This document shows positions 1 to 64,000 of a DNA stretch of 64,000 bases, piece by piece. The DNA is from Mycobacterium kiyosense (GTDB lineage Bacteria > Actinomycetota > Actinomycetes > Mycobacteriales > Mycobacteriaceae): the NCBI GenBank assembly GCA_021654635.1, contig AP025179.1:2976001-3040000 (forward strand), in the 5' to 3' direction. The first letter of the stretch is position 1; each line of letters starts with the position of its first letter. Below the pieces are notes generated by a model, which worked only from the letters and a program-made list of their open reading frames with translations, did not search any database and was not told where the DNA came from. Made by a program: the position numbers and the translations under genes.

Positions 1-1560
<1,560 letters not shown>

Positions 1561-1576
1561 CAGCCGCGCAACTACC

Positions 1577-1622
1577 GCTACTGCGCTTGCCGGGGAAACC
1601 CGTCAAGCGCAGTAGCGCTTTT
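1577..1622 (+). terminator. intrinsic terminator after fbpB
   Basis: A perfect 13-bp inverted repeat, GCTACTGCGCTTG at 1577-1589 and CAAGCGCAGTAGC at 1604-1616, has a 14-nt loop and is followed by GCTTTT. It lies between fbpB and the convergent gene ending at 1632, so it may work in both directions. Confidence 0.8.
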
Positions 1623-1631
1623 CCGGGGTAG

Positions 1632-2198
1632 TCAGCGGCCGAACTGGTCGGTGACGTCGATCCACGCCGTGGCGTCGCCGCGATGGTCGGTCATGTTGCG
1701 GCACTCTCCGTAGAGGCGCAGCACGCCCAGGCCCGGATCGTCGTCGTGGCGGTAGATGATCACGGTCACGGTGTTCTTGGTGAGGGTCCTGCCGAAGGCG
1801 TGATTGGCCGGCGGCAGCCCCTCGATCCAACCGTCGGAGGTCAGTTGAGCCGCGACGCCCGGCAGGTAGGTGTCGGCGCGGGTGTCAGCGGGCAGCGTGA
1901 AGGTCAGGTAGACAGCGCCTTGGTACGGCGCGCTGTCGCGGTCCCGGCAGGACATGAGTAGATAGCCGGCGCTCGTCGGGTGCAGGCGGGCGACGGCGAC
2001 GATGTTCTTGGCGGCGTCGACGGCTTGGTCGCGGCTCTGTTGGTCGGTGGCGGGGTGGTCCGGTGCGTGGATCGCGTCGGCCGGAGTGGAGTGGAGTTGG
2101 TCCAGGGCCAGAAATGCCCCACCCAGGACCAGCGAGATCGCCAGCGAGGCCGCGATCAGCAGCCTGGTTTGGCGGGTGCGCAGCCAATCGGTCCGCAT
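1632..2198 (-). CDS. hypothetical membrane-anchored secreted protein
   Basis: Not recognised. The 188-residue product starts MRTDWLRTRQTR, followed by one hydrophobic helix (about residues 12-32: LLIAASLAISLVLGGAFLAL), then an exported soluble domain with two cysteines (one in SCRDRD, one in YGECRN). It is therefore probably a signal-anchored protein outside the membrane. An upstream ATG at 2276 would overlap the start of the divergent gene at 2266. The ATG at 2198 (or the GTG directly before it) has GAAGAATGGGG just upstream and is preferred. It is convergent with fbpB and has no obvious functional link to its neighbours. Confidence 0.65.
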   Translation of the reverse strand: MRTDWLRTRQTRLLIAASLAISLVLGGAFLALDQLHSTPADAIHAPDHPATDQQSRDQAVDAAKNIVAVARLHPTSAGYLLMSCRDRDSAPYQGAVYLTFTLPADTRADTYLPGVAAQLTSDGWIEGLPPANHAFGRTLTKNTVTVIIYRHDDDPGLGVLRLYGECRNMTDHRGDATAWIDVTDQFGR

Positions 2199-2265
2199 CA
2201 CCCCATTCTTCGTCACTGCCCGCAACGCTATGTCAATCGCCGGTCGGCTTCGCATAGCGTGAGCT

Positions 2266-2724
2266 ATGGCAACCACGGCTCACACGTCCTCCATTCCCGC
2301 TTCTCGCAAGGTCCGCTGCGGGGTCTACGGCGCTATCGCCGTCGCCGCGCTGGTGGCTACCTGGAGTCAAATGATCGACTATTTCGGCGAAACCGCTCGG
2401 CTGTCTGATTACTGGCCCGACCTCCAGGTCACTCCGGCCTCCCGAACGATGACGGCGGACGCCGTGATGCTCGCGCTGGCGGCAGTGGTGCTGATGGTGG
2501 TCGAGGCCCGAAGGCACGGTGTCAAATATGTCTGGCTCTACGTTGCGGGTGGGTTCGCCACCGCGATAAGTGTGGCGTTCCCGTTGTTTCTGATCGCACG
2601 GGAGCTGCGGATGGGTGCCTCTGATACCAGCGATACGCCCCGTCCCGGAATCGTCGACACGATCCTGTTGGCAGTCGTTGCCGGAGCGACGGCAATCTGG
2701 ACCGTCTGGCTGGACCTGGGGTGA
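2266..2724 (+). CDS. DUF2834-type four-helix membrane protein
   Basis: Small integral membrane protein of 152 residues with about four transmembrane helices (roughly 20-36, 65-81, 88-108 and 129-148). The pattern of conserved Trp, Tyr and Asp residues in the first half (WSQMIDYFGET) is that of the DUF2834 family. No biochemical role is known. It ends 4 bp before the chorismate mutase start, so the two are probably co-transcribed. It is divergent from the gene ending at 2198 across 67 bp that must hold both promoters. Family assignment is from memory of the pattern and is moderately sure. Confidence 0.65.
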   Translation: MATTAHTSSIPASRKVRCGVYGAIAVAALVATWSQMIDYFGETARLSDYWPDLQVTPASRTMTADAVMLALAAVVLMVVEARRHGVKYVWLYVAGGFATAISVAFPLFLIARELRMGASDTSDTPRPGIVDTILLAVVAGATAIWTVWLDLG

Positions 2725-2728
2725 GCAA

Positions 2729-3295
2729 GTGAGAGTCCGTCTGGCGATGCTGGCCCTGACCGTCGCCGCCGTGTCGGCGCCGCCGGCGCGGGCCGAGCCT
2801 GGCGGGCCGCTGCTGTCGCTGGTCGATGCGGCCGCCGAGCGGCTACAGGTCGCCGAACCGGTGGCCTCCTACAAGTGGCGCACGCACGGTGCGGTCGAGG
2901 ATCCGGCCCGCGTCCGGCAGGAACTCGCCACCCTGCGGGAGGACGCCGCAGCCGCGCAGATCGACCCGGATTACGTCGCCACCGTCTTCACCGACCAGAT
3001 CGGCGCTACCGAGGCCATCGAGTACAGCCGGTTCGCCGAATGGAAACTCGATCCGGCGACGGTGCCACCGGCGCCGCCGGACCTGACCACTGCCCGGACT
3101 GTGATCGATGACCTGAACACTAAGATTTTGTCTCACATATCTCTCAACTGGAGTTTGCTGCACTCCCCTGCATGCACGGCCGAGCTGGCCGCCGCCAGCG
3201 CCGAGTCAATCCGTCGGCGCCGCTTCGACGACCTCTATCGACGTGCTCTGACCGCCGCCACCCGGTCCTACTGCCAGGTCGCTGCGCAAGCCTGA
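2729..3295 (+). CDS. secreted chorismate mutase, AroQ gamma class (Rv1885c type)
   Basis: Converts chorismate to prephenate outside the cytoplasm; the 188-residue protein has a signal peptide (residues 1-22, ending ARA). The sequence is close to the secreted M. tuberculosis enzyme. All six active-site residues known there align: Arg38, Lys49 (in SYKWR), Arg61, Thr94, Glu98 (in ATEAIEYSRF) and Arg123. The GTG at 2729 was chosen because it follows GGGGTGAG and gives a clean signal peptide; in-frame sequence further upstream overlaps the DUF2834 gene. It sits before rpfC, as in M. tuberculosis. The physiological purpose of exporting this activity is unknown. Confidence 0.92.
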   Translation: MRVRLAMLALTVAAVSAPPARAEPGGPLLSLVDAAAERLQVAEPVASYKWRTHGAVEDPARVRQELATLREDAAAAQIDPDYVATVFTDQIGATEAIEYSRFAEWKLDPATVPPAPPDLTTARTVIDDLNTKILSHISLNWSLLHSPACTAELAAASAESIRRRRFDDLYRRALTAATRSYCQVAAQA

Positions 3296-3402
3296 TCAAC
3301 CCACCCGGTCGACGTTTGCGCCAATCTCAATGTGATGGATAACTGATCTCATAATTTTCTCCGGCGGGTAACGGATTGAACACGCCCGGCGAAATGCCGG
3401 TC

Positions 3403-3816
3403 ATGACGCACATCACGAAGCCCCCCCTCAAGGCGGTCCTTGCCGCGGGTTTCTGCGCGGCGTGGATGTCGCTGGGAACCGCGGTGGCCAACGCCGACTC
3501 CATGAACTGGGATGCCGTCGCGCAATGCGAGTCCGGTGGCAACTGGGCAGCCAACACCGGCAACGGCGCCTACGGCGGACTCCAATTCAAGCAAGCGACG
3601 TGGGAGGAATACGGAGGCGTGGGAAACCCGGCGCAGGCCTCTAAGCAGCAACAAATTGCGGTCGCCAACCGGGTCCTGGCCAGCCAGGGTCCGGGCGCCT
3701 GGCCGAAGTGCTCCCGCGCGAGCGGCGCAACGCCGGGCAATACGGGAGTACCCAACCCGGGGCTGCAGCTGCAGCAGACGCTGACTTCGATCATCGGGAT
3801 TTTCACACCCAGATAA
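3403..3816 (+). CDS. rpfC: resuscitation-promoting factor RpfC
   Basis: Secreted muralytic enzyme of the Rpf family that cleaves peptidoglycan and promotes regrowth of dormant cells. The product is 137 residues from the ATG at 3403. A signal peptide (1-31, ending VANA) precedes the lysozyme-like Rpf domain (about 34-108) with catalytic Glu43 in [11 protein letters not shown]. Cys42 and the Cys of WPKC form the usual disulfide. The short tail after the domain is typical of RpfC, which lacks the LysM or G5 modules of other Rpfs. Alternative in-frame starts are ATG 3394 and TTG 3376; 3403 aligns best with the MTRIAKP start region of the M. tuberculosis protein. Confidence 0.93.
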
Positions 3817-3870
3817 TGAATATCGGGGGTTAGCCTCGTTTCGTTACATGCGACGTGATTGGATCCTGCT

Positions 3871-4326
3871 ATGGAGGGTTCAGCAACGGTTCATATGTCC
3901 GCCCCGGCCGACAAGATCTGGGAATTAATTGCCGATATCAGAAATACCGGACGTTTCTCACCGGAGACCTTCGAAGCCGAGTGGTTGGACGGGGCGACCG
4001 GCCCCGAACTCGGCGCGCGGTTCCGTGGCCACGTCCGGCGCAACGAGATCGGCCCGGTCTACTGGACCACTTGCGAGGTGACGGCGTGCGAACCCGGCCG
4101 CGAGTTCGGGTTTGCTGTACTGGTCGGGAACCGAGCGGTGAACAACTGGCACTACCGACTGGTGCCAGCCGGAGACGGCACGGACGTGACCGAGTCATTT
4201 CGGCTCACGCCGTCCCCGCTCAACCGCGTCTACCTGGTGTTGGGTGGCTTCCTACGGAAACGTCGCAATATAAGAGACATGACGAAGACGCTGCAGCGCA
4301 TCAAAGATGTAGTTGAAGCAGGCTGA
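3871..4326 (+). CDS. SRPBCC (polyketide cyclase/dehydrase-like) protein, Rv1883c type
   Basis: START/Bet v1-fold protein of 151 residues, beginning MEGSATVHMSAPADKIWELIADI. This is the classic N-terminal strand and helix of SRPBCC proteins, which bind hydrophobic ligands in a deep pocket. No catalytic residue is evident and the ligand is unknown. ATG at 3871 is preferred to the in-frame TTG at 3859. It lies 21 bp before an SDR gene in the conserved block rpfC - SRPBCC - SDR - lppE - cyp140, suggesting work on a shared lipid-like substrate; this is inference from context only. Confidence 0.85.
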   Translation: MEGSATVHMSAPADKIWELIADIRNTGRFSPETFEAEWLDGATGPELGARFRGHVRRNEIGPVYWTTCEVTACEPGREFGFAVLVGNRAVNNWHYRLVPAGDGTDVTESFRLTPSPLNRVYLVLGGFLRKRRNIRDMTKTLQRIKDVVEAG

Positions 4327-4347
4327 GGGGCGGCGGAGACCAGCTCG

Positions 4348-5202
4348 ATGAAAAGCGTATTCATCACCGGCGCGGGCAGTGGGATGGGCCGCGAAGGCGT
4401 GAAGCTGTTCCATGCCCGGGGCTGGCGCGTCGGCGCGGTGGACCGCAACGACGACGGCCTGGCCGCCCTGAGCCTCGAATTGGGGCCGGGACTGTGGACT
4501 CGGGTCGTCGACGTGACGGACAAATCCGCCCTCGATGCGGCGTTGGCCGATTTCTGCGCCGGGAACGCCGGCGGCGGACTCGACATGATGTGGAACAACG
4601 CGGGGATCGGCGAAGGCGGCTGGTTCGAGGACGTGCCCTACGAGGCTGCCATGCGCGTCGTCGACGTGAACTTCAAGGCAGTGCTGACGGGGGCCTACGG
4701 GGCACTCCCCTACCTGAAGAAGTCTCCGGGCAGCCTGATGTTCTCGACGTCGTCCTCGTCGGGGACCTACGGCCTGCCGCGCATCGCCGTCTACTCGGCG
4801 ACCAAACACGCGGTCAAGGGGCTGACCGAGGCGCTGAGCGTGGAATGGCAGCGGCACGGCGTTCGAGTTGCCGACGTGCTGCCCGGGTTGATCGACACCG
4901 CGATTCTCACGTCCACGCCCCAGCATTCCGGCGGCGCCTCCGCAGACGAACCCGGCGACGCGCCGGCGCAACTGACCCGCGACGAGCTTCGTGCTACCGC
5001 GCCGAAGCGGGGTATGTTCCGGCTGATGCCTGCGTCCAGCGTCGCCGAGGTGGCCTGGCGGGCCTATCATCATCCGCGCCGGCTGCATTGGTATGTGCCG
5101 GGCAGCATCGTCTGGATCGACCGACTCAAGGGCATCAGCCCGGAACTGGTTCGAGGTCTGATCCGCAAAGCGCTGCCGCGGCTGGATCCGCAGCGGCAAT
5201 AA
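4348..5202 (+). CDS. short-chain dehydrogenase/reductase (Rv1882c type)
   Basis: NAD(P)-dependent oxidoreductase of the classical SDR family, 284 residues. Visible motifs are TGAGSGMG (cofactor binding, residues 7-14), WNNAG (strand beta-4), the catalytic serine in STSSSSGTYG, and YSATK carrying the catalytic Tyr and Lys. The substrate is unknown. GGCGGAG lies about 11 bases before the ATG. The stop codon overlaps an ATG in the TAATG arrangement, but lppE more likely starts 48 bp further on. Confidence 0.88.
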   Translation: MKSVFITGAGSGMGREGVKLFHARGWRVGAVDRNDDGLAALSLELGPGLWTRVVDVTDKSALDAALADFCAGNAGGGLDMMWNNAGIGEGGWFEDVPYEAAMRVVDVNFKAVLTGAYGALPYLKKSPGSLMFSTSSSSGTYGLPRIAVYSATKHAVKGLTEALSVEWQRHGVRVADVLPGLIDTAILTSTPQHSGGASADEPGDAPAQLTRDELRATAPKRGMFRLMPASSVAEVAWRAYHHPRRLHWYVPGSIVWIDRLKGISPELVRGLIRKALPRLDPQRQ

Positions 5203-5249
5203 TGTCTTCTGCCGCGGTGCGGCGTTCAGTTCCGACGCGGAGGTGGCTG

Positions 5250-5672
5250 GTGCAGAACCGATTGGTCACGATGGCGGCACTCGCCGTGGCTGTTGCCGGC
5301 GCCGTCTCCGGCTGCGCCGACTCCCAGACGGTGCCCCGCAAGGCCGCACACGTGACCATCGACGGAAGCACCCACGCCGCGCGCCCGCCGGCGTGCAGCC
5401 AGATCCAGGGCTACCGGACCATCGACATCCGCGATCGCGATGGCCAGATCCAGGCGGTGGTGCTGATGAGCGGCGACCGGGTGATGCCCCAGTTCGTCAA
5501 GATCCGCAATGTCGACGGTTTCACCGGCAGCTACTACGAGGGCGGCGTCGGCGATGCGCACGTCGACCTCGCCAAGAACACCTACACCATTTCCGGCAGC
5601 GCGTCCGGGATCAACAGCGCCAACCCCGACAAGGTGGTGACGACCGATTTCAAGATCAGCGCCGAGTGCTGA
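5250..5672 (+). CDS. lppE: lipoprotein LppE
   Basis: Cell-wall lipoprotein of the LpqH (19-kDa antigen)-like family, 140 residues. It has a lipoprotein signal peptide with lipobox VSGC, then a domain with the conserved segments DSQTVPRKAAHVTIDG, GYRTIDIRD, FVKIRNVDGF and a C-terminal Cys. The GTG at 5250 is preceded by GGAGGTGG at ideal spacing and matches the M. tuberculosis LppE start. The ATG at 5202, overlapping the SDR stop, would add 16 arginine-rich residues before the signal peptide. Function is unknown; the position between the SDR and cyp140 is conserved. Confidence 0.9.
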   Translation: MQNRLVTMAALAVAVAGAVSGCADSQTVPRKAAHVTIDGSTHAARPPACSQIQGYRTIDIRDRDGQIQAVVLMSGDRVMPQFVKIRNVDGFTGSYYEGGVGDAHVDLAKNTYTISGSASGINSANPDKVVTTDFKISAEC

Positions 5673-5720
5673 AGTGCCGCCTAGGCTGGGCGGGAACACA
5701 CTCGGATCATTGGAGCAACG

Positions 5721-7037
5721 GTGAAGGCCAGACTGCACTGGTTGGCAATGCACGGCGTGGTCCGCGGGGTCGCCATGTACGGCGCCCGGCGCGGCGACTT
5801 GCAGGCACGGTTGATCGCCGACCCGGCGGTGTTCGACGACCCGGTGCCCTACTACGACGAAATCCGCAGCCGCGGTCTGTTGCTGCGCACCCGCGCGGGC
5901 TACCTGACCGTCGACCATCGCCTCTGCCACGATCTGCTGCGATCGGACGACTTCCACGTCGTCTCGTTCGGGGACAGTCTGCCGCCACCGTTGCGCTGGC
6001 TTGAGAACCGCACCCGCGACCACCTTCTGCATCCGGTGCGGCCGCCGTCGCTGCTGGCCGTCGAACCGCCGGATCATACCCGCTACCGCAAGACGGTTTC
6101 GGCGGTGTTCACCTCCCGGGCGGTGGCCGCGTTGCGCGACGGGGTGGAGCGGACCGCGACGGGGCTGTTGGATCAGCTCGCCGACGCGTCCGGCGCCGTG
6201 GACGTCGTGGGGCGGTATTGCTCGCAGCTGCCCATCACCGTGATCAGCGACATCCTGGGCGTGCCGGAGTACGACCGCCGTCGCGTGCTGGAGTTCGGCG
6301 AATTGGCCGCGCCCAGTTTGGATATCGGCCTGCCCTGGCAGCAGTATCAGCGGGTGCAGCGCGGCATTGCCGGCTTCAACGCATGGTTGGTGCAGCACCT
6401 GGAGAAACTGCGGCATGCCCCCGGCGAAGACCTGATGAGTCAGTTGATCCGCACCGCCGAAAGCGGCAGCGCGGACACTCATCTCGACGAAACCGAGTTG
6501 CAGGCGGTGGCCGGGCTGGTGCTGGTGGCCGGTTTCGAGACCACGGTGAACTTGCTGGGCAACGGAATTCGGCTGCTGTTGGACCACCCGGAGCAGTTGG
6601 CGAGGCTGCGTGCGCGCCCGGAGTTGTGGCCCAACGCGGTCGAGGAGATCTTGCGGCTGGACTCACCGGTTCAGCTGACCGCGCGGGTGGCCCGCCGGGA
6701 CATCGAGCTCGCGGGCCGGCAGGTTCAGCGCGGCGACGTGGTGCTGGTCTACCTGGCGGCCGCCAACCGCGACCCGTCGGTATTCGCCGATCCGCACCGC
6801 TTCGACATCGAACGCGCCAATGCGGGAAAGCATCTCGCGTTCTCCACCGGGCGCCATTTCTGTCTGGGAGCGGCACTTGCCCGCGCTGAGGGCGAGGTCG
6901 GGTTACGCACCTTCTTCGATCGCTTCCCCGACGCGACCGCGGCCGGGTCGGGGACCCGGCGCAGCACCCGGGTGTTGCGCGGCTGGTCGACGCTGCCGGT
7001 GACCCTGCGACCGGCGAACTCTTTGGTCTCGTCGTAG
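5721..7037 (+). CDS. cyp140: cytochrome P450, CYP140 family
   Basis: Haem-thiolate monooxygenase of 438 residues. The haem-binding loop FSTGRHFCLG places the axial cysteine at about residue 381. The I-helix oxygen-activation motif is AGFETT, and the K-helix ExxR is EEILR. Like bacterial P450s it lacks a membrane anchor and would take electrons from a ferredoxin. The natural substrate is not known for CYP140. The GTG start follows GGAGCAACG. It closes the run rpfC to cyp140 found in the same order in M. tuberculosis (Rv1884c to Rv1880c). Confidence 0.93.
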   Translation: MKARLHWLAMHGVVRGVAMYGARRGDLQARLIADPAVFDDPVPYYDEIRSRGLLLRTRAGYLTVDHRLCHDLLRSDDFHVVSFGDSLPPPLRWLENRTRDHLLHPVRPPSLLAVEPPDHTRYRKTVSAVFTSRAVAALRDGVERTATGLLDQLADASGAVDVVGRYCSQLPITVISDILGVPEYDRRRVLEFGELAAPSLDIGLPWQQYQRVQRGIAGFNAWLVQHLEKLRHAPGEDLMSQLIRTAESGSADTHLDETELQAVAGLVLVAGFETTVNLLGNGIRLLLDHPEQLARLRARPELWPNAVEEILRLDSPVQLTARVARRDIELAGRQVQRGDVVLVYLAAANRDPSVFADPHRFDIERANAGKHLAFSTGRHFCLGAALARAEGEVGLRTFFDRFPDATAAGSGTRRSTRVLRGWSTLPVTLRPANSLVSS

Positions 7038-7137
7038 CTTCGGCGAACGCGTCCGCCCCGGTGTCGGCCGAGCCGCTCGACGGCGCGCCGCCCAGCTGTG
7101 GTTGACACTGGTCCGCTGGCCCGGTTTATTGACCCCC

Positions 7138-7608
7138 ATGACAGAAGTCTCCGCGCCGACAGCGCCCCGTTCCGAAACAGACGTCGTCACCGGAATGTGG
7201 CAGGCACTGTCCCGACGCGACTGGGACGCGATCGAGACGTTCCTGTCCGACGACTGCCTTTACGTCGACATGCCGATACCCGCGGCGTCGGCCCGTGGCC
7301 CGCGGGACATCGTGACGCGGCTCAAGCTCGGCCTGGAAGACCTGGCGGGTTACCAGAACCACGACGGGGTGCTGGTGTCCAACGGCGAGGATGTCATCTA
7401 CGAGCACTCCGAGACGTGGACTTTCCCGAGCGGTGAGCAAGGTGTGCTGCGTTTTGTCACCGTGCACAAGGTGGTCGACGGCAAAATCGCCGTCTGGAAG
7501 GACTACTGGGATATGAACAGCCTGGTCGCCTTCGCGCCGCCGCAGCACTTCGAGAAGCTGGCCGGTGGCGACAACTCGTGGATCTTCGACGCGTCCGACT
7601 TGGTCTGA
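7138..7608 (+). CDS. NTF2-like / limonene-epoxide-hydrolase-type protein
   Basis: A 156-residue cone-barrel protein: an N-terminal helical part (TDVVTGMWQALSRRDWDAIETFLSDD), then beta strands with Tyr-Val-Asp, a charged HSETWTF strand and a final KDYWDM segment. Asp, Arg and Tyr positions resemble limonene-1,2-epoxide hydrolases and SnoaL cyclases, but I cannot confirm the catalytic triad, so it may be a non-enzymatic binder. ATG 7138 is preferred; an in-frame TTG at 7102 is possible, and neither has a strong ribosome-binding site. It converges on the triple-Phd gene. Confidence 0.7.
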   Translation: MTEVSAPTAPRSETDVVTGMWQALSRRDWDAIETFLSDDCLYVDMPIPAASARGPRDIVTRLKLGLEDLAGYQNHDGVLVSNGEDVIYEHSETWTFPSGEQGVLRFVTVHKVVDGKIAVWKDYWDMNSLVAFAPPQHFEKLAGGDNSWIFDASDLV

Positions 7609-7644
7609 CCGGGGCGGATCCGGGTCGCCGCCGGCGCGGCCTGG

Positions 7645-8112
7645 CTACGCCACCGACACGATGCGGGCGACGACCTTGCCGCCGCGGCTGACCTCGATAC
7701 TCTGGCCCGCGGCCACCTGGTCGAAGTAGCGTCCGGCGCGATTCCTGAGTTCGTGCAGCGCCACCCGTTGACCGGCAACCGCCGGGATCTCATGCTGCAG
7801 TGCGTCGCCGGCTGACACGATCTGCGCCAGGATCTTGCCGCCGCGAACGACGTACAGGGTCTCGCCGGAGGCCACGCGGTCGAAGCACTGCCCGGCCCGG
7901 GTCCGCAGTTCGTCCAGCCCGACCCAGCCGCCCCGGTCCGCTGCGGTGGCGGTTCGCGCCGGGATGGGAGCCACTCTGCGGTCGCCGACCGGGACGATCC
8001 GGGCCACCAGCTTGCCGCGGCGGATGACGTCGAACGTCTCGCCCGCCGTGACGCGCTCGAGGTAGGCGCACGCGTCACTGCGGAGTTGGCCCAGTCCGAT
8101 CACTTCCGGCAT
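7645..8112 (-). CDS. triple Phd/YefM antitoxin-like domain protein, no toxin partner
   Basis: A 155-residue protein made of three tandem copies of the Phd/YefM N-terminal DNA-binding fold at residues 4-42, 64-101 and 117-154. Each repeat follows LxxLRxxAxxYhxRVxxGExhxVxRxGKxhAxIV; compare VIRRGKLVARIV, VVRGGKILAQIV and VSRGGKVVARIV. Ordinary Phd antitoxins have one such domain plus a flexible toxin-binding tail. Here the tail is missing and no VapC, Doc or RelE-like gene lies on either side. GGAG sits 8 bases before the ATG. A near-consensus promoter with a TetR-type operator in its spacer lies just upstream (8172-8202). It is probably a regulator or DNA-binding protein co-controlled with the adjacent mce operon; no function is established. 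Confidence 0.85.
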   Translation of the reverse strand: MPEVIGLGQLRSDACAYLERVTAGETFDVIRRGKLVARIVPVGDRRVAPIPARTATAADRGGWVGLDELRTRAGQCFDRVASGETLYVVRGGKILAQIVSAGDALQHEIPAVAGQRVALHELRNRAGRYFDQVAAGQSIEVSRGGKVVARIVSVA

Positions 8113-8171
8113 TTTCGCTCCGATCCCGTGCGTCGATTGGACCTGCTCCGGGGGGCCCCGCCCTCCGGGCC

Positions 8172-8202
8172 ATTATATGACTGTACGTGCGGTCAGTGTC
8201 AA
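8172..8202 (-). promoter_or_regulatory. near-consensus sigma-A promoter of the triple-Phd gene
   Basis: Read on the minus strand: TTGACA (8202-8197), a 19-bp spacer, then TATAAT (8177-8172). Both hexamers are exact consensus, unusual in mycobacteria, where -35 boxes are poorly conserved. The spacer is slightly long (19 rather than 17), which would weaken the promoter and favour tight control. The spacer is almost entirely filled by the 16-bp palindrome at 8179-8194, so a bound repressor would block RNA polymerase directly. Confidence 0.75.
8179..8194. promoter_or_regulatory. TetR-type operator, copy 4 (triple-Phd promoter)
   Basis: GACTGTACGTGCGGTC matches the palindrome shared with 18353-18368, 18550-18565 and 19381-19396; consensus rACyGTACGwrCrGTC. 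It lies between the -35 and -10 boxes of the triple-Phd promoter, ten kilobases from the tetR gene. Confidence 0.75.
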
Positions 8203-8363
8203 AACCCGTCCGGGTGAAGTCCCGGCCGGATCAGCAATACGCCGCGACGACTTCGCCCATAGTGCAATCCCGTTATCGATCAACGTTTTTCGTCATCCGG
8301 GCGCAACCGGAGGTGCGAATCCATTTGGTGGACAGACTGACTCGACGACACACCGGTGGGAAA

Positions 8364-9968
8364 CTATGCATATTCATCCCTCTGCAGTGAACCGGCTAGC
8401 AGTGCCATGGGCGGTTCAGGGCGGTGGTGCCAGCATGAACTTCCAACCGTCGTCGCCGATTCCGTTCGAATCGCCGACGGTGTACCGGACCCCGTCCGGG
8501 GCCGACCAACTCTCCGCTCTGCGGAGTGTAGACCGGAGGCGGGAAGCCCGCCAGGCGTATAGACACACGGGTTGGGTTGCTGTCCGTTGCACGTCACACT
8601 GCCCGAACCCGGCCTGGTCAACGGGTCACTGACCGGCGGAGGCGTGCCCGGCACCCGGTCGGCCGGCGCCGGGTTGAGGCCGTTGTTGACCGACGGCGCC
8701 GGTACCACCTGACCGGGTTTCACCGGCTGGTCGCACCGCGCCGCCGGTGCCGGGCAGGTCAGGATCTGGTTCGGATCGCCATACCAAGGATTGGTGCCCG
8801 CCGGCTCATAGGGCCTCGGGTCACGGCACTCGCGCGGGGTGGCGGCGCGTTTACCCGGGACGTCGACACACGGCAGGTTGCGCGCGCCGCGCACCGCGTT
8901 GGCCGGAGTGTCTTGCGGGATCTTGCAATAGATTCCGGACGGCATCGGCGCCAGGCTGGTATCGGCCGGAGACCGCCACTGGGAAGCCGGCAGGAAACCG
9001 GTCAGGCAGGGCGGGGGCTGGTTGATCGTCAGCGAAGTGCCCAGCGAGGCGTAGCCGGGAAACGCCGACGTGACCGTCTGCCCTTCGGCCGCGCCCTGCG
9101 GATAAGCGACCAGCAGCTGCTCGACGCCCTTGTGGTAGCGCTTGAGCATGTCCAGCACGATCTCGAGGTTGGCCAGCGTTCGCGGCAGCGACTCGCGGAC
9201 GTCGTCGAACACCGCGTTGACCTGATCGGCGGTCGGCGCCGCCTGGGTCAGGATGCTCTGCACGTGCTGGTCGTTTTCCGCGCTCTGGGCCGCCAGGATG
9301 TCCAGGTTGTCGGCCCACCGGTCGATCGCGTCGCGGGAGGTGACCTGGCTGTCGATGATGGGCGCGGAGTTCTCGATGATGTCGTCGACGTCGGCGAGGT
9401 TGGCCTTGAAGTCGCCGGCGATGGCCTGAGTGGCGTCCACCAGACGCTGCAGCGCGGGGCCCAGCCCGCCGACGGCTCGCGCCGTCTCGTCGAGGAGCGC
9501 GGCGATCTTGTCCTTGGGCAGCACCGCCAGCCCGCGGTTGGCGGCATCCAGGGCGGGCCCGATCTCGGTGGGTACGGTGCCCTTGGTGATGGTCTGCCCC
9601 GGCGAGAAGTATTCGTGCACACCGGTTTCGGACACCAGGTCCAGATACTGCTCGCCGACCGCCGACACCGAATGCACGTTCGCCGACGCGTCGACCGGAA
9701 TCTTGTAGCGGTCGGAAATGCTCATGGTCACCAACGCGCCCCGCTCGGTCGGCTCGACGGAGGTGACCCTGCCGATGGTCTCACCGCGATAGGTCACATT
9801 CGAGGTCCGGTACAGCCCGCCCGAGATGGGCAGGCTCGCCTTCAGGGTGTACTGGCCGATGCCGACCGCACTGGGAATCCGTAGGTAGTACCAGCCCAGC
9901 GCCACCGCGGTGACCGCGCTCAGGATGCCGAACGTGATCAACTGGCGCCAGATGAAGCGGGTCAGCAT
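8364..9968 (-). CDS. mceF: MceF-family substrate-binding protein (C-terminus frame-altered)
   Basis: Last Mce subunit of the operon: an N-terminal membrane anchor (about residues 4-26), the MCE domain (about 40-120: GGLYRTSNVTYRGETIGRV), a helical needle region and a Cys/Pro-rich tail. Mce hexamers ferry lipids across the envelope to a YrbE-MceG permease. ATG at 9968 overlaps the mceE stop by 7 bp. The last ~60 residues as read are aberrant. Two +1 insertions, at about 8541 (C/G run of 3) and 8498-8501 (run of 4), hide a normal MceF ending (VYTPQSGELVGP, DGVRYTVGDSNG, then GWKFMLAPPP) with the stop at 8416. Probably a sequencing artefact. Confidence 0.88.
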   Translation of the reverse strand: MLTRFIWRQLITFGILSAVTAVALGWYYLRIPSAVGIGQYTLKASLPISGGLYRTSNVTYRGETIGRVTSVEPTERGALVTMSISDRYKIPVDASANVHSVSAVGEQYLDLVSETGVHEYFSPGQTITKGTVPTEIGPALDAANRGLAVLPKDKIAALLDETARAVGGLGPALQRLVDATQAIAGDFKANLADVDDIIENSAPIIDSQVTSRDAIDRWADNLDILAAQSAENDQHVQSILTQAAPTADQVNAVFDDVRESLPRTLANLEIVLDMLKRYHKGVEQLLVAYPQGAAEGQTVTSAFPGYASLGTSLTINQPPPCLTGFLPASQWRSPADTSLAPMPSGIYCKIPQDTPANAVRGARNLPCVDVPGKRAATPRECRDPRPYEPAGTNPWYGDPNQILTCPAPAARCDQPVKPGQVVPAPSVNNGLNPAPADRVPGTPPPVSDPLTRPGSGSVTCNGQQPNPCVYTPGGLPASGLHSAERRVGRPRTGSGTPSAIRTESATTVGSSCWHHRPEPPMALLAGSLQRDEYA

Positions 9969-11113
9969 TGCATGTCCGCCCGCTCGACCAGCGGCCCGCC
10001 GGGGACGTCGTTGGGGTTCGGTGTGTATCGGACGTCGGGGATCATCGTTTCCGGGTCGCGACCCCACGACTGCTCGAGTGCGCGCAGCGCCCCGGAGAAG
10101 CCGGTCCCGGTCAACACCGCGTTGTCCACCGCGCTCATCGTCAAGTCCAGCGTCAACGACAAGTTGAAGTAGTCGCCGCGGAACGACTTGAACACGGCGT
10201 CGATGTCGAACGGCCGCACCAGCATCAACTTCAGGGCACGGATCAAAAACGGTGCGGCGCGGCCGAGTTCACGCAGCGGGCACTGCATCGACAGCAGATC
10301 CTGATGGAAGTCGCTCTGCGCGGCGGACAGGTGCTGGTTGGCGACCCGGCCCAGCCGGCCCGTGGCGTCGATCGCGTTGATCAACAGGTTCTGCTTATCG
10401 GCGAAATGTTTGAGCAGCGGCGGGAATTCGGTCAGGACGCGATCCACCACCTCCGCACGGCGACCCACGTATCCCAGCAGCCGATTGGTGGAATCGATTG
10501 CCCGGGTGATGTCTTCGCGCTGTTCGTCGACTCGGGCGGTGAAGGTGTCCAGTTTGCCCAGGAAGTCCCGGATCTGCCCGGCCCGGCCGTTCAGGATGTT
10601 GTAGACCTCGTTCTGCAACGCCTCGACATTCGGCACGCCGCCGCCGCGCAGGATCATCGCCAAACTCGCCAAGGTCTGCTCAGTGGTGGGGTACGTCGAC
10701 GAATTCTTCAGCGGGATGGTGTCATTCGGCCGCAACGGCTCGGGAGAAGGGTCCGGCGGCGCCGCCAACTCCAGATGCTGAGAACCCAGCAAACTGGTCT
10801 GCCCGATCCTCGCGGTGGCGTTCTTGGGTAACTTCACTCCCCTGTCCAGCTGCAGGGTGAGCGTGGCGACCCAGTTCTTCAGGTCGATCGAGCGCACCGT
10901 GCCGACGAAGACGTCGGCCACCCGGACCCGGCTGTTCGTATTGAGCGCAAGTGTGTCGGCCATCTGCACGTAGACGGTGTAGGAGCCGGGCCCGCTGCCG
11001 GGGCCGCCGGGCATCGGCACGTTCGCGATGCCCTGCCAGTTCGCGCACGACGTCAGCGCCACCACCGCCATGCCGATCAACGCCAGCTTGCGCCACACCC
11101 GGACGCCCCTCAC
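9962..11113 (-). CDS. mceE: MceE-family lipoprotein (LprN type)
   Basis: Lipid-anchored Mce subunit of 383 residues. The signal peptide carries lipobox LTSC with the modified cysteine at residue 23. The MCE domain follows (about 42-120: YTVYVQMADTLALNTNSRVRVADVFVGTV), then a long helical region. The GTG start overlaps the mceD stop in a GTGA arrangement, indicating translational coupling. Length and architecture are normal for MceE and the frame is intact. Confidence 0.92.
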   Translation of the reverse strand: MRGVRVWRKLALIGMAVVALTSCANWQGIANVPMPGGPGSGPGSYTVYVQMADTLALNTNSRVRVADVFVGTVRSIDLKNWVATLTLQLDRGVKLPKNATARIGQTSLLGSQHLELAAPPDPSPEPLRPNDTIPLKNSSTYPTTEQTLASLAMILRGGGVPNVEALQNEVYNILNGRAGQIRDFLGKLDTFTARVDEQREDITRAIDSTNRLLGYVGRRAEVVDRVLTEFPPLLKHFADKQNLLINAIDATGRLGRVANQHLSAAQSDFHQDLLSMQCPLRELGRAAPFLIRALKLMLVRPFDIDAVFKSFRGDYFNLSLTLDLTMSAVDNAVLTGTGFSGALRALEQSWGRDPETMIPDVRYTPNPNDVPGGPLVERADMQC

Positions 11114-12691
11114 GAGCCCGGCCCCCGCGGTGCGGCCACCTCGGCGGCCAGCGGCGGCCCGATCGGCGCTGGGGTCGGTGCGACCGGTCCCGGCAGCACC
11201 CCCGGCGCCGGTGGCGGCTGTGGGATCGGGACGGGCGCCTGCAGCCCGATGGGAGGCAACACCGGGTACTCGTCGTACGCGTTGGGCGGCCCGGGCGGGG
11301 TCTGCACCCCGGACGCCGGGGGTGCGATGTCCGCCGCGCCCATCAGCTCGGCCAGCGATTCAGGGGTCAACAACCCCGCCGTAACCGGGCCGACCTGCAC
11401 CCCCTGCATCCCCGGTGCGACCACCCAGCCGGGGTTGGTGTTGCGGTGGGACAGCGGACCATCGGGCACCCAGATGCCCGGCACCGTCGTGTCCTTGAAA
11501 CCGGTCGGCGGCTGCAGGCGGGGTTCGGAGTAGGCGACCTGCTTGGGCAACACCTCAGCGGTGCTGAACAGGTTGAGTCCGAACGGAAGGTAGTTGAACT
11601 TGATGGCGTCGAGAATCGGCGCCAGATACTGCGCGCAGAGTTCGGCCGAGTCTTGATAGCCCAGCCTGCTGCCGGCCTGAATCATGCTGCACATGAACTG
11701 CATTGGGTTCGCAAAGTTCGGGATCGCCGGGATGGACATGACCGCGCCGTGCGACGGGGTGGTAGATCTGGCTGAGGTTGGTCTCCAACGTCGGCAGCAC
11801 GTGCAGCGCGGTCTCCAGACCGTTGAGCGGCTCGGGCTGGACCAGGGTGGTGGTCAGGGTGTCGAGGTTGCCGATGTCGTGGGTCAGGACTTCGCGGTTC
11901 TTGGCCAGAAATGGGCGCAGCGTGGCGAGCAGGCCGTCGAATTGCTGGATGGCGTTTGCGAGGTCGCGGTCGGATCCGGTCAGTTTGTCGGTGAACCGAG
12001 CCAGGTTGGTGTTCAACGCGACGAACTGCTGGTCGTCCTTGTGCAGGGCGTTGACGAAACGCGCCAGGCTGCGCACCACGGCGAAGAAGTCGCCCCGGCC
12101 TTCGTTGAGCGCCGTCAGCGCCTGCGCCAGGCTGTTCAGTGTGGTGTTGATCTGTTCGCCCTTGCCGGCCAGCCCGTTGGAGAACGACTCGATGAGTTCA
12201 CCGAATGGGCCGCGGGGCTGCTGGGGTGTGGGACCGAGTTTGTCGATGATGTTGGCGACGCTCTCGCGCAGCTGATCCCATTCGGTGGGCACCTGGGTGC
12301 GTGTCAGCGGGATCACCGCGTTATCGGCCATGACGGGCCCGCCTTTGTAGGGCGGCTCCAGCTGGATGCTGCGCGAGGCCACCAGGGTGGGGTTCACCAC
12401 CACTGCGGTCGCGTTGGCGGGCACCTTGTACCTGTTGTTGTAGTGGAAGGTCACCTTCATCTTGTCGCCGTCTGGTTCGATGCTGTCGATCGAACCGACA
12501 CGGACACCCATGATCTGGACCTTGTCGCCCGAGTAGAGCCCGATCGCGGCGGGCAGGTAGGCGACGACGGTGTTGTTGGTCAGCTTCTGGTAGGTATGCC
12601 AGCCGAAGAAACCGGCGACCAGGGCCAGCGCGACCACCAGCGTCGTGACGGCTCGGCGCAGCCACGGGTTGCGGAAACCGAAGGCGCTCAA
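11110..12691 (-). pseudogene. mceD: MceD-family protein gene, single frameshift
   Basis: Encodes an MceD subunit of about 526 residues if repaired: a membrane anchor (AVTTLVVALALVAGFFGW), the MCE domain with SGDKVQIMGVRVGSI, a helical region, then a Pro-rich tail. The TTG start overlaps the mceC stop. One extra C in the run at about 11755-11758 breaks the frame after SQIYHP; the next frame continues with GAVMSIPAIPNFANPMQF to the stop at 11110. Total length is 3n+1, consistent with a single +1 insertion. No other lesion is visible, so a base-calling error is likely. Confidence 0.85.
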
Positions 12692-14129
12692 CTCTGGTCA
12701 CCTCTCGTGGGCCCGACGGGTGGTGGAGCCTCGACCCGGGCTCCCGGCGGCGCGTTGGGCGGTAGCGGCACCGGGGTGCCCGGGACGTCGGGCGCCGGCT
12801 CGCCCGGTCGGCCCGCGATCGGGATCCCGGGTGTGGGCGGCAGGCCGTCGGGGACCGGTGGTGACGTCTGCACGTCCAGCGGCGCCGGGAAATTGCCGCC
12901 GAACGGGCCGAGGTCGGTACCCGCGCACGGCAGCGGGTTCCCCGGTCGCGGCAGGGCGTCCGCTGCCGGGGTGTAGGAACAGGGTGTCCCGGGTGGGACC
13001 GCCGGTCCCGGATGTTCCGGCGTGCCTTCGAGCACCGGGGGCGCGGGCGGCGGCGCGCCGTTGGGGAACCGGGTGCCGTTGGGGTCGGGGAAGCGGAACG
13101 CGGGCAGGCCGGCGTCACGCCAGAACTCTTCGGGGTCGACTCCGCGTTTCTTGAACGCGGCGTCGACGAACGGCTGCAGCATCCAGTACGGCAGCAGATT
13201 GGACAGGACGATCTTGAAGTACGGCCCCGACGCGACGGATTCCCCCAGCGATGCGGCGAATTGACTTACGTACGTGAGGGTTTGAGCCAAGTCGTCTTTG
13301 CGCGCCACCAACAGGTCGCTGAGGGTGTGCAACTGCTCCAGGACGGAATTCAGGTTCGGGTTGTCATTGATGAAGCCCTGCACCTGAGCCGAGAAAGCCG
13401 AAATGTTGTGCAGCAAACCGTCGATGGCCCGGCCGCGTTCGTTGAACGCCGCCAGCAGCGTCTTGGCGTTGACCAGCAGTCGGTCGACCTGTTGGCTGCG
13501 GTCACCGAGCACCGCGGCCACCTGGTTGGCCTGCGCCAGCAGGTGCTTGATCTGCTCGTCGCGCTTGCCGACCGTGTCGGAGAACCTGGCCACCCCCGTC
13601 CAGGGCGGCGCTGAGATGTGGATAGGTCTGATTGATGGTGTCCGACAAGACGTTCAGCGATCGCTTGACCGTGTCGATGTCCCAGCCGGTAGCCGCGTTG
13701 GTGACGTCGAAAGCCGCGTCGTAGAGCTGATAGGGGGGTGGTGGTCTGCCCCAGTGGCAGCACGCCGCCGGGCTGCAGTGTCCGGGTTCCCCGCGGCTCG
13801 ATCTCGAGCACCTTCTTACCCAGGATGGTGTCGGTCTTGATGGTGAGCCGACTCTCGGTGCCGATGGTGTGGGCGCCGATCGAGAACTTGACCCGCACGT
13901 GGTCGCCGTCGATGTCGAGCCCTTGCACGGTGCCGACATTCACGCCGGTGATGCGTACCTTGTCGTTCTTGTTCAACTGCCCGGTGTCGGTGAACTGCCC
14001 GTAATAGGCGGGCGAGGCGAACATCATCGGGATACTGGTGAAGCTCTGGCCGACGGCGACCACCAGCACCAGCACGGCGATACCCATCAGGCCGACGCGA
14101 TGGCGGTTGAACTCTTTGAGCGTTCTCAT
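12688..14129 (-). pseudogene. mceC: MceC-family protein gene, two frameshifts
   Basis: Encodes an MceC subunit of about 479 residues if repaired. Starts MRTLKEFNRHRVGLMG with a membrane anchor, then the MCE domain (FTDTGQLNKNDKVRITGVNVG), helical needle segments and a Pro/Gly-rich tail. ATG overlaps the mceB stop (ATGA). Two +1 insertions break it: the G/C run of six at 13733-13738 (after LGQTTTP) and the run of five at 13592-13596 (before ARFSDTVGKR). The intervening frame reads YQLYDAAFDVTNAATGWDID. Total length 3n+2 agrees with two insertions. Confidence 0.85.
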
Positions 14130-15166
14130 TGCGGCGTGCACCTGCCGGTGGGCTGCTTCCAGATCTTGACCGTGCGGACCGGGCCGCCGGCCTGCAGACC
14201 GTTCCACTTGATCTGCAGGTCGCAGACGTAGAAGTTCACCCAGTCGCCGTAGAGGCCGATGCTGCGGCCGATCAGGTTGAGCGCGGTGGGAGTCTTGTGG
14301 ATCAGATCGTTGAGCTGTTCGCGTTGGTCGATCAGCGGTTGTTGCAGCGCCTGCAGGTAGCCGATCTCCTTGTGCAACAACGTGCGATTGTCCGACAGCA
14401 GATCGGCGACGGTTCCCGCGGCGTTGCTGAGCTCCGCCACCCCGGTGGCCAGCGGATCGGCGTGGTTGCTCAGCCCGGTGATCAACCGCTCGAAGTTGTC
14501 GATAACGCCGTCGAACTCCTGGCGATGCCGAACGGTGGTGTCCAGCACGATGTTCAGGTTCTTGACCACCTCGCCGATCGCCTCGTCGCGTTCGGCGATA
14601 TGCGCGGTCAGGCGCGCGGTCTGGTCGAGGACGTCGTTGATGGTGCCACCCTGCCCCTGGAACACCGTGACGATCGCCGAGGCGATGGTGTTGACCTTGT
14701 TGGGTTCGAGCGCTCGGAACAGCGGCTTGAAACCGCCGATCAACGCGTCGAGGTCCAGGGCGGGGGCCGTCCGGGCCAGCGGGATGAACCCGCCGGGCGG
14801 CAGCACCCGGTCAGCGCCGTCCCCCTCGCCGCGTTTGAGCTCCACGAACCGGTTGCCGAGCAAATCGAGGTAACGGATCTGCGCGGTGGTGGACTGGTAC
14901 AACGGCACCGAGCGGTTGACGTCGAAGTCCACCAGGACGCGCCGGCCGTCGTCGACCAGTCGGATGGCCTTGACTTTGCCGACCTCCACCCCCGAGGCGC
15001 GCACGAACTGGCCGTTGCGCAGACCGCTGCCGTTGCTGAACTCGGCGGTGTAGCTGTTGGTGCGGTTGAAGCGCATCTGGGCGAACACCACGACGATCGA
15101 CGCGGTGATGAGGAACAGCACCAACGAGACGATGCCGAGCTTGATGGCGCTACCGGTGATCTTCAT
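14126..15166 (-). CDS. mceB: MceB-family substrate-binding protein
   Basis: Mce subunit of 346 residues with an N-terminal membrane anchor (about 9-30: LGIVSLVLFLITASIVVVFA), the MCE domain (about 38-115, containing SGLRNGQFVRASGVEVGKV and LDLLGNRFVELKRG), a helical region, and a Cys near each end of the tail (YVCDLQ and GRCTPQ). ATG overlaps the mceA stop as ATGA, and its own stop overlaps mceC likewise. Frame intact. Confidence 0.92.
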   Translation of the reverse strand: MKITGSAIKLGIVSLVLFLITASIVVVFAQMRFNRTNSYTAEFSNGSGLRNGQFVRASGVEVGKVKAIRLVDDGRRVLVDFDVNRSVPLYQSTTAQIRYLDLLGNRFVELKRGEGDGADRVLPPGGFIPLARTAPALDLDALIGGFKPLFRALEPNKVNTIASAIVTVFQGQGGTINDVLDQTARLTAHIAERDEAIGEVVKNLNIVLDTTVRHRQEFDGVIDNFERLITGLSNHADPLATGVAELSNAAGTVADLLSDNRTLLHKEIGYLQALQQPLIDQREQLNDLIHKTPTALNLIGRSIGLYGDWVNFYVCDLQIKWNGLQAGGPVRTVKIWKQPTGRCTPQ

Positions 15167-16470
15167 GGGTTGATCGTGTTGTCCCCGACTTGACGGCCCC
15201 ACACGTATTCGATTGCGTACGGCGAGCCGGTGTCCAAGTGGTTGTACGGCGCGAGGCTGGCACCGGTGTCGACCACCAGGCTCGGTGCCGGCCACAGGTC
15301 GTGCGTGATGGGTTGCCAGCAGCCCGGCGCTCCGCCGGGGCCGCCGCGTGCGTTCACCCGCGGCAGATTGTCCGGGTAGACATAGGGATTGGGCGCGCCG
15401 CCCACCACCCCGGCGAGTCCCAGCAGACCCTGGCTGAGCACCGCTCCGGTCAGTCCGGGCAGCGTCAGGATGCCACCCAGCCCCGACGTCAGTTCGGTCA
15501 TGGTCTTCAGTCCGTAACCGTTGCCGCCGCCGGTCGTCTCGTAGGCCGCGGGTTCGGCGTCGTGGTAATTGCGGATGGTGCAGAAGAATTCGGGGCTGTA
15601 GGTGTCGAGTAGTTGCGCGGTGGGCACCAGGTCGGCGAGTCCCCGCTGCAGATAGGGTCCGCCGCGGGTGAAGATGTCTTCGCCGGTGTTGCCCAACCCG
15701 GCCGCGGACAGCAATGCGGCATCCAGTTCGGCTTCCTGGCGGTGCAGCGTGCGTGCGGTGACCACCGCGTGGTCCAGGGCCTCGAGCAGATGCGGCGCGG
15801 CATCGGCATAGATGTCAGCCAGGGCCGCGAATTGCTGAATGTCGCGGCGGATCCGCGGCATTCGCGGGTTGACGTCGTCGAGGATGGCGTTGGCGTTGAC
15901 GATCGACTGGCCGAACTTCTCCCCCAGCCCGGTCAGGGCCTGCGCGGCGGCGGACAACGTCAGGTTCAGCTTGACCGGGTCGACCTTCTCCGCAATCGAG
16001 GTGAGCGTCTCGAACAACGTGTTGAACTCGGTCGTCACCGATCGTGCGTCGATCACGTGCTCCGGCGTAATGCGCTGCGGCGTCGGGTCTTTCGGTGAGG
16101 TCAGCGATACATACTTGTTGCCGAAGACGGTGGTGGCCCTGATGTTGGCGTCCACGTTGGCCGGAATCAGCCGGAGGTAATCCGGGTTGACGTCCAGCAC
16201 GAACTTGGCCACCGGCACGCCGTCGCGCTGCACTTCCGAGATATTGGCGACCCGGCCGATCTCCACCCCGTTGTAGGTGACCTTCGATCCCGGATCCATC
16301 ACCAGCCCGGTCCGTGGAGCCAGGAGCGTCAGGGCGGTCTTGGGGGTGAACCGGCCGCGGAACTGGAAGTACACGAACGCCAGCACCGCCGCGAAGACCA
16401 ACAGGAACACCACGGCCGCCGTCTTGTACGGCGGGATGCGCGGCGCGTTCTCCTTGAACGGGGTTGTCAT
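15163..16470 (-). CDS. mceA: MceA-family substrate-binding protein
   Basis: First Mce subunit, 435 residues. N-terminal anchor (about 15-37), MCE domain (about 42-125: LLAPRTGLVMDPGSKVTYNGVEIGRV and TTVFGNKYVSLTSPKDP), then the helical region (NTLFETLTSIAEKVDPVKLN) and a Gly/Pro-rich C-terminus. It begins 4 bp after the yrbEB stop. The substrate of this Mce system cannot be read from sequence; it is not at a position occupied by an mce operon in M. tuberculosis. Confidence 0.93.
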   Translation of the reverse strand: MTTPFKENAPRIPPYKTAAVVFLLVFAAVLAFVYFQFRGRFTPKTALTLLAPRTGLVMDPGSKVTYNGVEIGRVANISEVQRDGVPVAKFVLDVNPDYLRLIPANVDANIRATTVFGNKYVSLTSPKDPTPQRITPEHVIDARSVTTEFNTLFETLTSIAEKVDPVKLNLTLSAAAQALTGLGEKFGQSIVNANAILDDVNPRMPRIRRDIQQFAALADIYADAAPHLLEALDHAVVTARTLHRQEAELDAALLSAAGLGNTGEDIFTRGGPYLQRGLADLVPTAQLLDTYSPEFFCTIRNYHDAEPAAYETTGGGNGYGLKTMTELTSGLGGILTLPGLTGAVLSQGLLGLAGVVGGAPNPYVYPDNLPRVNARGGPGGAPGCWQPITHDLWPAPSLVVDTGASLAPYNHLDTGSPYAIEYVWGRQVGDNTINP

Positions 16471-16474
16471 TCGG

Positions 16475-17347
16475 CTATCCGGTCAGGTTGAAGTTCGGGT
16501 TCTTGCCGTAGACCGCCATCGCGGTCAGGACGACGACGACCACGATGGTGATCAGCGACAGCCGCATCGACCGGCCGACCGCCTCGCCGACGCCGACCGG
16601 CCCGCCGTGGGCGGTGTAGCCGTAGTAGGAGTGGGTGGTCATCACGACCACCGCGACCAGGATGACTTCGGCGAACGACCAGCCCACGTCGTTGAGGCGC
16701 AGGAAGGTGTGGAAGTAGTGGTTGTAGGTGCCGGCGGACTGGCCGTACAGAAAAACGGTGGTCAGCTGCGCGGACAGGAAGGCAAGGGTGATCGCCAACC
16801 CGTAGAGCGGGATGATGACGATCAGGCCCGCCACCACTCGGGTGGACGCCAGGTAGGCGATGGAGCGGATACTCATCACCTCCAGCGCGTCGATCTCCTC
16901 GCTGATGCGCATGGCGCCCAGTTCGGCGGTGGCCCCGGCGCCGACCGTGGCGGCCAATGCCTGCCCGGCGGCCACCGGCGCCACGAACCGCACGTTGACC
17001 ATCGCGGCCAGGAAGCCGGTGAACGCCTCGACGCCGATGTTGCCCAGCGACGCGAATCCCTGGATGGCGACCAGCGATCCGGCGGACAGGGTGATGAAGC
17101 CGACGATGGCCGCGGTGCCGCCCGCCACGGCCATCGCGCCGGTGCCCATCCCCATCTGGGCGACCATGCGCACCAGCTCCCGGCGGTAGCGGTGCAGGGC
17201 GAATGGAATCTGGCCGACCGCGGTGACCGCGAACCAGATCAACTGCCCGATCTCGAGCAGCAGCCGGGCCGGGGCGTCGCCGTACCGTCCTAGGTTGGCC
17301 CGCAGGAAGCGGCCGCGTGAGATGGCGGCCACGGAATGCCCGGCCAT
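16475..17347 (-). CDS. yrbEB: YrbEB-type Mce permease (MlaE family)
   Basis: Integral membrane permease of the MlaE/YrbE family, half of the inner-membrane channel through which the Mce tunnel passes lipid, energised by the separately encoded ATPase MceG. About 290 residues with five to six helices and the family signature LGAMRISEEIDALEVM facing the ATPase. ATG at 17347 lies 1 bp past the yrbEA stop; a GTG at 17374 is possible but overlaps yrbEA. Confidence 0.93.
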   Translation of the reverse strand: MAGHSVAAISRGRFLRANLGRYGDAPARLLLEIGQLIWFAVTAVGQIPFALHRYRRELVRMVAQMGMGTGAMAVAGGTAAIVGFITLSAGSLVAIQGFASLGNIGVEAFTGFLAAMVNVRFVAPVAAGQALAATVGAGATAELGAMRISEEIDALEVMSIRSIAYLASTRVVAGLIVIIPLYGLAITLAFLSAQLTTVFLYGQSAGTYNHYFHTFLRLNDVGWSFAEVILVAVVVMTTHSYYGYTAHGGPVGVGEAVGRSMRLSLITIVVVVVLTAMAVYGKNPNFNLTG

Positions 17348-17348
17348 C

Positions 17349-18143
17349 TCAGCGTCCCGTCCCGAACCGGACACCGATGGTGGTCAGCGCCGCGTTGACG
17401 GCGAACAGTGCGATGAAGCACAGCACCACGGTCTCGTTGACCGCGGTGCCCAGACCTTTGGACCCGCCCTTGACGATCAGTCCGCGGTAACAACCGACCA
17501 GGCCGGCGATGAGCCCAAAGGTGGCGGCCTTGATGTTGGCGATCACCACCTCGGGCAGGCCGGTGAGTGCGGTCAGTGTGGACAGGTAGGCACCGCTCGA
17601 AACGTTCTGCAGGTACACGCTGAACAGGTAGCCGCCGCCCAGCCCGACGGCGATCACCAGGCCGTTGAGCAGCACCGCGACCAGCGTGGAGGCGACCACA
17701 CGGGGTACCACCAGCCGGTGGATCGGGTCGATGCCCAGCACCTCGAGCGCATCGATCTCTTCGCGGATGGTCCGGGCGCCCAGGTCGGCGCAGATCGCGG
17801 TTCCCCCGGCCCCGGCGACCACCAGCACGGTCACGATCGGGCCGAGTTGGGTGACCGCCCCGATGCCGGCGCCGGCGCCGGAGACGTCGGCGGCGCCGAA
17901 CTCGGCGAGCAGGACGTTGAGCGTGAAGATGAGCAGCACGGTTTCCGGGATGGACACCGCGATGGTGGGCAGCAGCGACACCCGCATGAGAAACCAGCCG
18001 GTCCAGATGAACTCGCGCCATTCGAACGGCCGCCGCAGCGCCTTGGCGGTCAGCACAGACATTCGGAAGAATCCGCCGGCGACTTCGGTGCCCGGCCTGA
18101 TCTTGTTGCTCAGTCGGCCGACGACGCTGCTCGATGCGGTCAT
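17349..18143 (-). CDS. yrbEA: YrbEA-type Mce permease (MlaE family)
   Basis: First gene of the eight-gene mce operon; 264-residue MlaE-family permease with about five helices and the coupling signature LGARTIREEIDALEVLGIDP. Pairs with YrbEB to form the ABC permease of the Mce lipid importer. The ATG at 18143 is preceded by a 543-bp intergenic region holding two copies of the TetR-type operator, so transcription of the whole operon is probably set by the upstream repressor. Confidence 0.93.
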   Translation of the reverse strand: MTASSSVVGRLSNKIRPGTEVAGGFFRMSVLTAKALRRPFEWREFIWTGWFLMRVSLLPTIAVSIPETVLLIFTLNVLLAEFGAADVSGAGAGIGAVTQLGPIVTVLVVAGAGGTAICADLGARTIREEIDALEVLGIDPIHRLVVPRVVASTLVAVLLNGLVIAVGLGGGYLFSVYLQNVSSGAYLSTLTALTGLPEVVIANIKAATFGLIAGLVGCYRGLIVKGGSKGLGTAVNETVVLCFIALFAVNAALTTIGVRFGTGR

Positions 18144-18352
18144 CGACGCGGCCCCCGGCCCGATGATTTCTGACTACGCGAGAATTGTTGAGCCATCCAG
18201 CTTTTGGACGCCGCAGCGGAGGCAGACGAGTGCGGGTGCACCGGGTTGGCGCACCGTGAGCGGACCCGGTCGCAGTCGCAATCGGGGGTTGCCGTCCCCA
18301 CCCGCCGGCTGCACGCCGCCCGTGTTTGCGCCACCGGGCAACTATTGCATCA

Positions 18353-18368
18353 GACCGTACGTGCAGTC
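18353..18368. promoter_or_regulatory. TetR-type operator, copy 3 (mce operon)
   Basis: GACCGTACGTGCAGTC, 210 bp upstream of yrbEA. It differs from the 8179-8194 copy at only two positions. It overlaps a minus-strand TTGACT, the likely -35 element of the mce promoter. Confidence 0.75.
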
Positions 18369-18549
18369 AATTACAAACGTGGATTTCAAATAATGCACGG
18401 TCACCCGCACGCCGGTTTGAAGACCGGCCGATGCGCCGGCATGCCCGGCAATGCAACGGGCACTTAGGTTTTTGTCAGGCTTCCGGGCGGTCTGTCGCCC
18501 AGTTGAACACGTGCCGCGCAATGGCCCGGCTCCGCGGACGTCGGTTAGA

Positions 18550-18565
18550 TACTGTACGTACAGTC
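18550..18565. promoter_or_regulatory. TetR-type operator, copy 2 (mce operon, distal)
   Basis: TACTGTACGTACAGTC; its inner 14 bases, ACTGTACGTACAGT, are a perfect palindrome, the most symmetrical of the four copies. It lies 197 bp upstream of copy 3, between tetR and yrbEA, and could allow looping or control of a second promoter. Confidence 0.75.
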
Positions 18566-18686
18566 AAGAGTTCTGGTGCGTGTGGAGGCGCAGCAAAGTT
18601 TCCGGGTGTGCGCACGGCAGCAGCGGCGCACCGGCTGCAAGCGGTCAGCTCAACGTACTCTGGCGCATGACATTTGGGCCTTGCGT

Positions 18687-19358
18687 TCAGGCCGGCGCGC
18701 CTATCGCCGCGGTGAGGCATTCGCGCACCACCGAGACGAGATCCGCCGCCGGGTCCGCCCACTTGCTCAAACCCAGGCGATCGAGCAGCAGCCCGCCGAG
18801 AAAAACGTCGACGAACGCCGCACCCACCTGTTCGGGCGCCCGAGCCTCGGCCGGGTTGAACCAGACCCACATCCACTCCAGCGAGCCCCACAGTTGCAAT
18901 GCGGCTAGTTCGACGTCGACGCCGCGAAACACCCCGACCTGCACCCCGCTTCGGATTTCGTCCACGGTGAGCGCCTGCAACTGCTGACGCAACTTACGCA
19001 CCTGCTCCATGGCGGGATCGTCGAACAATTGCACCACTTCCCGCTGGCTCGCCACGGTCGAGTGCCGGGCGATCACGTGCAACAGCGCCGAGGTGTAGAT
19101 GATCGCGGCAATGCGTTCGTGCGGCGCGGCGAGTCGGTCCCACACCATCCGCAGCACGTCGAGCTGGCGGGCCAGGTGCGTTTCTTCCAGTTCGCGCAGC
19201 ATCTGCGCCTTGGTCCCGAAATGATGGACGATGGTGCCTTTGGACATGCCGAGCTCATCTGCGATGTCGCCGATATTCGTTCTGTCGTAGCCACGTTCGG
19301 CCACACAGCGGACAAACGCGTCGAGGATCTCGCCACGTCGGCCGGGCGATCTAGGCAT
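18687..19358 (-). CDS. TetR/AcrR-family repressor of the mce block
   Basis: DNA-binding repressor of 223 residues. The N-terminal helix-turn-helix (about 8-55) reads RRGEILDAFVRCVAERGYDRTNIGDIADELGMSKGTIVHHFGTKAQML in segments, typical of TetR. The C-terminal all-helical ligand domain contains LWGSLEWMWVWFNPAEA, rich in Trp and suited to a hydrophobic ligand. The start at 19358 has AAGG 8 bases upstream; longer frames run through the operator and are rejected. It lies directly upstream of the mce operon on the same strand. Its own promoter carries one operator copy, so autorepression and control of mce and the triple-Phd gene are inferred. It is much shorter than the duplicated Mce3R. Confidence 0.88.
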   Translation of the reverse strand: MPRSPGRRGEILDAFVRCVAERGYDRTNIGDIADELGMSKGTIVHHFGTKAQMLRELEETHLARQLDVLRMVWDRLAAPHERIAAIIYTSALLHVIARHSTVASQREVVQLFDDPAMEQVRKLRQQLQALTVDEIRSGVQVGVFRGVDVELAALQLWGSLEWMWVWFNPAEARAPEQVGAAFVDVFLGGLLLDRLGLSKWADPAADLVSVVRECLTAAIGAPA

Positions 19359-19684
19359 CTCAAAACCTTTGGAGTCAACTAACCGTACGAACGGTCTATC
19401 ATAACTGCGCCTGGTGGGGAAGCCCGGAATCGACACCCCCCGGGAATCGCGCGTCTGAATCGCGCGCCGAGTACGCCGGCGTGCAGCCGCGCCCGCGGCT
19501 GCGCCCAGCGCCGACCCTAAAATGGTTGCAGCAAAAAGGATTACGTGTTGTTGACCGTACGACGACCTGCTCGCGAGACGCCGTTGCAAGATTCAGACTC
19601 CCGACGGCCGCTAACGCCCGGCTGCCCGAAGTCGCTGGCGAACGCGGGACGCTCAGGGCGACTATCCGCCCGGCGCCCCCCGGC
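19359..19684. other. tetR promoter region
   Basis: No supported gene. Contains the tetR -10 and operator (19381-19403) and a partial copy of the palindrome (left half GACCGTACG at 19553-19561, right half degenerate). Confidence 0.5.
19381..19403 (-). promoter_or_regulatory. tetR promoter -10 and TetR-type operator, copy 1
   Basis: The operator AACCGTACGAACGGTC (19381-19396; minus strand GACCGTTCGTACGGTT) is immediately downstream of a minus-strand -10 box TATGAT (19403-19398). It ends 23 bp before the tetR start codon. A bound repressor would cover the transcription start, the standard layout of TetR autoregulation. Confidence 0.75.
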
Positions 19685-20002
19685 TCACAGGGCCTTCAAC
19701 GGCTTGCGGCAGGCGCGTCCTTCGGGCGCGGTGACGACATACATGTTCGCCCCGGGGGCCGACTTGATCTCGCCGGCGGTGTACATGGTCATCAGTTCTC
19801 TGCCGTCGGAGTCGACGACACACACGTAGGTGTCGGTCTCAGGGTCGTACTCGAAGTGGTCCCAGGCCAGGACGAACGCCAGGCAGTTTCCGTCCCGGTC
19901 GGCAACGACCAGTTTGTGGGTGCCTGACTCCTTCAACAATTGCGCATCCTGCTCGCGCTGTTGGGGAACTCCGTTGTTGCGAACCTTCACGCTCTCTAGC
20001 AT
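19685..20002 (-). CDS. hypothetical 105-residue protein
   Basis: Not recognised. Translation looks genuine: AAGGGAGTG lies 9 bases before the ATG, composition is balanced, and codon use matches the neighbours. The product is soluble, begins MLESVKVRNNGVPQQREQDA, and has a central acidic beta-rich part (VVADRDGNCLAFVLAWDHFEYDPETDTYV) ending in a basic tail. No signal peptide or membrane segment. It stands alone between the tetR promoter and the amidohydrolase gene on the same strand. Confidence 0.7.
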   Translation of the reverse strand: MLESVKVRNNGVPQQREQDAQLLKESGTHKLVVADRDGNCLAFVLAWDHFEYDPETDTYVCVVDSDGRELMTMYTAGEIKSAPGANMYVVTAPEGRACRKPLKAL

Positions 20003-20108
20003 CTGTGCACTCCCTTGGCGAGGTTGGCTCCGTCTGGCGGGCGGTCAACGATCCCGACTTGGCGGCAGTTTGGAGATTACCCCCGAAATTTGCCTACTGA
20101 CCAGGGGA

Positions 20109-21308
20109 TTAATACCCTTCCGGCGGGTGCCGAAAGTGCTCGGTCCCGCCCGCGGCGACCGGGCCGCGGGGGTCGCCACTGGCCAGCCGGTAGAGGCGTG
20201 CGGCGTTGAGGTGGCCGATGAGGTCAACCACCCGGATCGCCTCGGCCTCACTCCACTCGCCGGCGGCGACGAAGCCGGCCAACACTGCGTGAATCCCGTG
20301 GCGCCACAACGTGGCACCCAGGAAATGCAGCTCGGCCGGACCGTACCCGTCCGAGGAGTACAGGATCTTGCGGAACGGCGCCAGTTCCAGCAATCGGGCG
20401 ATAAATGCCGACGCGCGGGCGCCCAGGTGGTTCACGCTCAGCCCGCCGTCGACGTAGACGTTGTTGAATGCCTGGGCCAGATACCCGGCCTCGCGTTCGT
20501 AGGGATAGCAGTGCAACAACACGATCGGGGTGGTGCCGGACGTGCGCAGGAAGTCCAGCAGCAGCAACGGGTTGGTCTTGTCCAGATCGCAGTCGCGGTC
20601 CCCGAGGCCGACATGCAACTGCAGCGGTTTGCCCAGCCGCAGTCCCTGATGCAACCCGAAACGCAGCAGGACCGGGTCGGTCAGTCGGGCGGCACCCTCG
20701 TCGCGCCACCGCTGCGCCGCCTCGGCGACCTGCGCCGCCGCCGGTTCGCTCAGGTCCCTATCGAATCCGCCCCGGTAGGCCAGCACCGACTTGGTGCCTA
20801 CCGCGGTGGCCGCGCGCCGGTGCAGGATCGCCTCGAACTCCGACGCGTAGTCACCGGCCGCCCGGGCCGGGCCGCCTCGACCGCGACCTGTTCCAGTCTG
20901 ACCACCTCGTAGGCGGGACGCCCGGAAAGCTGGCTCAATTGCGCGACGTCGGTGACCTCGTCGCCGAAACCGGTGTCCACCAGCCAGTTGCTCACCCCGG
21001 CCGCCGGCAGGAACAGCCGGGCCAATTCGACCTCGGTGAGCCGGCTGCGGGCTTCCCAATATTGTTGCGGGTCAACATGTTTAGGCATCCCAAGGATGGC
21101 CGCGCAGTGGCTGCGGACGGCAAAGCCCAGTTGGGTGTCGAACCCGGAGTCGAAGTCGGCCAGGGGTTCGGTGTTGGCTTCGTTCAGGGCGTTCTCGAAC
21201 CGCCGCCGGTCCCCCCGCCGTCAGCCAGCACCCGTGCACGTGTTGGTCGATCAACGCCACGTGGCGGATATGTTGCGCCAGGGCCGATTCCGACGGGGTG
21301 GCGCTCAC
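20109..21308 (-). pseudogene. amidohydrolase family protein (Rv1879 type), two frameshifts
   Basis: Metal-dependent amidohydrolase (TIM-barrel) of about 399 residues if repaired. Segments in three frames: IDQHVHGCWLTAG (metal-binding HxH), then RRRFENALNEANTEPLADFDSGFDTQ..., then AAGDYASEFEAILHRR to the end with LQLHVGLGDRD, IVLLHCYPYEREAGY and YSSDGYGPAE. Breaks: one extra G/C in the run of six at 21211-21216, and a single-base loss near 20875. Net length is a multiple of three. GTG at 21308 overlaps the glnA3 stop. Adjacent to glnA3, it resembles the two halves of fungal FluG (amidohydrolase plus glutamine synthetase) encoded separately. Confidence 0.82.
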
Positions 21309-22657
21309 AGGCTCCACGCCATCCGGAACTTGTCCGCCAGCTGTTCGGCGGGCAGGCTCCCGTACCGGTCATGTTCCATGCGGCGGACCGCGAGCACCAT
21401 ATCCACCACCTGATCTCCCAGTATCCGTCGTAACAAGACCGAACTATCCAGGGCGGCAAGCGCTTCCAGCTGAGCTTCGGGCAGCAGCTGGGTGCCGGCA
21501 CCGGCCCGGTCCGATTCGGACAGTTTCGCCGGGTCGATGGTGGTCTGCGGCGGCAACACCGCGTCGGTCTCGATGCCGTCGAGTGCCAGCCCCAGAATCG
21601 CCGCGGAGGCCAGATACGGATTTGCCGAGGGATCGACGATCTTCACCTCGACATTGCCGCCCTGCGGATTGCCGGAGCCGGCGACGACGAAACGCACCGC
21701 GGCTTCCCGGTTCTCGACGCCCCAGCATGCGTAGGCGCCGGCCCAGTTGCCGGGCCGCATCCGCAGGCCGGACACGATGGACCCGCACAGGATGCCCTGT
21801 GCCTCCGGCAGGCCGCGCAGCACGCCGGCCACCGCCGCCTGGCCGGTGGCCGTCATGCCGCCGGGACCGGTGCCACCGGAGAACACCGGTCCCTGCTGGT
21901 TGGTCAACGAAAAATGTTGGTGTGCGCCGGATCCCACGCCACCGGCGAACGGTGCGGGTGACAGGCTGACCCGCAACCCGTGCCGGCGCGCGGCGCGTCC
22001 GATGACGATGCGCAACAGCACCAACTGATCCGCGGCGGCCACCGGCGGTTGGGGTGCCAACGATATCTCGAACTGATTGGCTCCGTATTCAGGATGGAAC
22101 TGCTCGATCGCCACACCGGCCAGGGTGGCCCCCGCGGTGACGTCGCGGACGAATGCTTCGTGCTCGAGAACACCGGCCAGACCGTACTGGGCCCATAGTG
22201 TGGCCGGCAGCCGGCCGCCGTCGGAATCGACCAGCAGGAACTCGATTTCGTGACCCACGGCGGCTTCCAGGCCCGCCTCAGCGAGCGCGGCTTCGATGCG
22301 CAGCAGGGTGCCGCGGCCGCACGCCGGGACGGGGGTGCCGTCCTGCTCGAAGAAACCGGCGGGCGCCCAGGCCAGGCCGTCGCCGATCAGGCGCAGCCCG
22401 GACAGGTCGATGCGCACCCGCTGATCTCCCACCACCCCGACGTCGTCGGTGAACGCGATACCGGTCTGATCGATGGCGAAGGCGTGCCACGACGGGCTGG
22501 CACCCAGTCCGGGATCGGCGAAAGTGTTGGTGCGCCGAATCGGAACGGCTTTGGCCTGCGTGAGGCCGGCCGGGTTCACCACGGTGCCGATCACGGTGTC
22601 GACGCCCTCGCCCTCGAGTTGGGCGATGGCCGCGGCGGCGAGCGGGGTAGCAGTCAC
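21305..22657 (-). CDS. glnA3: glutamine synthetase-like protein GlnA3
   Basis: Glutamine-synthetase-fold ligase of 450 residues. Conserved active-site blocks are visible: GHEIEFLL, EQFHPEYGANQFEIS, SGAHQHFSL (ATP/glutamate site), ENREAAVRF and NVEVKIVDPSANPYL. It lacks the features of the main GlnA1, such as the adenylylation Tyr loop. GlnA3-type enzymes in actinobacteria gamma-glutamylate polyamines rather than ammonia; whether this one does is inference. The gene overlaps the amidohydrolase gene downstream (GTGA) and follows the AhpD-like gene. Confidence 0.9.
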   Translation of the reverse strand: MTATPLAAAAIAQLEGEGVDTVIGTVVNPAGLTQAKAVPIRRTNTFADPGLGASPSWHAFAIDQTGIAFTDDVGVVGDQRVRIDLSGLRLIGDGLAWAPAGFFEQDGTPVPACGRGTLLRIEAALAEAGLEAAVGHEIEFLLVDSDGGRLPATLWAQYGLAGVLEHEAFVRDVTAGATLAGVAIEQFHPEYGANQFEISLAPQPPVAAADQLVLLRIVIGRAARRHGLRVSLSPAPFAGGVGSGAHQHFSLTNQQGPVFSGGTGPGGMTATGQAAVAGVLRGLPEAQGILCGSIVSGLRMRPGNWAGAYACWGVENREAAVRFVVAGSGNPQGGNVEVKIVDPSANPYLASAAILGLALDGIETDAVLPPQTTIDPAKLSESDRAGAGTQLLPEAQLEALAALDSSVLLRRILGDQVVDMVLAVRRMEHDRYGSLPAEQLADKFRMAWSL

Positions 22658-22676
22658 GCCGGCCGCCCGATCGTGC

Positions 22677-23171
22677 TCAGGCCCGGCTGGGCAGCGTCAG
22701 CTTGCACGCCTGACCGATGTCCAGGGTCCGCAGCACCCGTCCCATGCCCACCCACAGTGCGCAGGAGATGGCCAGGTCGGCGAGCAGTTCCTCGGAGAAG
22801 TGCTCGCCGGCCCGATCCCAGAAGTCTTCGTCGTCGCGCAGCGCGGTGTGGTCGGTGGCGAACCGGTGCGCGAATTCGGCTGCCAGCCGCTCCTGCTCGC
22901 TGTAGCCGGGCCAGGTGCGCCATTCGGCGGCATGCTCGTAGAGGTCTTCATCCACGCCGGCGGCCGGACCGTCGGCATCGCGGGTGTTGACGCACACGAT
23001 GCACTCGTTGTCGTTGGCGATCACCGCGCGTGCGATTTCGCGGGTGCGCAACGGCAGCCGGTTGCTGGTGTAGACCGCGCGGCTGAAATTCGCCATCGCG
23101 CTGCCGAGTTCGGGGGATTTGAGTACCCAGCCGGCCACGTCGTCGTCGGCGAAACTTCCGATTCGGCTCAT
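22677..23171 (-). CDS. carboxymuconolactone decarboxylase / AhpD-like protein
   Basis: All-helical protein of 164 residues in the CMD/AhpD superfamily. The family core LPLRTREIARAVIANDNECIVCVNTRDAD carries the paired cysteines CIVC, the peroxidatic/redox motif, followed by the typical second helical half with EQERLAAEFAHRF. A peroxidase or thiol-disulfide role is likely; the substrate is unknown. ATG 23171 is used although its ribosome-binding site is weak. It lies 19 bp before glnA3, so co-transcription is probable. Confidence 0.82.
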   Translation of the reverse strand: MSRIGSFADDDVAGWVLKSPELGSAMANFSRAVYTSNRLPLRTREIARAVIANDNECIVCVNTRDADGPAAGVDEDLYEHAAEWRTWPGYSEQERLAAEFAHRFATDHTALRDDEDFWDRAGEHFSEELLADLAISCALWVGMGRVLRTLDIGQACKLTLPSRA

Positions 23172-23202
23172 GGCGAGATGGTACGCCCGCGCCTGCCCGT
23201 CG

Positions 23203-25269
23203 TTAGCTACCGGTATGGGCGCCGGCACCCGACATCGCCACCGTGGGTGTCTCGTCATTCCAATCACGTTGAGCGATAACCCGATACGCGACACGACCGA
23301 GCGCGGCCTGGACGGCCTCCCGGTCCGGCCGAGCGGCGAATCCGGCCGAGCGGGACAGCTTGTCGGTGAGCCAGGCGACCAGCAGCGAATACACGTAGTC
23401 GACCTGCGCGACCCCGGCGGGAGTGAGCCGGACGCGGTCGCCGTCGCGGATCAGGTAGCCGGCGGCGGCCAGCCGCGCGAAGGTCGGTTCGAGCAACTCG
23501 AAAGGGATGTTCAGATGTTCGCCCATGTCGGTGAGCCGGGCCACCCCGAAGAACTGCTGATAGCGGTTGACCCGCAACACCGCCCACAGTCCGGCCACGT
23601 CGAGTCGGCAGTCCGGCCGCATCGCGATGCTGCGCAACCGCATGCCGGGTTCCGCGCGCAGCACCCGGGCGATCGCATTCTCCAGCATCTGCTCGGGGGT
23701 TTCGGTGGTGGGCATCGCGAAGCCGTCGCCGAGGTCGACGGTGCTGGGATGGATGTCGCGCAGTGGGACTTCGCGCAGAAAGAGCGCCAGCACGAACCCG
23801 ACCGCGGCCACCGGTGCCGCGCACAGGAAGACCTGGGACAGCGACTCGGCGTAGGCGTGCACGATCGGGGCGATCACGGCGGCAGGCTGGCGGTGCAGGG
23901 CGCCCGGTGAGCTGGCCGCCTCGGCCGAGACGCCGCTGGTCGCCAGTGCCGGACCGAGCCTGCGGTTGAGGAAGTTGACGAACAACGATCCGAACACGGC
24001 GGCCCCGAACGAGCTGCCGATGGTCCGAAAGAAGCTCACCCCGGAGGTAGCCACGCCGAGATCCCCGAAATTCGAGGTGTTCTGCACGATCAGCACCAGC
24101 ACCTGCATGGACAGCCCGATCCCGGCGCCCAGCGTCAGCAGGTAGACCGACTGCAGCGCGGCAGGGGTCGAACCGTCCATCCGCGACATCAGCACGAACG
24201 CGATCGTCATCAGCGCGGTACCGGCGACCGGGAAGATCTTGTAGCGGCCGGTGCGGCCCACCAAGGTGCCGCTGCCGGTGGAGGTGACCAGCATGCCCAC
24301 CACCATCGGCAGGGTGCGCAGGCCCGAGGTGGTCGCCGAGACACCGTTGACGTACTGCATGAACGTCGGCAGGAACGTCATCGCACCCAGCATCGCGAAA
24401 CCGACCACGAACGACAGCACGCAGCAGACGGTGAACACCGGGTTGGCGAACAGCCGGATCGGCAGAATCGGTTGCGCGGCACGAATTTCCACCCACACGA
24501 ACACCGCAAGTGCCAGCGTCGACGCGGCGAACAACCCGATGATGGTCGCCGACTGCCACGGGTAGACGGTGCCGCCCCAGCTGGTCGCCAGGGTCAGGCC
24601 CGCCGCGCCCAGGCCGATGAAGGCGATTCCCGCGTAGTCGACGACCGGCTTGGCCGTGCTGGTCAGGGCCGGGATCGCCGCGCTCGCAACGCAGATCACC
24701 ACGATCGAGACCGGCAGGTTGATCCAGAACGCCCACCGCCAGGTCATGTAGTCGGTGAAGTAGCCCCCCAGCAATGGACCCACCACCGTCGTGACCCCGA
24801 AGACCGCGCCCAGGATCCCTTGGTAGCGGCCGCGATCCCGCAGCGGGACCACCTCGCCGATCAGCGCGCTGGCGGTGACGGTGATGGCGCCGCCTCCGAT
24901 GCCCTGCAGGGCTCGCGAGCCCACCAGCATGGTCATCGACGTGGCCAGACCGCACAGCACCGATCCCGCTACGAAGAACAGCACGGCCACGACGAACACC
25001 CGCTTGCGGCCGAACAGGTCACCGAGCTTGCCGACCAGCGCGGTGACGATCGTGGAGGCCAGTAGGTAGCTGGTGACCACCCACGATTGCCGGCCCGCGT
25101 CGCCGAGGTCGGCGACGATGGTCGGCAACGCGGTCGCGACGATGGTCTGGTCCAAGGCGGCCAGCAGCATTCCCAGCATGACGGCGAGGAAGATGAAGTT
25201 GCGCCGCTGCGGGGTTATCTCTGGGGCGATCGGTGCGGAGATCGCAGTGCCGCCTGCGGTTGTCGTCAT
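23203..25269 (-). CDS. MFS exporter, DHA2/EmrB type, with C-terminal winged-helix domain (Rv1877 type)
   Basis: Proton-driven drug/metabolite exporter of 688 residues. About 14 transmembrane helices span 28-500, with the MFS signatures GKLGDLFGRKRVF (loop 2-3) and GPLLGGYFTDYMTWRWAFWINLP (motif C region). After the last helix, residues ~555-640 form a MarR-like winged helix: EHLNIPFELLEPTFARL, AAGYLIRDGDRVRLTPAG. This cytoplasmic extension is also in the M. tuberculosis homologue and is unusual for a transporter. GGAAGG precedes the ATG. Confidence 0.9.
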   Translation of the reverse strand: MTTTAGGTAISAPIAPEITPQRRNFIFLAVMLGMLLAALDQTIVATALPTIVADLGDAGRQSWVVTSYLLASTIVTALVGKLGDLFGRKRVFVVAVLFFVAGSVLCGLATSMTMLVGSRALQGIGGGAITVTASALIGEVVPLRDRGRYQGILGAVFGVTTVVGPLLGGYFTDYMTWRWAFWINLPVSIVVICVASAAIPALTSTAKPVVDYAGIAFIGLGAAGLTLATSWGGTVYPWQSATIIGLFAASTLALAVFVWVEIRAAQPILPIRLFANPVFTVCCVLSFVVGFAMLGAMTFLPTFMQYVNGVSATTSGLRTLPMVVGMLVTSTGSGTLVGRTGRYKIFPVAGTALMTIAFVLMSRMDGSTPAALQSVYLLTLGAGIGLSMQVLVLIVQNTSNFGDLGVATSGVSFFRTIGSSFGAAVFGSLFVNFLNRRLGPALATSGVSAEAASSPGALHRQPAAVIAPIVHAYAESLSQVFLCAAPVAAVGFVLALFLREVPLRDIHPSTVDLGDGFAMPTTETPEQMLENAIARVLRAEPGMRLRSIAMRPDCRLDVAGLWAVLRVNRYQQFFGVARLTDMGEHLNIPFELLEPTFARLAAAGYLIRDGDRVRLTPAGVAQVDYVYSLLVAWLTDKLSRSAGFAARPDREAVQAALGRVAYRVIAQRDWNDETPTVAMSGAGAHTGS

Positions 25270-25316
25270 GATCGCCTTCCGATGCTAGCGGCTCGGAAGG
25301 CTACGACACGGGCGCG

Positions 25317-25796
25317 TCAGCTCGGCGGGCGGGAGACGCACTGCGCGGAGTACAGCTCCTCGCCGAGCTTCTCCATCAGCTCGAGTTGCGTCTCCAGGTA
25401 ATCGATGTGCGATTCCTCGTCCGCGACGATCTTCTCCAGCAACGTGGCGCTGGTGCTGTCCTGCTTCTCGCGGCACATGATGATGCCGGGCTTGAGCCGG
25501 GCCAGCACCTCGTACTCGATGGCCAGGTCGGCCTCGAACTGTTCGCGCAGCGTCTGACCGATACGCAGCGAGAAGATGCGCTGGTAGTTCGGCAGGCCGT
25601 CCAGCAGCAGGATGCGGTCGGTGATCGCTTCGGCGTGCCGCATCTCGTCGAACGACTCCGCGCGAGTGTGCTCGGCGAGTTCGGTGAAGCCCCAGTTGTC
25701 CTGCATCTTCGAATGCAGGAAGTACTGGTTGATCGCGGTCAGCTCGCTGGTCAACTGCTCGTTGAGCAGCCGTAGTACGTCCGGATCACCTTGCAT
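25317..25796 (-). CDS. bfrA: bacterioferritin BfrA
   Basis: Haem-containing 24-mer iron-storage ferritin, 159 residues, nearly identical to M. tuberculosis BfrA. Ferroxidase ligands are all present: Glu18, Glu51, His54, Glu94, Glu127 and His130; Met52 (in DEMRHAE) is the haem axial ligand. The start is ATG 25796 with AGGAG 7 bases upstream; a GTG two codons earlier is rejected. Two IdeR boxes lie about 190-230 bp upstream, consistent with iron-dependent activation by IdeR, and a bfd gene lies divergently across them. Confidence 0.96.
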   Translation of the reverse strand: MQGDPDVLRLLNEQLTSELTAINQYFLHSKMQDNWGFTELAEHTRAESFDEMRHAEAITDRILLLDGLPNYQRIFSLRIGQTLREQFEADLAIEYEVLARLKPGIIMCREKQDSTSATLLEKIVADEESHIDYLETQLELMEKLGEELYSAQCVSRPPS

Positions 25797-25985
25797 GATC
25801 ACTCCTACGGTGAAGGGCTGTCAGGTCAGACCGCAGATGGGCTGGGCTGGAGCGCGTCTGCGGGATGTAGCAGCACTTTTGCGTGCCGCCTACGAATCTA
25901 GTGCAGTTCCGGCGAGTCAGGACAGCCTTCATCGCGCCGTCGGCGTGTCCGGCGGGCGCGGGATCGCGGATAGCGTATCAGCGAG

Positions 25986-26004
25986 TTAGGTTAGACTCCA
26001 CTAA
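25986..26004. promoter_or_regulatory. IdeR iron box 1
   Basis: TTAGGTTAGACTCCACTAA is a 19-bp iron box closely matching the IdeR consensus TTAGGTTAGGCTAACCTAA, with its left half intact. It is the box nearer bfrA and is spaced 24 bp from box 2. Confidence 0.88.
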
Positions 26005-26009
26005 TCGAC

Positions 26010-26028
26010 TTAGGTTAGACTCTGCTAA
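26010..26028. promoter_or_regulatory. IdeR iron box 2
   Basis: TTAGGTTAGACTCTGCTAA, nearly identical to box 1 and in the same orientation. Tandem boxes like these are known upstream of M. tuberculosis bfrA, where Fe-IdeR activates. For the divergent bfd the boxes are only 86 bp from the start codon, so opposite (repressing) effects are possible. Confidence 0.88.
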
Positions 26029-26113
26029 TTATGTGGCACATGGTTATGGCGTTGCCGCCGGCCTCCCCGACCTCGTGGGACGACCGGCGCGCCCGTCCGG
26101 CGGGTGTTTGCTG

Positions 26114-26302
26114 ATGTACGTGTGCCTATGTGTGGGAGCCACCAATCAGACTGTGTGCGAGGCTGTCGCGCGGGGCGCGTCGACCTCGAAAGAGATTGCT
26201 GCCGCTTGCGGGGCGGGGGCCGACTGTGGCCGGTGCCGGCGGACGCTGCGCGCGATCATCGCCGCCGCCAACCAGCTCGACTCGGCCGCCGCGGTAGGTT
26301 AA
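26114..26302 (+). CDS. bfd: bacterioferritin-associated ferredoxin Bfd
   Basis: Small [2Fe-2S] protein of 62 residues that docks on bacterioferritin and reduces its haem to release stored iron. The four cluster ligands sit at Cys4, Cys6, Cys38 and Cys41, exactly the Bfd spacing. ATG 26114 follows GGCGGG. It is divergent from bfrA across two IdeR boxes. Its TAA stop overlaps the TAA of the convergent enoyl-CoA hydratase gene (bases 26299-26302). Confidence 0.92.
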   Translation: MYVCLCVGATNQTVCEAVARGASTSKEIAAACGAGADCGRCRRTLRAIIAAANQLDSAAAVG

Positions 26303-27063
26303 CTCCGCTTTCGTTCGCTGAAGTCCGCCAGCGCTGCGGCATTGGCCTGTGCGCCCATCAACTCGGCGAAGTGCGCGTTCTCCCGGGCCGTCGCCGCCGC
26401 GATCTGCGCGCGTAGCGGCTCCATCATGGTGTGCTTGACGGCCATCAGGCTCGGGATGGGGCGGCCGGCCAGGATCTCGGCGTGCCGCCGGGCGTCGGCC
26501 AGCAGGTCCTCCGGCTCGCACACCCGCCAGACCAGCCCCATCCGCAACGCCTCGGGCGCGTCGACCCACTCCGAGGACATCAGCAGCCAGGCGGCGTTCT
26601 GCCGGCCCAGCAACTGCGGCAGCAGATACGACGACGCGGCTTCAGGGGCCACTCCCAGGCTGGTGAACGGGCATTTCAGCCGCGCGGTCGACGACATGAA
26701 GGCCAGGTCGGCATAGCCCAGGATGGTGGTGCCGATGCCCAGCCCGACCCCGTTGACGGCGCAGATGAACGGCTTGGGAAATGCGGTGAGCGCCTCGATG
26801 AGCCCACGGAAGCCGAACTTGCCTTCCTGGAAGTCCGGGTCGGTGAACCGGGCCTGCATCTCGGCCAGGTCGGTGCCGGCGCTGAAACCCCGTCCCGCAC
26901 CGGTCAGCAGCACGACCGCGACCTCCGGATCGGCGGCGGCATCCAAGAGGGCCTGTGCGGTGGCGTCGTAGAGGGCTTCGTTGAAGGCGTTCAACGCCTC
27001 GGGCCGGTTCAGGGTCAGGGTGCGTACGCGGTTTTCGTCGTCGATGAGCAGCGTCACGCGCAC
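26299..27063 (-). CDS. enoyl-CoA hydratase/isomerase family protein
   Basis: Crotonase-fold enzyme of 254 residues acting on acyl-CoA thioesters. Signature segments: LNRPEALNAFNEALYDA, oxyanion-hole regions GRGFSAGTDLAEM and AVNGVGLGIGTTILGYADL, then FTSLGVAPEAASSYLLPQLLG, where the acidic residue (APEA) replaces the second catalytic Glu region. This layout favours an isomerase or a 2-enoyl hydratase. The GTG start is preceded by little ribosome-binding sequence. It lies 4 bp after the start of the PPOX gene upstream on the same strand, so co-transcription is likely. Confidence 0.88.
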   Translation of the reverse strand: MRVTLLIDDENRVRTLTLNRPEALNAFNEALYDATAQALLDAAADPEVAVVLLTGAGRGFSAGTDLAEMQARFTDPDFQEGKFGFRGLIEALTAFPKPFICAVNGVGLGIGTTILGYADLAFMSSTARLKCPFTSLGVAPEAASSYLLPQLLGRQNAAWLLMSSEWVDAPEALRMGLVWRVCEPEDLLADARRHAEILAGRPIPSLMAVKHTMMEPLRAQIAAATARENAHFAELMGAQANAAALADFSERKRS

Positions 27064-27067
27064 GAGA

Positions 27068-27508
27068 CTAGCCGTTGCTGTAGACGCGGGTCGGTTCGAT
27101 CAGCACCACCGCGCGGCGTTCCTTGGCCATGGTTGCGTCGTATTCGTCCCAGTTGTCGTGGGTACCGCCCGCGGCGGAGAACACATCGCGCAGCAGCAAT
27201 CGCAGCTGATCGTCGGTCAGCCACGGCCGTGAGTCGTCGGGGCCGGCCAGTTCGGCGCGACCCTCGACCGTCGCCCACTGCCAGCCGTTGCGGAACGTGA
27301 CGGCCAGTTGCGGGCGTACTCGCAGATTGGCCAGCTTCACCTTGCCGTAGGTGGTGAAGCCCAGTACGTGCGCTGCACTGACCGGGTGTCGCAGCAGCCC
27401 GACGTTGACCAGGGACGCCTGAACGGTGCCGTCGGCGCGGACGGTGGAGACCACTGCCAGGCCGTGTTCGGCGGCGGCCAGCGCCACCGCCTCGTCGAGT
27501 GTGGTCAC
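27068..27508 (-). CDS. PPOX-class F420/FMN-dependent split-barrel protein (Rv1875 type)
   Basis: Split beta-barrel flavin/F420-binding protein of 146 residues: HGLAVVSTVRADGTVQASLVNVG, then VLGFTTYGKVKLANLRVRPQLAVTFRNG and WATVEGRAEL. These are the conserved strands of the pyridoxamine-phosphate-oxidase-like family common in mycobacteria. The reaction is unknown. The GTG start overlaps the stop of the EthD-type gene (GTGA), so the pair is translationally coupled. Confidence 0.85.
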   Translation of the reverse strand: MTTLDEAVALAAAEHGLAVVSTVRADGTVQASLVNVGLLRHPVSAAHVLGFTTYGKVKLANLRVRPQLAVTFRNGWQWATVEGRAELAGPDDSRPWLTDDQLRLLLRDVFSAAGGTHDNWDEYDATMAKERRAVVLIEPTRVYSNG

Positions 27509-28218
27509 CGGGACTCCGCTGCGCTGAACGGCGTCTTGATCACGTAACGGCTGGTGGGCACGGTGTCGATGTTCTGGTTGGCGCCGAATGCGCTGGTGCT
27601 GGCCACCATTCGGCCCACCCGGTGCTGCAGGTCGGCGTCGTCGGCGGCACCGAAGAATGCCTTGAGGTCGGTGACCGCCTCCACCGGGAACAACTCCTCG
27701 ACGATGGCGTCGATGTGCGGCGCTTCGGGTGTGAGGGCGCGCACCACCCAGTTCTGGGTGTAGCCGAACGTCGACTGCGTCTCGATGGCCACCGGGGTGT
27801 GGTCGAGCTGCCAGCGATCCAGCCAACTCGCCCGGTCCAGGTCGGCGGGCCGGCGTAGCAGCGCGATATTTGCCAAACCTGTTGTGCGCGAGCCTGGTTC
27901 GGACACCGGGCCGGGCAGCGGCACCGATTCGGTGACCAGATAGGCGGCCAGCTGTTCGCACTCGGTGGCGAGCAGCCTGAGCGCCTCGGTGACCTGTTGG
28001 CCGTAGCACTGCTGCGTCCACAGGCTCACCACCGCGGCCACCGGCGGATCCAGCGTCGTCAGCGTCATCAGCGAGTCGCGTACCGCGCCGTCGCGCACGT
28101 TGACGGTCAGGCCGGGCAAGCCCAGCGCCGTCAACTGGTCGGCGACCGGTCCCCGTTGCCGGGCGCACCACTGGTCGTCGGGTTCGGCGCGCCGCAATAC
28201 CGCAATCACCTTCTCCAT
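27505..28218 (-). CDS. EthD-like / dimeric alpha-beta barrel protein (Rv1874 type)
   Basis: A 237-residue protein with two EthD-like ferredoxin-fold halves. The second half, ASWLDRWQLDHTPVAIETQSTFGYTQNWVVRAL, carries the His-rich W-x-x-x-H segment typical of the family; the N-terminus (MEKVIAVLRR) begins the first. Enzymatic function is not established. It is coupled to the PPOX gene downstream, and the order Rv1873-Rv1874-Rv1875 is partly preserved, though oxyR-ahpCD and a GH13 gene separate it from the Rv1873 counterpart here. Confidence 0.75.
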   Translation of the reverse strand: MEKVIAVLRRAEPDDQWCARQRGPVADQLTALGLPGLTVNVRDGAVRDSLMTLTTLDPPVAAVVSLWTQQCYGQQVTEALRLLATECEQLAAYLVTESVPLPGPVSEPGSRTTGLANIALLRRPADLDRASWLDRWQLDHTPVAIETQSTFGYTQNWVVRALTPEAPHIDAIVEELFPVEAVTDLKAFFGAADDADLQHRVGRMVASTSAFGANQNIDTVPTSRYVIKTPFSAAESR

Positions 28219-28229
28219 AGCGCATGAAC

Positions 28230-29186
28230 CTACAAGCGGCCGCGGGCCCGCTCGTCGACCAGGCGCACCCGGTGCTCGCCGGCGATCAGTGTGCCGATGA
28301 TCCCGGCTAGCCGGCGGTAGGGCTCCTCGTGACCGCTGGTGGCGCGATAGACCAGACCGATCCGCCGGCCCGGGCGCGGCGCGGCGAAGTGGGCCAGGCC
28401 CAGCCGGGTGCGCGCCGTCTCCACCGCCACCGCGCTATGTGGAATCAGCGTCACGCCCAATCCCCCGGCCACGCATTGCACCGCGGTGGCCAGCGACGCG
28501 GCCCGGGTGTCGGCCGGCTGCGCCCGGCCCCCGGCCTGGCGGCAGACGTCCAGGGTCTGATCGCGCAGACAGTGCCCCTCGTCCAGCAGCAACAAAGGCA
28601 GCTCCGGCAGCGCGGCCGCAGGCACCCTGCGCTTGCCCGACAGCCGGTGTCCGGGCGGCAGCACCAGCACGAAATCTTCGTCGTAGATTGGGATCTCGGC
28701 GATGCCGGCGGTTTGCGCGGGCAGCGCGATCAGCGCCGCGTCCAACGCCGAGTCGCCCAGCATACGTAGCAACCGCTCGGTCTGGTCCTCGACCACCTGC
28801 AGGGTCAACTCCGGCAGCTCGCCGGCCAGGCCAGCCAGGATCGTGGGCAGTACGTACGGAGCGACCGTGGGGATCAACCCCAACCGCAGCCGGCCGCGCA
28901 GTGGATCGGAGGTGCCGGTGGCCGCCCCGGCGAACGCCTCGGCAGCGTCGACCACCGCCCGCGCGAACGGCAGCAGTTCGGCGCCCTCGGCCGTCACGGT
29001 TACGCGCCGGGTCGATCGCTCCACCAGCCGGATTCCCAGCCCGGTCTCCAACCCGGCCAGGGCCTGCGACAGGGTCGACTGGCTGACCCTGAGAAGCGTT
29101 GCCGCACTGCCGAAATGCTGGCGCTCGGCGACGGCGACAAAGGCTCGCAGGCCGGCCAGCGTAGGCTGAAAACTCTTATCGGGCAT
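28230..29186 (-). CDS. oxyR: hydrogen-peroxide sensor OxyR (LysR family)
   Basis: LysR-type regulator of 318 residues that senses peroxide through a disulfide. The N-terminal winged HTH reads [38 protein letters not shown] in segments. The redox cysteines are Cys206 and Cys215 in the segment [14 protein letters not shown]. The frame is complete, in contrast to the multiply mutated oxyR of M. tuberculosis. ATG 29186 is chosen; it is divergent from ahpC across about 100 bp containing an AT-rich palindrome. Full inducible peroxide control of ahpCD is therefore expected. Confidence 0.93.
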
Positions 29187-29194
29187 ACCTATCA

Positions 29195-29208
29195 ATATAG
29201 TGCTATAT
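29195..29208. promoter_or_regulatory. palindrome in the oxyR-ahpC intergenic region, probable OxyR site
   Basis: ATATAGTGCTATAT is a perfect 14-bp palindrome within an otherwise GC-rich region, 9 bp upstream of the oxyR start and 80 bp upstream of ahpC. It fits the T-N11-A form and the ATAG/CTAT character of OxyR operators. Confidence 0.65.
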
Positions 29209-29288
29209 ATCACCTTTACTTCAGGTCGCGCCTTGGGCAACATGAGTACAGCACCACATAATCTTGATTCAATCCAAAAAGGAGCGTC

Positions 29289-29876
29289 ATGTCCCTGCTG
29301 ACCATCGGCGACCAATTTCCGGCCTACCAGCTCACCGCGCTGATCGGCGGCGACCTGTCCAAGGTCGACGCGAAGCAACCCGGTGACTATTTCACCACCG
29401 TCACCAGCGACGACCACCCGGGCAAATGGCGCGTGATCTTCTTCTGGCCCAAGGACTTCACCTTCGTATGCCCCACCGAGATCGCGGCCTTCGGCAAGCT
29501 GAACGACGAGTTCGCCGACCGCGACGCCCAAGTGCTCGGGGTGTCGGTCGACAGCGAGTTCGTGCACTTCCAGTGGCGGGCGCAGCACGAAGACCTCAAG
29601 AAGCTGCCGTTCCCGATGCTCTCCGACATCAAGCGCGAGCTCGTCACCGCCACCGGTGCCCTCAACGCCGACGGTGTGGCGGACCGGGTGACCTTCATCG
29701 TCGACCCCAACAACGAGATCCAGTTCGTCTCGGTGACCGCCGGCTCGGTCGGACGCAACGTCGACGAGGTGCTGCGCGTACTCGACGCGCTGCAGTCCGA
29801 CGAACTGTGCGCCTGCAACTGGCGCAAAGGTGACCCGACGCTGGACGCCGGTGAACTGCTCAAGGCCTCGGCATGA
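29289..29876 (+). CDS. ahpC: alkyl hydroperoxide reductase AhpC (peroxiredoxin)
   Basis: Peroxiredoxin of 195 residues that reduces organic peroxides and peroxynitrite. Peroxidatic Cys61 is in FTFVCPTEI; resolving Cys174 and Cys176 are in ELCACNW, the three-cysteine pattern of mycobacterial AhpC. GGAG lies just before the ATG. The stop overlaps the ahpD start (ATGA), so the two are coupled. Divergent oxyR and the palindrome at 29195 indicate OxyR control. Confidence 0.97.
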
Positions 29877-30409
29877 GCATCGAAAACCTCAAGGCGGCGC
29901 TACCGGAATACGCCAAGGACCTCAAACTGAACCTCGGCTCGATCGCGCGCAGCACGATTCTCGACGACGAGCGGCTCTGGGGCACCCTGCTGGCCAGCGC
30001 CGCGGCGACGCGAAATGCCCGGGTACTGGCCGAAATCGCCGCGGAGGCGGCCGACATCCTGTCGGCCGAGGCCTACCAGGCCGCCCTGGGCGCCGCCTCG
30101 ATCATGGGCATGAACAACGTCTTCTACCGCGGACGCGGGTTCCTCGACGGGCAGTACGACGACCTGCGGCCGGGACTGCGGATGAACATCATCGGCAACC
30201 CCGGCGTGGCCAAGGCCAATTTCGAGCTGTGGTCGTTCGCGGTGTCCTCGATCAACGGCTGCTCGCACTGTGTGGTCGCCCACGAGCACACCCTGCGCGA
30301 GGTGGGAGTGAGCCGCGAAGAGGTGCTGGAGGCGCTCAAGGTGGCGGCGATCGTCGCCGGAGTGGCGCAGGCGATCGTGACCGCGGAGACCCTGGCGGCG
30401 GTGGGCTGA
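29873..30409 (+). CDS. ahpD: alkyl hydroperoxide reductase AhpD
   Basis: All-helical disulfide reductase of 178 residues that recycles AhpC using electrons from lipoamide-containing proteins. Redox pair Cys130/Cys133 in GCSHC, with proton-relay residues Glu118 and His137 all present. It overlaps ahpC by 4 bp. It is followed at 17 bp by an unrelated GH13 gene that may be read through from the same promoter. Confidence 0.96.
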
Positions 30410-30425
30410 CCGTAGTGTCGTAGGC

Positions 30426-31691
30426 ATGCCGTCCTGGACCGAGCACGCGATCTGGTGGCAGGTCTATCCGCTGGGCTTCGTCGGCGCGTTTCCCGCCGAG
30501 CGGCCGCCGGGCCCGGAGGAACACCGGCTGCGGCGGCTGACCGGCTGGCTGGACCATGCCGTCGAACTCGGCGCCTCCGGGCTCGCGCTGGGTCCGGTAT
30601 TCGCCTCGCGCACGCACGGTTACGACACCACCGACCACTACCGCATCGACCCGCGACTCGGGGATGACGCCGACTTCGACCATCTCGTCGACCAAGCGCA
30701 CCGCCGGGGTCTGCGGGTGCTGCTCGACGGGGTGTTCAACCACGTCGGCGTCGACTTCCCCCGCTACCGGGATCCGGCGGCGCGGGACTGGTTCAGCGGC
30801 GACACCTTCGAGGGCCACGCCGGGTTGATCGGCCTGCACCACGGCAACCCCGAGGTCGCCGACTACGTCGTCGACGTGATGACGCACTGGCTGGACCGGG
30901 GCGCCGACGGATGGCGGCTGGATGCGGCCTACGCAGTGCCACAACGCTTCTGGGCCGACGTGCTGCCCCGGGTCCGGGCCAGGTTCGCTGACGCCTGGTT
31001 CGTCGGTGAACTCATCCACGGCGACTACGCGGCGGTGGTGACGGCATCCCGGTTCGACTCCGCCACCCAGTACGAATTGTGGAAGGCGATCTGGAGCAGC
31101 CTCAACGACGGCAACTTCTTCGAACTCGACCACGCGCTGCAGCGGCACAACACGTTCCTGCAGACGTTCGCGCCGCTGACGTTCGTCGGCAATCACGACG
31201 TCACCCGGATCGCGAGCCGGCTGCAGCGTCCCGAACACCTGGCGCACGCGCTGGTGATCCTGCTGACGGTGGGCGGCGTCCCCAGCATCTACGCCGGCGA
31301 CGAGTTCGGCTTCCGCGGCGTCAAAGAGGAACGCTTCGGCGGCGACGACGCCGTGCGCCCCGAATTCGGCACTCCCCCAATACTATTGGATGCTGCCGGG
31401 AAGCAGGTGTGGGAGCTGCACCAGTATCTGATCGGACTGCGGCGCCGGCACGCCTGGCTGCACTCGGCGAGCACCAGTGCGGTCCAACTGGACAACCGGC
31501 ACTACGTGTATCGCGTCCAGCACGATGCCGACTCGCTGTTGGTCGCGCTCAACATCGACGACGAGCCGCTGCGACTGCCGCTACCGGCGCCCGCCCGGCT
31601 GATCGCCGGATCGACGGCGCCCCCCGAGGAGGTCATCGACTCGGTTGTCGAGATCGAAGCCCACGGCTGGCGGATCCTGCGACCTAGCTGA
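30426..31691 (+). CDS. alpha-amylase family (GH13) glycosidase
   Basis: Retaining glycoside hydrolase of 421 residues with a TIM barrel. The four GH13 regions are present: DGVFNHVG (I), GWRLDAAYA with the nucleophile Asp (II), FVGELIHGD with the acid/base Glu (III) and FVGNHDVTR (IV). It lacks a signal peptide, so acts in the cytoplasm on maltodextrin, trehalose-like or short alpha-glucans; specificity cannot be assigned. A short C-terminal beta domain follows. Convergent with the DUF1810 gene and overlapping it by 8 bp at the stops. Confidence 0.88.
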   Translation: MPSWTEHAIWWQVYPLGFVGAFPAERPPGPEEHRLRRLTGWLDHAVELGASGLALGPVFASRTHGYDTTDHYRIDPRLGDDADFDHLVDQAHRRGLRVLLDGVFNHVGVDFPRYRDPAARDWFSGDTFEGHAGLIGLHHGNPEVADYVVDVMTHWLDRGADGWRLDAAYAVPQRFWADVLPRVRARFADAWFVGELIHGDYAAVVTASRFDSATQYELWKAIWSSLNDGNFFELDHALQRHNTFLQTFAPLTFVGNHDVTRIASRLQRPEHLAHALVILLTVGGVPSIYAGDEFGFRGVKEERFGGDDAVRPEFGTPPILLDAAGKQVWELHQYLIGLRRRHAWLHSASTSAVQLDNRHYVYRVQHDADSLLVALNIDDEPLRLPLPAPARLIAGSTAPPEEVIDSVVEIEAHGWRILRPS

Positions 31692-32109
31692 GGTTCAGCC
31701 GCTGCAGCGTCAACGGGTCCTGCGCACCGCCGAAGTACTTGTCCAGCAACGCCAGAAAGCCCTCGTTTTCGTTGCCGGCCGCGTGCGCGAACAGGGTCAT
31801 CGACGAGCGCAACTTGAGATCGTCGGGCCAGCCGAAGATCTGCCCCACCGAACGTCCTTGCACCGCGTTGACCAGCGCCACACACTCCCGCAGCCGGGGA
31901 CCCAACACCGGGTGTGCCAGATAGGCGCGGGCTTCATCCAGCGAGGCGATGCCGAAGTGAACGGCGGTCGGGCTGCTGCCCAGCCCGCGCAACTGGGGGA
32001 ACACGAACCACATCCAGTGGCTGCGTTTGCGTCCGGCGCGCAGTTCCTCGACCACGTCGTCATACACCCGCGCTTGCGCGTCCACGAAGCGTTGGAGATC
32101 GAAGGCCAT
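31684..32109 (-). CDS. DUF1810 family protein (Rv1873 type)
   Basis: Helical protein of 141 residues with the family pattern [37 protein letters not shown] and [13 protein letters not shown]. tuberculosis Rv1873 has the same length and position next to lldD2. Function unknown. GGAGGT stands just before the ATG at 32109, with unusually short spacing. Only 34 bp separate it from the divergent lldD2. Confidence 0.88.
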
Positions 32110-32143
32110 AACCTCCACGTCTACACCCTGGTTAGATGACAAG

Positions 32144-33376
32144 ATGGCGGTCAAGCGGCGGATTCCCAAGGTCCGCGATCTGGCGCCGCTGCTGCAATTC
32201 CGGCGACCACAGTTCAACCGCACCCAACGCCGCCTGGCCGCCGCACTGACCATCGAGGATCTGCGGCGGATCGCCAAAAGGCGCACCCCGAAGGCGGCCT
32301 TCGACTACACCGACGGCGCCGCCGAGGACGAGCTGTCCATCGAGCGCGCCCGGCAAGCCTTCCGCGACATCGAGTTTCATCCGACGATCCTGCGCAACGT
32401 CACCAACGTGACCGCCGGCTGGAACGTGCTGGGCCAGCCGGTGGTGTTGCCGTTCGGCATCGCGCCGACCGGCTTCACCCGCCTGATGCACACCGGTGGC
32501 GAGATCGCCGGTGCGCGGGCCGCGGCCGCCGCCGGCATCCCGTTCTCCATGTCCACCCTGGCCACCGCCGCAATCGAGGACGTGGTGAGCGCTGTCCCGC
32601 AGGGCCGCAAATGGTTCCAGCTGTACATGTGGAAGGACCGGGAGCGCTCGATGGAGTTGGTGCAGCGGGCCGCCGCTGCCGGGTTCGACACCATGCTCGT
32701 CACCGTCGACGTCCCGGTCTCCGGTGCGCGGTTGCGTGACGTGCGCAACGGCATGGCCATCCCGCCGGCGCTGACGCTGCGGACCGTGCTTGACGCCATC
32801 CCCCATCCACATTGGTGGTTCGACCTGCTGACCACCGAACCCCTGGCCTTCGCGTCCCTGGACCGCTGGCCGGGCACCGTCGGCGAATACCTGGACACCA
32901 TGTTCGACCCCAGCGTCACCTTCGACGACCTGGCCTGGATCAAGCAGCAGTGGCCGGGCAAGCTGGTCGTCAAGGGCATTCAGACACTCGCGGATGCACG
33001 TGCCGTGGTCGACCGGGGTGTGGACGGGATCGTGTTGTCCAATCATGGTGGCCGCCAACTTGATCGGGCACCGGTGCCGTTCCACCTGCTGCCGACGGTG
33101 GCGCGGGAACTGGGCCGCGACACCGAGATTTTGCTGGACACCGGCATCATGGCCGGCGCCGACATCGTCGCGGCGGTGGCGCTGGGAGCGCGCTGCACGC
33201 TGGTTGGGCGTGCTTACCTGTACGGGCTGATGGCGGGCGGCGAAGCGGGAGTCACCCGCGCCATCGAAATTCTGGAAAGCGGCGTGTACCGCACCATGGC
33301 CTTGCTGGGCGTCACCTGCCTCGAGGAGCTGTCGCCCCAGCACGTGACGCAGTTGCGGCGACTGGCCCCGGTCTAG
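32144..33376 (+). CDS. lldD2: L-lactate dehydrogenase LldD2 (FMN-dependent)
   Basis: Quinone-linked FMN enzyme that oxidises L-lactate to pyruvate, 410 residues, alpha-hydroxy-acid oxidase family. Visible are the N-terminal [16 protein letters not shown]-binding [12 protein letters not shown] and [28 protein letters not shown], and the catalytic histidine in [11 protein letters not shown], followed by the phosphate-binding [19 protein letters not shown] 32144 has a weak ribosome-binding site. In M. tuberculosis this enzyme is needed for growth on lactate inside macrophages. Confidence 0.93.
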
Positions 33377-33600
33377 CTGCGCTGGCCGCTGTTGACTCGG
33401 CCGGCCAGACCTGAATCGATCCCGCGATCGAATTCGGTCGTCAGGCCGGGCCGCTTTGCGGTGGGGATTTTCGGGCAATCGCAGCCCAGACTGCCGAACG
33501 GGTTGGGATGGGTTTCCGCCGGGTCGGCCGACGCCGGTGCCACGCCCAGAGCGAACGAGGCGATTGCAGCGGCGACGGCGACGATCATCTTGCGGATCAA
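33373..33600 (-). CDS. small secreted protein with a CxC motif
   Basis: A 75-residue product: signal peptide 1-25 ([20 protein letters not shown], ending ASA) then a short Pro-rich mature region with [16 protein letters not shown]. No known family is recognised. It shares the CTAG stop overlap with lldD2. Its promoter would lie in the 180 bp before lon. A real gene by its signal peptide and start, but function is open. Confidence 0.6.
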
Positions 33601-33780
33601 GAGCGGCGTCCCTTCGCTGGTCGAGCTCCGATGGCTGGGCTCAACCAGTCTACGTTCAACTTTCGTTCACCTAGCGTTTCCTAATGATTTTCATATGTGC
33701 GTCGTGGCGACCGGGGTCGTCGGGAACAAACCGACCGAACCCTGGGTTGAGTCGAGCAGACTTAACTTTGGGAGGAATTG

Positions 33781-36102
<2,322 letters not shown>

Positions 36103-36145
36103 GTCAAGCGGCGCGGCGTGGTCCGATCCTGGCAGAATCACCGAC

Positions 36146-36529
36146 ATGGCTCAGGATCTGAAGCGTCAGTTCGTGCATCGAGTCCAGCGTTTCGTGGTGA
36201 ACCCGCTGGGCCGCAAACTACCGGTCACCATGCTGGAAACCACCGGGCGCAAATCGGGTCAGCCGCGGCGCACCGCGGTGGGCGGAGCGGTGGTGGACAA
36301 CCAGTTCTGGATGGTCTCCGAACACGGGGAGCATTCGGACTACGTCTACAACATCAAGGCCAATCCCGCCGTCCGGGTGCGCATCGGCGGCCAGTGGCGA
36401 ACCGGCACCGCGCACCTGCTGCCCGACGACGATCCGTGGCAACGGCTGCGAAAACTGCCCCGGCTCAACGGAGTCGGGGTGCGCACCATGGGCACTGACC
36501 TGCTGACCATCCGGGTGGATCTGGACTGA
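36146..36529 (+). CDS. F420-dependent nitroreductase/quinone reductase family (Ddn-like)
   Basis: Split-barrel protein of 127 residues related to Ddn, which reduces quinones with F420H2. Signature segments: TMLETTGRKSGQPRRTAV, EHGEHSDYVYNIKANPAVRVRIGGQW and a terminal LTIRVDLD. Substrate not known. It is followed at 9 bp by a TfoX-type gene on the same strand. Confidence 0.85.
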   Translation: MAQDLKRQFVHRVQRFVVNPLGRKLPVTMLETTGRKSGQPRRTAVGGAVVDNQFWMVSEHGEHSDYVYNIKANPAVRVRIGGQWRTGTAHLLPDDDPWQRLRKLPRLNGVGVRTMGTDLLTIRVDLD

Positions 36530-36538
36530 CCGACCGTC

Positions 36539-36871
36539 ATGGCCTACGACACCGACCTCGCCAACCGGATCCGCGAACTGCTGGCGCAACGACCCGGAGT
36601 GGACGAGAAGCAGATGTTCGGCGGTCTTGCGTTTCTGATCGGCGGACACCTGGCCGTCTGTGCCAGCGGACAGGGCGGGCTGATGGTGCGGGTGCCGCGG
36701 GAGGACACCGAGCGGCTCCTGGAACGCGCCCACGTCAGCCCGCTGGTGATGGCCGGTAGGCACACCCGGGGTTGGCTGCGGGTCACCGCTGACGGCGTGC
36801 GGACCAAACGGCAACTGCAGGGCTGGGTCGAGCGCGGCGCCGACTGCTCGGGCAGCCTGCCGCCCAAGTGA
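36539..36871 (+). CDS. TfoX/Sxy N-terminal domain protein
   Basis: A 110-residue protein matching the TfoX N-terminal domain: RIRELLAQRPGVDEKQMFGGLAFLIGGHLAVCA and LMVRVPREDTERLL. The MFGG motif is diagnostic of the family. In gammaproteobacteria the full protein regulates competence; actinobacterial single-domain versions have no known role. Likely in an operon with the Ddn-like gene. Confidence 0.85.
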   Translation: MAYDTDLANRIRELLAQRPGVDEKQMFGGLAFLIGGHLAVCASGQGGLMVRVPREDTERLLERAHVSPLVMAGRHTRGWLRVTADGVRTKRQLQGWVERGADCSGSLPPK

Positions 36872-36910
36872 TCGGGTTTGCCGGGCGGTCGGCCGGGTAC
36901 GCCGCGCCGT

Positions 36911-37549
36911 ATGGACACGCCCGAGCGCCGAGCGCGGCGCCTGCTCGACTTGGCCGTCACCACCTACGCCGCTGAGGCGGGCATCCGGATCGCCGACAAG
37001 CCGATGCCACTGTTCCAACTGCTGGTGCTGTGCATGCTGGCCAGCAAACCCATCGACGCCGGCATCGCCACGCAGGCCGCGCGCGAGTTGTTCAAGGCCG
37101 GCCTGCGCACCCCCCAAAGCTGTGCTCGCCGCCGATCGGCGCACCATGATCGAGGCGTTCGGACGCGCCCACTACGTACGGTACGACGAAAGCTCGGCCA
37201 CCCGTCTCACCGACATGGCGACCCGGGTCCGGGACGAGTTCTCCGGCGACCTGCGGGAGGTGGCCCGCCGCGCCGACTCCGATACCGCGGCGGCGAAGCG
37301 AATCATCAAGGGCTGTAAAGGAATCGGCGACACCGGGGCGGACATCTTCCTGCGTGAGGTGCAGGACGTGTGGACCTGGGTGCGGCCCTATTTCGACGAG
37401 CGCGCCACAGCCGCGGCCAAGGAGCTGCAGCTGCCCACCGACCCGGCCGACCTCGCCGGCTTCGCGCCGCGCGCAGCTGCGCGCGACTGGCTGCGGCGCT
37501 GGTGCGGGCATCGCTGGACGACGACCTGCGCCGGCGCGTGCTGGACTGA
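36911..37549 (+). pseudogene. endonuclease III-like HhH base-excision protein, two frameshifts
   Basis: Helix-hairpin-helix protein of about 212 residues if repaired, with MPLFQLLVLCMLASKPIDAGIA (the LxxxxLSxQ-like region of endonuclease III) and the hairpin KGCKGIGDTGADIFLREV. The catalytic Lys of true Nth and the FeS cysteines are not seen, so it may be a DNA-binding relative. Breaks: one extra C in the run at 37110-37115 (after LRTP), and a one-base loss near 37480 before ALVRASLDDDLRRRVLD. Net length is a multiple of three. Likely sequencing errors. Confidence 0.72.
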
Positions 37550-37553
37550 GCCC

Positions 37554-38279
37554 GTGACAGTGCGGATCGGCACCTCCGGGTGGTCCTATGACCACTGGAC
37601 CGGTGTGCTGTATCCGCCGGGACTGCCCAGTGCCCGGCGGCTGCGCCACTACGCCGAAGTGTTCGACACCGTCGAGTTGAACGCGAGTTTCTATCGGTGG
37701 CCCAAGGATTCGACGTTCGCCGGCTGGCGCGATCAACTGCCCAGCGGATTCGCCATGTCGGTCAAGGCGCATCGCGGTCTCACCCATTACCGCCGGCTGT
37801 CCTCCCCCGAAACCTGGATCGAGCGGTTCGAACGCTGCTGGCAGATCCTGGGCGATCGGCGCGGTGTGCTGCTGGTCCAGCTACATCCCGAGCAGCAGCG
37901 CGACGACGAACGGCTGGCCGGATTCCTCGCCGGGGTGCCGCCCGCGGTCCGGGTCGCCGTCGAGCTGCGCCACCCCAGCTGGAACGACCCGGCGGTGTTC
38001 GCGGTGCTCGAACAGCACCGGGCCGCCTACGTGGTGATGAGCGGTGCGGGGCTGCTGTGCCTGCCCCGGGCCACCACGGATCTGGTCTACATCCGGATGC
38101 ACGGGCCCGAACCGGCCACCATGTACACCGGTTCGTACAGCGACGCCGAGCTGCGGGACTGGGCCGAACGGATCGCCGGATGGGACGAGCAGGGCCGCGA
38201 CGTGTGGATCTACTTCAACAACGACATCGGCGGTCACGCGGTGCGAAATGCGTTGTCGCTGCGCGAGATTCTGAGCTGA
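37554..38279 (+). CDS. DUF72 family protein
   Basis: TIM-barrel-like protein of 241 residues beginning MTVRIGTSGWSYDHW, then LRHYAEVFDTVELNASFYRWP, VELRHPSW and the terminal VWIYFNNDIGGHAV, all hallmark blocks of DUF72 (YecE-like). Conserved Glu and Asp residues suggest an enzyme, but no activity is known. GTG 37554 is used. It starts 4 bp after the endonuclease-like gene, so the two are linked. Confidence 0.85.
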   Translation: MTVRIGTSGWSYDHWTGVLYPPGLPSARRLRHYAEVFDTVELNASFYRWPKDSTFAGWRDQLPSGFAMSVKAHRGLTHYRRLSSPETWIERFERCWQILGDRRGVLLVQLHPEQQRDDERLAGFLAGVPPAVRVAVELRHPSWNDPAVFAVLEQHRAAYVVMSGAGLLCLPRATTDLVYIRMHGPEPATMYTGSYSDAELRDWAERIAGWDEQGRDVWIYFNNDIGGHAVRNALSLREILS

Positions 38280-38282
38280 CCG

Positions 38283-40382
38283 CTAATCAGCGGGGTTCCA
38301 GGTGTGGTCGATCACCTCGGGTGGGTGGTGCGCCTGCAGGCGCTCCCGCTCGGCGCGGCGGCGCTTGACCCGCAACCGCGCGTCGGCCGGAACGGTGACC
38401 AGTTCGTCGCACAGCAGGTAACAGGCGTCGTCGACGGCGTCGATCAGGTCAGCCTCGACAAGGCGAGATCCCAGTTCCCGCAGCGTCAGCCGAAGTTCTT
38501 GGGTGAACCGGATGGTGGTGTCGTGCGCGAGTTCGCGGGAGCTGCGGGCACTGTCGGCCAATCGCTGGGACAACGAACCAGGCGGCTCCGGTGCCGCCTC
38601 GGCCTCGGCGATGTCGGCGGCAGCCGCCAGCAGCAGCCCCGGATCGTCAGCGAACGTCGGGCTGGCCAGCTCGGCTTCCGCGGGGCCCCGATGTCCCAGC
38701 TGGGACACGGCGGCCTCCAGTGCGGTCGCGGCGCGCGGCGACAGCGCGCGGATACTGCCGACATTGCCCTGCCGGGCCAGCGCGCACAGCGGCGGGTCGG
38801 CCCGCAGGATAGCGGCCAGATCGGCACACGCGGTCGCGATGTGGCCGCTCTCCATGATCACCCCGACGCCGTAGACGCTCGAACCCGCACGGGTGTGTCC
38901 CAGCGTGGCCGCGGTGACACCGGTGTCGATGACCCACAGCCCGGTCAGAACCCAGCCCTGCTGAATCCGGTCCCGCAGCAGTCGCAGTCGCACCCCCAGG
39001 GCCGCGACGCTCAGGGCCTCCAGTTCCGCGGTGTCCAGGTGCTCGGCGGTCGCGGCGGCGAGGTAGTCCTGGGTTTCGGGCCGCAGGTGGCGCAGCAGCG
39101 CCAGTGAGCGCGCGGTCACCACCACCTTGGCCACCGAGCCGCGCGGGCCGGAGGCCTGCTGGGGCGGGCCGAGCGGCAACAGGTCCCCGACCTGCGGCTG
39201 ATTGCGCAGGGTGTGCTGGGTGATGGCGTCCTCGTCCCAACCGGGCAGCTGGGTGGCAGCGACGATGTTGGCCGACACACCGACATAGGGTCGGTGTCCG
39301 AACACCGCGATCGCCCGGCTCGCCCACTCCTCGGCGACCACGTCGCCCAACGCGAGCACCCGGCCCATCGCCTGGCCGGCGGCGCGCAGACCGCCGAGTT
39401 GCACGTCGAGAGTGATGGGAGTCAGCGGCCCCGGCAGCGCGGCGGACAGGCCGGATGCGCTGAACACCGGGAACCGCGGGTCGATCTGGTCGTCGAACTC
39501 GCCCTCCAGACCGTCGGGGGCGGCGCTGCGCAACGGCGCACCGTCGGCCGTACCCACCCGCGGCGGCGCCTCCACCGGCAGCGCGAACTGACCCGAGCCG
39601 GGGACGGCGCCGGCGGGTTCGATTCGGCGGCCCTTGAGCCCGCGCCCGGTGTCCACCACCGCGTCCAGCGCGCCCCAACCGTACTCGAAGCCCCAATCCT
39701 CTTGTGCGACAGCAATATCCAGTTCGGGGATCAGCTGGTCCCAACTGCGCACCCCGTGCAGCCGCAGGCGCGGCACGACGGCCCGGATCAACCGCCAGGC
39801 GGTGACTACGTTGATGGTGTCCGGGGTGGCCAGGTCCACCACGCCGGTGCGGTCGGTGCCGGCCGCCAGCACCAGAAAGCGGACCAGGTCGTCGAGGTGC
39901 AGCACCCGCATCGGCAGCGCCGAGACCTTGCTGCGCATCAGCGTGGCCACCGTGCGGCACGCCATCCAGTCCAGCTGGCGACCCACCGGCGGCGCGATCC
40001 GGATGATCAGGTTGGGTGCCCAACCCGTGGACACCAGCGTCTCGGCGGGTCGGTACAGCTCGGCGGACCCAGCGGCCTGGGAGACGAACAGCAGGCGGGC
40101 TCCCGCTCGGGCCGCCGCGTTCGCCACGTGCGCGACACCCGTCGAACCGGCGCCGCCCGGCGCGGTGACGTCGACGGCGGCCAGGTGAATCACCACGTCG
40201 GCGTTGGCGGCCAGATCCACCAGGATCGGATTGTGCAGCGCGGCACTGACGAACTCGACGTCGGGATCCAGGCACTCGTGCGGGCGCGGCCCGATGCCGC
40301 TGACCGTGTGCCCGGCGGCGATCAGCTGACGTGCGACCATCCGCCCGATGGTGCCTGCGGCGTCGGTACGCAACACGTGCAC
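38283..40382 (-). CDS. large two-domain protein, NAD-dependent epimerase-like N-terminus (Rv1868 type)
   Basis: A 699-residue protein. The N-terminal ~240 residues form an extended-SDR/epimerase-like fold (MHVLRTDAAGTIGRMVARQLIAAGHTV; HLAAVDVTAPG), but the classical YxxxK is not obvious. The C-terminal ~450 residues resemble no family I can name with confidence; stretches such as GLRAAGQAMGRVLALGDVVAEEW and DLIDAVDDACYLLCDELVTVP recall PEP-utilising enzyme domains. M. tuberculosis Rv1868 has the same length. The GTG start follows GGGAGGTGAGG. Three tandem 16-bp repeats lie just upstream. Confidence 0.75.
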   Translation of the reverse strand: MHVLRTDAAGTIGRMVARQLIAAGHTVSGIGPRPHECLDPDVEFVSAALHNPILVDLAANADVVIHLAAVDVTAPGGAGSTGVAHVANAAARAGARLLFVSQAAGSAELYRPAETLVSTGWAPNLIIRIAPPVGRQLDWMACRTVATLMRSKVSALPMRVLHLDDLVRFLVLAAGTDRTGVVDLATPDTINVVTAWRLIRAVVPRLRLHGVRSWDQLIPELDIAVAQEDWGFEYGWGALDAVVDTGRGLKGRRIEPAGAVPGSGQFALPVEAPPRVGTADGAPLRSAAPDGLEGEFDDQIDPRFPVFSASGLSAALPGPLTPITLDVQLGGLRAAGQAMGRVLALGDVVAEEWASRAIAVFGHRPYVGVSANIVAATQLPGWDEDAITQHTLRNQPQVGDLLPLGPPQQASGPRGSVAKVVVTARSLALLRHLRPETQDYLAAATAEHLDTAELEALSVAALGVRLRLLRDRIQQGWVLTGLWVIDTGVTAATLGHTRAGSSVYGVGVIMESGHIATACADLAAILRADPPLCALARQGNVGSIRALSPRAATALEAAVSQLGHRGPAEAELASPTFADDPGLLLAAAADIAEAEAAPEPPGSLSQRLADSARSSRELAHDTTIRFTQELRLTLRELGSRLVEADLIDAVDDACYLLCDELVTVPADARLRVKRRRAERERLQAHHPPEVIDHTWNPAD

Positions 40383-40395
40383 GTGGCCTCACCTC

Positions 40396-40443
40396 CCCCG
40401 ACGTCTACCGGCCCCGACGTGTACTGACCCCGACGTCTACTGA
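40396..40443. repeat. three tandem 16-bp repeats upstream of the Rv1868-type gene
   Basis: Units CCCCGACGTCTACCGG (40396-40411), CCCCGACGTGTACTGA (40412-40427) and CCCCGACGTCTACTGA (40428-40443) run head to tail with no gap. Each contains the near-palindrome GACGTCTAC / GACGTGTAC. They lie 14-61 bp before the GTG of the gene at 40382, within its leader or promoter. Confidence 0.9.
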
Positions 40444-40519
40444 AAACAATAGGCACGGCAGCCCTGGTTTTGCAGACTCGAGTCTCTAACGTGACCCTTG
40501 AGCTGCGGTTACGTTGTGG

Positions 40520-42005
40520 TTACCGCAGGGTCGCGGAGCCGTCGGCGGCGACGGCGACTTTGGCGCCGGCGATGTCCTCCGCGACGGTCGCGGCGGCCGC
40601 CGCGGCATCGGTGATCACGGCCAGGGCACGCGCTCCGTCCGGCGTACGCACCGCCAGGAACGCCTTCTCGGGCCGGCCGTCCCGGTCGAAGGGGGTGGTC
40701 CAGGCCTCCACGGTCCCGACACCCTCCCAGTCGACCAGGCCGGTCGTGGTGGGTTCGCGGTCCACCGCCGCCTGCACGTCCTCCCACGCGAACCCGGCCG
40801 GCGGGTCGGTGCCGTACACGCCGAAACTGTGCTTGGTCAAATAGCCGCCGTTGGCGGTGATCAGGCCGCGCCGGCCCGGATTCGCGGCCAGCAACTCGGC
40901 CATGGTCGCGATGGAATGCGTGACGTAGTTGTTCCAAGGGCCACCGGCAAACGTCAGCCCGCCGGTGACCGTCAGCGGGCGCTCCGGATCGTCGAGGGGC
41001 AAGCCGAGTTCGTTGGCCGCGACCTGGACCGCGGACGGGAAGCAGGAGTAGAGATCGACGTAGTCGACGTCGTCGATGCCCACACCGGCCAGCTCCAGGG
41101 CCCGCGCTCCGCCGATCCGGATCGCCGGCGAACGGTGCAGTTCGCCCCGCTCGGCGATCGCCGAGGTGTCGTGCGCGTCGGTGCCAGAGTAGGGGTAGAC
41201 CCAGCGCTCAGCAGGCACCCCCAGCCGCCGGGCCTGTTCGACCGAGGTCAGGATCAGCGACGCGCCCTGGTCGACCATATTGTTGGAGTTCATCAGCTTG
41301 GTGTAGGGCCAGCTGATCATCCGGTTCTGCGGGCCCGGCCGGCGGATCTCCTCGGCGCTGACCGCCCGGCGGATCCAGGCGTTGGGGTTGTCGACGGCCA
41401 CCGCGTTGAACCGCGCCCACAGTTCGCTGACGCGCCGGGCGTGGTCCTCGACGGATTCCCCGCCGGCGATGCGCAGCGCCTGCTCGAAGATCGGGTAGAC
41501 GTACGCCGGCCGGTCCAGCTTGATCTTGATCTCGGCGTCGCCGGCCATCGGCACGTCCTCGCCGGCGATCCGGGGCATCGGCACCGAGGCGTCCTGCTCG
41601 GTCCACACCAGCCGGCGGCCCAGCTTCTTCAGACCGGTCCGGGTGCGCCAGGTTTCGGCGCCCGAGATCAGCACCACGTTCGCGCGGCCGGCCTGAATGT
41701 CCAGGCAGGCCTGGTTGACCAGCGACTGAGGGGGTGTTGCCGCCCACCGGGCTGTACAGGGCGGTGACGTCGGTGCGGCCCAGCCGCTCCCCGAGCAGCT
41801 GACCTGCGTTGCGGTAGTGCGCGGACAGGATCTGCACCACCCGGACGGAGTCGACGGCCTCGATCACCCGGGCATCGGCCGCCTGCCGGGTGGCCGAGAC
41901 CATCAGGTCGACGGGCTCGATGCACGGCTGGTCGGGGTCGATGTCGTCGCGATGGTTGACCTGGCCGTAGCCGATCAGCACCGGCGTTCTGGGGTCCACG
42001 GGCAT
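40520..42005 (-). pseudogene. thiolase-like acetyl-CoA acetyltransferase (Rv1867 type), one frameshift
   Basis: Thiolase-superfamily protein of about 494 residues if repaired: MPVDPRTPVLIGYGQVNHR at the start, LISGAETWRTR near the nucleophile region, GIDDVDYVDLYSCFPSAVQ and VTGGLTFAGGPWNNY in the second half. Like other long SCP-x-type thiolases of actinobacteria, catalytic assignment is uncertain. One extra C in the run at 41730-41734 breaks the frame after PVGGNTP; the next frame continues QSLVNQACLDIQAG. Length is 3n+1. Probably a sequencing artefact. Confidence 0.8.
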
Positions 42006-42036
42006 CCGTCGAACCTATCGCTACCGCCTCGGGCCA

Positions 42037-42532
42037 CTAGACGGGTGTGCGGCGGTAGCGCACCTCCACCACCGGGCCGTCACCGTAGACCGCGGTGCGG
42101 CGCGCACCGTCGGGCGCCCAGCCGTCACGCTCATAGAACCGCCGGGCGAGGGTGTTCGCTTCCAGCACCCACAAGACCGCGCCGCTGACCCCGAGCCCGC
42201 GCAAGCGCTCGCGCGCGGCCTCGATCAGCAACCGGCCGACGCCGGTGCCCAACTGCGACGGGTCGACGTAGATCGCCATCACCTCACCCGTGGAGTCCTC
42301 GTCCCGACACAGCCCAAACGTGACAAAGCCGCTGATGGTTGCGTCGCGCACGGCGACCAGGGTGACCGGCATCCGGATGCCGGGCTGTCCGAAGGTGTAG
42401 CGGCGGGCCCGCGCCTCGGGGGTGAGGCCGTCGAGAAACGCCTGGTCGATCAGGCCGCGGTAGGCCGACTGCCACATGCACACGCGCCACCTCGTCGGCG
42501 TCCTGCGGTGTGGCCGGCCGCACCTCGGTCAT
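42037..42532 (-). pseudogene. GNAT-family N-acetyltransferase, one frameshift
   Basis: Acetyl-CoA-dependent N-acetyltransferase of about 164 residues if repaired. Starts MTEVRPATPQDADEVARVH, then in the next frame WQSAYRGLIDQAFLDGL, IYVDPSQLGTGVGRLLIEAA (acetyl-CoA loop Q/RxxGxG/A) and VLEANTLARRFYERDGW. Length 3n+1 and a frame change at about 42478 indicate one inserted base. Divergent from the SDR gene across 34 bp. Confidence 0.75.
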
Positions 42533-42566
42533 CGGGGCCAGTATCCGGCGGCATAACGTATCCGAC

Positions 42567-43426
42567 ATGGCAGACACGGCATCGGTTGCCGCCAAAGTCG
42601 GCGGCAAGGTCATCGTCATCACCGGCGGCGCCCGCGGCATCGGGCTGGCGACGGCCACCGCGCTGCACAAACTGGGCGCCAAGGTCGCCATCGGCGACAT
42701 CGACGAGACCACGGTCAAGGAGTCCGGCGCCGACCTCGGCCTCGAGGTGTACGGCAGGCTCGACGTCACCGACCCGGCCTCGTTCTCGGATTTCCTGGAC
42801 CAGGTCGAGCGTCAACTCGGCCCGATCGACGTGCTGATCAACAACGCGGGCATCATGCCGGTCGGACGGATCATCGACGAGCCCGATGCCGTCACCCGCC
42901 GCATCCTGGACATCAACGTCTACGGCGTGATCCTGGGCAGCAAGCTCGCGGCCCAGCGCATGGTCCCCCGCAACCGCGGCCACGTCATCAACGTGGCGTC
43001 GCTGGCCCCGGGGAACTGCACATCGTCGGGTTGGCCACCTACGTTGCCAGCAAGCACGCCGTGCTGGCATTCACCGACTCGGCCCGGCTGGAGTACCGCC
43101 CGTACGGTGTGCACTTCTCGGCCGTGCTGCCGACCTTCGTCAACACCGAATTAGTCTCTGGCACACCGGGAATGAAGGGTTTCCGCAACGCCGAGCCGAC
43201 CGAGATCGCCGACGCGATCGTCGGACTGGTGGCCCATCCCAAGCCGCGGGTGCGGGTCACCAAGGCGGCCGGCGCGATGGTGGTGTCGCAGAAATTCTGG
43301 CCGCGCCGACTCGCCGAGGGACTCAACCGGCTCTTGGGCGGCGAACACGTCTTCACCGAAGACGTCGACGTCGAAAAACGCCGCGCCTACGAGGCCCGCG
43401 CCCGCGGCGAGGAGCAGGACACGTAA
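42567..43426 (+). pseudogene. short-chain dehydrogenase (Rv1865c type), one frameshift
   Basis: Classical SDR of 286 residues if repaired, the size of M. tuberculosis Rv1865c. Cofactor motif TGGARGIG, LINNAG, then the catalytic YVASK and the PTFVNTEL region in the second frame. One base is missing in the C/G run near 43008-43015, between NVASLAPG and [18 protein letters not shown] single -1 event, probably an error of sequencing. Confidence 0.82.
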
Positions 43427-43461
43427 AGCGGAGTTCACCGGCGTCGCGCACAATCGGGCTA

Positions 43462-45858
43462 ATGAGCCCAGAAACCGCAACTGCTGCCACGCCCGCGATC
43501 CTCTCCGACGACGAACTGGCCCTCATCGACTCCTACTGGCGAGCCGCGAACTACTACCTCTCGGTCGGCCAGATCTACCTGCTGGACAATCCGATGCTGG
43601 CCGAACCCCTGGCCGCCGAACACGTCAAACCCCGCCTGCTGGGCCACTGGGGCACCACACCCGGACTCAACCTGCTCTACGTCCACCTCAACCGGATCAT
43701 CCGCAACCGCGACGCCAACGTCATCTACATCACCGGACCCGGGCACGGCGGCCCCGGACTGGTGGCCAACGCCTACCTCGAAGGCACCTACAGCGAGGTC
43801 TACACCGGCGTCGAGGAAGACACCGAAGGCCTGCGCAAGCTGTTCCGGCAGTTCTCCTTCCCCGGCGGCATCCCCAGCCACGTCGCGGCCCAGACGCCGG
43901 GGTCGATCCATGAGGGCGGCGAACTCGGCTACGCGCTGGTACACGCCTTCGGCGCGGCCTTCGACAACCCCGACCTGGTGGTCGCCTGCGTCGTCGGTGA
44001 CGGGGAGGCCGAGACCGGCCCGCTTGCCGCCGGCTGGCATTCCAACAAATTCCTCAACCCGGCCGTGGACGGCGCGGTGCTGCCCATCCTGCATCTCAAC
44101 GGCTACAAGATCGCCAATCCGACGGTGCTGGCCCGCATCCCGGAAGCCGAACTCGAGGCGCTGATGCGCGGGTACGGCTACCGCCCGATCACGGTCGCCG
44201 GCGACGATCCCGCCGACGTGCACCAGCAGCTGGCCGCCGCCCTGGACGACGCGTTCGACTCGATCGGCGCGATTCAGGCCGCCGCGCGCTCCGGCGAGTC
44301 GACCGAGCGCCCGGTGTGGCCGATGATCGTGCTGCGCACCCCCAAGGGCTGGACCGGGCCCAAGGTCGTCGACGGCCAGCAGGTGGAGGGCACCTGGCGC
44401 TCCCACCAGGTGCCGCTGGCCGGCACACACGAGAACCCCGAGCACCGCGCGCAGCTGGAACAGTGGCTGCGCAGCTACCGGCCCGAGGAGCTGTTCGACG
44501 GCGACGGCGCGTTGCGGGCCGATTTGAAAGCCATTGCCCCGCAGGGCGATCGACGAATGAGCGCCAACCCGCACGCCAACGGCGGGCTGTTGCTGCACGA
44601 CCTGGACCTGCCGGACTTCCGCGATTATGCGGTGCCCGTCGAGCGGCCCGCGACACAGACGCACGAGGCCACCCGGGTGCTGGGCACCTTCCTGCGCGAC
44701 GTGATCACCCGCAACCTGGACCGGTTCCGGCTGATGGGCCCCGACGAGACCGCCTCCAACCGGCTGGGCGCGGTATTCGAGTCCACCGACAAGGTGTGGC
44801 TGTCGCGGACCGACCCCGACGAGGATGCGGGGACGCATCTCGCGCCGGACGGCCGGGTGATGGAAGTGCTGTCCGAGCACCTGTGCCAGGGCTGGCTGGA
44901 AGGCTATCTGTTGACCGGCCGGCACGGGTTGTTCAACTGCTACGAGGCGTTCGTGCACATCGTCGACTCGATGTTCAACCAGCACGCGAAGTGGTTGTCG
45001 ACCAGCCGGGAGCTGCCCTGGCGGCGGCCGATCGCGTCGCTGAACTACCTGCTGAGTTCGCACGTGTGGCGCCAGGACCACAACGGCGCGTCGCACCAGG
45101 ACCCGGGATTCATCGATCTGGTGGCCAACAAGCGCTCCGAGGTGGTGCGGGTGTACCTGCCGCCGGACGGCAACACGCTGCTCTCGGTGGCCGATCACTG
45201 CCTGCGCAGCCGCGACTACATCAACGTGATCGTGGCCGGCAAGCAGCCCGCGCTGTCCTATCTGTCGATGGACGAGGCGATCCTGCACTGCACACGGGGG
45301 CTGGGGATCTGGCAGTGGGCCAGCACGGCGGTCGGTGAGCCCGACGTGGTGTTGGCCTGCGCCGGCGACATTCCGACCTTGGAGACGCTGGCGGCCGCCG
45401 ACATCCTGCGCCGCGAGCTGCCGCAGCTGCAGGTGCGGGTGGTCAACGTCGTGGACCTGATGCGCCTGCAGCCGGAGGCAGAACATCCACATGGCTTGTC
45501 GGACAAGGAATTCGACGCCCTGTTCACCCGCGACAAGCCCATCATCTTCGCCTATCACGGCTACCCCTGGCTGATCCACCGGCTCACCTACCGTCGGACC
45601 AACCACGGGGAGCTGCATGTACGCGGCTTCAAGGAGCGCGGCACCACGACGACACCGTTCGACATGGTGATGCTCAACGACCTGGACCGGTTCCACCTGG
45701 TGATCGATGTAATCGACCGGGTCGATGGGTTGGCGAGTCAGGCGGCCGAGTTGCGCCAGCGGATGGTGGACGCGCGGTTGTCGGCCCGCCGCTACACCCG
45801 CGAGCACGGCGAGGACGACCCGCAAATCAGCGGCTGGACCTGGGGTCCGACCGAATAA
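43462..45858 (+). CDS. xfp: xylulose-5-phosphate/fructose-6-phosphate phosphoketolase
   Basis: ThDP enzyme of 798 residues that splits xylulose 5-phosphate (and fructose 6-phosphate) with phosphate to acetyl phosphate and a shortened sugar phosphate. Characteristic blocks: [58 protein letters not shown], the ThDP motif [11 protein letters not shown]...[12 protein letters not shown], and [17 protein letters not shown]. Full length and intact. It sits between the Rv1865c and Rv1864c counterparts, where M. tuberculosis has none. Acetate kinase and phosphotransacetylase genes are not nearby. Confidence 0.96.
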
Positions 45859-45863
45859 CCACC

Positions 45864-47390
45864 CTAGAAGGGCGGGGGCTCCTCGGGTTCGGCGCCGCGT
45901 GGCACGTCGGCGCTGCAGCAGTCGGTGTAGCGACTCTCGCGGATCTGGCGATTGTGCGCGCGTTCGGTGGCGATGCGCTGCGCGCGGTCCTGGGCGCGGG
46001 TGCGGCGGCGGGTGGGCATCATCGCGGTGCGTTCACCGCAGTAGTCGACCGGTGGGGTGGTTGCCTCGGGGCTGGGCATGCCGCCGGTGGCGGTGCACAG
46101 GCCGGGGAACAGCAGGGCGCTGCCGGGGGTGGTGACGTGGGTGTCGCCGCCCGGGGAAGTGAAAATGATTGTGCCATCGGCTAATTGCTGTTCCCGCCAG
46201 CCCCAGAAGGTCTTCACGAGGTGGTGCGTGCGGCATTTGCAATGCAGGTTGGCCGCATGGGTGGGGCCGCCGTCGGCGTGCGGGATCGAATGATCGATGT
46301 CACAGCGGGTGGCCGGCACATCGCAGCCGGGCCACCGGCAGGTGAGGTCGCGTGCACGCACGAAATCGGCCAGTTCTTTGGATGGCCGGTATCCGGGCTC
46401 CGGAGCGCGGAAGCCCGGATGGACCAGCGGCAGCTGCCTGGCCGTGACGGCAAGCTCGGCGAGCAGTTCGGGCGTGATCAGTCCCTCGGCGCCGATCACC
46501 GACGCCGGGGTCGCGCCGGTGCCGTCCAAGGTGGCCTGCTCGGCGATCACGTGGATCACCACCGGCGCAGCCGGCTTTCGCTGCCCAGCGGCACAGTCCG
46601 GCCGCCCGCAACGGCAGCCGAGCCGGTCCGCGCCGGCGGCTAACGCGCCCAAGGCGTCGGCGCGGCGTTCGTCGCGGGTACGCGGGTCGTTGGGGCAGAC
46701 GGTGGCCGCCATCGCCGTCAGGCGCTGATCCAGGGCGAGGGCGTCGGGGGTGGCCAGGCTGCCCTCGATCAGCGCGATCCCGTCCCCGTCCTCGCTGATC
46801 AGGATCTCGCGGCCGCGGTGGCGCTGTTGGCGGCGCCGCAGCGCATCGACGTCGGCGCCCACCACGATCTTGTCGACCTGGGCGGCAAGGCGATACTTGC
46901 TCAGTGAGGGCCACCGGGTCACATTGGCTGCGATCAACGCATCGACCCGGGCCAAAACCTCCGGATCTTCGATCGCATCGGTGCGAAACACGATGATCCC
47001 GAACGCGGCGGCATCAATGTCCCCGGCGCTGAACACCTGCGCGGTCTGGGGCAGCCGTTCACGCATCGCGCGGGCATAGCGGACCTTGCCCACCGCACGG
47101 GTCTGGCCGATCCGCAATGCCGCGGCCACCTCCGCCGCGACGGCTTCCATGGTGTCGATGGCCCACAACTCGTTGCCGGTGCACTGCCCCAGCCGGTACG
47201 CGAACAATTCGCCGATCGCCGTCAACTGCGCCGCTGCGGCCTGATTCTCCAGCCGGGTCACGTCCCGGATGCGCTGCAAAAAAGCTGCCGATTCCGGCGT
47301 CACCGGTCGTTGGGCAGAGCGCTCGTAGAAAACCTCAAAGGACTCCTGTAGCTGCGAGCCCGGGTCACCCAACACCAGCTGTTCGAACAT
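45864..47390 (-). CDS. DUF222 / 13E12-type HNH endonuclease-domain protein
   Basis: A 508-residue member of the actinobacterial 13E12 repeat family: helical DUF222 region (about 30-300), Cys-rich LGCRCGRPDCAAGQRK, and a C-terminal HNH nuclease module with CRWPGCDVPATRCDIDHSIPHA and CKCRTHH. HNH metal and catalytic residues (DIDH, CxxC pairs) are intact. These genes occur in many divergent copies per genome and may recombine; the cellular role is unknown. ATG 47390 is preferred to an upstream start. Convergent with xfp, 5 bp apart. Confidence 0.88.
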   Translation of the reverse strand: MFEQLVLGDPGSQLQESFEVFYERSAQRPVTPESAAFLQRIRDVTRLENQAAAAQLTAIGELFAYRLGQCTGNELWAIDTMEAVAAEVAAALRIGQTRAVGKVRYARAMRERLPQTAQVFSAGDIDAAAFGIIVFRTDAIEDPEVLARVDALIAANVTRWPSLSKYRLAAQVDKIVVGADVDALRRRQQRHRGREILISEDGDGIALIEGSLATPDALALDQRLTAMAATVCPNDPRTRDERRADALGALAAGADRLGCRCGRPDCAAGQRKPAAPVVIHVIAEQATLDGTGATPASVIGAEGLITPELLAELAVTARQLPLVHPGFRAPEPGYRPSKELADFVRARDLTCRWPGCDVPATRCDIDHSIPHADGGPTHAANLHCKCRTHHLVKTFWGWREQQLADGTIIFTSPGGDTHVTTPGSALLFPGLCTATGGMPSPEATTPPVDYCGERTAMMPTRRRTRAQDRAQRIATERAHNRQIRESRYTDCCSADVPRGAEPEEPPPF

Positions 47391-47473
47391 ACTTGCGAAT
47401 GTACACCGACCCGCTGACAATGGCTGCACGATCAGGTCAACGCCGCACCCGCGACCGACGCTAACCTGTGCGG

Positions 47474-48145
47474 ATGCCGAAGGTCCTGTCCGTCAACGTG
47501 GCCCGGGCCCGCCGCAATCCCGACCCCCGCGCGGCATCCCGGGTGACCGGCATCGACAAGCTGCCGGCCGCCGGTCCCGTCGAGGTCCGCGCCCCCGGCC
47601 CGATGCGGGGCGGCTCGGGCAGCGGCCTGGCCGGCGACACGATCGGCAACCGCAAACTGCACGGCGGTGACGACCAGGCCGTCTACGCCTACGCCCGCGA
47701 AGACCTCGACTTCTGGCAAGCGCAGCTGCAGCGCGAAATCACCGCCGGGATGTTCGGCGAAAACCTGACCACCCACGGCATCGAGGTGACCGATGCGCTT
47801 ATCGGCGAACGCTGGCAGGTGGGCTCCGACGGCTTACTGCTGGAGGTCAGCGCACCCCGGACACCCTGCCGCACCTTCGCGGCCTTTCTGGAGCTCGACC
47901 GGTGGATCAAGACATTCACGCAGGCCGGCAAGCCGGGCGCCTATCTCAGGGTGATCCATCCAGGTACGGTCTGCGCCGGCGACTCGATCCGGATCGCCTA
48001 CCGGCCCGATCACGACGTCACCGTGGCCCTGGCCTTTCGCGCCAAGATGACCGAGCCCGACTTGCTTCCCCGGCTACTGGCCGCCGATGCGCTGTCGGCC
48101 GAGCTGAAGATGCTCGCGCGCCGCCGTTCGCCACAAGCGAACTGA
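47474..48145 (+). CDS. MOSC-domain protein (Rv1864c type)
   Basis: A 223-residue YiiM-like protein: MOSC domain (about 20-160) with AGDTIGNRKLHGGDDQAVYAYAREDLDFW, GMFGENLTTHGIEV and APRTPCRTF containing the conserved Cys thought to bind molybdenum cofactor or sulfur, then a 3-alpha domain at the C-terminus (LLPRLLAADALSAELK). Probably handles Moco-bound substrates or hydroxylamino compounds. ATG 47474 is chosen over GTG 47468. Confidence 0.88.
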   Translation: MPKVLSVNVARARRNPDPRAASRVTGIDKLPAAGPVEVRAPGPMRGGSGSGLAGDTIGNRKLHGGDDQAVYAYAREDLDFWQAQLQREITAGMFGENLTTHGIEVTDALIGERWQVGSDGLLLEVSAPRTPCRTFAAFLELDRWIKTFTQAGKPGAYLRVIHPGTVCAGDSIRIAYRPDHDVTVALAFRAKMTEPDLLPRLLAADALSAELKMLARRRSPQAN

Positions 48146-48181
48146 GCGGGTGCACAGCCACGCACGGGTAGAATCAGCCCG

Positions 48182-48943
48182 GTGCAGAATCAGGCTTGCG
48201 GACAGGGCGGTCAGAGCGATGCGTCAGTTGTTTCGCAACCAGAGCGCTTTCGCCTCTATTTCGACATCGCCGTCGTCGTCGCGGTGTTGGTGACCACCAA
48301 CCTGGTCGCGCACTTCACCACCCCATGGGCCGGCATCGCGACCGTCCCCGCCGCCGCCGTCGGCCTGGTGGTCCTGGTCCGCTGGCGCGGTCTGGGCTGG
48401 GCTGAACTCGGTCTGGGCCGCGAACACTGGAAATCCGGCATGGGCTACGCCTTGGCCGCCGTGGGGCTGGTGCTGTCGGTGATCGCGGTCGGCGTGCTTC
48501 TTCCGGTGACCCGGCCGATGTTCCTGAACAATCACTACGCGACGGTCTCCGGCGCCCTGATCGCCTCGATGGTGATCATCCCGCTGCAGACCGTGATCCC
48601 CGAGGAGCTCGCCTTCCGCGGCGTGCTGCATGGCGCGTTGGACCGGGCCTGGGGATTCCGCGGTGTCGCGCTGGCCGGCTCGCTGCTGTTCGGGCTGTGG
48701 CACATCGCGACGTCGCTCGGATTGACCAGCAACAACGTGGGATTCACCCACCTGTTCGGGGGTGGCGTCTTCGGCATGATGGCGGGCGTGACGATGGCGG
48801 TGCTGGCAACTGGGGCGGCTGGCTTCGTGTTCAGCTGGCTACGACGGCGCAGCGGCAGCTTGATCGCGCCGATCGCGCTGCACTGGTCGCTCAACGGGAT
48901 GGGTGCGCTGGCCGCCGCGCTGGTCTGGCACCTGTCGACCTGA
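48182..48943 (+). CDS. CPBP-family (CAAX/Abi-type) intramembrane protease (Rv1863c type)
   Basis: Membrane protein of 253 residues with about seven helices. The CPBP motifs are present: EELAFRGVLHG (EExxxR), FGLWHIATSLG (FxxxH) and the final HWSLNG. These form the zinc-independent glutamate protease site of Rce1-type enzymes. Substrates are unknown in mycobacteria. The GTG start follows the MOSC gene at 36 bp. Confidence 0.88.
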   Translation: MQNQACGQGGQSDASVVSQPERFRLYFDIAVVVAVLVTTNLVAHFTTPWAGIATVPAAAVGLVVLVRWRGLGWAELGLGREHWKSGMGYALAAVGLVLSVIAVGVLLPVTRPMFLNNHYATVSGALIASMVIIPLQTVIPEELAFRGVLHGALDRAWGFRGVALAGSLLFGLWHIATSLGLTSNNVGFTHLFGGGVFGMMAGVTMAVLATGAAGFVFSWLRRRSGSLIAPIALHWSLNGMGALAAALVWHLST

Positions 48944-48946
48944 CGG

Positions 48947-49972
48947 TCACACCAGCAGCACCGCGGCACCGGCGATTCGGCCGGAACTGAGATCGCCAAG
49001 CGCCTGATCTGCCTGCCCGAGCGGATATTCCGGCGTCGTGACTTCGATGTGGTGATGCGCCGCGAAGTCCAGAAACGCGCGGGCGTCGGCCCGGGTGTTC
49101 GAGGTGACGGACCGCAGCTGCCGCTCCTGGAACAGGTGGCGCTGATAATTCAGCGTGGGGATGTCGCTCAGATGGATGCCGGCCACCGACAAGGTGCCAC
49201 CGCGGTCTAGAGCCGCCAGCGCGGGCAGCACCAGTTCCCCCACCGGGGCGAACAGGATCGCGGCGTCCAGCGGCACCGGCGGCGGATCGGCGGCACCTTG
49301 CGCGGAGGCGGCGCCCAACGCCAATGCCAGCTCCCGCGCTTCGTCACCGCGGGTCATCACATGCACCTCGGCACCCTGCGCCAGCGCGACCTGCGCGGTG
49401 ATGTGGGCGCTACCGCCGAACCCGTACAACCCCAACCGGCCACCGGGCGGCAACTCGGCGCGTAGCAGCGACCGATAACCGATGATCCCGGCGCACAACA
49501 GCGGCGCCAGCTCGGTGTCGCTGTAGCCGGCCGGTAGATGATGCGCGAAATCCGCTGGCACGGTGGTGAATTCGGCATAACCTCCGTCGGCGTCCCAGCC
49601 GGTGTAGCGGGAGTGCGGACACAAATTCTCGTCGCCGCGCCGGCAGTACTTGCATTCCCCGCAGGTGTGGCGCAGCCAGGCGATCCCGACCCGGTCCCCC
49701 GCCTTGAAGTCGGCGCCCGCCTCGGGACCGACTTCGACGACCTCGCCCACCACCTCGTGGCCGGGCGTGACCCGCGGGCGATGAACGGGCAGATCGCCCT
49801 CGGTGACGTGCAGGTCGGTGCGGCACACGCCGCAGGCCAGGACACGCACCAACAGATCAGCCGGCCCGGGCCGCGGAACCTCGACGCTGACTCGCTCCAG
49901 CGGCTTGGTGTCCATCGGCCCGGGCCGGCGCACCTGCCACGCGGTCATCATGGATGGCGTCTGTGCGGGCAT
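48947..49972 (-). CDS. adhA: zinc alcohol dehydrogenase AdhA
   Basis: Medium-chain zinc dehydrogenase of 341 residues. Catalytic zinc region [10 protein letters not shown] and [12 protein letters not shown]; structural zinc lobe [18 protein letters not shown]-binding [16 protein letters not shown]. Family members oxidise primary alcohols with NAD(P). ATG 49972 is used; longer frames upstream are not supported. Position next to the GlsB-type gene matches Rv1861-Rv1862. Confidence 0.92.
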
Positions 49973-50003
49973 CACCCAATCATGCCGCCTTTGGGTTATC
50001 CGG

Positions 50004-50303
50004 TCAGCGGCGCTGCACCAACCCGACAATCCACAGCAGGATCACCGATCCCAGGATCGCGGTGAAGAAGGTGAACCACCAGCCGCCCGAAGCGGTGTCG
50101 AACGCGAAACTCAGCAAGAAGCCGCCGATCAGCGCGCCGACGACACCGATCACGATGTTCATCAGAATGCCCGATCCGCCACCCTTGACGATCTTGCCGG
50201 CGATCCAGCCCGCGAGGGCGCCGATGATGATGTACCCGACGACTCCGACGCTGGTCAGGGTCGTTGAGCGAGCTAGATACTCGGTAGCTGCCAGAACGTC
50301 CAT
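50004..50303 (-). CDS. GlsB/YeaQ/YmgE-family small membrane protein (Rv1861 type)
   Basis: A 99-residue membrane protein with three to four helices and Gly-rich repeats: [38 protein letters not shown] and [16 protein letters not shown], the signature of the stress-related GlsB/YeaQ family. AAGGAGA stands 8 bases before the ATG. It lies between apa and adhA on the same strand. Confidence 0.9.
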
Positions 50304-50415
50304 GAGGGGTCTCCTTGTAATCACTGGCCAGCCCAGCCCAGCGCCGGACCGTGATCCCCGGTATACCCCTTCTACGTAACGAATCGAGTGTCGTTTCGGC
50401 CGACACCCGAACTCG

Positions 50416-51654
50416 CTACGGTCTAGGCCGGTTGGCTGCGCTGCGGCGTCTCTGGCGAAGTCCCGGCCGCCGGGGCCTGAGCCGGGGCAGCGGGAGCGGC
50501 GGGTGCCGGGGCCGCTGGCGCCGGAGCGGCTGGCGCAGCCGGAGCGGGCACAGCCGGAGCAGCAGGTGCGGGCGCAGCCGGAGCAGCAGGTGCCGGGGCG
50601 GCCGGCGCGCCGGGTTCCGGCGCCACCGCGGGTGCCCCCCGGAGCGGGCGCCGGAGCACCCGGTGCCCCCCTCCGGCGCTGGGGCCGCCGGACCCGACCA
50701 CGGCCGGATCGACTCGGCCAGCGCCTTGGCGGCATTCTTGTCGATCGGATTGTTCGAGGTGCCCAGCCAGACCACGAACCAGCGCTGCGGCGGACCCGTC
50801 GGCGGCGTGGCGCCCGCAGCCGTCCCGACCACCCCGGTCCAGATCTGTCCGACCGGCTTGTTGGCGTCGCTGAACTTCACCTCGTAGTACGACGCGCTGC
50901 CCGAGATGCCATTGGCGTTGAGCGGCACGGTCTCCTGGTTGATCCGCGTCCCCGGGTAGGGCATGAAGAATTCGCCCATGTCGGAGCCGAGCCGAACCGC
51001 CGCCTTGGGGTTGGTGGTTTCGGCGCTGGCGTACAGCTTCTGGTCCAGCCGTCCGAGCACAATCCGGGTGTCGTTGGCGATCGCGGGTGGCTGACCCGGC
51101 ATCGGCGCGTCACCGGCGGTCTTGCTCAGCAGGGCCGAGCCGTAATCCAGATGGGACGCATCGGACTCCACCCAGCCCGGCGGAACGACGAAGCTGAACC
51201 CGCCGACGGCGTTGGTCACCCGCCCGGGTTCCGGCGCGTTCGGGTCGGGTGGCGGTGCGTTCGGGTCCGCCGGCGCCGGCGCCGCAGCGGGGTCGCCCGG
51301 CGGAGCGTTGGGAGCTGGGTTGGCAGGGTTCGCCGGTGCCGCCGGGTTCGCGGGGTTGGCCGGGTTCGCCGGCGACGCCGGGTTCGCGGGGTTGGCAGGG
51401 TTCGCCGGCGACGCCGGGTTCGCAGGGTTGGCCGGGTTCGCCGGCGCGGGAGCCGCGGGTGACGCGGGCGCCGGAGCGGCCGGAGCTGGTGCAGCGGGTG
51501 CGCCGGGCGCGGGTACCGGCGTCGGGGTCTCCGGGTCGGCGCTGGACGCTGCCGGCAATGCAATGGTCACGACGCTGGCGCTGGTCGCCGCGGCGATAGC
51601 CAGCGACGCCCACAATCCCTTGCGGCGGGTCGGGTATGGGTCTACCTGATGCAT
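50416..51654 (-). CDS. apa: alanine- and proline-rich secreted antigen Apa (ModD, 45/47 kDa), C-terminus frame-altered
   Basis: Secreted, O-mannosylated fibronectin-attachment protein. Signal peptide (about 1-39, ending ASSADPET), a long Pro/Ala/Asn-rich stretch (about 45-130, glycosylation region), then the conserved domain [27 protein letters not shown] to [14 protein letters not shown]. As read, the end turns Arg-rich. Two inserted bases, in the C runs at 50666-50671 and 50635-50640, hide the normal tail ([20 protein letters not shown]... ending ETPQRSQPA, stop at 50423). Transcribed with modABC, as in M. tuberculosis Rv1857-1860. Confidence 0.92.
51315..51447. repeat. 9-bp-based tandem repeat within apa
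   Basis: A run of 9-bp units (GGGTTCGCC, GGGTTCGCG, GGGTTGGCC, GGCGACGCC) arranged in 36-bp higher-order repeats, coding on the minus strand for ANP/ASP triplets. This in-frame VNTR can change the glycosylated hinge length between strains. Confidence 0.8.
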
Positions 51655-51742
51655 GGCGACGAACCTACCGTGTCAGCGCCCCGAAGCAAGGAAGGCCTGC
51701 CCATTCGAACAGGTATGTCTCGCCAGTTCATTCGCCGTTCGT

Positions 51743-52836
51743 TCACCGTCGGCGACAAGGGTGCAGCGCCACCTCGAGCGCCTTGACGCTGAACCACACC
51801 CTCCTACCGGTCGTGAGCTGCAATTCTGCCGCCGCCTCCGCGGTGATGCTGGCGGCCAGGCCGGGAGCGCCGTCGGGTTGGTCGGCCCCGCGGACCAGGA
51901 CGGCGGCGCCGCGGGTCTCCAGCCCGGCGACCGTCACCTCGACGGTGTTACGCGGGCTGCCGTGCGGCGGTTCCGGGAACACCGACACCGTCGACGGCGC
52001 GAACACCGCTACCCCGCCCTGACCTGGGCTGACGCCGTTGTCGATACCGTGCCACACCTGCCCTCCCGGGGTGCGCAGGGCGCCGTCGGTTCCGAGCGTT
52101 CCGCTGACCAGGTTCACGCCCGCGATCCGGGCCCCGAAGTTGCTCCTGGGTGCCGCCAGCACCTCGGCGGCCGGACCGATCTCGCTGACCTTGCCGGCCT
52201 CCAGCACCAGCACCCGATCGGCGAGGGTGACCACGTCGAGCAAGTCGTGGGTGATCAAGATGACCGCGATGCCGCTGCGGACCACCACATCGCGCAACAC
52301 CTCGCGGATTGCGGCGGCCGCCGTCACATCGAGGCCGGTCAACGGCTCGTCGAGCAGCAGAGCCTGTGGTTCGGCCGCCAACGCCCGCGCGATCGCGACG
52401 CGCTGGGCCTGGCCACCGGACAGCTGCCGGGGCTTGCGATCGGCCAGCGACTCGGCTCCCACCCGGGTCAGCCAGCGCAGTGCGGATTCCCGGGCGCCGC
52501 GCCCCCGGAGCGTGCCCGGTCGCGGCAACTCCGCGGGCCGAACGCGACGTTGCCGGACACGCTCAGGTGCGGGAAGAGCAGCGGATCCTGCAGCAGCAGC
52601 CCGACCCGGCGGTCGTGGGTGGGCACCGCCACCCCGGCCCGCGTGTCGGTGAGCACCCGGTCTCCCAACCGCACCAGCCCCGCATGGGGTCGGACCAATC
52701 CCGCGACGACGTGCAGGGCGGTGGACTTGCCGGCCCCGTTCGGGCCCAGCACCGCCAGCACCTCACCCGCGGCCACCGCGAAGTCCACGTCGACGCACCG
52801 GTCGGCCACCACAGCACGCAGCTGCAGATCGCTCAT
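51743..52836 (-). pseudogene. modC: molybdate ABC transporter ATPase ModC, one frameshift
   Basis: ATPase of the molybdate importer, about 364 residues if repaired. Walker A GPNGAGKS, Q-loop LLLQDPLLFPHLS, signature QLSGGQAQ, Walker B ALLLDEPLTGLD, H-loop LITHD, then a C-terminal TOBE/MOP domain that binds molybdate. A one-base loss between NVAFGP (52540) and ARESALRW (52495), probably in the C run at 52502-52506, splits the frame. Starts 6 bp after modB. Confidence 0.88.
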
Positions 52837-52842
52837 CGCCGG

Positions 52843-53640
52843 CTACCTCGAGTCCGTCCCGGCCAGACCGCGGGCACCCAGCCCCAGCACCACCACCGCC
52901 GCCACCCCCACCAGCACAAGCGACAGGGCCACAGCGGCTTGCGTGTCATTGACCCGCTGCAGGTAGATCTCGAGCGGCAAAGTGCGGGTGACTCCCTGCA
53001 ACGAGCCGGCAAACGTCAACGTGGCGCCGAACTCGCCCAGCGAGCGGGCGAACGCCAGCACCGCCCCCGACGCCAGCCCCGGCATCAGCAGCGGCAACGT
53101 GACCCGCCACCAGATCCGGGTAGGCCGCGCCCCCAGCGTCGCCGCCACCACCTCGTAATCGGCGCCGGCCGTGCGCGCGGCGCCCTCCAGCGAGATCACC
53201 AGGAACGGCAGCGAAACGAACGTCTGCGCTATCACCACAGCCGTGGTGCTGAACGCGATGCTGATCCCGGCGCCTTCCAGGTAACGCCCGAGCAGGCCGA
53301 GCCGACCGAACGCGTACAGCAGCGCGATGCCCCCCCACCACCGGTGGCAGCACCAGCGGCAGCAGGATCAGCGGCCGCAGCAGGCGCACCGGTCGCAGCC
53401 CGCTGCGCGCCAGCACCAGCGCCATCGGCACCCCCACAACAGCACGCACAGAGCGGTGCTGGCGGCCGCCGTCTTCAAGCTCAGCAGCAGTGCCGTCGCA
53501 GACGAGTCGCTGCTGATCAGCGACCAGAAATGCGGCCAGTCAACCTTGACGGCGATCGCGAGCAGGGGCAACCCCACGAAAGCCGCTCCCACCGCGGCGG
53601 GCAAATATACCCAGCGCGGCAGTTCCGTCGGCGTGTGCAC
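52843..53640 (-). pseudogene. modB: molybdate ABC transporter permease ModB, two frameshifts
   Basis: Inner-membrane permease, about 265 residues if repaired: five to six helices, with the EAA-loop [29 protein letters not shown] that docks on ModC. Breaks: one base lost in the G/C run near 53431-53435 (before [11 protein letters not shown]), and one extra in the run of seven at 53330-53336 (before [11 protein letters not shown]). The two cancel, so length remains a multiple of three. GTG start 10 bp after modA. Confidence 0.87.
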
Positions 53641-53649
53641 AAGAGTTGG

Positions 53650-54406
53650 TCAGGGTTTGACGAAGCCGGCTTCGCGCAGGATCTGCTGTCCGGCGTCGCC
53701 GGTGACGAGGGCCAGGAATTTTTGTGCCAGCGCGGCCTGCGGCGCCTTCTTCAGCGTCGCGATGGGATACACGTTCACCGCGCCGGCGGCCTCCGGGAAC
53801 TTGACGGTCGTCACCTTCGCCCCCGCGTTCTGAGCGTCGGTGAGGTACACCAGGGCGGCATCGGCCTGTCCGCTGGTGACCTTGTTGAGCGCGTCGGTCA
53901 CGCTGAGTTCCTCGCTGACCGGATGCAGGTGCGTTCCGGTGGCGTCTTCGACCCGGGCGGTGGCGGCTCCGCACGGCACCGGACGCTGGCAGACGACCAC
54001 GTCGAGTCCCGGCGCGGCCAGGTCGCCGAACGAGGCGACGTGTTTCGTTGCCCGGGGCGGTGACGATGACCAACGTGTTGGTGGCGAACGCGACCGGGTC
54101 CGCGGCCAGCAGCCCGGCCTTGGCGACCTTGTCCATCTGCGCGGTGTCGGCCGAGGCGAAGACGTCGGCCGTCGCGCCCTGGGTCAACTGGGTGGCCAGG
54201 TCGGAGGATCCCGCGAAGTTGAACTTGACGTCCGTCCCGGGGTTGTCGGCCTTGAAACGCGTGCCGATCTGGGTGAACGCCTTGTTCAGCGAGGCGGCCG
54301 CGAACACCACGATCGACCGACCCGACGGTGAGCTGGAATGACACGCCGTCACCCCGCCGACGAGCAGTGACGTCACCAACCCGACGACGAACCCGATGCG
54401 GCGCAC
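53650..54406 (-). pseudogene. modA: molybdate-binding lipoprotein ModA, one frameshift
   Basis: Extracytoplasmic molybdate receptor, about 251 residues if repaired. Lipobox VTAC (Cys22), then IVVFAAASLNKAFTQIGTRF, NFAGSSDLATQLTQGATADVFASAD, the ModA ligand region, and in the second frame QADAALVYLTDAQNAG. One inserted base near 54050 separates NTLVIVTAPG from KHVASFGDLAAPGLDVVVC. It heads the modA-modB-modC-apa unit. Confidence 0.88.
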
Positions 54407-54537
54407 CGGTCCAACTTAGTGCCGACCGAGTGCGGCTGAATAGTTATCGAATTCACCAGCGCGTCGCAGTGCCGTCCGGTTTCGCGGAATAGCTACTGTC
54501 CAGTAACATGAACCGCGATTGCCAATACGAGGAGGTC

Positions 54538-55215
54538 ATGGCAGTGGAGGTTGTGGTCACTGGCGCAGACACCGATCTTGGGCGCACGGTAGCGGAGCGT
54601 TTCCGCGAGGACGGACACAAGGTCACCCTGGTAGGAGCCCGCGGCGGCGACCTCGAGGTCGTGGCCAAGGAACTCGACGTCGACGCCATCGTCTGCGACA
54701 CCACCGACCCCGCCAGCCTGCACGAGGCGCGGAGTTTGTTTCCGCACCACCTGGACACCATCGTCAACGTTCCGGCGCCCACCTGGGACGCCGGCGATCC
54801 CCGCACCTACTCGCTGTCCGACACCGCCGCCGCATGGCGCCGCACGCTTGACGCCACCGTGCTCTCGGTGGTGCTGACCGTGCAGTGCGTCAGTGAGCTG
54901 CTGCGCTCGGGCGGTCACATCATCACCGTGGTGCCCGAAAACCCGGCGACCGGCAGCGTCGACGCCGCGATCAAGGCCGCCCTGTCCAACTGGGTCAGCG
55001 GCCAGGCCGAGGTGTACGGCGTCCGCGGCATCACCGTCAACGCCGTCGCGTGCGGTCGCAGCGTGCAGGCCGGCTACGAGGGTCTGTCCCGCACCCCGGA
55101 GCCGGTGGCCGCGGAGATCGCCAGGTTGTCGCTGTTTCTGACCACGCCGGCGGCTCGCCACATCACCGGGCAGACGCTGCACGTCAGCCACGGCGCGCTG
55201 GCTCAATTCGCCTGA
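54538..55215 (+). CDS. atypical SDR-family protein lacking the catalytic Tyr (Rv1856c type)
   Basis: A 225-residue Rossmann protein of the SDR superfamily: VVTGADTDLGRTVAERF (cofactor loop), late strand GGHIITVVPE, then DAAIKAALSNW where the YxxxK motif should be. The Lys remains but the Tyr position is Asp, and NNAG is replaced by VNVPAP. It may bind a nucleotide without classical reduction. ATG 54538 has GAGGAGGT directly upstream; ATG 54508 is rejected. Divergent from modA. Confidence 0.8.
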   Translation: MAVEVVVTGADTDLGRTVAERFREDGHKVTLVGARGGDLEVVAKELDVDAIVCDTTDPASLHEARSLFPHHLDTIVNVPAPTWDAGDPRTYSLSDTAAAWRRTLDATVLSVVLTVQCVSELLRSGGHIITVVPENPATGSVDAAIKAALSNWVSGQAEVYGVRGITVNAVACGRSVQAGYEGLSRTPEPVAAEIARLSLFLTTPAARHITGQTLHVSHGALAQFA

Positions 55216-55256
55216 GGCCGCTCGACCCCTGACCCCGGTCGCCTACGGTGGGTTCC

Positions 55257-56177
55257 GTGGCTATTCGGCTTGGCTTTCAGATTCCCGACTTCTCCTACGG
55301 GACGGGCGTGGAAAACCTGTTCCCGACGGTCATCGCGCAAGCGCGCGAGGCTGAAGCGGCGGGCTACGACTCGCTGTTCGTGATGGACCACTTCTACCAA
55401 TTGCCGATGATCGGCACACCCGACCAGCCCATGCTCGAGGCTTACACCGCACTGGGCGCGCTGGCCACCGCCACCGAACGGCTGCAACTGGGCACCCTGG
55501 TCACCGGAAACACCTACCGCAACCCCGCCTTGCTGGCCAAGGTGATCACCACGCTGGACGTGGTGAGCGCCGGCCGGGCGGTTCTCGGCATCGGTGCGGG
55601 TTGGTACGAGCTCGAACATCGCCAACTCGGATTCGAATTCGGCACGTTCACCGACCGGTTCAACCGCCTCGAGGAAGCGCTGCAGATCCTGCAGCCGATG
55701 ATCAAAGGCGAGCGGCCCACCTTCTCCGGCGACTGGTACCGCACCGAGTCGGCGATGGCCGAACCGCGCTACCGCGACCGGGTCCCCGTCCTGATCGGCG
55801 GCAGCGGCGAAAAGAAAACCTTCCGACTCGCCGCCCAATACGCCGACCACCTCAACATCATCGCCGCGTTCGACGAACTGCCGCGCAAGATCGACGCGGT
55901 CAGGGCGCGCTGCGCGGAGGTGGGCCGCGACCCGGCGACGCTGGAAACCAGCCTGATGCTGACGGTACTGCTCGACGAGAACCTCAAGGCCGATCAGCTG
56001 CCGGAGAGCAGGCGCGCCCGGGTGGCCGCCGGAGGTCCCCAGGAGATTGCGGAGCAGGTCAAGACCAAGGTGCTCGACGCCGGGGTGGGCGGCGCGATCA
56101 TCAACCTGCCCAACGGCCACGTCCCCGGGATGATCACCACCGTGGCCGAGGTGTTGCGACCGCTGTTCGGCGGGTAA
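55257..56177 (+). CDS. luciferase-like F420-dependent oxidoreductase (Rv1855c type)
   Basis: TIM-barrel LLM-family protein of 306 residues: IRLGFQIPDFSYG, LFVMDHFYQLP, LGTLVTGNTYRNPALLAKVITTLDVVSAGRAVLGIGAGW (the F420/FMN site), FTDRFNRLEEALQIL and PVLIGGSGEKKTFRLAAQYADHLN. This pattern favours deazaflavin F420 as cofactor. Substrate unknown. GTG 55257 after GGTGGG is preferred to GTG 55248. Confidence 0.9.
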   Translation: MAIRLGFQIPDFSYGTGVENLFPTVIAQAREAEAAGYDSLFVMDHFYQLPMIGTPDQPMLEAYTALGALATATERLQLGTLVTGNTYRNPALLAKVITTLDVVSAGRAVLGIGAGWYELEHRQLGFEFGTFTDRFNRLEEALQILQPMIKGERPTFSGDWYRTESAMAEPRYRDRVPVLIGGSGEKKTFRLAAQYADHLNIIAAFDELPRKIDAVRARCAEVGRDPATLETSLMLTVLLDENLKADQLPESRRARVAAGGPQEIAEQVKTKVLDAGVGGAIINLPNGHVPGMITTVAEVLRPLFGG

Positions 56178-56326
56178 CCCATATCCGCACCAGGCGGATT
56201 TCGCTGACTGTGTCAAAGGGCACAGGCTCGCAGTTGGGTTTGTCGGAGTCGGTTGACTACGCTTGGAATGGTTGATGGCTAACTGCAGTCGCCCGCCCCA
56301 GGAGATCCCGTCAGGAGCAGCGCACA

Positions 56327-57727
56327 ATGAGTTCTGAGCACAAAACCACAGTTGAGACTGCCGAAGCGCCCCGTCGCCACCAAGTGGTGATCATCGGGTC
56401 GGGGTTCGGCGGCCTCAACGCGGCAAAGAAGCTCAAGCGCGCCGACGTCGACATCAAACTGATTGCGCGGACCACACAGCACCTGTTCCAGCCGTTGCTG
56501 TACCAGGTTGCCACCGGGATCCTCTCCGAGGGCGAAATCGCCCCCGCCACCCGGGTGGTGCTGCGCCGGCAGCGCAACGTCGAGGTGCTGCTCGGCAACG
56601 TCACCCACATCGACCTGGCCGGCAAGAAGGTGATTTCGGAACTGCTCGGCCATACCTACGAGACGCCCTTCGACAGCTTGATCGTCGCTGCGGGGGCAGG
56701 GCAGTCGTATTTCGGCAACGATCATTTCGCCGAGTTCGCGCCCGGCATGAAGTCGATCGACGACGCGCTGGAACTGCGCGGCCGGATTCTGAGCGCTTTC
56801 GAGCAGGCCGAACGGTCCAGTGACCCGGAACGCCGCGCCAAGCTGCTGACCTTCACCGTCGTCGGCGCCGGTCCTACCGGCGTGGAGATGGCGGGGCAGA
56901 TCGCCGAATTGGCCGGGCACACGTTGAAGGGCTCGTTCCGCCACATCGACTCGACGAAGGCCCGGGTGATCCTGCTCGACGCCGCGCCGGCGGTGCTGCC
57001 GTCGATGGGTGAGAAGCTGGGCAAGCGCGCCGCGGCCCGGCTGGAGAAGATGGGCGTCGAGATCCAACTGGGCGCGATGGTCACCTCCGTGGACCGCAAC
57101 GGCATCACGGTCAAGGATTCTGACGGTACCGAGCGGCGCATCGAGTCGGCCTGCAAGGTGTGGTCCGCCGGCGTCCAGGCCAGCGGGTTGGGCCGCGACC
57201 TGGCCGAGCAGTCCGACGTCGAACTGGACCGGGCCGGTCGGGTGCAGGTGTTGCCCGACTTGTCGCTGCCCGGCCACCCGAACGTCTTTGTCATCGGCGA
57301 CATGGCCGCCGTCGACGGGGTGCCCGGCGTGGCGCAGGGTGCGATCCAGGGTGCCAAGTATGTGGCCAGCAACATCAAGTCGGAGCTGGCCGGGGCCGAC
57401 CCGAGTGAGCGCGAGCCGTTCCAGTACTTCGACAAGGGCTCGATGGCCACGGTGTCCCGGTTCTCGGCGCTGGCCAAGATTGGTCCGCTGGAGTTCAGCG
57501 GGTTCATCGCCTGGCTGGCCTGGCTGGTGCTGCACCTGGTCTACCTGGTCGGGTTCAAGACGAAGGTGAGCACGCTGCTGTCGTGGACGGTGACCTTCCT
57601 GAGCACTCACCGCGGCCAGCTCGCCATCACCGAACAGCAGGCGTTCGCGCGGACGCGCATCGAACAACTGGCCGAGCTCGCCGCCGAGGCGCACGGATCA
57701 GTGGCGGTCGAAAAGGTGGCCAGCTGA
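56327..57727 (+). CDS. ndh: type II NADH dehydrogenase Ndh
   Basis: Monotopic respiratory NADH:menaquinone oxidoreductase of 466 residues. FAD-binding GXGXXG in IIGSGFGGLNAA, NADH-binding VVGAGPTGVEMAGQIAEL, quinone-site LFQPLLYQVATG, VFVIGDMAAV, and a C-terminal amphipathic/hydrophobic membrane anchor (FIAWLAWLVLHLVYLVGF). Essential main NDH-2 in mycobacteria. Frame intact. The 150 bp upstream contains TTGACT (about 56252) as a possible -35. Confidence 0.96.
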   Translation: MSSEHKTTVETAEAPRRHQVVIIGSGFGGLNAAKKLKRADVDIKLIARTTQHLFQPLLYQVATGILSEGEIAPATRVVLRRQRNVEVLLGNVTHIDLAGKKVISELLGHTYETPFDSLIVAAGAGQSYFGNDHFAEFAPGMKSIDDALELRGRILSAFEQAERSSDPERRAKLLTFTVVGAGPTGVEMAGQIAELAGHTLKGSFRHIDSTKARVILLDAAPAVLPSMGEKLGKRAAARLEKMGVEIQLGAMVTSVDRNGITVKDSDGTERRIESACKVWSAGVQASGLGRDLAEQSDVELDRAGRVQVLPDLSLPGHPNVFVIGDMAAVDGVPGVAQGAIQGAKYVASNIKSELAGADPSEREPFQYFDKGSMATVSRFSALAKIGPLEFSGFIAWLAWLVLHLVYLVGFKTKVSTLLSWTVTFLSTHRGQLAITEQQAFARTRIEQLAELAAEAHGSVAVEKVAS

Positions 57728-57737
57728 CCCGTCGGGG

Positions 57738-58160
57738 TCAGGCTTCCAGATTCTGCAAGCGCACTTGGCCCCGGGCCACCACCCGGCCGCCGTCGTCGGT
57801 GAGGGTGACCTGCCACAGCTGCTGGCGGCGTCCGCGGTGTACCGGTTCGGCTTTGCCGTGGACGGTGCCCGAGCCAATGGAACGCAGGAAGTCGGTGTTG
57901 TTGTTGACCCCGACGACATTGCCGCCGCCGTGTTCAGCCAGCCAGGCGTAGGCGGCCACGCTGGCCATGCTCTCGACCATCGAGCAGTAGACGCCGCCGT
58001 GAACCAGGCCCATCGGCTGCAACAGCTTGGGCTGCACCTCGAGTTCGGCGCGGGCGCCGTCGGCGCTCACTTCGGTGTATCGCAGGCCGAGTTCGCTGTC
58101 GAACGGGGCTACGAAATCAGCTGGTAGGGCTGCAGAATCCGGGTCAGGCGCTGATGGCAC
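57738..58160 (-). CDS. PaaI-type hotdog thioesterase (Rv1847 type)
   Basis: Acyl-CoA thioesterase of the hotdog fold, 140 residues, equal to Rv1847. Key region LLQPMGLVHGGVYCSMVESMASVAAYAWL, containing the catalytic HGG segment and the following acidic helix residue, and VVGVNNNTDFLRSIGSGTVHGKAEP. GTG 58160 is chosen to match family length; longer frames run through the sRNA locus upstream and are rejected. Convergent with ndh, where M. tuberculosis has the urease operon between the two. Confidence 0.88.
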   Translation of the reverse strand: MPSAPDPDSAALPADFVAPFDSELGLRYTEVSADGARAELEVQPKLLQPMGLVHGGVYCSMVESMASVAAYAWLAEHGGGNVVGVNNNTDFLRSIGSGTVHGKAEPVHRGRRQQLWQVTLTDDGGRVVARGQVRLQNLEA

Positions 58161-58205
58161 GCCCTTGTGTTTACACCATCGGGTTTCTGGCCCCGAAGGG
58201 TCCCG

Positions 58206-58247
58206 AAAAATGCAGGCGAGCCCCGTGCACGTGGCACGGGGCTCGCC
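58206..58247 (-). terminator. intrinsic terminator of the MrsI-like sRNA
   Basis: Perfect 14-bp stem, GGCGAGCCCCGTGC (58215-58228) pairing with GCACGGGGCTCGCC (58234-58247), loop of 5, followed on the minus strand by TGCATTTTT (T5 at 58210-58206). It is one of the strongest hairpins in the window. Confidence 0.85.
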
Positions 58248-58314
58248 GATCGAGTAAGACCGGGGGGTCACTGCAGCCCTCAGGACTCCTTCGCGGTCAT
58301 CTATTCGCTCGACC
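58206..58314 (-). ncRNA. mrsI: IdeR-regulated small RNA, MrsI (ncRv11846) counterpart
   Basis: A stand-alone transcription unit of about 110 nt between the thioesterase gene and blaI. It has its own promoter (TTGCAA at 58350-58345, 18-bp spacer, TATGCT at 58326-58321), an overlapping IdeR box, and an intrinsic terminator at 58206-58247. M. tuberculosis carries the iron-sparing sRNA MrsI at exactly this place and orientation, between Rv1846c and Rv1847; it is IdeR-repressed and represses iron-using targets including bfrA. No open frame fits. Ends are predicted from promoter and terminator, not measured. Confidence 0.8.
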
Positions 58315-58320
58315 GGATTT

Positions 58321-58350
58321 AGCATAGGCAAGGCTGCCCTAATTTTGCAA
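58321..58350 (-). promoter_or_regulatory. promoter and IdeR box of the MrsI-like sRNA
   Basis: IdeR box ATAGGCAAGGCTGCCCTAA at 58324-58342 matches 14 of 19 consensus positions. It lies between and over the predicted -35 (58350-58345) and -10 (58326-58321) of the minus-strand promoter, so Fe-IdeR would repress and iron starvation would derepress. Confidence 0.75.
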
Positions 58351-58480
58351 GCATCGATTGGGTAGTGTTGCCGGTGTGTTCAGCCCCGTCGGCCGTCGTT
58401 TCGACCTGCTGTGACGACCGTCACAATGCCGATCGGCTTCCTGGACACGACTACCCGAATGGGACGACACCGGTTTCTTG

Positions 58481-58499
58481 TTACGACACTCGGTAGTAA
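58481..58499. promoter_or_regulatory. candidate BlaI operator upstream of blaI
   Basis: TTACGACACTCGGTAGTAA is a 19-bp imperfect inverted repeat (arms TTACGAC and GTAGTAA), 39 bp before the blaI ATG. It contains the TAC/GTA half-sites typical of BlaI/MecI operators. Autoregulation by BlaI is inferred. Confidence 0.6.
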
Positions 58500-58537
58500 T
58501 CCGGAGTACGCTGATACCAACGCTCAGGAGATGAACT

Positions 58538-58954
58538 ATGGCCAAGCTGACGCGGCTGGGGGACCTGGAACGTGCAGTGATGGACCACTTGTGGTCCGCG
58601 CCGGAACCCCAAACCGTTCGCCAGGTGCACGAAGCGTTGTCGGCGCGCCGCGATCTCGCCTACACAACGATCATGACCGTGCTGCAACGGTTGGCGAAGA
58701 AGAACCTGGTATCCCAGATTCGCGACGACCGGGCACACCGGTATGCCCCAGTCCACGGCCGTGACGAGCTCGTCGCCGGACTGATGGTCGACGCGCTCGC
58801 CCAGGCCGAGGACTCCGGTGGCCGGCAGGCCGCGCTGGTGCATTTCGTCGAAAAAGTCGGAGCCGACGAAGCCGCCGCGCTGCGGCGTGCACTGGCCGAA
58901 TTGGAAGCCAATCACCGCAATTCGCCATCGGCTGGACCTCCAGCCGACGACTGA
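58538..58954 (+). CDS. blaI: BlaI-family transcriptional repressor
   Basis: Winged-helix repressor of 138 residues: MAKLTRLGDLERAVMDHLWSA, QTVRQVHEALSARRDLAYTTIMTVLQRLAKKNLV (recognition helix and wing), then a C-terminal dimer helix. In M. tuberculosis BlaI represses blaC and its own operon, released when BlaR cleaves it. AGGAG is 9 bases from the ATG. The BlaR-like protease follows at 14 bp. Confidence 0.94.
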   Translation: MAKLTRLGDLERAVMDHLWSAPEPQTVRQVHEALSARRDLAYTTIMTVLQRLAKKNLVSQIRDDRAHRYAPVHGRDELVAGLMVDALAQAEDSGGRQAALVHFVEKVGADEAAALRRALAELEANHRNSPSAGPPADD

Positions 58955-58968
58955 GGGAGACTATCGGC

Positions 58969-59919
58969 GTGTCTGCGCTGGCCTTCACCATTCTTGCGGT
59001 GCTGCTGGCTGGCCCGACACCGGCTGTACTGGCTCGCGCCTCCTGGCCGCTGCGTGCCCCGCGGGCCGCGATGGTGCTGTGGCAGGCCATCGCCCTGGCC
59101 GCCGTCCTCTCGACGTTCAGCGCCGGCATCGCGATTGCCAGCCGGCTGCTCATGCCCGGCCCGGACGGGCGGCCCACCGCCGGCATCCTCGACGCCGAGG
59201 GTCGCCTCGGCTGGCCGCTGTGGGCGGCCTACCTCGCCGTCTTCGCCCTGACCGTCCTGGTCGGCGTGCGACTGGTGGTGGCCGTGGTGCGAGTCGCGAT
59301 CGCCACGCGACGCCGCCGCGCCCGGCACCGCATGGTCGTCGACCTGGTCGGAGTCGGACGCGACACCGCGCTGGCGCAACCCTGCACCAGGACGCGTGAC
59401 CTGCGCGTCCTAGACGTCGAACAACCCCTGGCCTACTGCCTGCCCGGCGTGCGAAGCCGCGTGGTGGTCAGCGAAGGCGCGCTGAACACCTTGGCCGACA
59501 CCGAGGTGACGGCGATTCTGACCCACGAGCGCGCCCACCTGCGGGCCCGGCACGATCTGGTGCTCGAGGCGTTCACCGCGGTGCACGCCGCGTTCCCGCG
59601 GCTGGTGCGCAGCGGCAACGCGCTGGGTGCGGTCCAATTGCTGGTGGAGCTACTGGCCGACGACGCCGCGGTGCGCGCCACCGGACGCACTCCCCTGGCC
59701 CGGGCGTTGGTGGCCTGCGCGTCCGGTCGGGCGCCGTCCGGCGCACTGGCCGCAGGTGGCCCCAGCACCGTGGTGCGGGTGCGCCGGCTCTCCGGGCGGG
59801 GCAACAGCCTGGTGCTGTCGGTGACGGCCTACCTGGCCGCCGCGGCCGTCCTCGTGGTGCCCACCGTCGCGCTGGCGGTGCCCTGGCTGACCGAATTGCA
59901 CCGGTTGATCAACTTCTGA
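58969..59919 (+). CDS. BlaR-like M56 membrane metallopeptidase (Rv1845c type)
   Basis: Membrane zinc protease of 316 residues with about four helices, the M56 site HERAH (186-190: TAILTHERAHLRARHD) and a downstream ELLADDAAV segment with the third zinc ligand. It lacks the penicillin-binding sensor domain of staphylococcal BlaR1, ending shortly after the last helix, so signal input must come otherwise. The GTG start follows GGGAG at 12 bases. Cleaves BlaI in M. tuberculosis. Confidence 0.9.
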   Translation: MSALAFTILAVLLAGPTPAVLARASWPLRAPRAAMVLWQAIALAAVLSTFSAGIAIASRLLMPGPDGRPTAGILDAEGRLGWPLWAAYLAVFALTVLVGVRLVVAVVRVAIATRRRRARHRMVVDLVGVGRDTALAQPCTRTRDLRVLDVEQPLAYCLPGVRSRVVVSEGALNTLADTEVTAILTHERAHLRARHDLVLEAFTAVHAAFPRLVRSGNALGAVQLLVELLADDAAVRATGRTPLARALVACASGRAPSGALAAGGPSTVVRVRRLSGRGNSLVLSVTAYLAAAAVLVVPTVALAVPWLTELHRLINF

Positions 59920-60026
59920 TCCCCAACCGGACACCCGAGCCGCGAGTCCGTTGTGTCAGAGTGGGTTCGACAGCTTTCGGGCAAACCCACCAGGCCCGGT
60001 AGTTCACCAAACCTGAGAGGCAGGAC

Positions 60027-61484
60027 ATGAGTTCGTCGGACTCGCCCACCGCGACCGCCCAGATCGGAGTCACCGGTTTGGCGGTGATGGGCTCGAACCT
60101 GGCCCGCAACTTCGCCCGGCACGGATACACCGTGGCCCTGCACAACCGGTCGGTCGCCAAGACCGACGCGCTTCTGGAAGAACACGGCTCCGACGGCAAC
60201 TTCGTGCGCAGTGAAACCATCCCCGAATTCCTTGCCGCACTGGAAAAGCCGCGCCGGGTCATCATCATGGTCAAGGCCGGTGACCCCACCGACGCCGTCA
60301 TCAACGAACTCGCCGACGCCATGGAGGAAGGCGACATCATCATCGACGGCGGCAACGCGCTCTACACCGACACCATCCGTCGGGAGAAGGCGATCCGCGA
60401 GCGCGGCCTGCACTTCGTCGGCGCCGGCATCTCCGGTGGCGAGGAAGGCGCGCTCAACGGCCCGTCGATCATGCCGGGCGGCCCGGCCGAGTCGTATGAG
60501 TCGCTGGGCCCGCTGCTCGAGGAGATCTCCGCGCACGTCGACGGGGTGCCCTGCTGTACCCACATCGGCCCGGACGGCGCCGGGCACTTCGTCAAGATGG
60601 TGCACAACGGTATCGAGTACTCCGACATGCAGCTGATCGGCGAGGCCTATCAGTTGCTGCGCGATGCGCTGGGCAAGTCCGCCGGCGAGATCGCCGACGT
60701 GTTCGACGAATGGAACTCCGGCGACCTGGACAGTTTCCTGGTCGAGATCACCGCGCAGGTGTTGCGTCAGACCGACGCCAAGACCGGCAAGCCGCTGGTC
60801 GACGTGATCGTCGACGAAGCCGAGCAGAAGGGCACCGGCCGCTGGACGGTGAAGTCGGCGCTGGATCTGGGCGTGCCGGTCACCGGCATCGCCGAGGCGG
60901 TGTTCGCCCGCGCGCTGTCGGGTTCGGTGCCCCAGCGCAAGGCCACCACCGGCCTGGCCTCGGGTGACCTCGGCGCCAAGCCGGGCGACCCCGCGCAGTT
61001 CACCGAGGACATTCGACAGGCCCTCTACGCCTCGAAGATCATCGCCTACGCCCAGGGCTTCAACCAGATTCAGGCCGGCAGCGCCGAATACGACTGGGGC
61101 ATCACCCCGGGCGATCTGGCCACCATCTGGCGCGGCGGCTGCATCATCCGGGCCAAGTTCCTCAACCGGATCAAAGACGCGTTCGACGACGACCCCGACC
61201 TGCCGACGCTGCTCGTAGCGCCCTACTTCCGCAGCGCCATCGAAGCCGCCATCGACAGCTGGCGCCGGGTCGTGGTAACCGCCACCCAGCTGGGTATCCC
61301 CATTCCGGGGTTCTCCTCGGCGCTGTCCTACTACGACGGCCTGCGCACCGAGCGACTGCCCGCCGCCCTGACCCAAGGGCTGCGCGACTTCTTCGGGGCG
61401 CACACTTACGGGCGCACCGATGCGGAGCCGGGCAAGAAGTTCCACACCCTGTGGAGCGGAGACCGAAGCGAAGTACCTGCTTAG
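60027..61484 (+). CDS. gnd1: 6-phosphogluconate dehydrogenase, decarboxylating
   Basis: Pentose-phosphate enzyme of 485 residues making ribulose 5-phosphate, CO2 and NADPH. NADP-binding GLAVMGSNLARNFARHGYTVALHNRS, the family signature GAGISGGEEGALNGPSIMPGG, catalytic Lys in HFVKMVHNGIEY, and the C-terminal tail reaching the partner active site (LRDFFGAHTYGRTD). The length is that of the classical long form. GAGAGGCAGG precedes the ATG. Followed at 12 bp by guaB1. Confidence 0.96.
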   Translation: MSSSDSPTATAQIGVTGLAVMGSNLARNFARHGYTVALHNRSVAKTDALLEEHGSDGNFVRSETIPEFLAALEKPRRVIIMVKAGDPTDAVINELADAMEEGDIIIDGGNALYTDTIRREKAIRERGLHFVGAGISGGEEGALNGPSIMPGGPAESYESLGPLLEEISAHVDGVPCCTHIGPDGAGHFVKMVHNGIEYSDMQLIGEAYQLLRDALGKSAGEIADVFDEWNSGDLDSFLVEITAQVLRQTDAKTGKPLVDVIVDEAEQKGTGRWTVKSALDLGVPVTGIAEAVFARALSGSVPQRKATTGLASGDLGAKPGDPAQFTEDIRQALYASKIIAYAQGFNQIQAGSAEYDWGITPGDLATIWRGGCIIRAKFLNRIKDAFDDDPDLPTLLVAPYFRSAIEAAIDSWRRVVVTATQLGIPIPGFSSALSYYDGLRTERLPAALTQGLRDFFGAHTYGRTDAEPGKKFHTLWSGDRSEVPA

Positions 61485-61496
61485 CGAGCTATCTGA

Positions 61497-62933
<1,437 letters not shown>

Positions 62934-62952
62934 AAGGCTCCCGAAACTAGAG

Positions 62953-64000
62953 ATGAACCACTCCAGCACCGTGCTCAGCGTGCTGGCCATTCTGGCGCTC
63001 ACGTTCGGTACCGCGGTGTTCGTCGCCGCCGAATTCTCCCTGACCGCGCTGGACCGCACCATCGTGGAGGCCAACGCACGCACCGGTTCGCGCCGGGACC
63101 GGTTCATCCGCCGAGCCCACCGGCGGCTGTCGTTTCAGCTGTCCGGCGCACAGCTGGGCATCTCCATCACCACCCTGGCCACCGGTTACCTGACCGACCC
63201 GCTGGTGGCCAACCTGCCGCATCCATGGTTCGACGCGATCGGAATGTCGGACAAGCTGGCAGACACCATCATGGCGATCCTGGCGCTGCTGGTGGTGACC
63301 TCGGTGTCGATGGTGTTCGGTGAGTTGGTCCCGAAGTACCTGGGGGTGGCGCGGCCGCTGCGCACCGCCCGCGCCGTGGTGCTGCCGCAGTGGCTGTTCT
63401 CGGTGCTGTTCACGCCGGCGATCCGGCTGACCAACGGAGCCGCCAACTGGATCGTGCGCCGATTCGGCATCGAGCCGGCCGAGGAACTGCGCTCGGCGCG
63501 CACGCCTCAGGAACTCGTGTCGCTGGTGCGGACCTCGGCGCGGCGGGGTTCGCTGGACGACGTCACCGCCTCCCTGATGCACCGGTCGCTGCAGTTCGGC
63601 ACGCTGACGGCCGAGGAGCTGATGACGCCGCGGTCGAAAATCGTCGCCCTGCAGACCGACGACACGGTCGCCGACCTGGTCGCCGCCGTCGCCGACACCG
63701 GTTTCTCCCGATTCCCGGTCGTGCAGGGCGACCTCGACGAAACGATCGGCATCGTGCACGTCAAACAGGTCTTCGAGGTGGCGCCCGCCGACCGGGCCAC
63801 CACCTTGCTGACGACGGTCGCCAAACCGGTCGCGGTGGTGCCGTCGACCCTCGACGGTGACGCGGTGATGGCCCAGATCCGGGCCAACGCCCTGCAGACG
63901 GCCATGGTCGTCGACGAGTACGGCGGCACGGCGGGGATGGTGACCGTAGAAGACCTGATCGAAGAGATCGTCGGCGACGTGCGCGACGAACACGACGACG
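62953..64000 (+). CDS. CNNM/CorC-family membrane protein with CBS domains (Rv1842c type), 3' end beyond window
   Basis: Open to the end of the window with no stop. N-terminal DUF21 membrane domain (1-190; helices at [58 protein letters not shown]), then a CBS pair beginning [19 protein letters not shown] and [12 protein letters not shown], and [25 protein letters not shown]. The family exports magnesium or cobalt, or stabilises other transporters; the hemolysin label is historical. ATG 62953 starts 20 bp after guaB1. Confidence 0.9.

Follow-up and report, generated by a model that had tools for sequence, protein, structure and literature searches.

The 64 kb stretch of DNA considered in the current analysis (the window) encodes, all on the minus strand, a TetR-family repressor, an mce operon and a small protein made up of antitoxin-like repeats. 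The operon begins with two genes for MlaE-type permeases assigned by Pfam MlaE, yrbEA (17349..18143) and yrbEB (16475..17374, an open frame whose start may lie inside it). These are followed by the six genes mceA to mceF (8364..16470), which is the organisation expected of an mce operon. The mce genes were assigned from NCBIfam TIGR00996 together with the open frames, and mceA, mceB, mceD, mceE and mceF match that family above cut-off. In this genome mceC and mceD have interrupted frames, and the two pieces of mceC fall below the cut-off on account of the interruption. About ten Mce systems are encoded in this genome. Mce systems are the lipid importers of mycobacteria, and regulators are known for few of them.

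The gene tetR (18687..19358) codes for a protein of 223 residues with the Pfam domains TetR_N (E-value 3.3e-15, a single match) and TetR_C_24 (E-value 4.4e-16), both above cut-off. Its nearest relatives of solved structure, as judged by sequence, are KstR2 (E-value 4.2e-20) and a fatty-acid regulator (E-value 8.9e-9). In all 24 genomes that have an orthologue of this TetR, its gene is situated upstream of yrbEA.

The antitoxin-like protein has 155 residues and is encoded by a gene (7645..8112), referred to here as phd, that matches PhdYeFM_antitox in Pfam. Its earlier description as a triple Phd protein is correct, since both alignment and structure model resolve three repeats, comprising residues 3-42 (7987..8106), 63-101 (7810..7926) and 116-155 (7648..7767). 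The gene is flanked in the window by mceF and a SnoaL-like gene, with no space for an intervening gene.

The preliminary description had placed a 16-mer palindrome at four positions of this block, and all four are borne out, three exactly and one with a single mismatch. The copy at the tetR promoter (19380..19397, exact 16-mer 19381-19396) lies 21 bp upstream of the ATG and immediately follows a TATGAT box. Two copies precede yrbEA. The distal one (18549..18566, 16-mer 18550-18565) carries the mismatch and, like the tetR copy, is not assigned to a strand. The proximal one (exact 16-mer 18353-18368) overlaps a promoter-like TTGACT ... AATAGT block that is conserved between genomes, the feature as a whole spanning 18341..18370 on the minus strand. 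The fourth copy belongs to the phd promoter-operator (8172..8203, minus strand), which is made up of TTGACA, the palindrome (8178-8195, exact 16-mer 8179-8194) and TATAAT. A fifth half-site proposed at 19553, the 8-mer GACCGTAC, is not conserved across genomes and was rejected for this reason. A second separate site (at least 13/18) in the 200 bp upstream of tetR is absent from the other genomes with the exception of G106, where it is part of a two-repeat phd gene divergent from tetR with the same promoter-operator.

Within the window, the 16-mer with up to two mismatches occurs at these four positions only. With three mismatches there are 13 matches, which is not above chance (shuffled sequences give a mean of 10.03, and 25 of 100 reach 13). 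All three exact matches in the whole genome fall inside the block, and five places outside it match with one mismatch. The genome-wide search with two mismatches, which had been proposed as a check, fails as worded, as its 66 rows are at background level (59 for the reversed control), and comparison between species was therefore used instead.

That comparison, also proposed earlier, succeeded. All 24 Mycobacterium genomes with the TetR orthologue have the palindrome both at the tetR promoter and upstream of yrbEA, while a second yrbEA site (at least 15/18) is clear in only 13 of them. In the genome alignment, site columns are 0.96-0.99 identical as against 0.46-0.80 in the flanks, and the site at the tetR promoter is the best conserved (column identity 0.99, flanks 0.71). 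A specific palindrome pattern, which was tuned on the block sites themselves, gives 71 matches in the orthologue-bearing genomes, 65 of them in the block, with 8 for the reversed control; outside the block, these 24 genomes show no surplus of sites. In the sample of 124 genomes that lack the orthologue there were 52 rows, and separate sites were nowhere within 15 kb of one another. Lone palindromes occur in certain genomes without this TetR, for example G087 and G091, and G034 also has one. Of 396 genomes, 34 contain the 25-mer of the phd promoter-operator and none contains its reversed control, and all 30 locations checked belong to the tetR-mce-phd regulon. The earlier proposal of one palindrome and, most simply, one regulator, the adjacent TetR, is thus supported by the comparison, since the sites track the orthologue in 24/24 genomes.

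The proposal that phd is joined to the same regulon is supported as well, with a correction for some relatives. In each of the 30 named relatives phd follows mceF, and the mode of attachment differs with the gap between the two genes. At the 18 loci with a gap of at least 76 bp, phd is preceded by a promoter of its own that includes the palindrome (18/18), whereas at the 12 loci with a gap of 13-75 bp it has no palindrome of its own (12/12) and is probably read together with the operon. Phd relatives outside the clade, including those in other mce operons, have no palindrome, G075 and G106 excepted. In G075 the phd gene is split across two frames and has the promoter-operator palindrome, with no close TetR and no remainder of the mce operon found; as its contig starts inside mceF, the missing TetR may be an assembly gap.

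The N-terminal DNA-binding fold of Phd antitoxins is present in the protein, as Pfam and NCBIfam matches above cut-off and three units in the predicted model indicate. Compared with known N-terminal DNA-binding domains, the repeats of this model reach a TM score by target of 0.92 for VapB46 and 0.75 for P1 Phd. The sensible matches in a fold search are single Phd domains, of which VapB46 is the best (E-value 0.0062), and none is at 0.001 or better. IMPDH and CBS proteins gave long matches, which were set aside (rmsd 12-17). By sequence, the nearest solved relatives are VapB46 (E-value 0.0048) and 3dbo, VapB5 (E-value 0.07). In repeats 1 and 3 both positions that correspond to two arginines of YefM hold an invariant arginine; in repeat 2 a single one does.

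A C-terminal toxin-binding tail was not found; the protein of the window stops with its third repeat. Its relatives mostly have at most short tails, several with about ten extra residues and P0071 with about 45. With three VapC queries only, a VapC-like gene was detected beside this protein at 0 of 43 loci, as against 14 of the 15 loci with an ordinary Phd gene. No toxin family was seen among the neighbours of phd when one neighbour was considered in each of 10 relatives, and 2 of these neighbours matched no family. Ordinary vapBC-like pairs do exist in the same genomes, the source genome included. The Phd relatives recur next to several divergent mce operons.

The N-terminal HTH domain of TetR and the palindromic operator at its own and the neighbouring promoter in all 24 genomes make up the arrangement of a TetR autorepressor, and we consider it very probable on sequence grounds that tetR, the mce operon and phd form its local regulon. 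The sites, their positions, their link to tetR and the modes of phd attachment are established by comparison of the genome sequences; the activities of the proteins we infer. TetR would bind the palindrome (T)GACYGTACGTRCRGTC(A) and would thereby cover or abut the promoters of tetR, yrbEA-mceA-F and phd, so that all three transcription units would be repressed. A ligand would release it, probably a CoA thioester from an imported lipid by analogy with KstR2 and FadR. The Phd-like protein would most likely be no antitoxin any more but a tandem DNA-binding protein without a toxin; a regulatory role for it, as an accessory regulator co-produced with the importer, has about an even chance of being correct.

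Other readings of the palindrome may be considered. The binder might be the Phd protein, either by itself or jointly with TetR. The palindrome contains TGTAC-GTACA and YefM-type antitoxins recognise TGTACA cores; one report describes such palindromes as being read by YefM with two conserved N-terminal arginines (PMC3920265). The matching arginines are conserved in repeats 1 and 3 and in part in repeat 2, and G075 has phd and the site with no TetR found. However, G070 and G116 retain tetR, the operon and the sites with no Phd homologue detected (E-value 1e-5), which disfavours this reading; the Phd relatives in other mce operons and the phd genes of 12 of the 30 relatives also have no site of their own. 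We regard it as improbable. A regulator encoded elsewhere is less likely still, although candidates are plentiful (60 to 136 TetR-like proteins at first look per orthologue-bearing genome; 57 in G015), for the block sites follow the adjacent gene in 24/24 genomes and the best-conserved one lies at the promoter of tetR itself. It is scarcely credible that the palindromes arose by chance or are repeats with no connection to one another: the counts with two to three mismatches are at background, but the sites are conserved amid poorly conserved flanks and the 25-mer occurs in 34 genomes against none for the reversed pattern.

The Phd protein could also still be an antitoxin for VapC-type toxins encoded elsewhere, in which case TetR control would tie growth arrest to lipid supply. 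Relatives of the VapB46 and VapB5 type and the vapBC-like pairs in the same genomes are consistent with this. We nevertheless consider it rather doubtful in view of the missing or mostly short tails, the lack of VapC-like neighbours at the 43 loci in comparison with ordinary Phd loci and the recurrence of mce operons as neighbours instead.

Under the preferred reading of TetR as the regulator, one repressor and one palindrome would probably control a lipid-import operon and an antitoxin-like protein in many mycobacteria, and an antitoxin-like protein without a toxin is suggested to serve lipid uptake now and not toxin control. The chances appear evenly balanced that the toxin-free Phd proteins of one to three repeats constitute a so far unnamed Mycobacterium family of mce-associated DNA-binding regulators. 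Their antitoxin domains would have been freed from toxin control to serve lipid import, with attachment to a number of divergent mce operons; in this clade a shared TetR operator, kept even when the gene has moved, would wire them to the importer. The regulon is compact, and its exact predicted operator is open to a gel-shift test. The recurrent neighbour of this antitoxin-like family is a lipid importer and no toxin. If these Phd proteins do regulate Mce systems, the name 'antitoxin' is wrong for many of the genes that now bear it, and a further level of control over lipid uptake is opened to experiment.

Among the literature matches listed, in which subscription journals are mostly uncovered, an mce-linked Phd protein is named neither in a title nor in the opening of an abstract. 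The 12-mers of the palindrome retrieved, by title, only other fields among the matches listed. For prevent-host-death proteins in connection with mce and mycobacteria, the matches listed comprised a single Leptospira paper, and for orphan antitoxins of the Phd kind they were dominated by eukaryotic PHD fingers. The mce-associated Mas proteins are a different family from Phd, and the words TetR, toxin and prevent are absent from the text of the Mas paper (PMC1810536). Among the closest known arrangements is that of Mce3R of Mycobacterium tuberculosis, likewise a repressor of the TetR family, whose gene lies upstream of an mce operon (yrbE3A/mce3) and which controls mce3 and itself; it is a double TetR protein acting on 25-bp non-palindromic sites, and the available part of that report names no Phd gene (PMC11667970). 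Unlike Mce3R, the repressor described here is a single TetR with palindromic sites and is not of the Mce3R type. It resembles KstR2 and the FadR-type TetR repressors, its nearest solved relatives, in sequence and differs from them in its targets. The Phd protein differs from the Phd/YefM antitoxins in having no toxin tail, no adjacent VapC-like gene and three tandem repeats, each of which matches the N-terminal DNA-binding domain of VapB46 and P1 Phd.

The preliminary description had proposed that one regulator, most simply the TetR protein encoded in the block, acts through a shared palindrome on its own gene, on the yrbEA-yrbEB-mceA-F operon and on a gene (phd) for a triple-Phd protein. The positions of the palindrome are confirmed, the 16-mer being exact at 8179, 18353 and 19381 and carrying one mismatch at 18550; with up to two mismatches it is absent from the rest of the window, as had been observed for intergenic DNA. 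The genome is a single contig of 6,346,450 bases; all three of its exact matches fall inside the block, and five further places outside it carry the 16-mer with one mismatch. The genome-wide search allowing two mismatches did not turn out to be block-specific, with 66 rows vs 59 for the reversed control. The evidence from this single genome is, on its own, only suggestive.

Matches to the TetR protein are encoded in 26 of the 148 sampled Mycobacterium genomes (E 1e-25). Orthologues were defined by an identity of at least 69% and 24 genomes are counted; the TetR proteins of genomes G034 and G121, like a further copy in G106, reach 34-40% identity and have been set aside as non-orthologues. tetR is situated upstream of yrbEA, in the same direction, in all 24. 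With the palindrome scored as present at 15 or more of the 18 consensus positions, the proposed placement is upheld across species: a palindrome stops 15-27 bp short of the tetR start in 24/24 genomes and one lies between tetR and yrbEA in 24/24, with a second yrbEA palindrome of this quality in 13. The mean column identity of the tetR site is 0.99 vs 0.71 in both flanks (21 of 24 rows; G106 is excluded, as are two rows whose flank was too short). It is 0.99 for the phd site, with flanks of 0.58 and 0.56 (the 19 rows with the site), and 0.96 for the proximal yrbEA site, with flanks of 0.46 and 0.80 (23 rows, without G106), the latter flank containing a conserved block similar to a -10 element.

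A search pattern tuned on the sites themselves, RACYGNNCGTACRGTY, gives 71 rows in the 24 orthologue genomes, 65 in the block and 6 outside, and its reversed form gives 8; rows were counted manually, a perfect palindrome being counted on both strands. The remaining 124 sampled genomes, which lack the orthologue, give 52 rows in 39 genomes (manual count), and none of them has two separate sites within 15 kb. Because the rows are mostly in the block and paired sites are absent from the other 124 genomes, the regulon looks local. A lone near-perfect palindrome is seen in two genomes without this TetR (G087:C1:486106, position 8106 of locus L155, and G091:C1:482440, position 8440 of L154), with no tetR, mce or phd matches in the 17 kb fetched.

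The phd gene has been followed in 31 loci from named genomes, of which L077 was left out (match over 33 residues only). mceF is directly upstream of phd in 30/30. A palindrome precedes phd in all 18 loci where the gap from the mceF stop is 76-326 bp and is absent in all 12 where the gap is 13-75 bp; the window gap measures 251 bp, and the palindrome is present. Where present, it is flanked by TTGACAC and TATAMT. When up to two mismatches are allowed, the promoter-operator 25-mer TTGAYACTGACYGNNCGTACRGTCA is present in 34 of 396 genomes, at one place in each, and the reversed control in 0. Thirty of these places are given as loci (G031, G112, G522 and G653 are without a locus there), and 28 of the 30 lie between mceF and phd. 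The place in G106, where a two-repeat phd with its own palindrome is divergent from tetR, is between tetR and phd, and that in G591 (two mismatches) is between tetR and yrbEA. Across three arrangements the phd gene has thus stayed linked to the same control, an argument that co-regulation has been under selection.

The comparison points to TetR as the binder of the palindrome, because G070 and G116 keep tetR, the operon and the palindromes with no Phd homologue found at E 1e-5, and because Phd relatives in other mce operons have no site of at least 15/18 in the fetched stretches of L153, L159, L160, L161, L162, L166, L172, L198, L199 and L202. The contig of G015 ends inside mceF. G075 is an exception, with a promoter-operator and a phd split over two frames (L152, 966-1483); the contig starts within mceF, and searches of this genome turned up neither the remainder of the mce operon nor a TetR exceeding 30% identity across most of its length. 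The split phd perhaps reflects decay after regulator loss, or perhaps an assembly fault.

The Phd search (148 genomes, E 1e-5) returned 45 rows, 20 of them orthologues. Twelve loci outside this clade have been considered, eight of them the genes that rank next by score (E 1.8e-26 to 2.2e-11) and four from further searches; 10 have mce or mce-associated genes within 5 kb. The Phd gene lies after mceF in L152, 1.6 kb after it in L199, 3.7 kb in L198, 4.4 kb in L219 and 2.8 kb beyond it, convergent, in L159; it is beside tetR and yrbEA in L158 and 2.1 kb from yrbEA, divergent, in L202. L161 (4535-4789) and L166 (3110-3376) each have a one-repeat Phd-like gene that precedes the yrbEA of a different mce operon by 0.5-0.6 kb; a TetR gene other than the one studied is close by, and the palindrome of the studied type is absent. 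On plasmid pMYCCH.01 of Mycolicibacterium chubuense NBB4 (L172) Phd is encoded 1.6 kb after mce-associated genes. In L153 the gene is at a contig end, and in L220 no mce gene was found within 9 kb. As the Mce proteins at these loci share about 25-76% identity with their window counterparts, several kinds of mce operon likely carry Phd relatives.

Ordinary single-Phd genes make up the remaining 15 rows (E 4.6e-9 to 9.5e-6); mce genes were found near none of them (stretches of 5.5-12 kb) and a VapC-like gene adjoins 14. With only three VapC queries, drawn from three of these control loci, no VapC-like gene was found beside phd at any of 43 loci (12 outside the clade, 30 orthologue loci from named genomes, and that of the window). 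In a family-wide sample, Phd matches at E 1e-8 occur in 9 of 301 genomes, all of the same genus, and in none of 30 other genera. At the plasmid locus (NC_018022.1), the DNA that separates the mce-associated genes from the triple-Phd gene (16397-18001 of L172) reads like an inserted transposase gene. The triple-Phd gene is unannotated and is missing from the PLSDB gene table, and the annotation places a PIN nuclease of a different kind 11 kb away from it.

The window Phd protein (155 residues) is modelled by AlphaFold2 as three repeats, each a beta-alpha-alpha-beta-beta unit, and ends with the third repeat, with no tail after it. The model (18 sequences) has a mean pLDDT of 77.2 and a pTM of 0.58, and its ten-residue means are mostly 80-91 within repeats, against 41-65 where the linkers lie. 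Each modelled unit resembles the domain with which VapB46 and P1 Phd bind DNA at their N-terminus. R11, R31, R70, R123 and R143 are invariant across the 18 aligned sequences, at places that correspond to the operator-binding arginines of YefM. Two N-terminal arginines of YefM are described in operator binding in PMC3920265. In L223 and L226, phd matches the query over about two repeats only, and the repeat number seems variable within the clade.

In the mechanism we propose, TetR would cover promoter elements and repress tetR, the importer and phd. TetR would be released by a ligand made from lipid, in the simplest case a CoA thioester, as with the related regulators KstR2 and FadR. The Phd protein would then be produced together with the importer, and may bind DNA and tune the transcription of mce genes, providing either feedback or a connection to another mce operon; the genome has ten yrbEA-like matches of at least 39% identity, yrbEA itself included. 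The window mceA product closely resembles PDB 8fed, a Mce1 protein of the Mce family (535.6 bits vs 58 for Mce4A).

Other features have been noted around the block. mceC is spread over three frames and mceD over two (11110-14141, minus strand); among named relatives mceC is in one frame in 23/24 and mceD in 25/25 (query relative included), and the breaks may be either sequencing indels or signs of a decaying operon. A 105-residue protein encoded upstream of tetR (19685-20002, minus strand), matching no Pfam or NCBIfam family, keeps this position in 23 of 24 genomes, G106 being the exception. In L120 (G121) and L122 (G106) a second TetR (40% identity) is divergent from a yrbEA of 73% identity, a putative further TetR-controlled mce operon where the palindrome is not at full strength.

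The literature search on mce with TetR, toxin-antitoxin, Phd and palindrome found, among the papers listed, no report of an mce-linked Phd protein. The text of the Casali and Riley survey of mce operons (PMC1810536) has no words beginning TetR, toxin or prevent. Where public names are given among the best 120 of 367 Phd relatives, they are of the antitoxin, prevent-host-death or hypothetical kind. The survey of mycobacterial TetR regulators (PMC4482099) sought motifs at divergent genes, whereas the window tetR is not divergent from its neighbours, and 'antitoxin' is absent from its text. Mce3R (PMC11667970) is a known example of a TetR regulator that controls an mce operon; its build and its sites are unlike those of the window TetR. 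The TetR-mce regulon is rated as a variant, new in itself, of an already known arrangement, and the association of tandem-Phd proteins with mce is the part most worth following.
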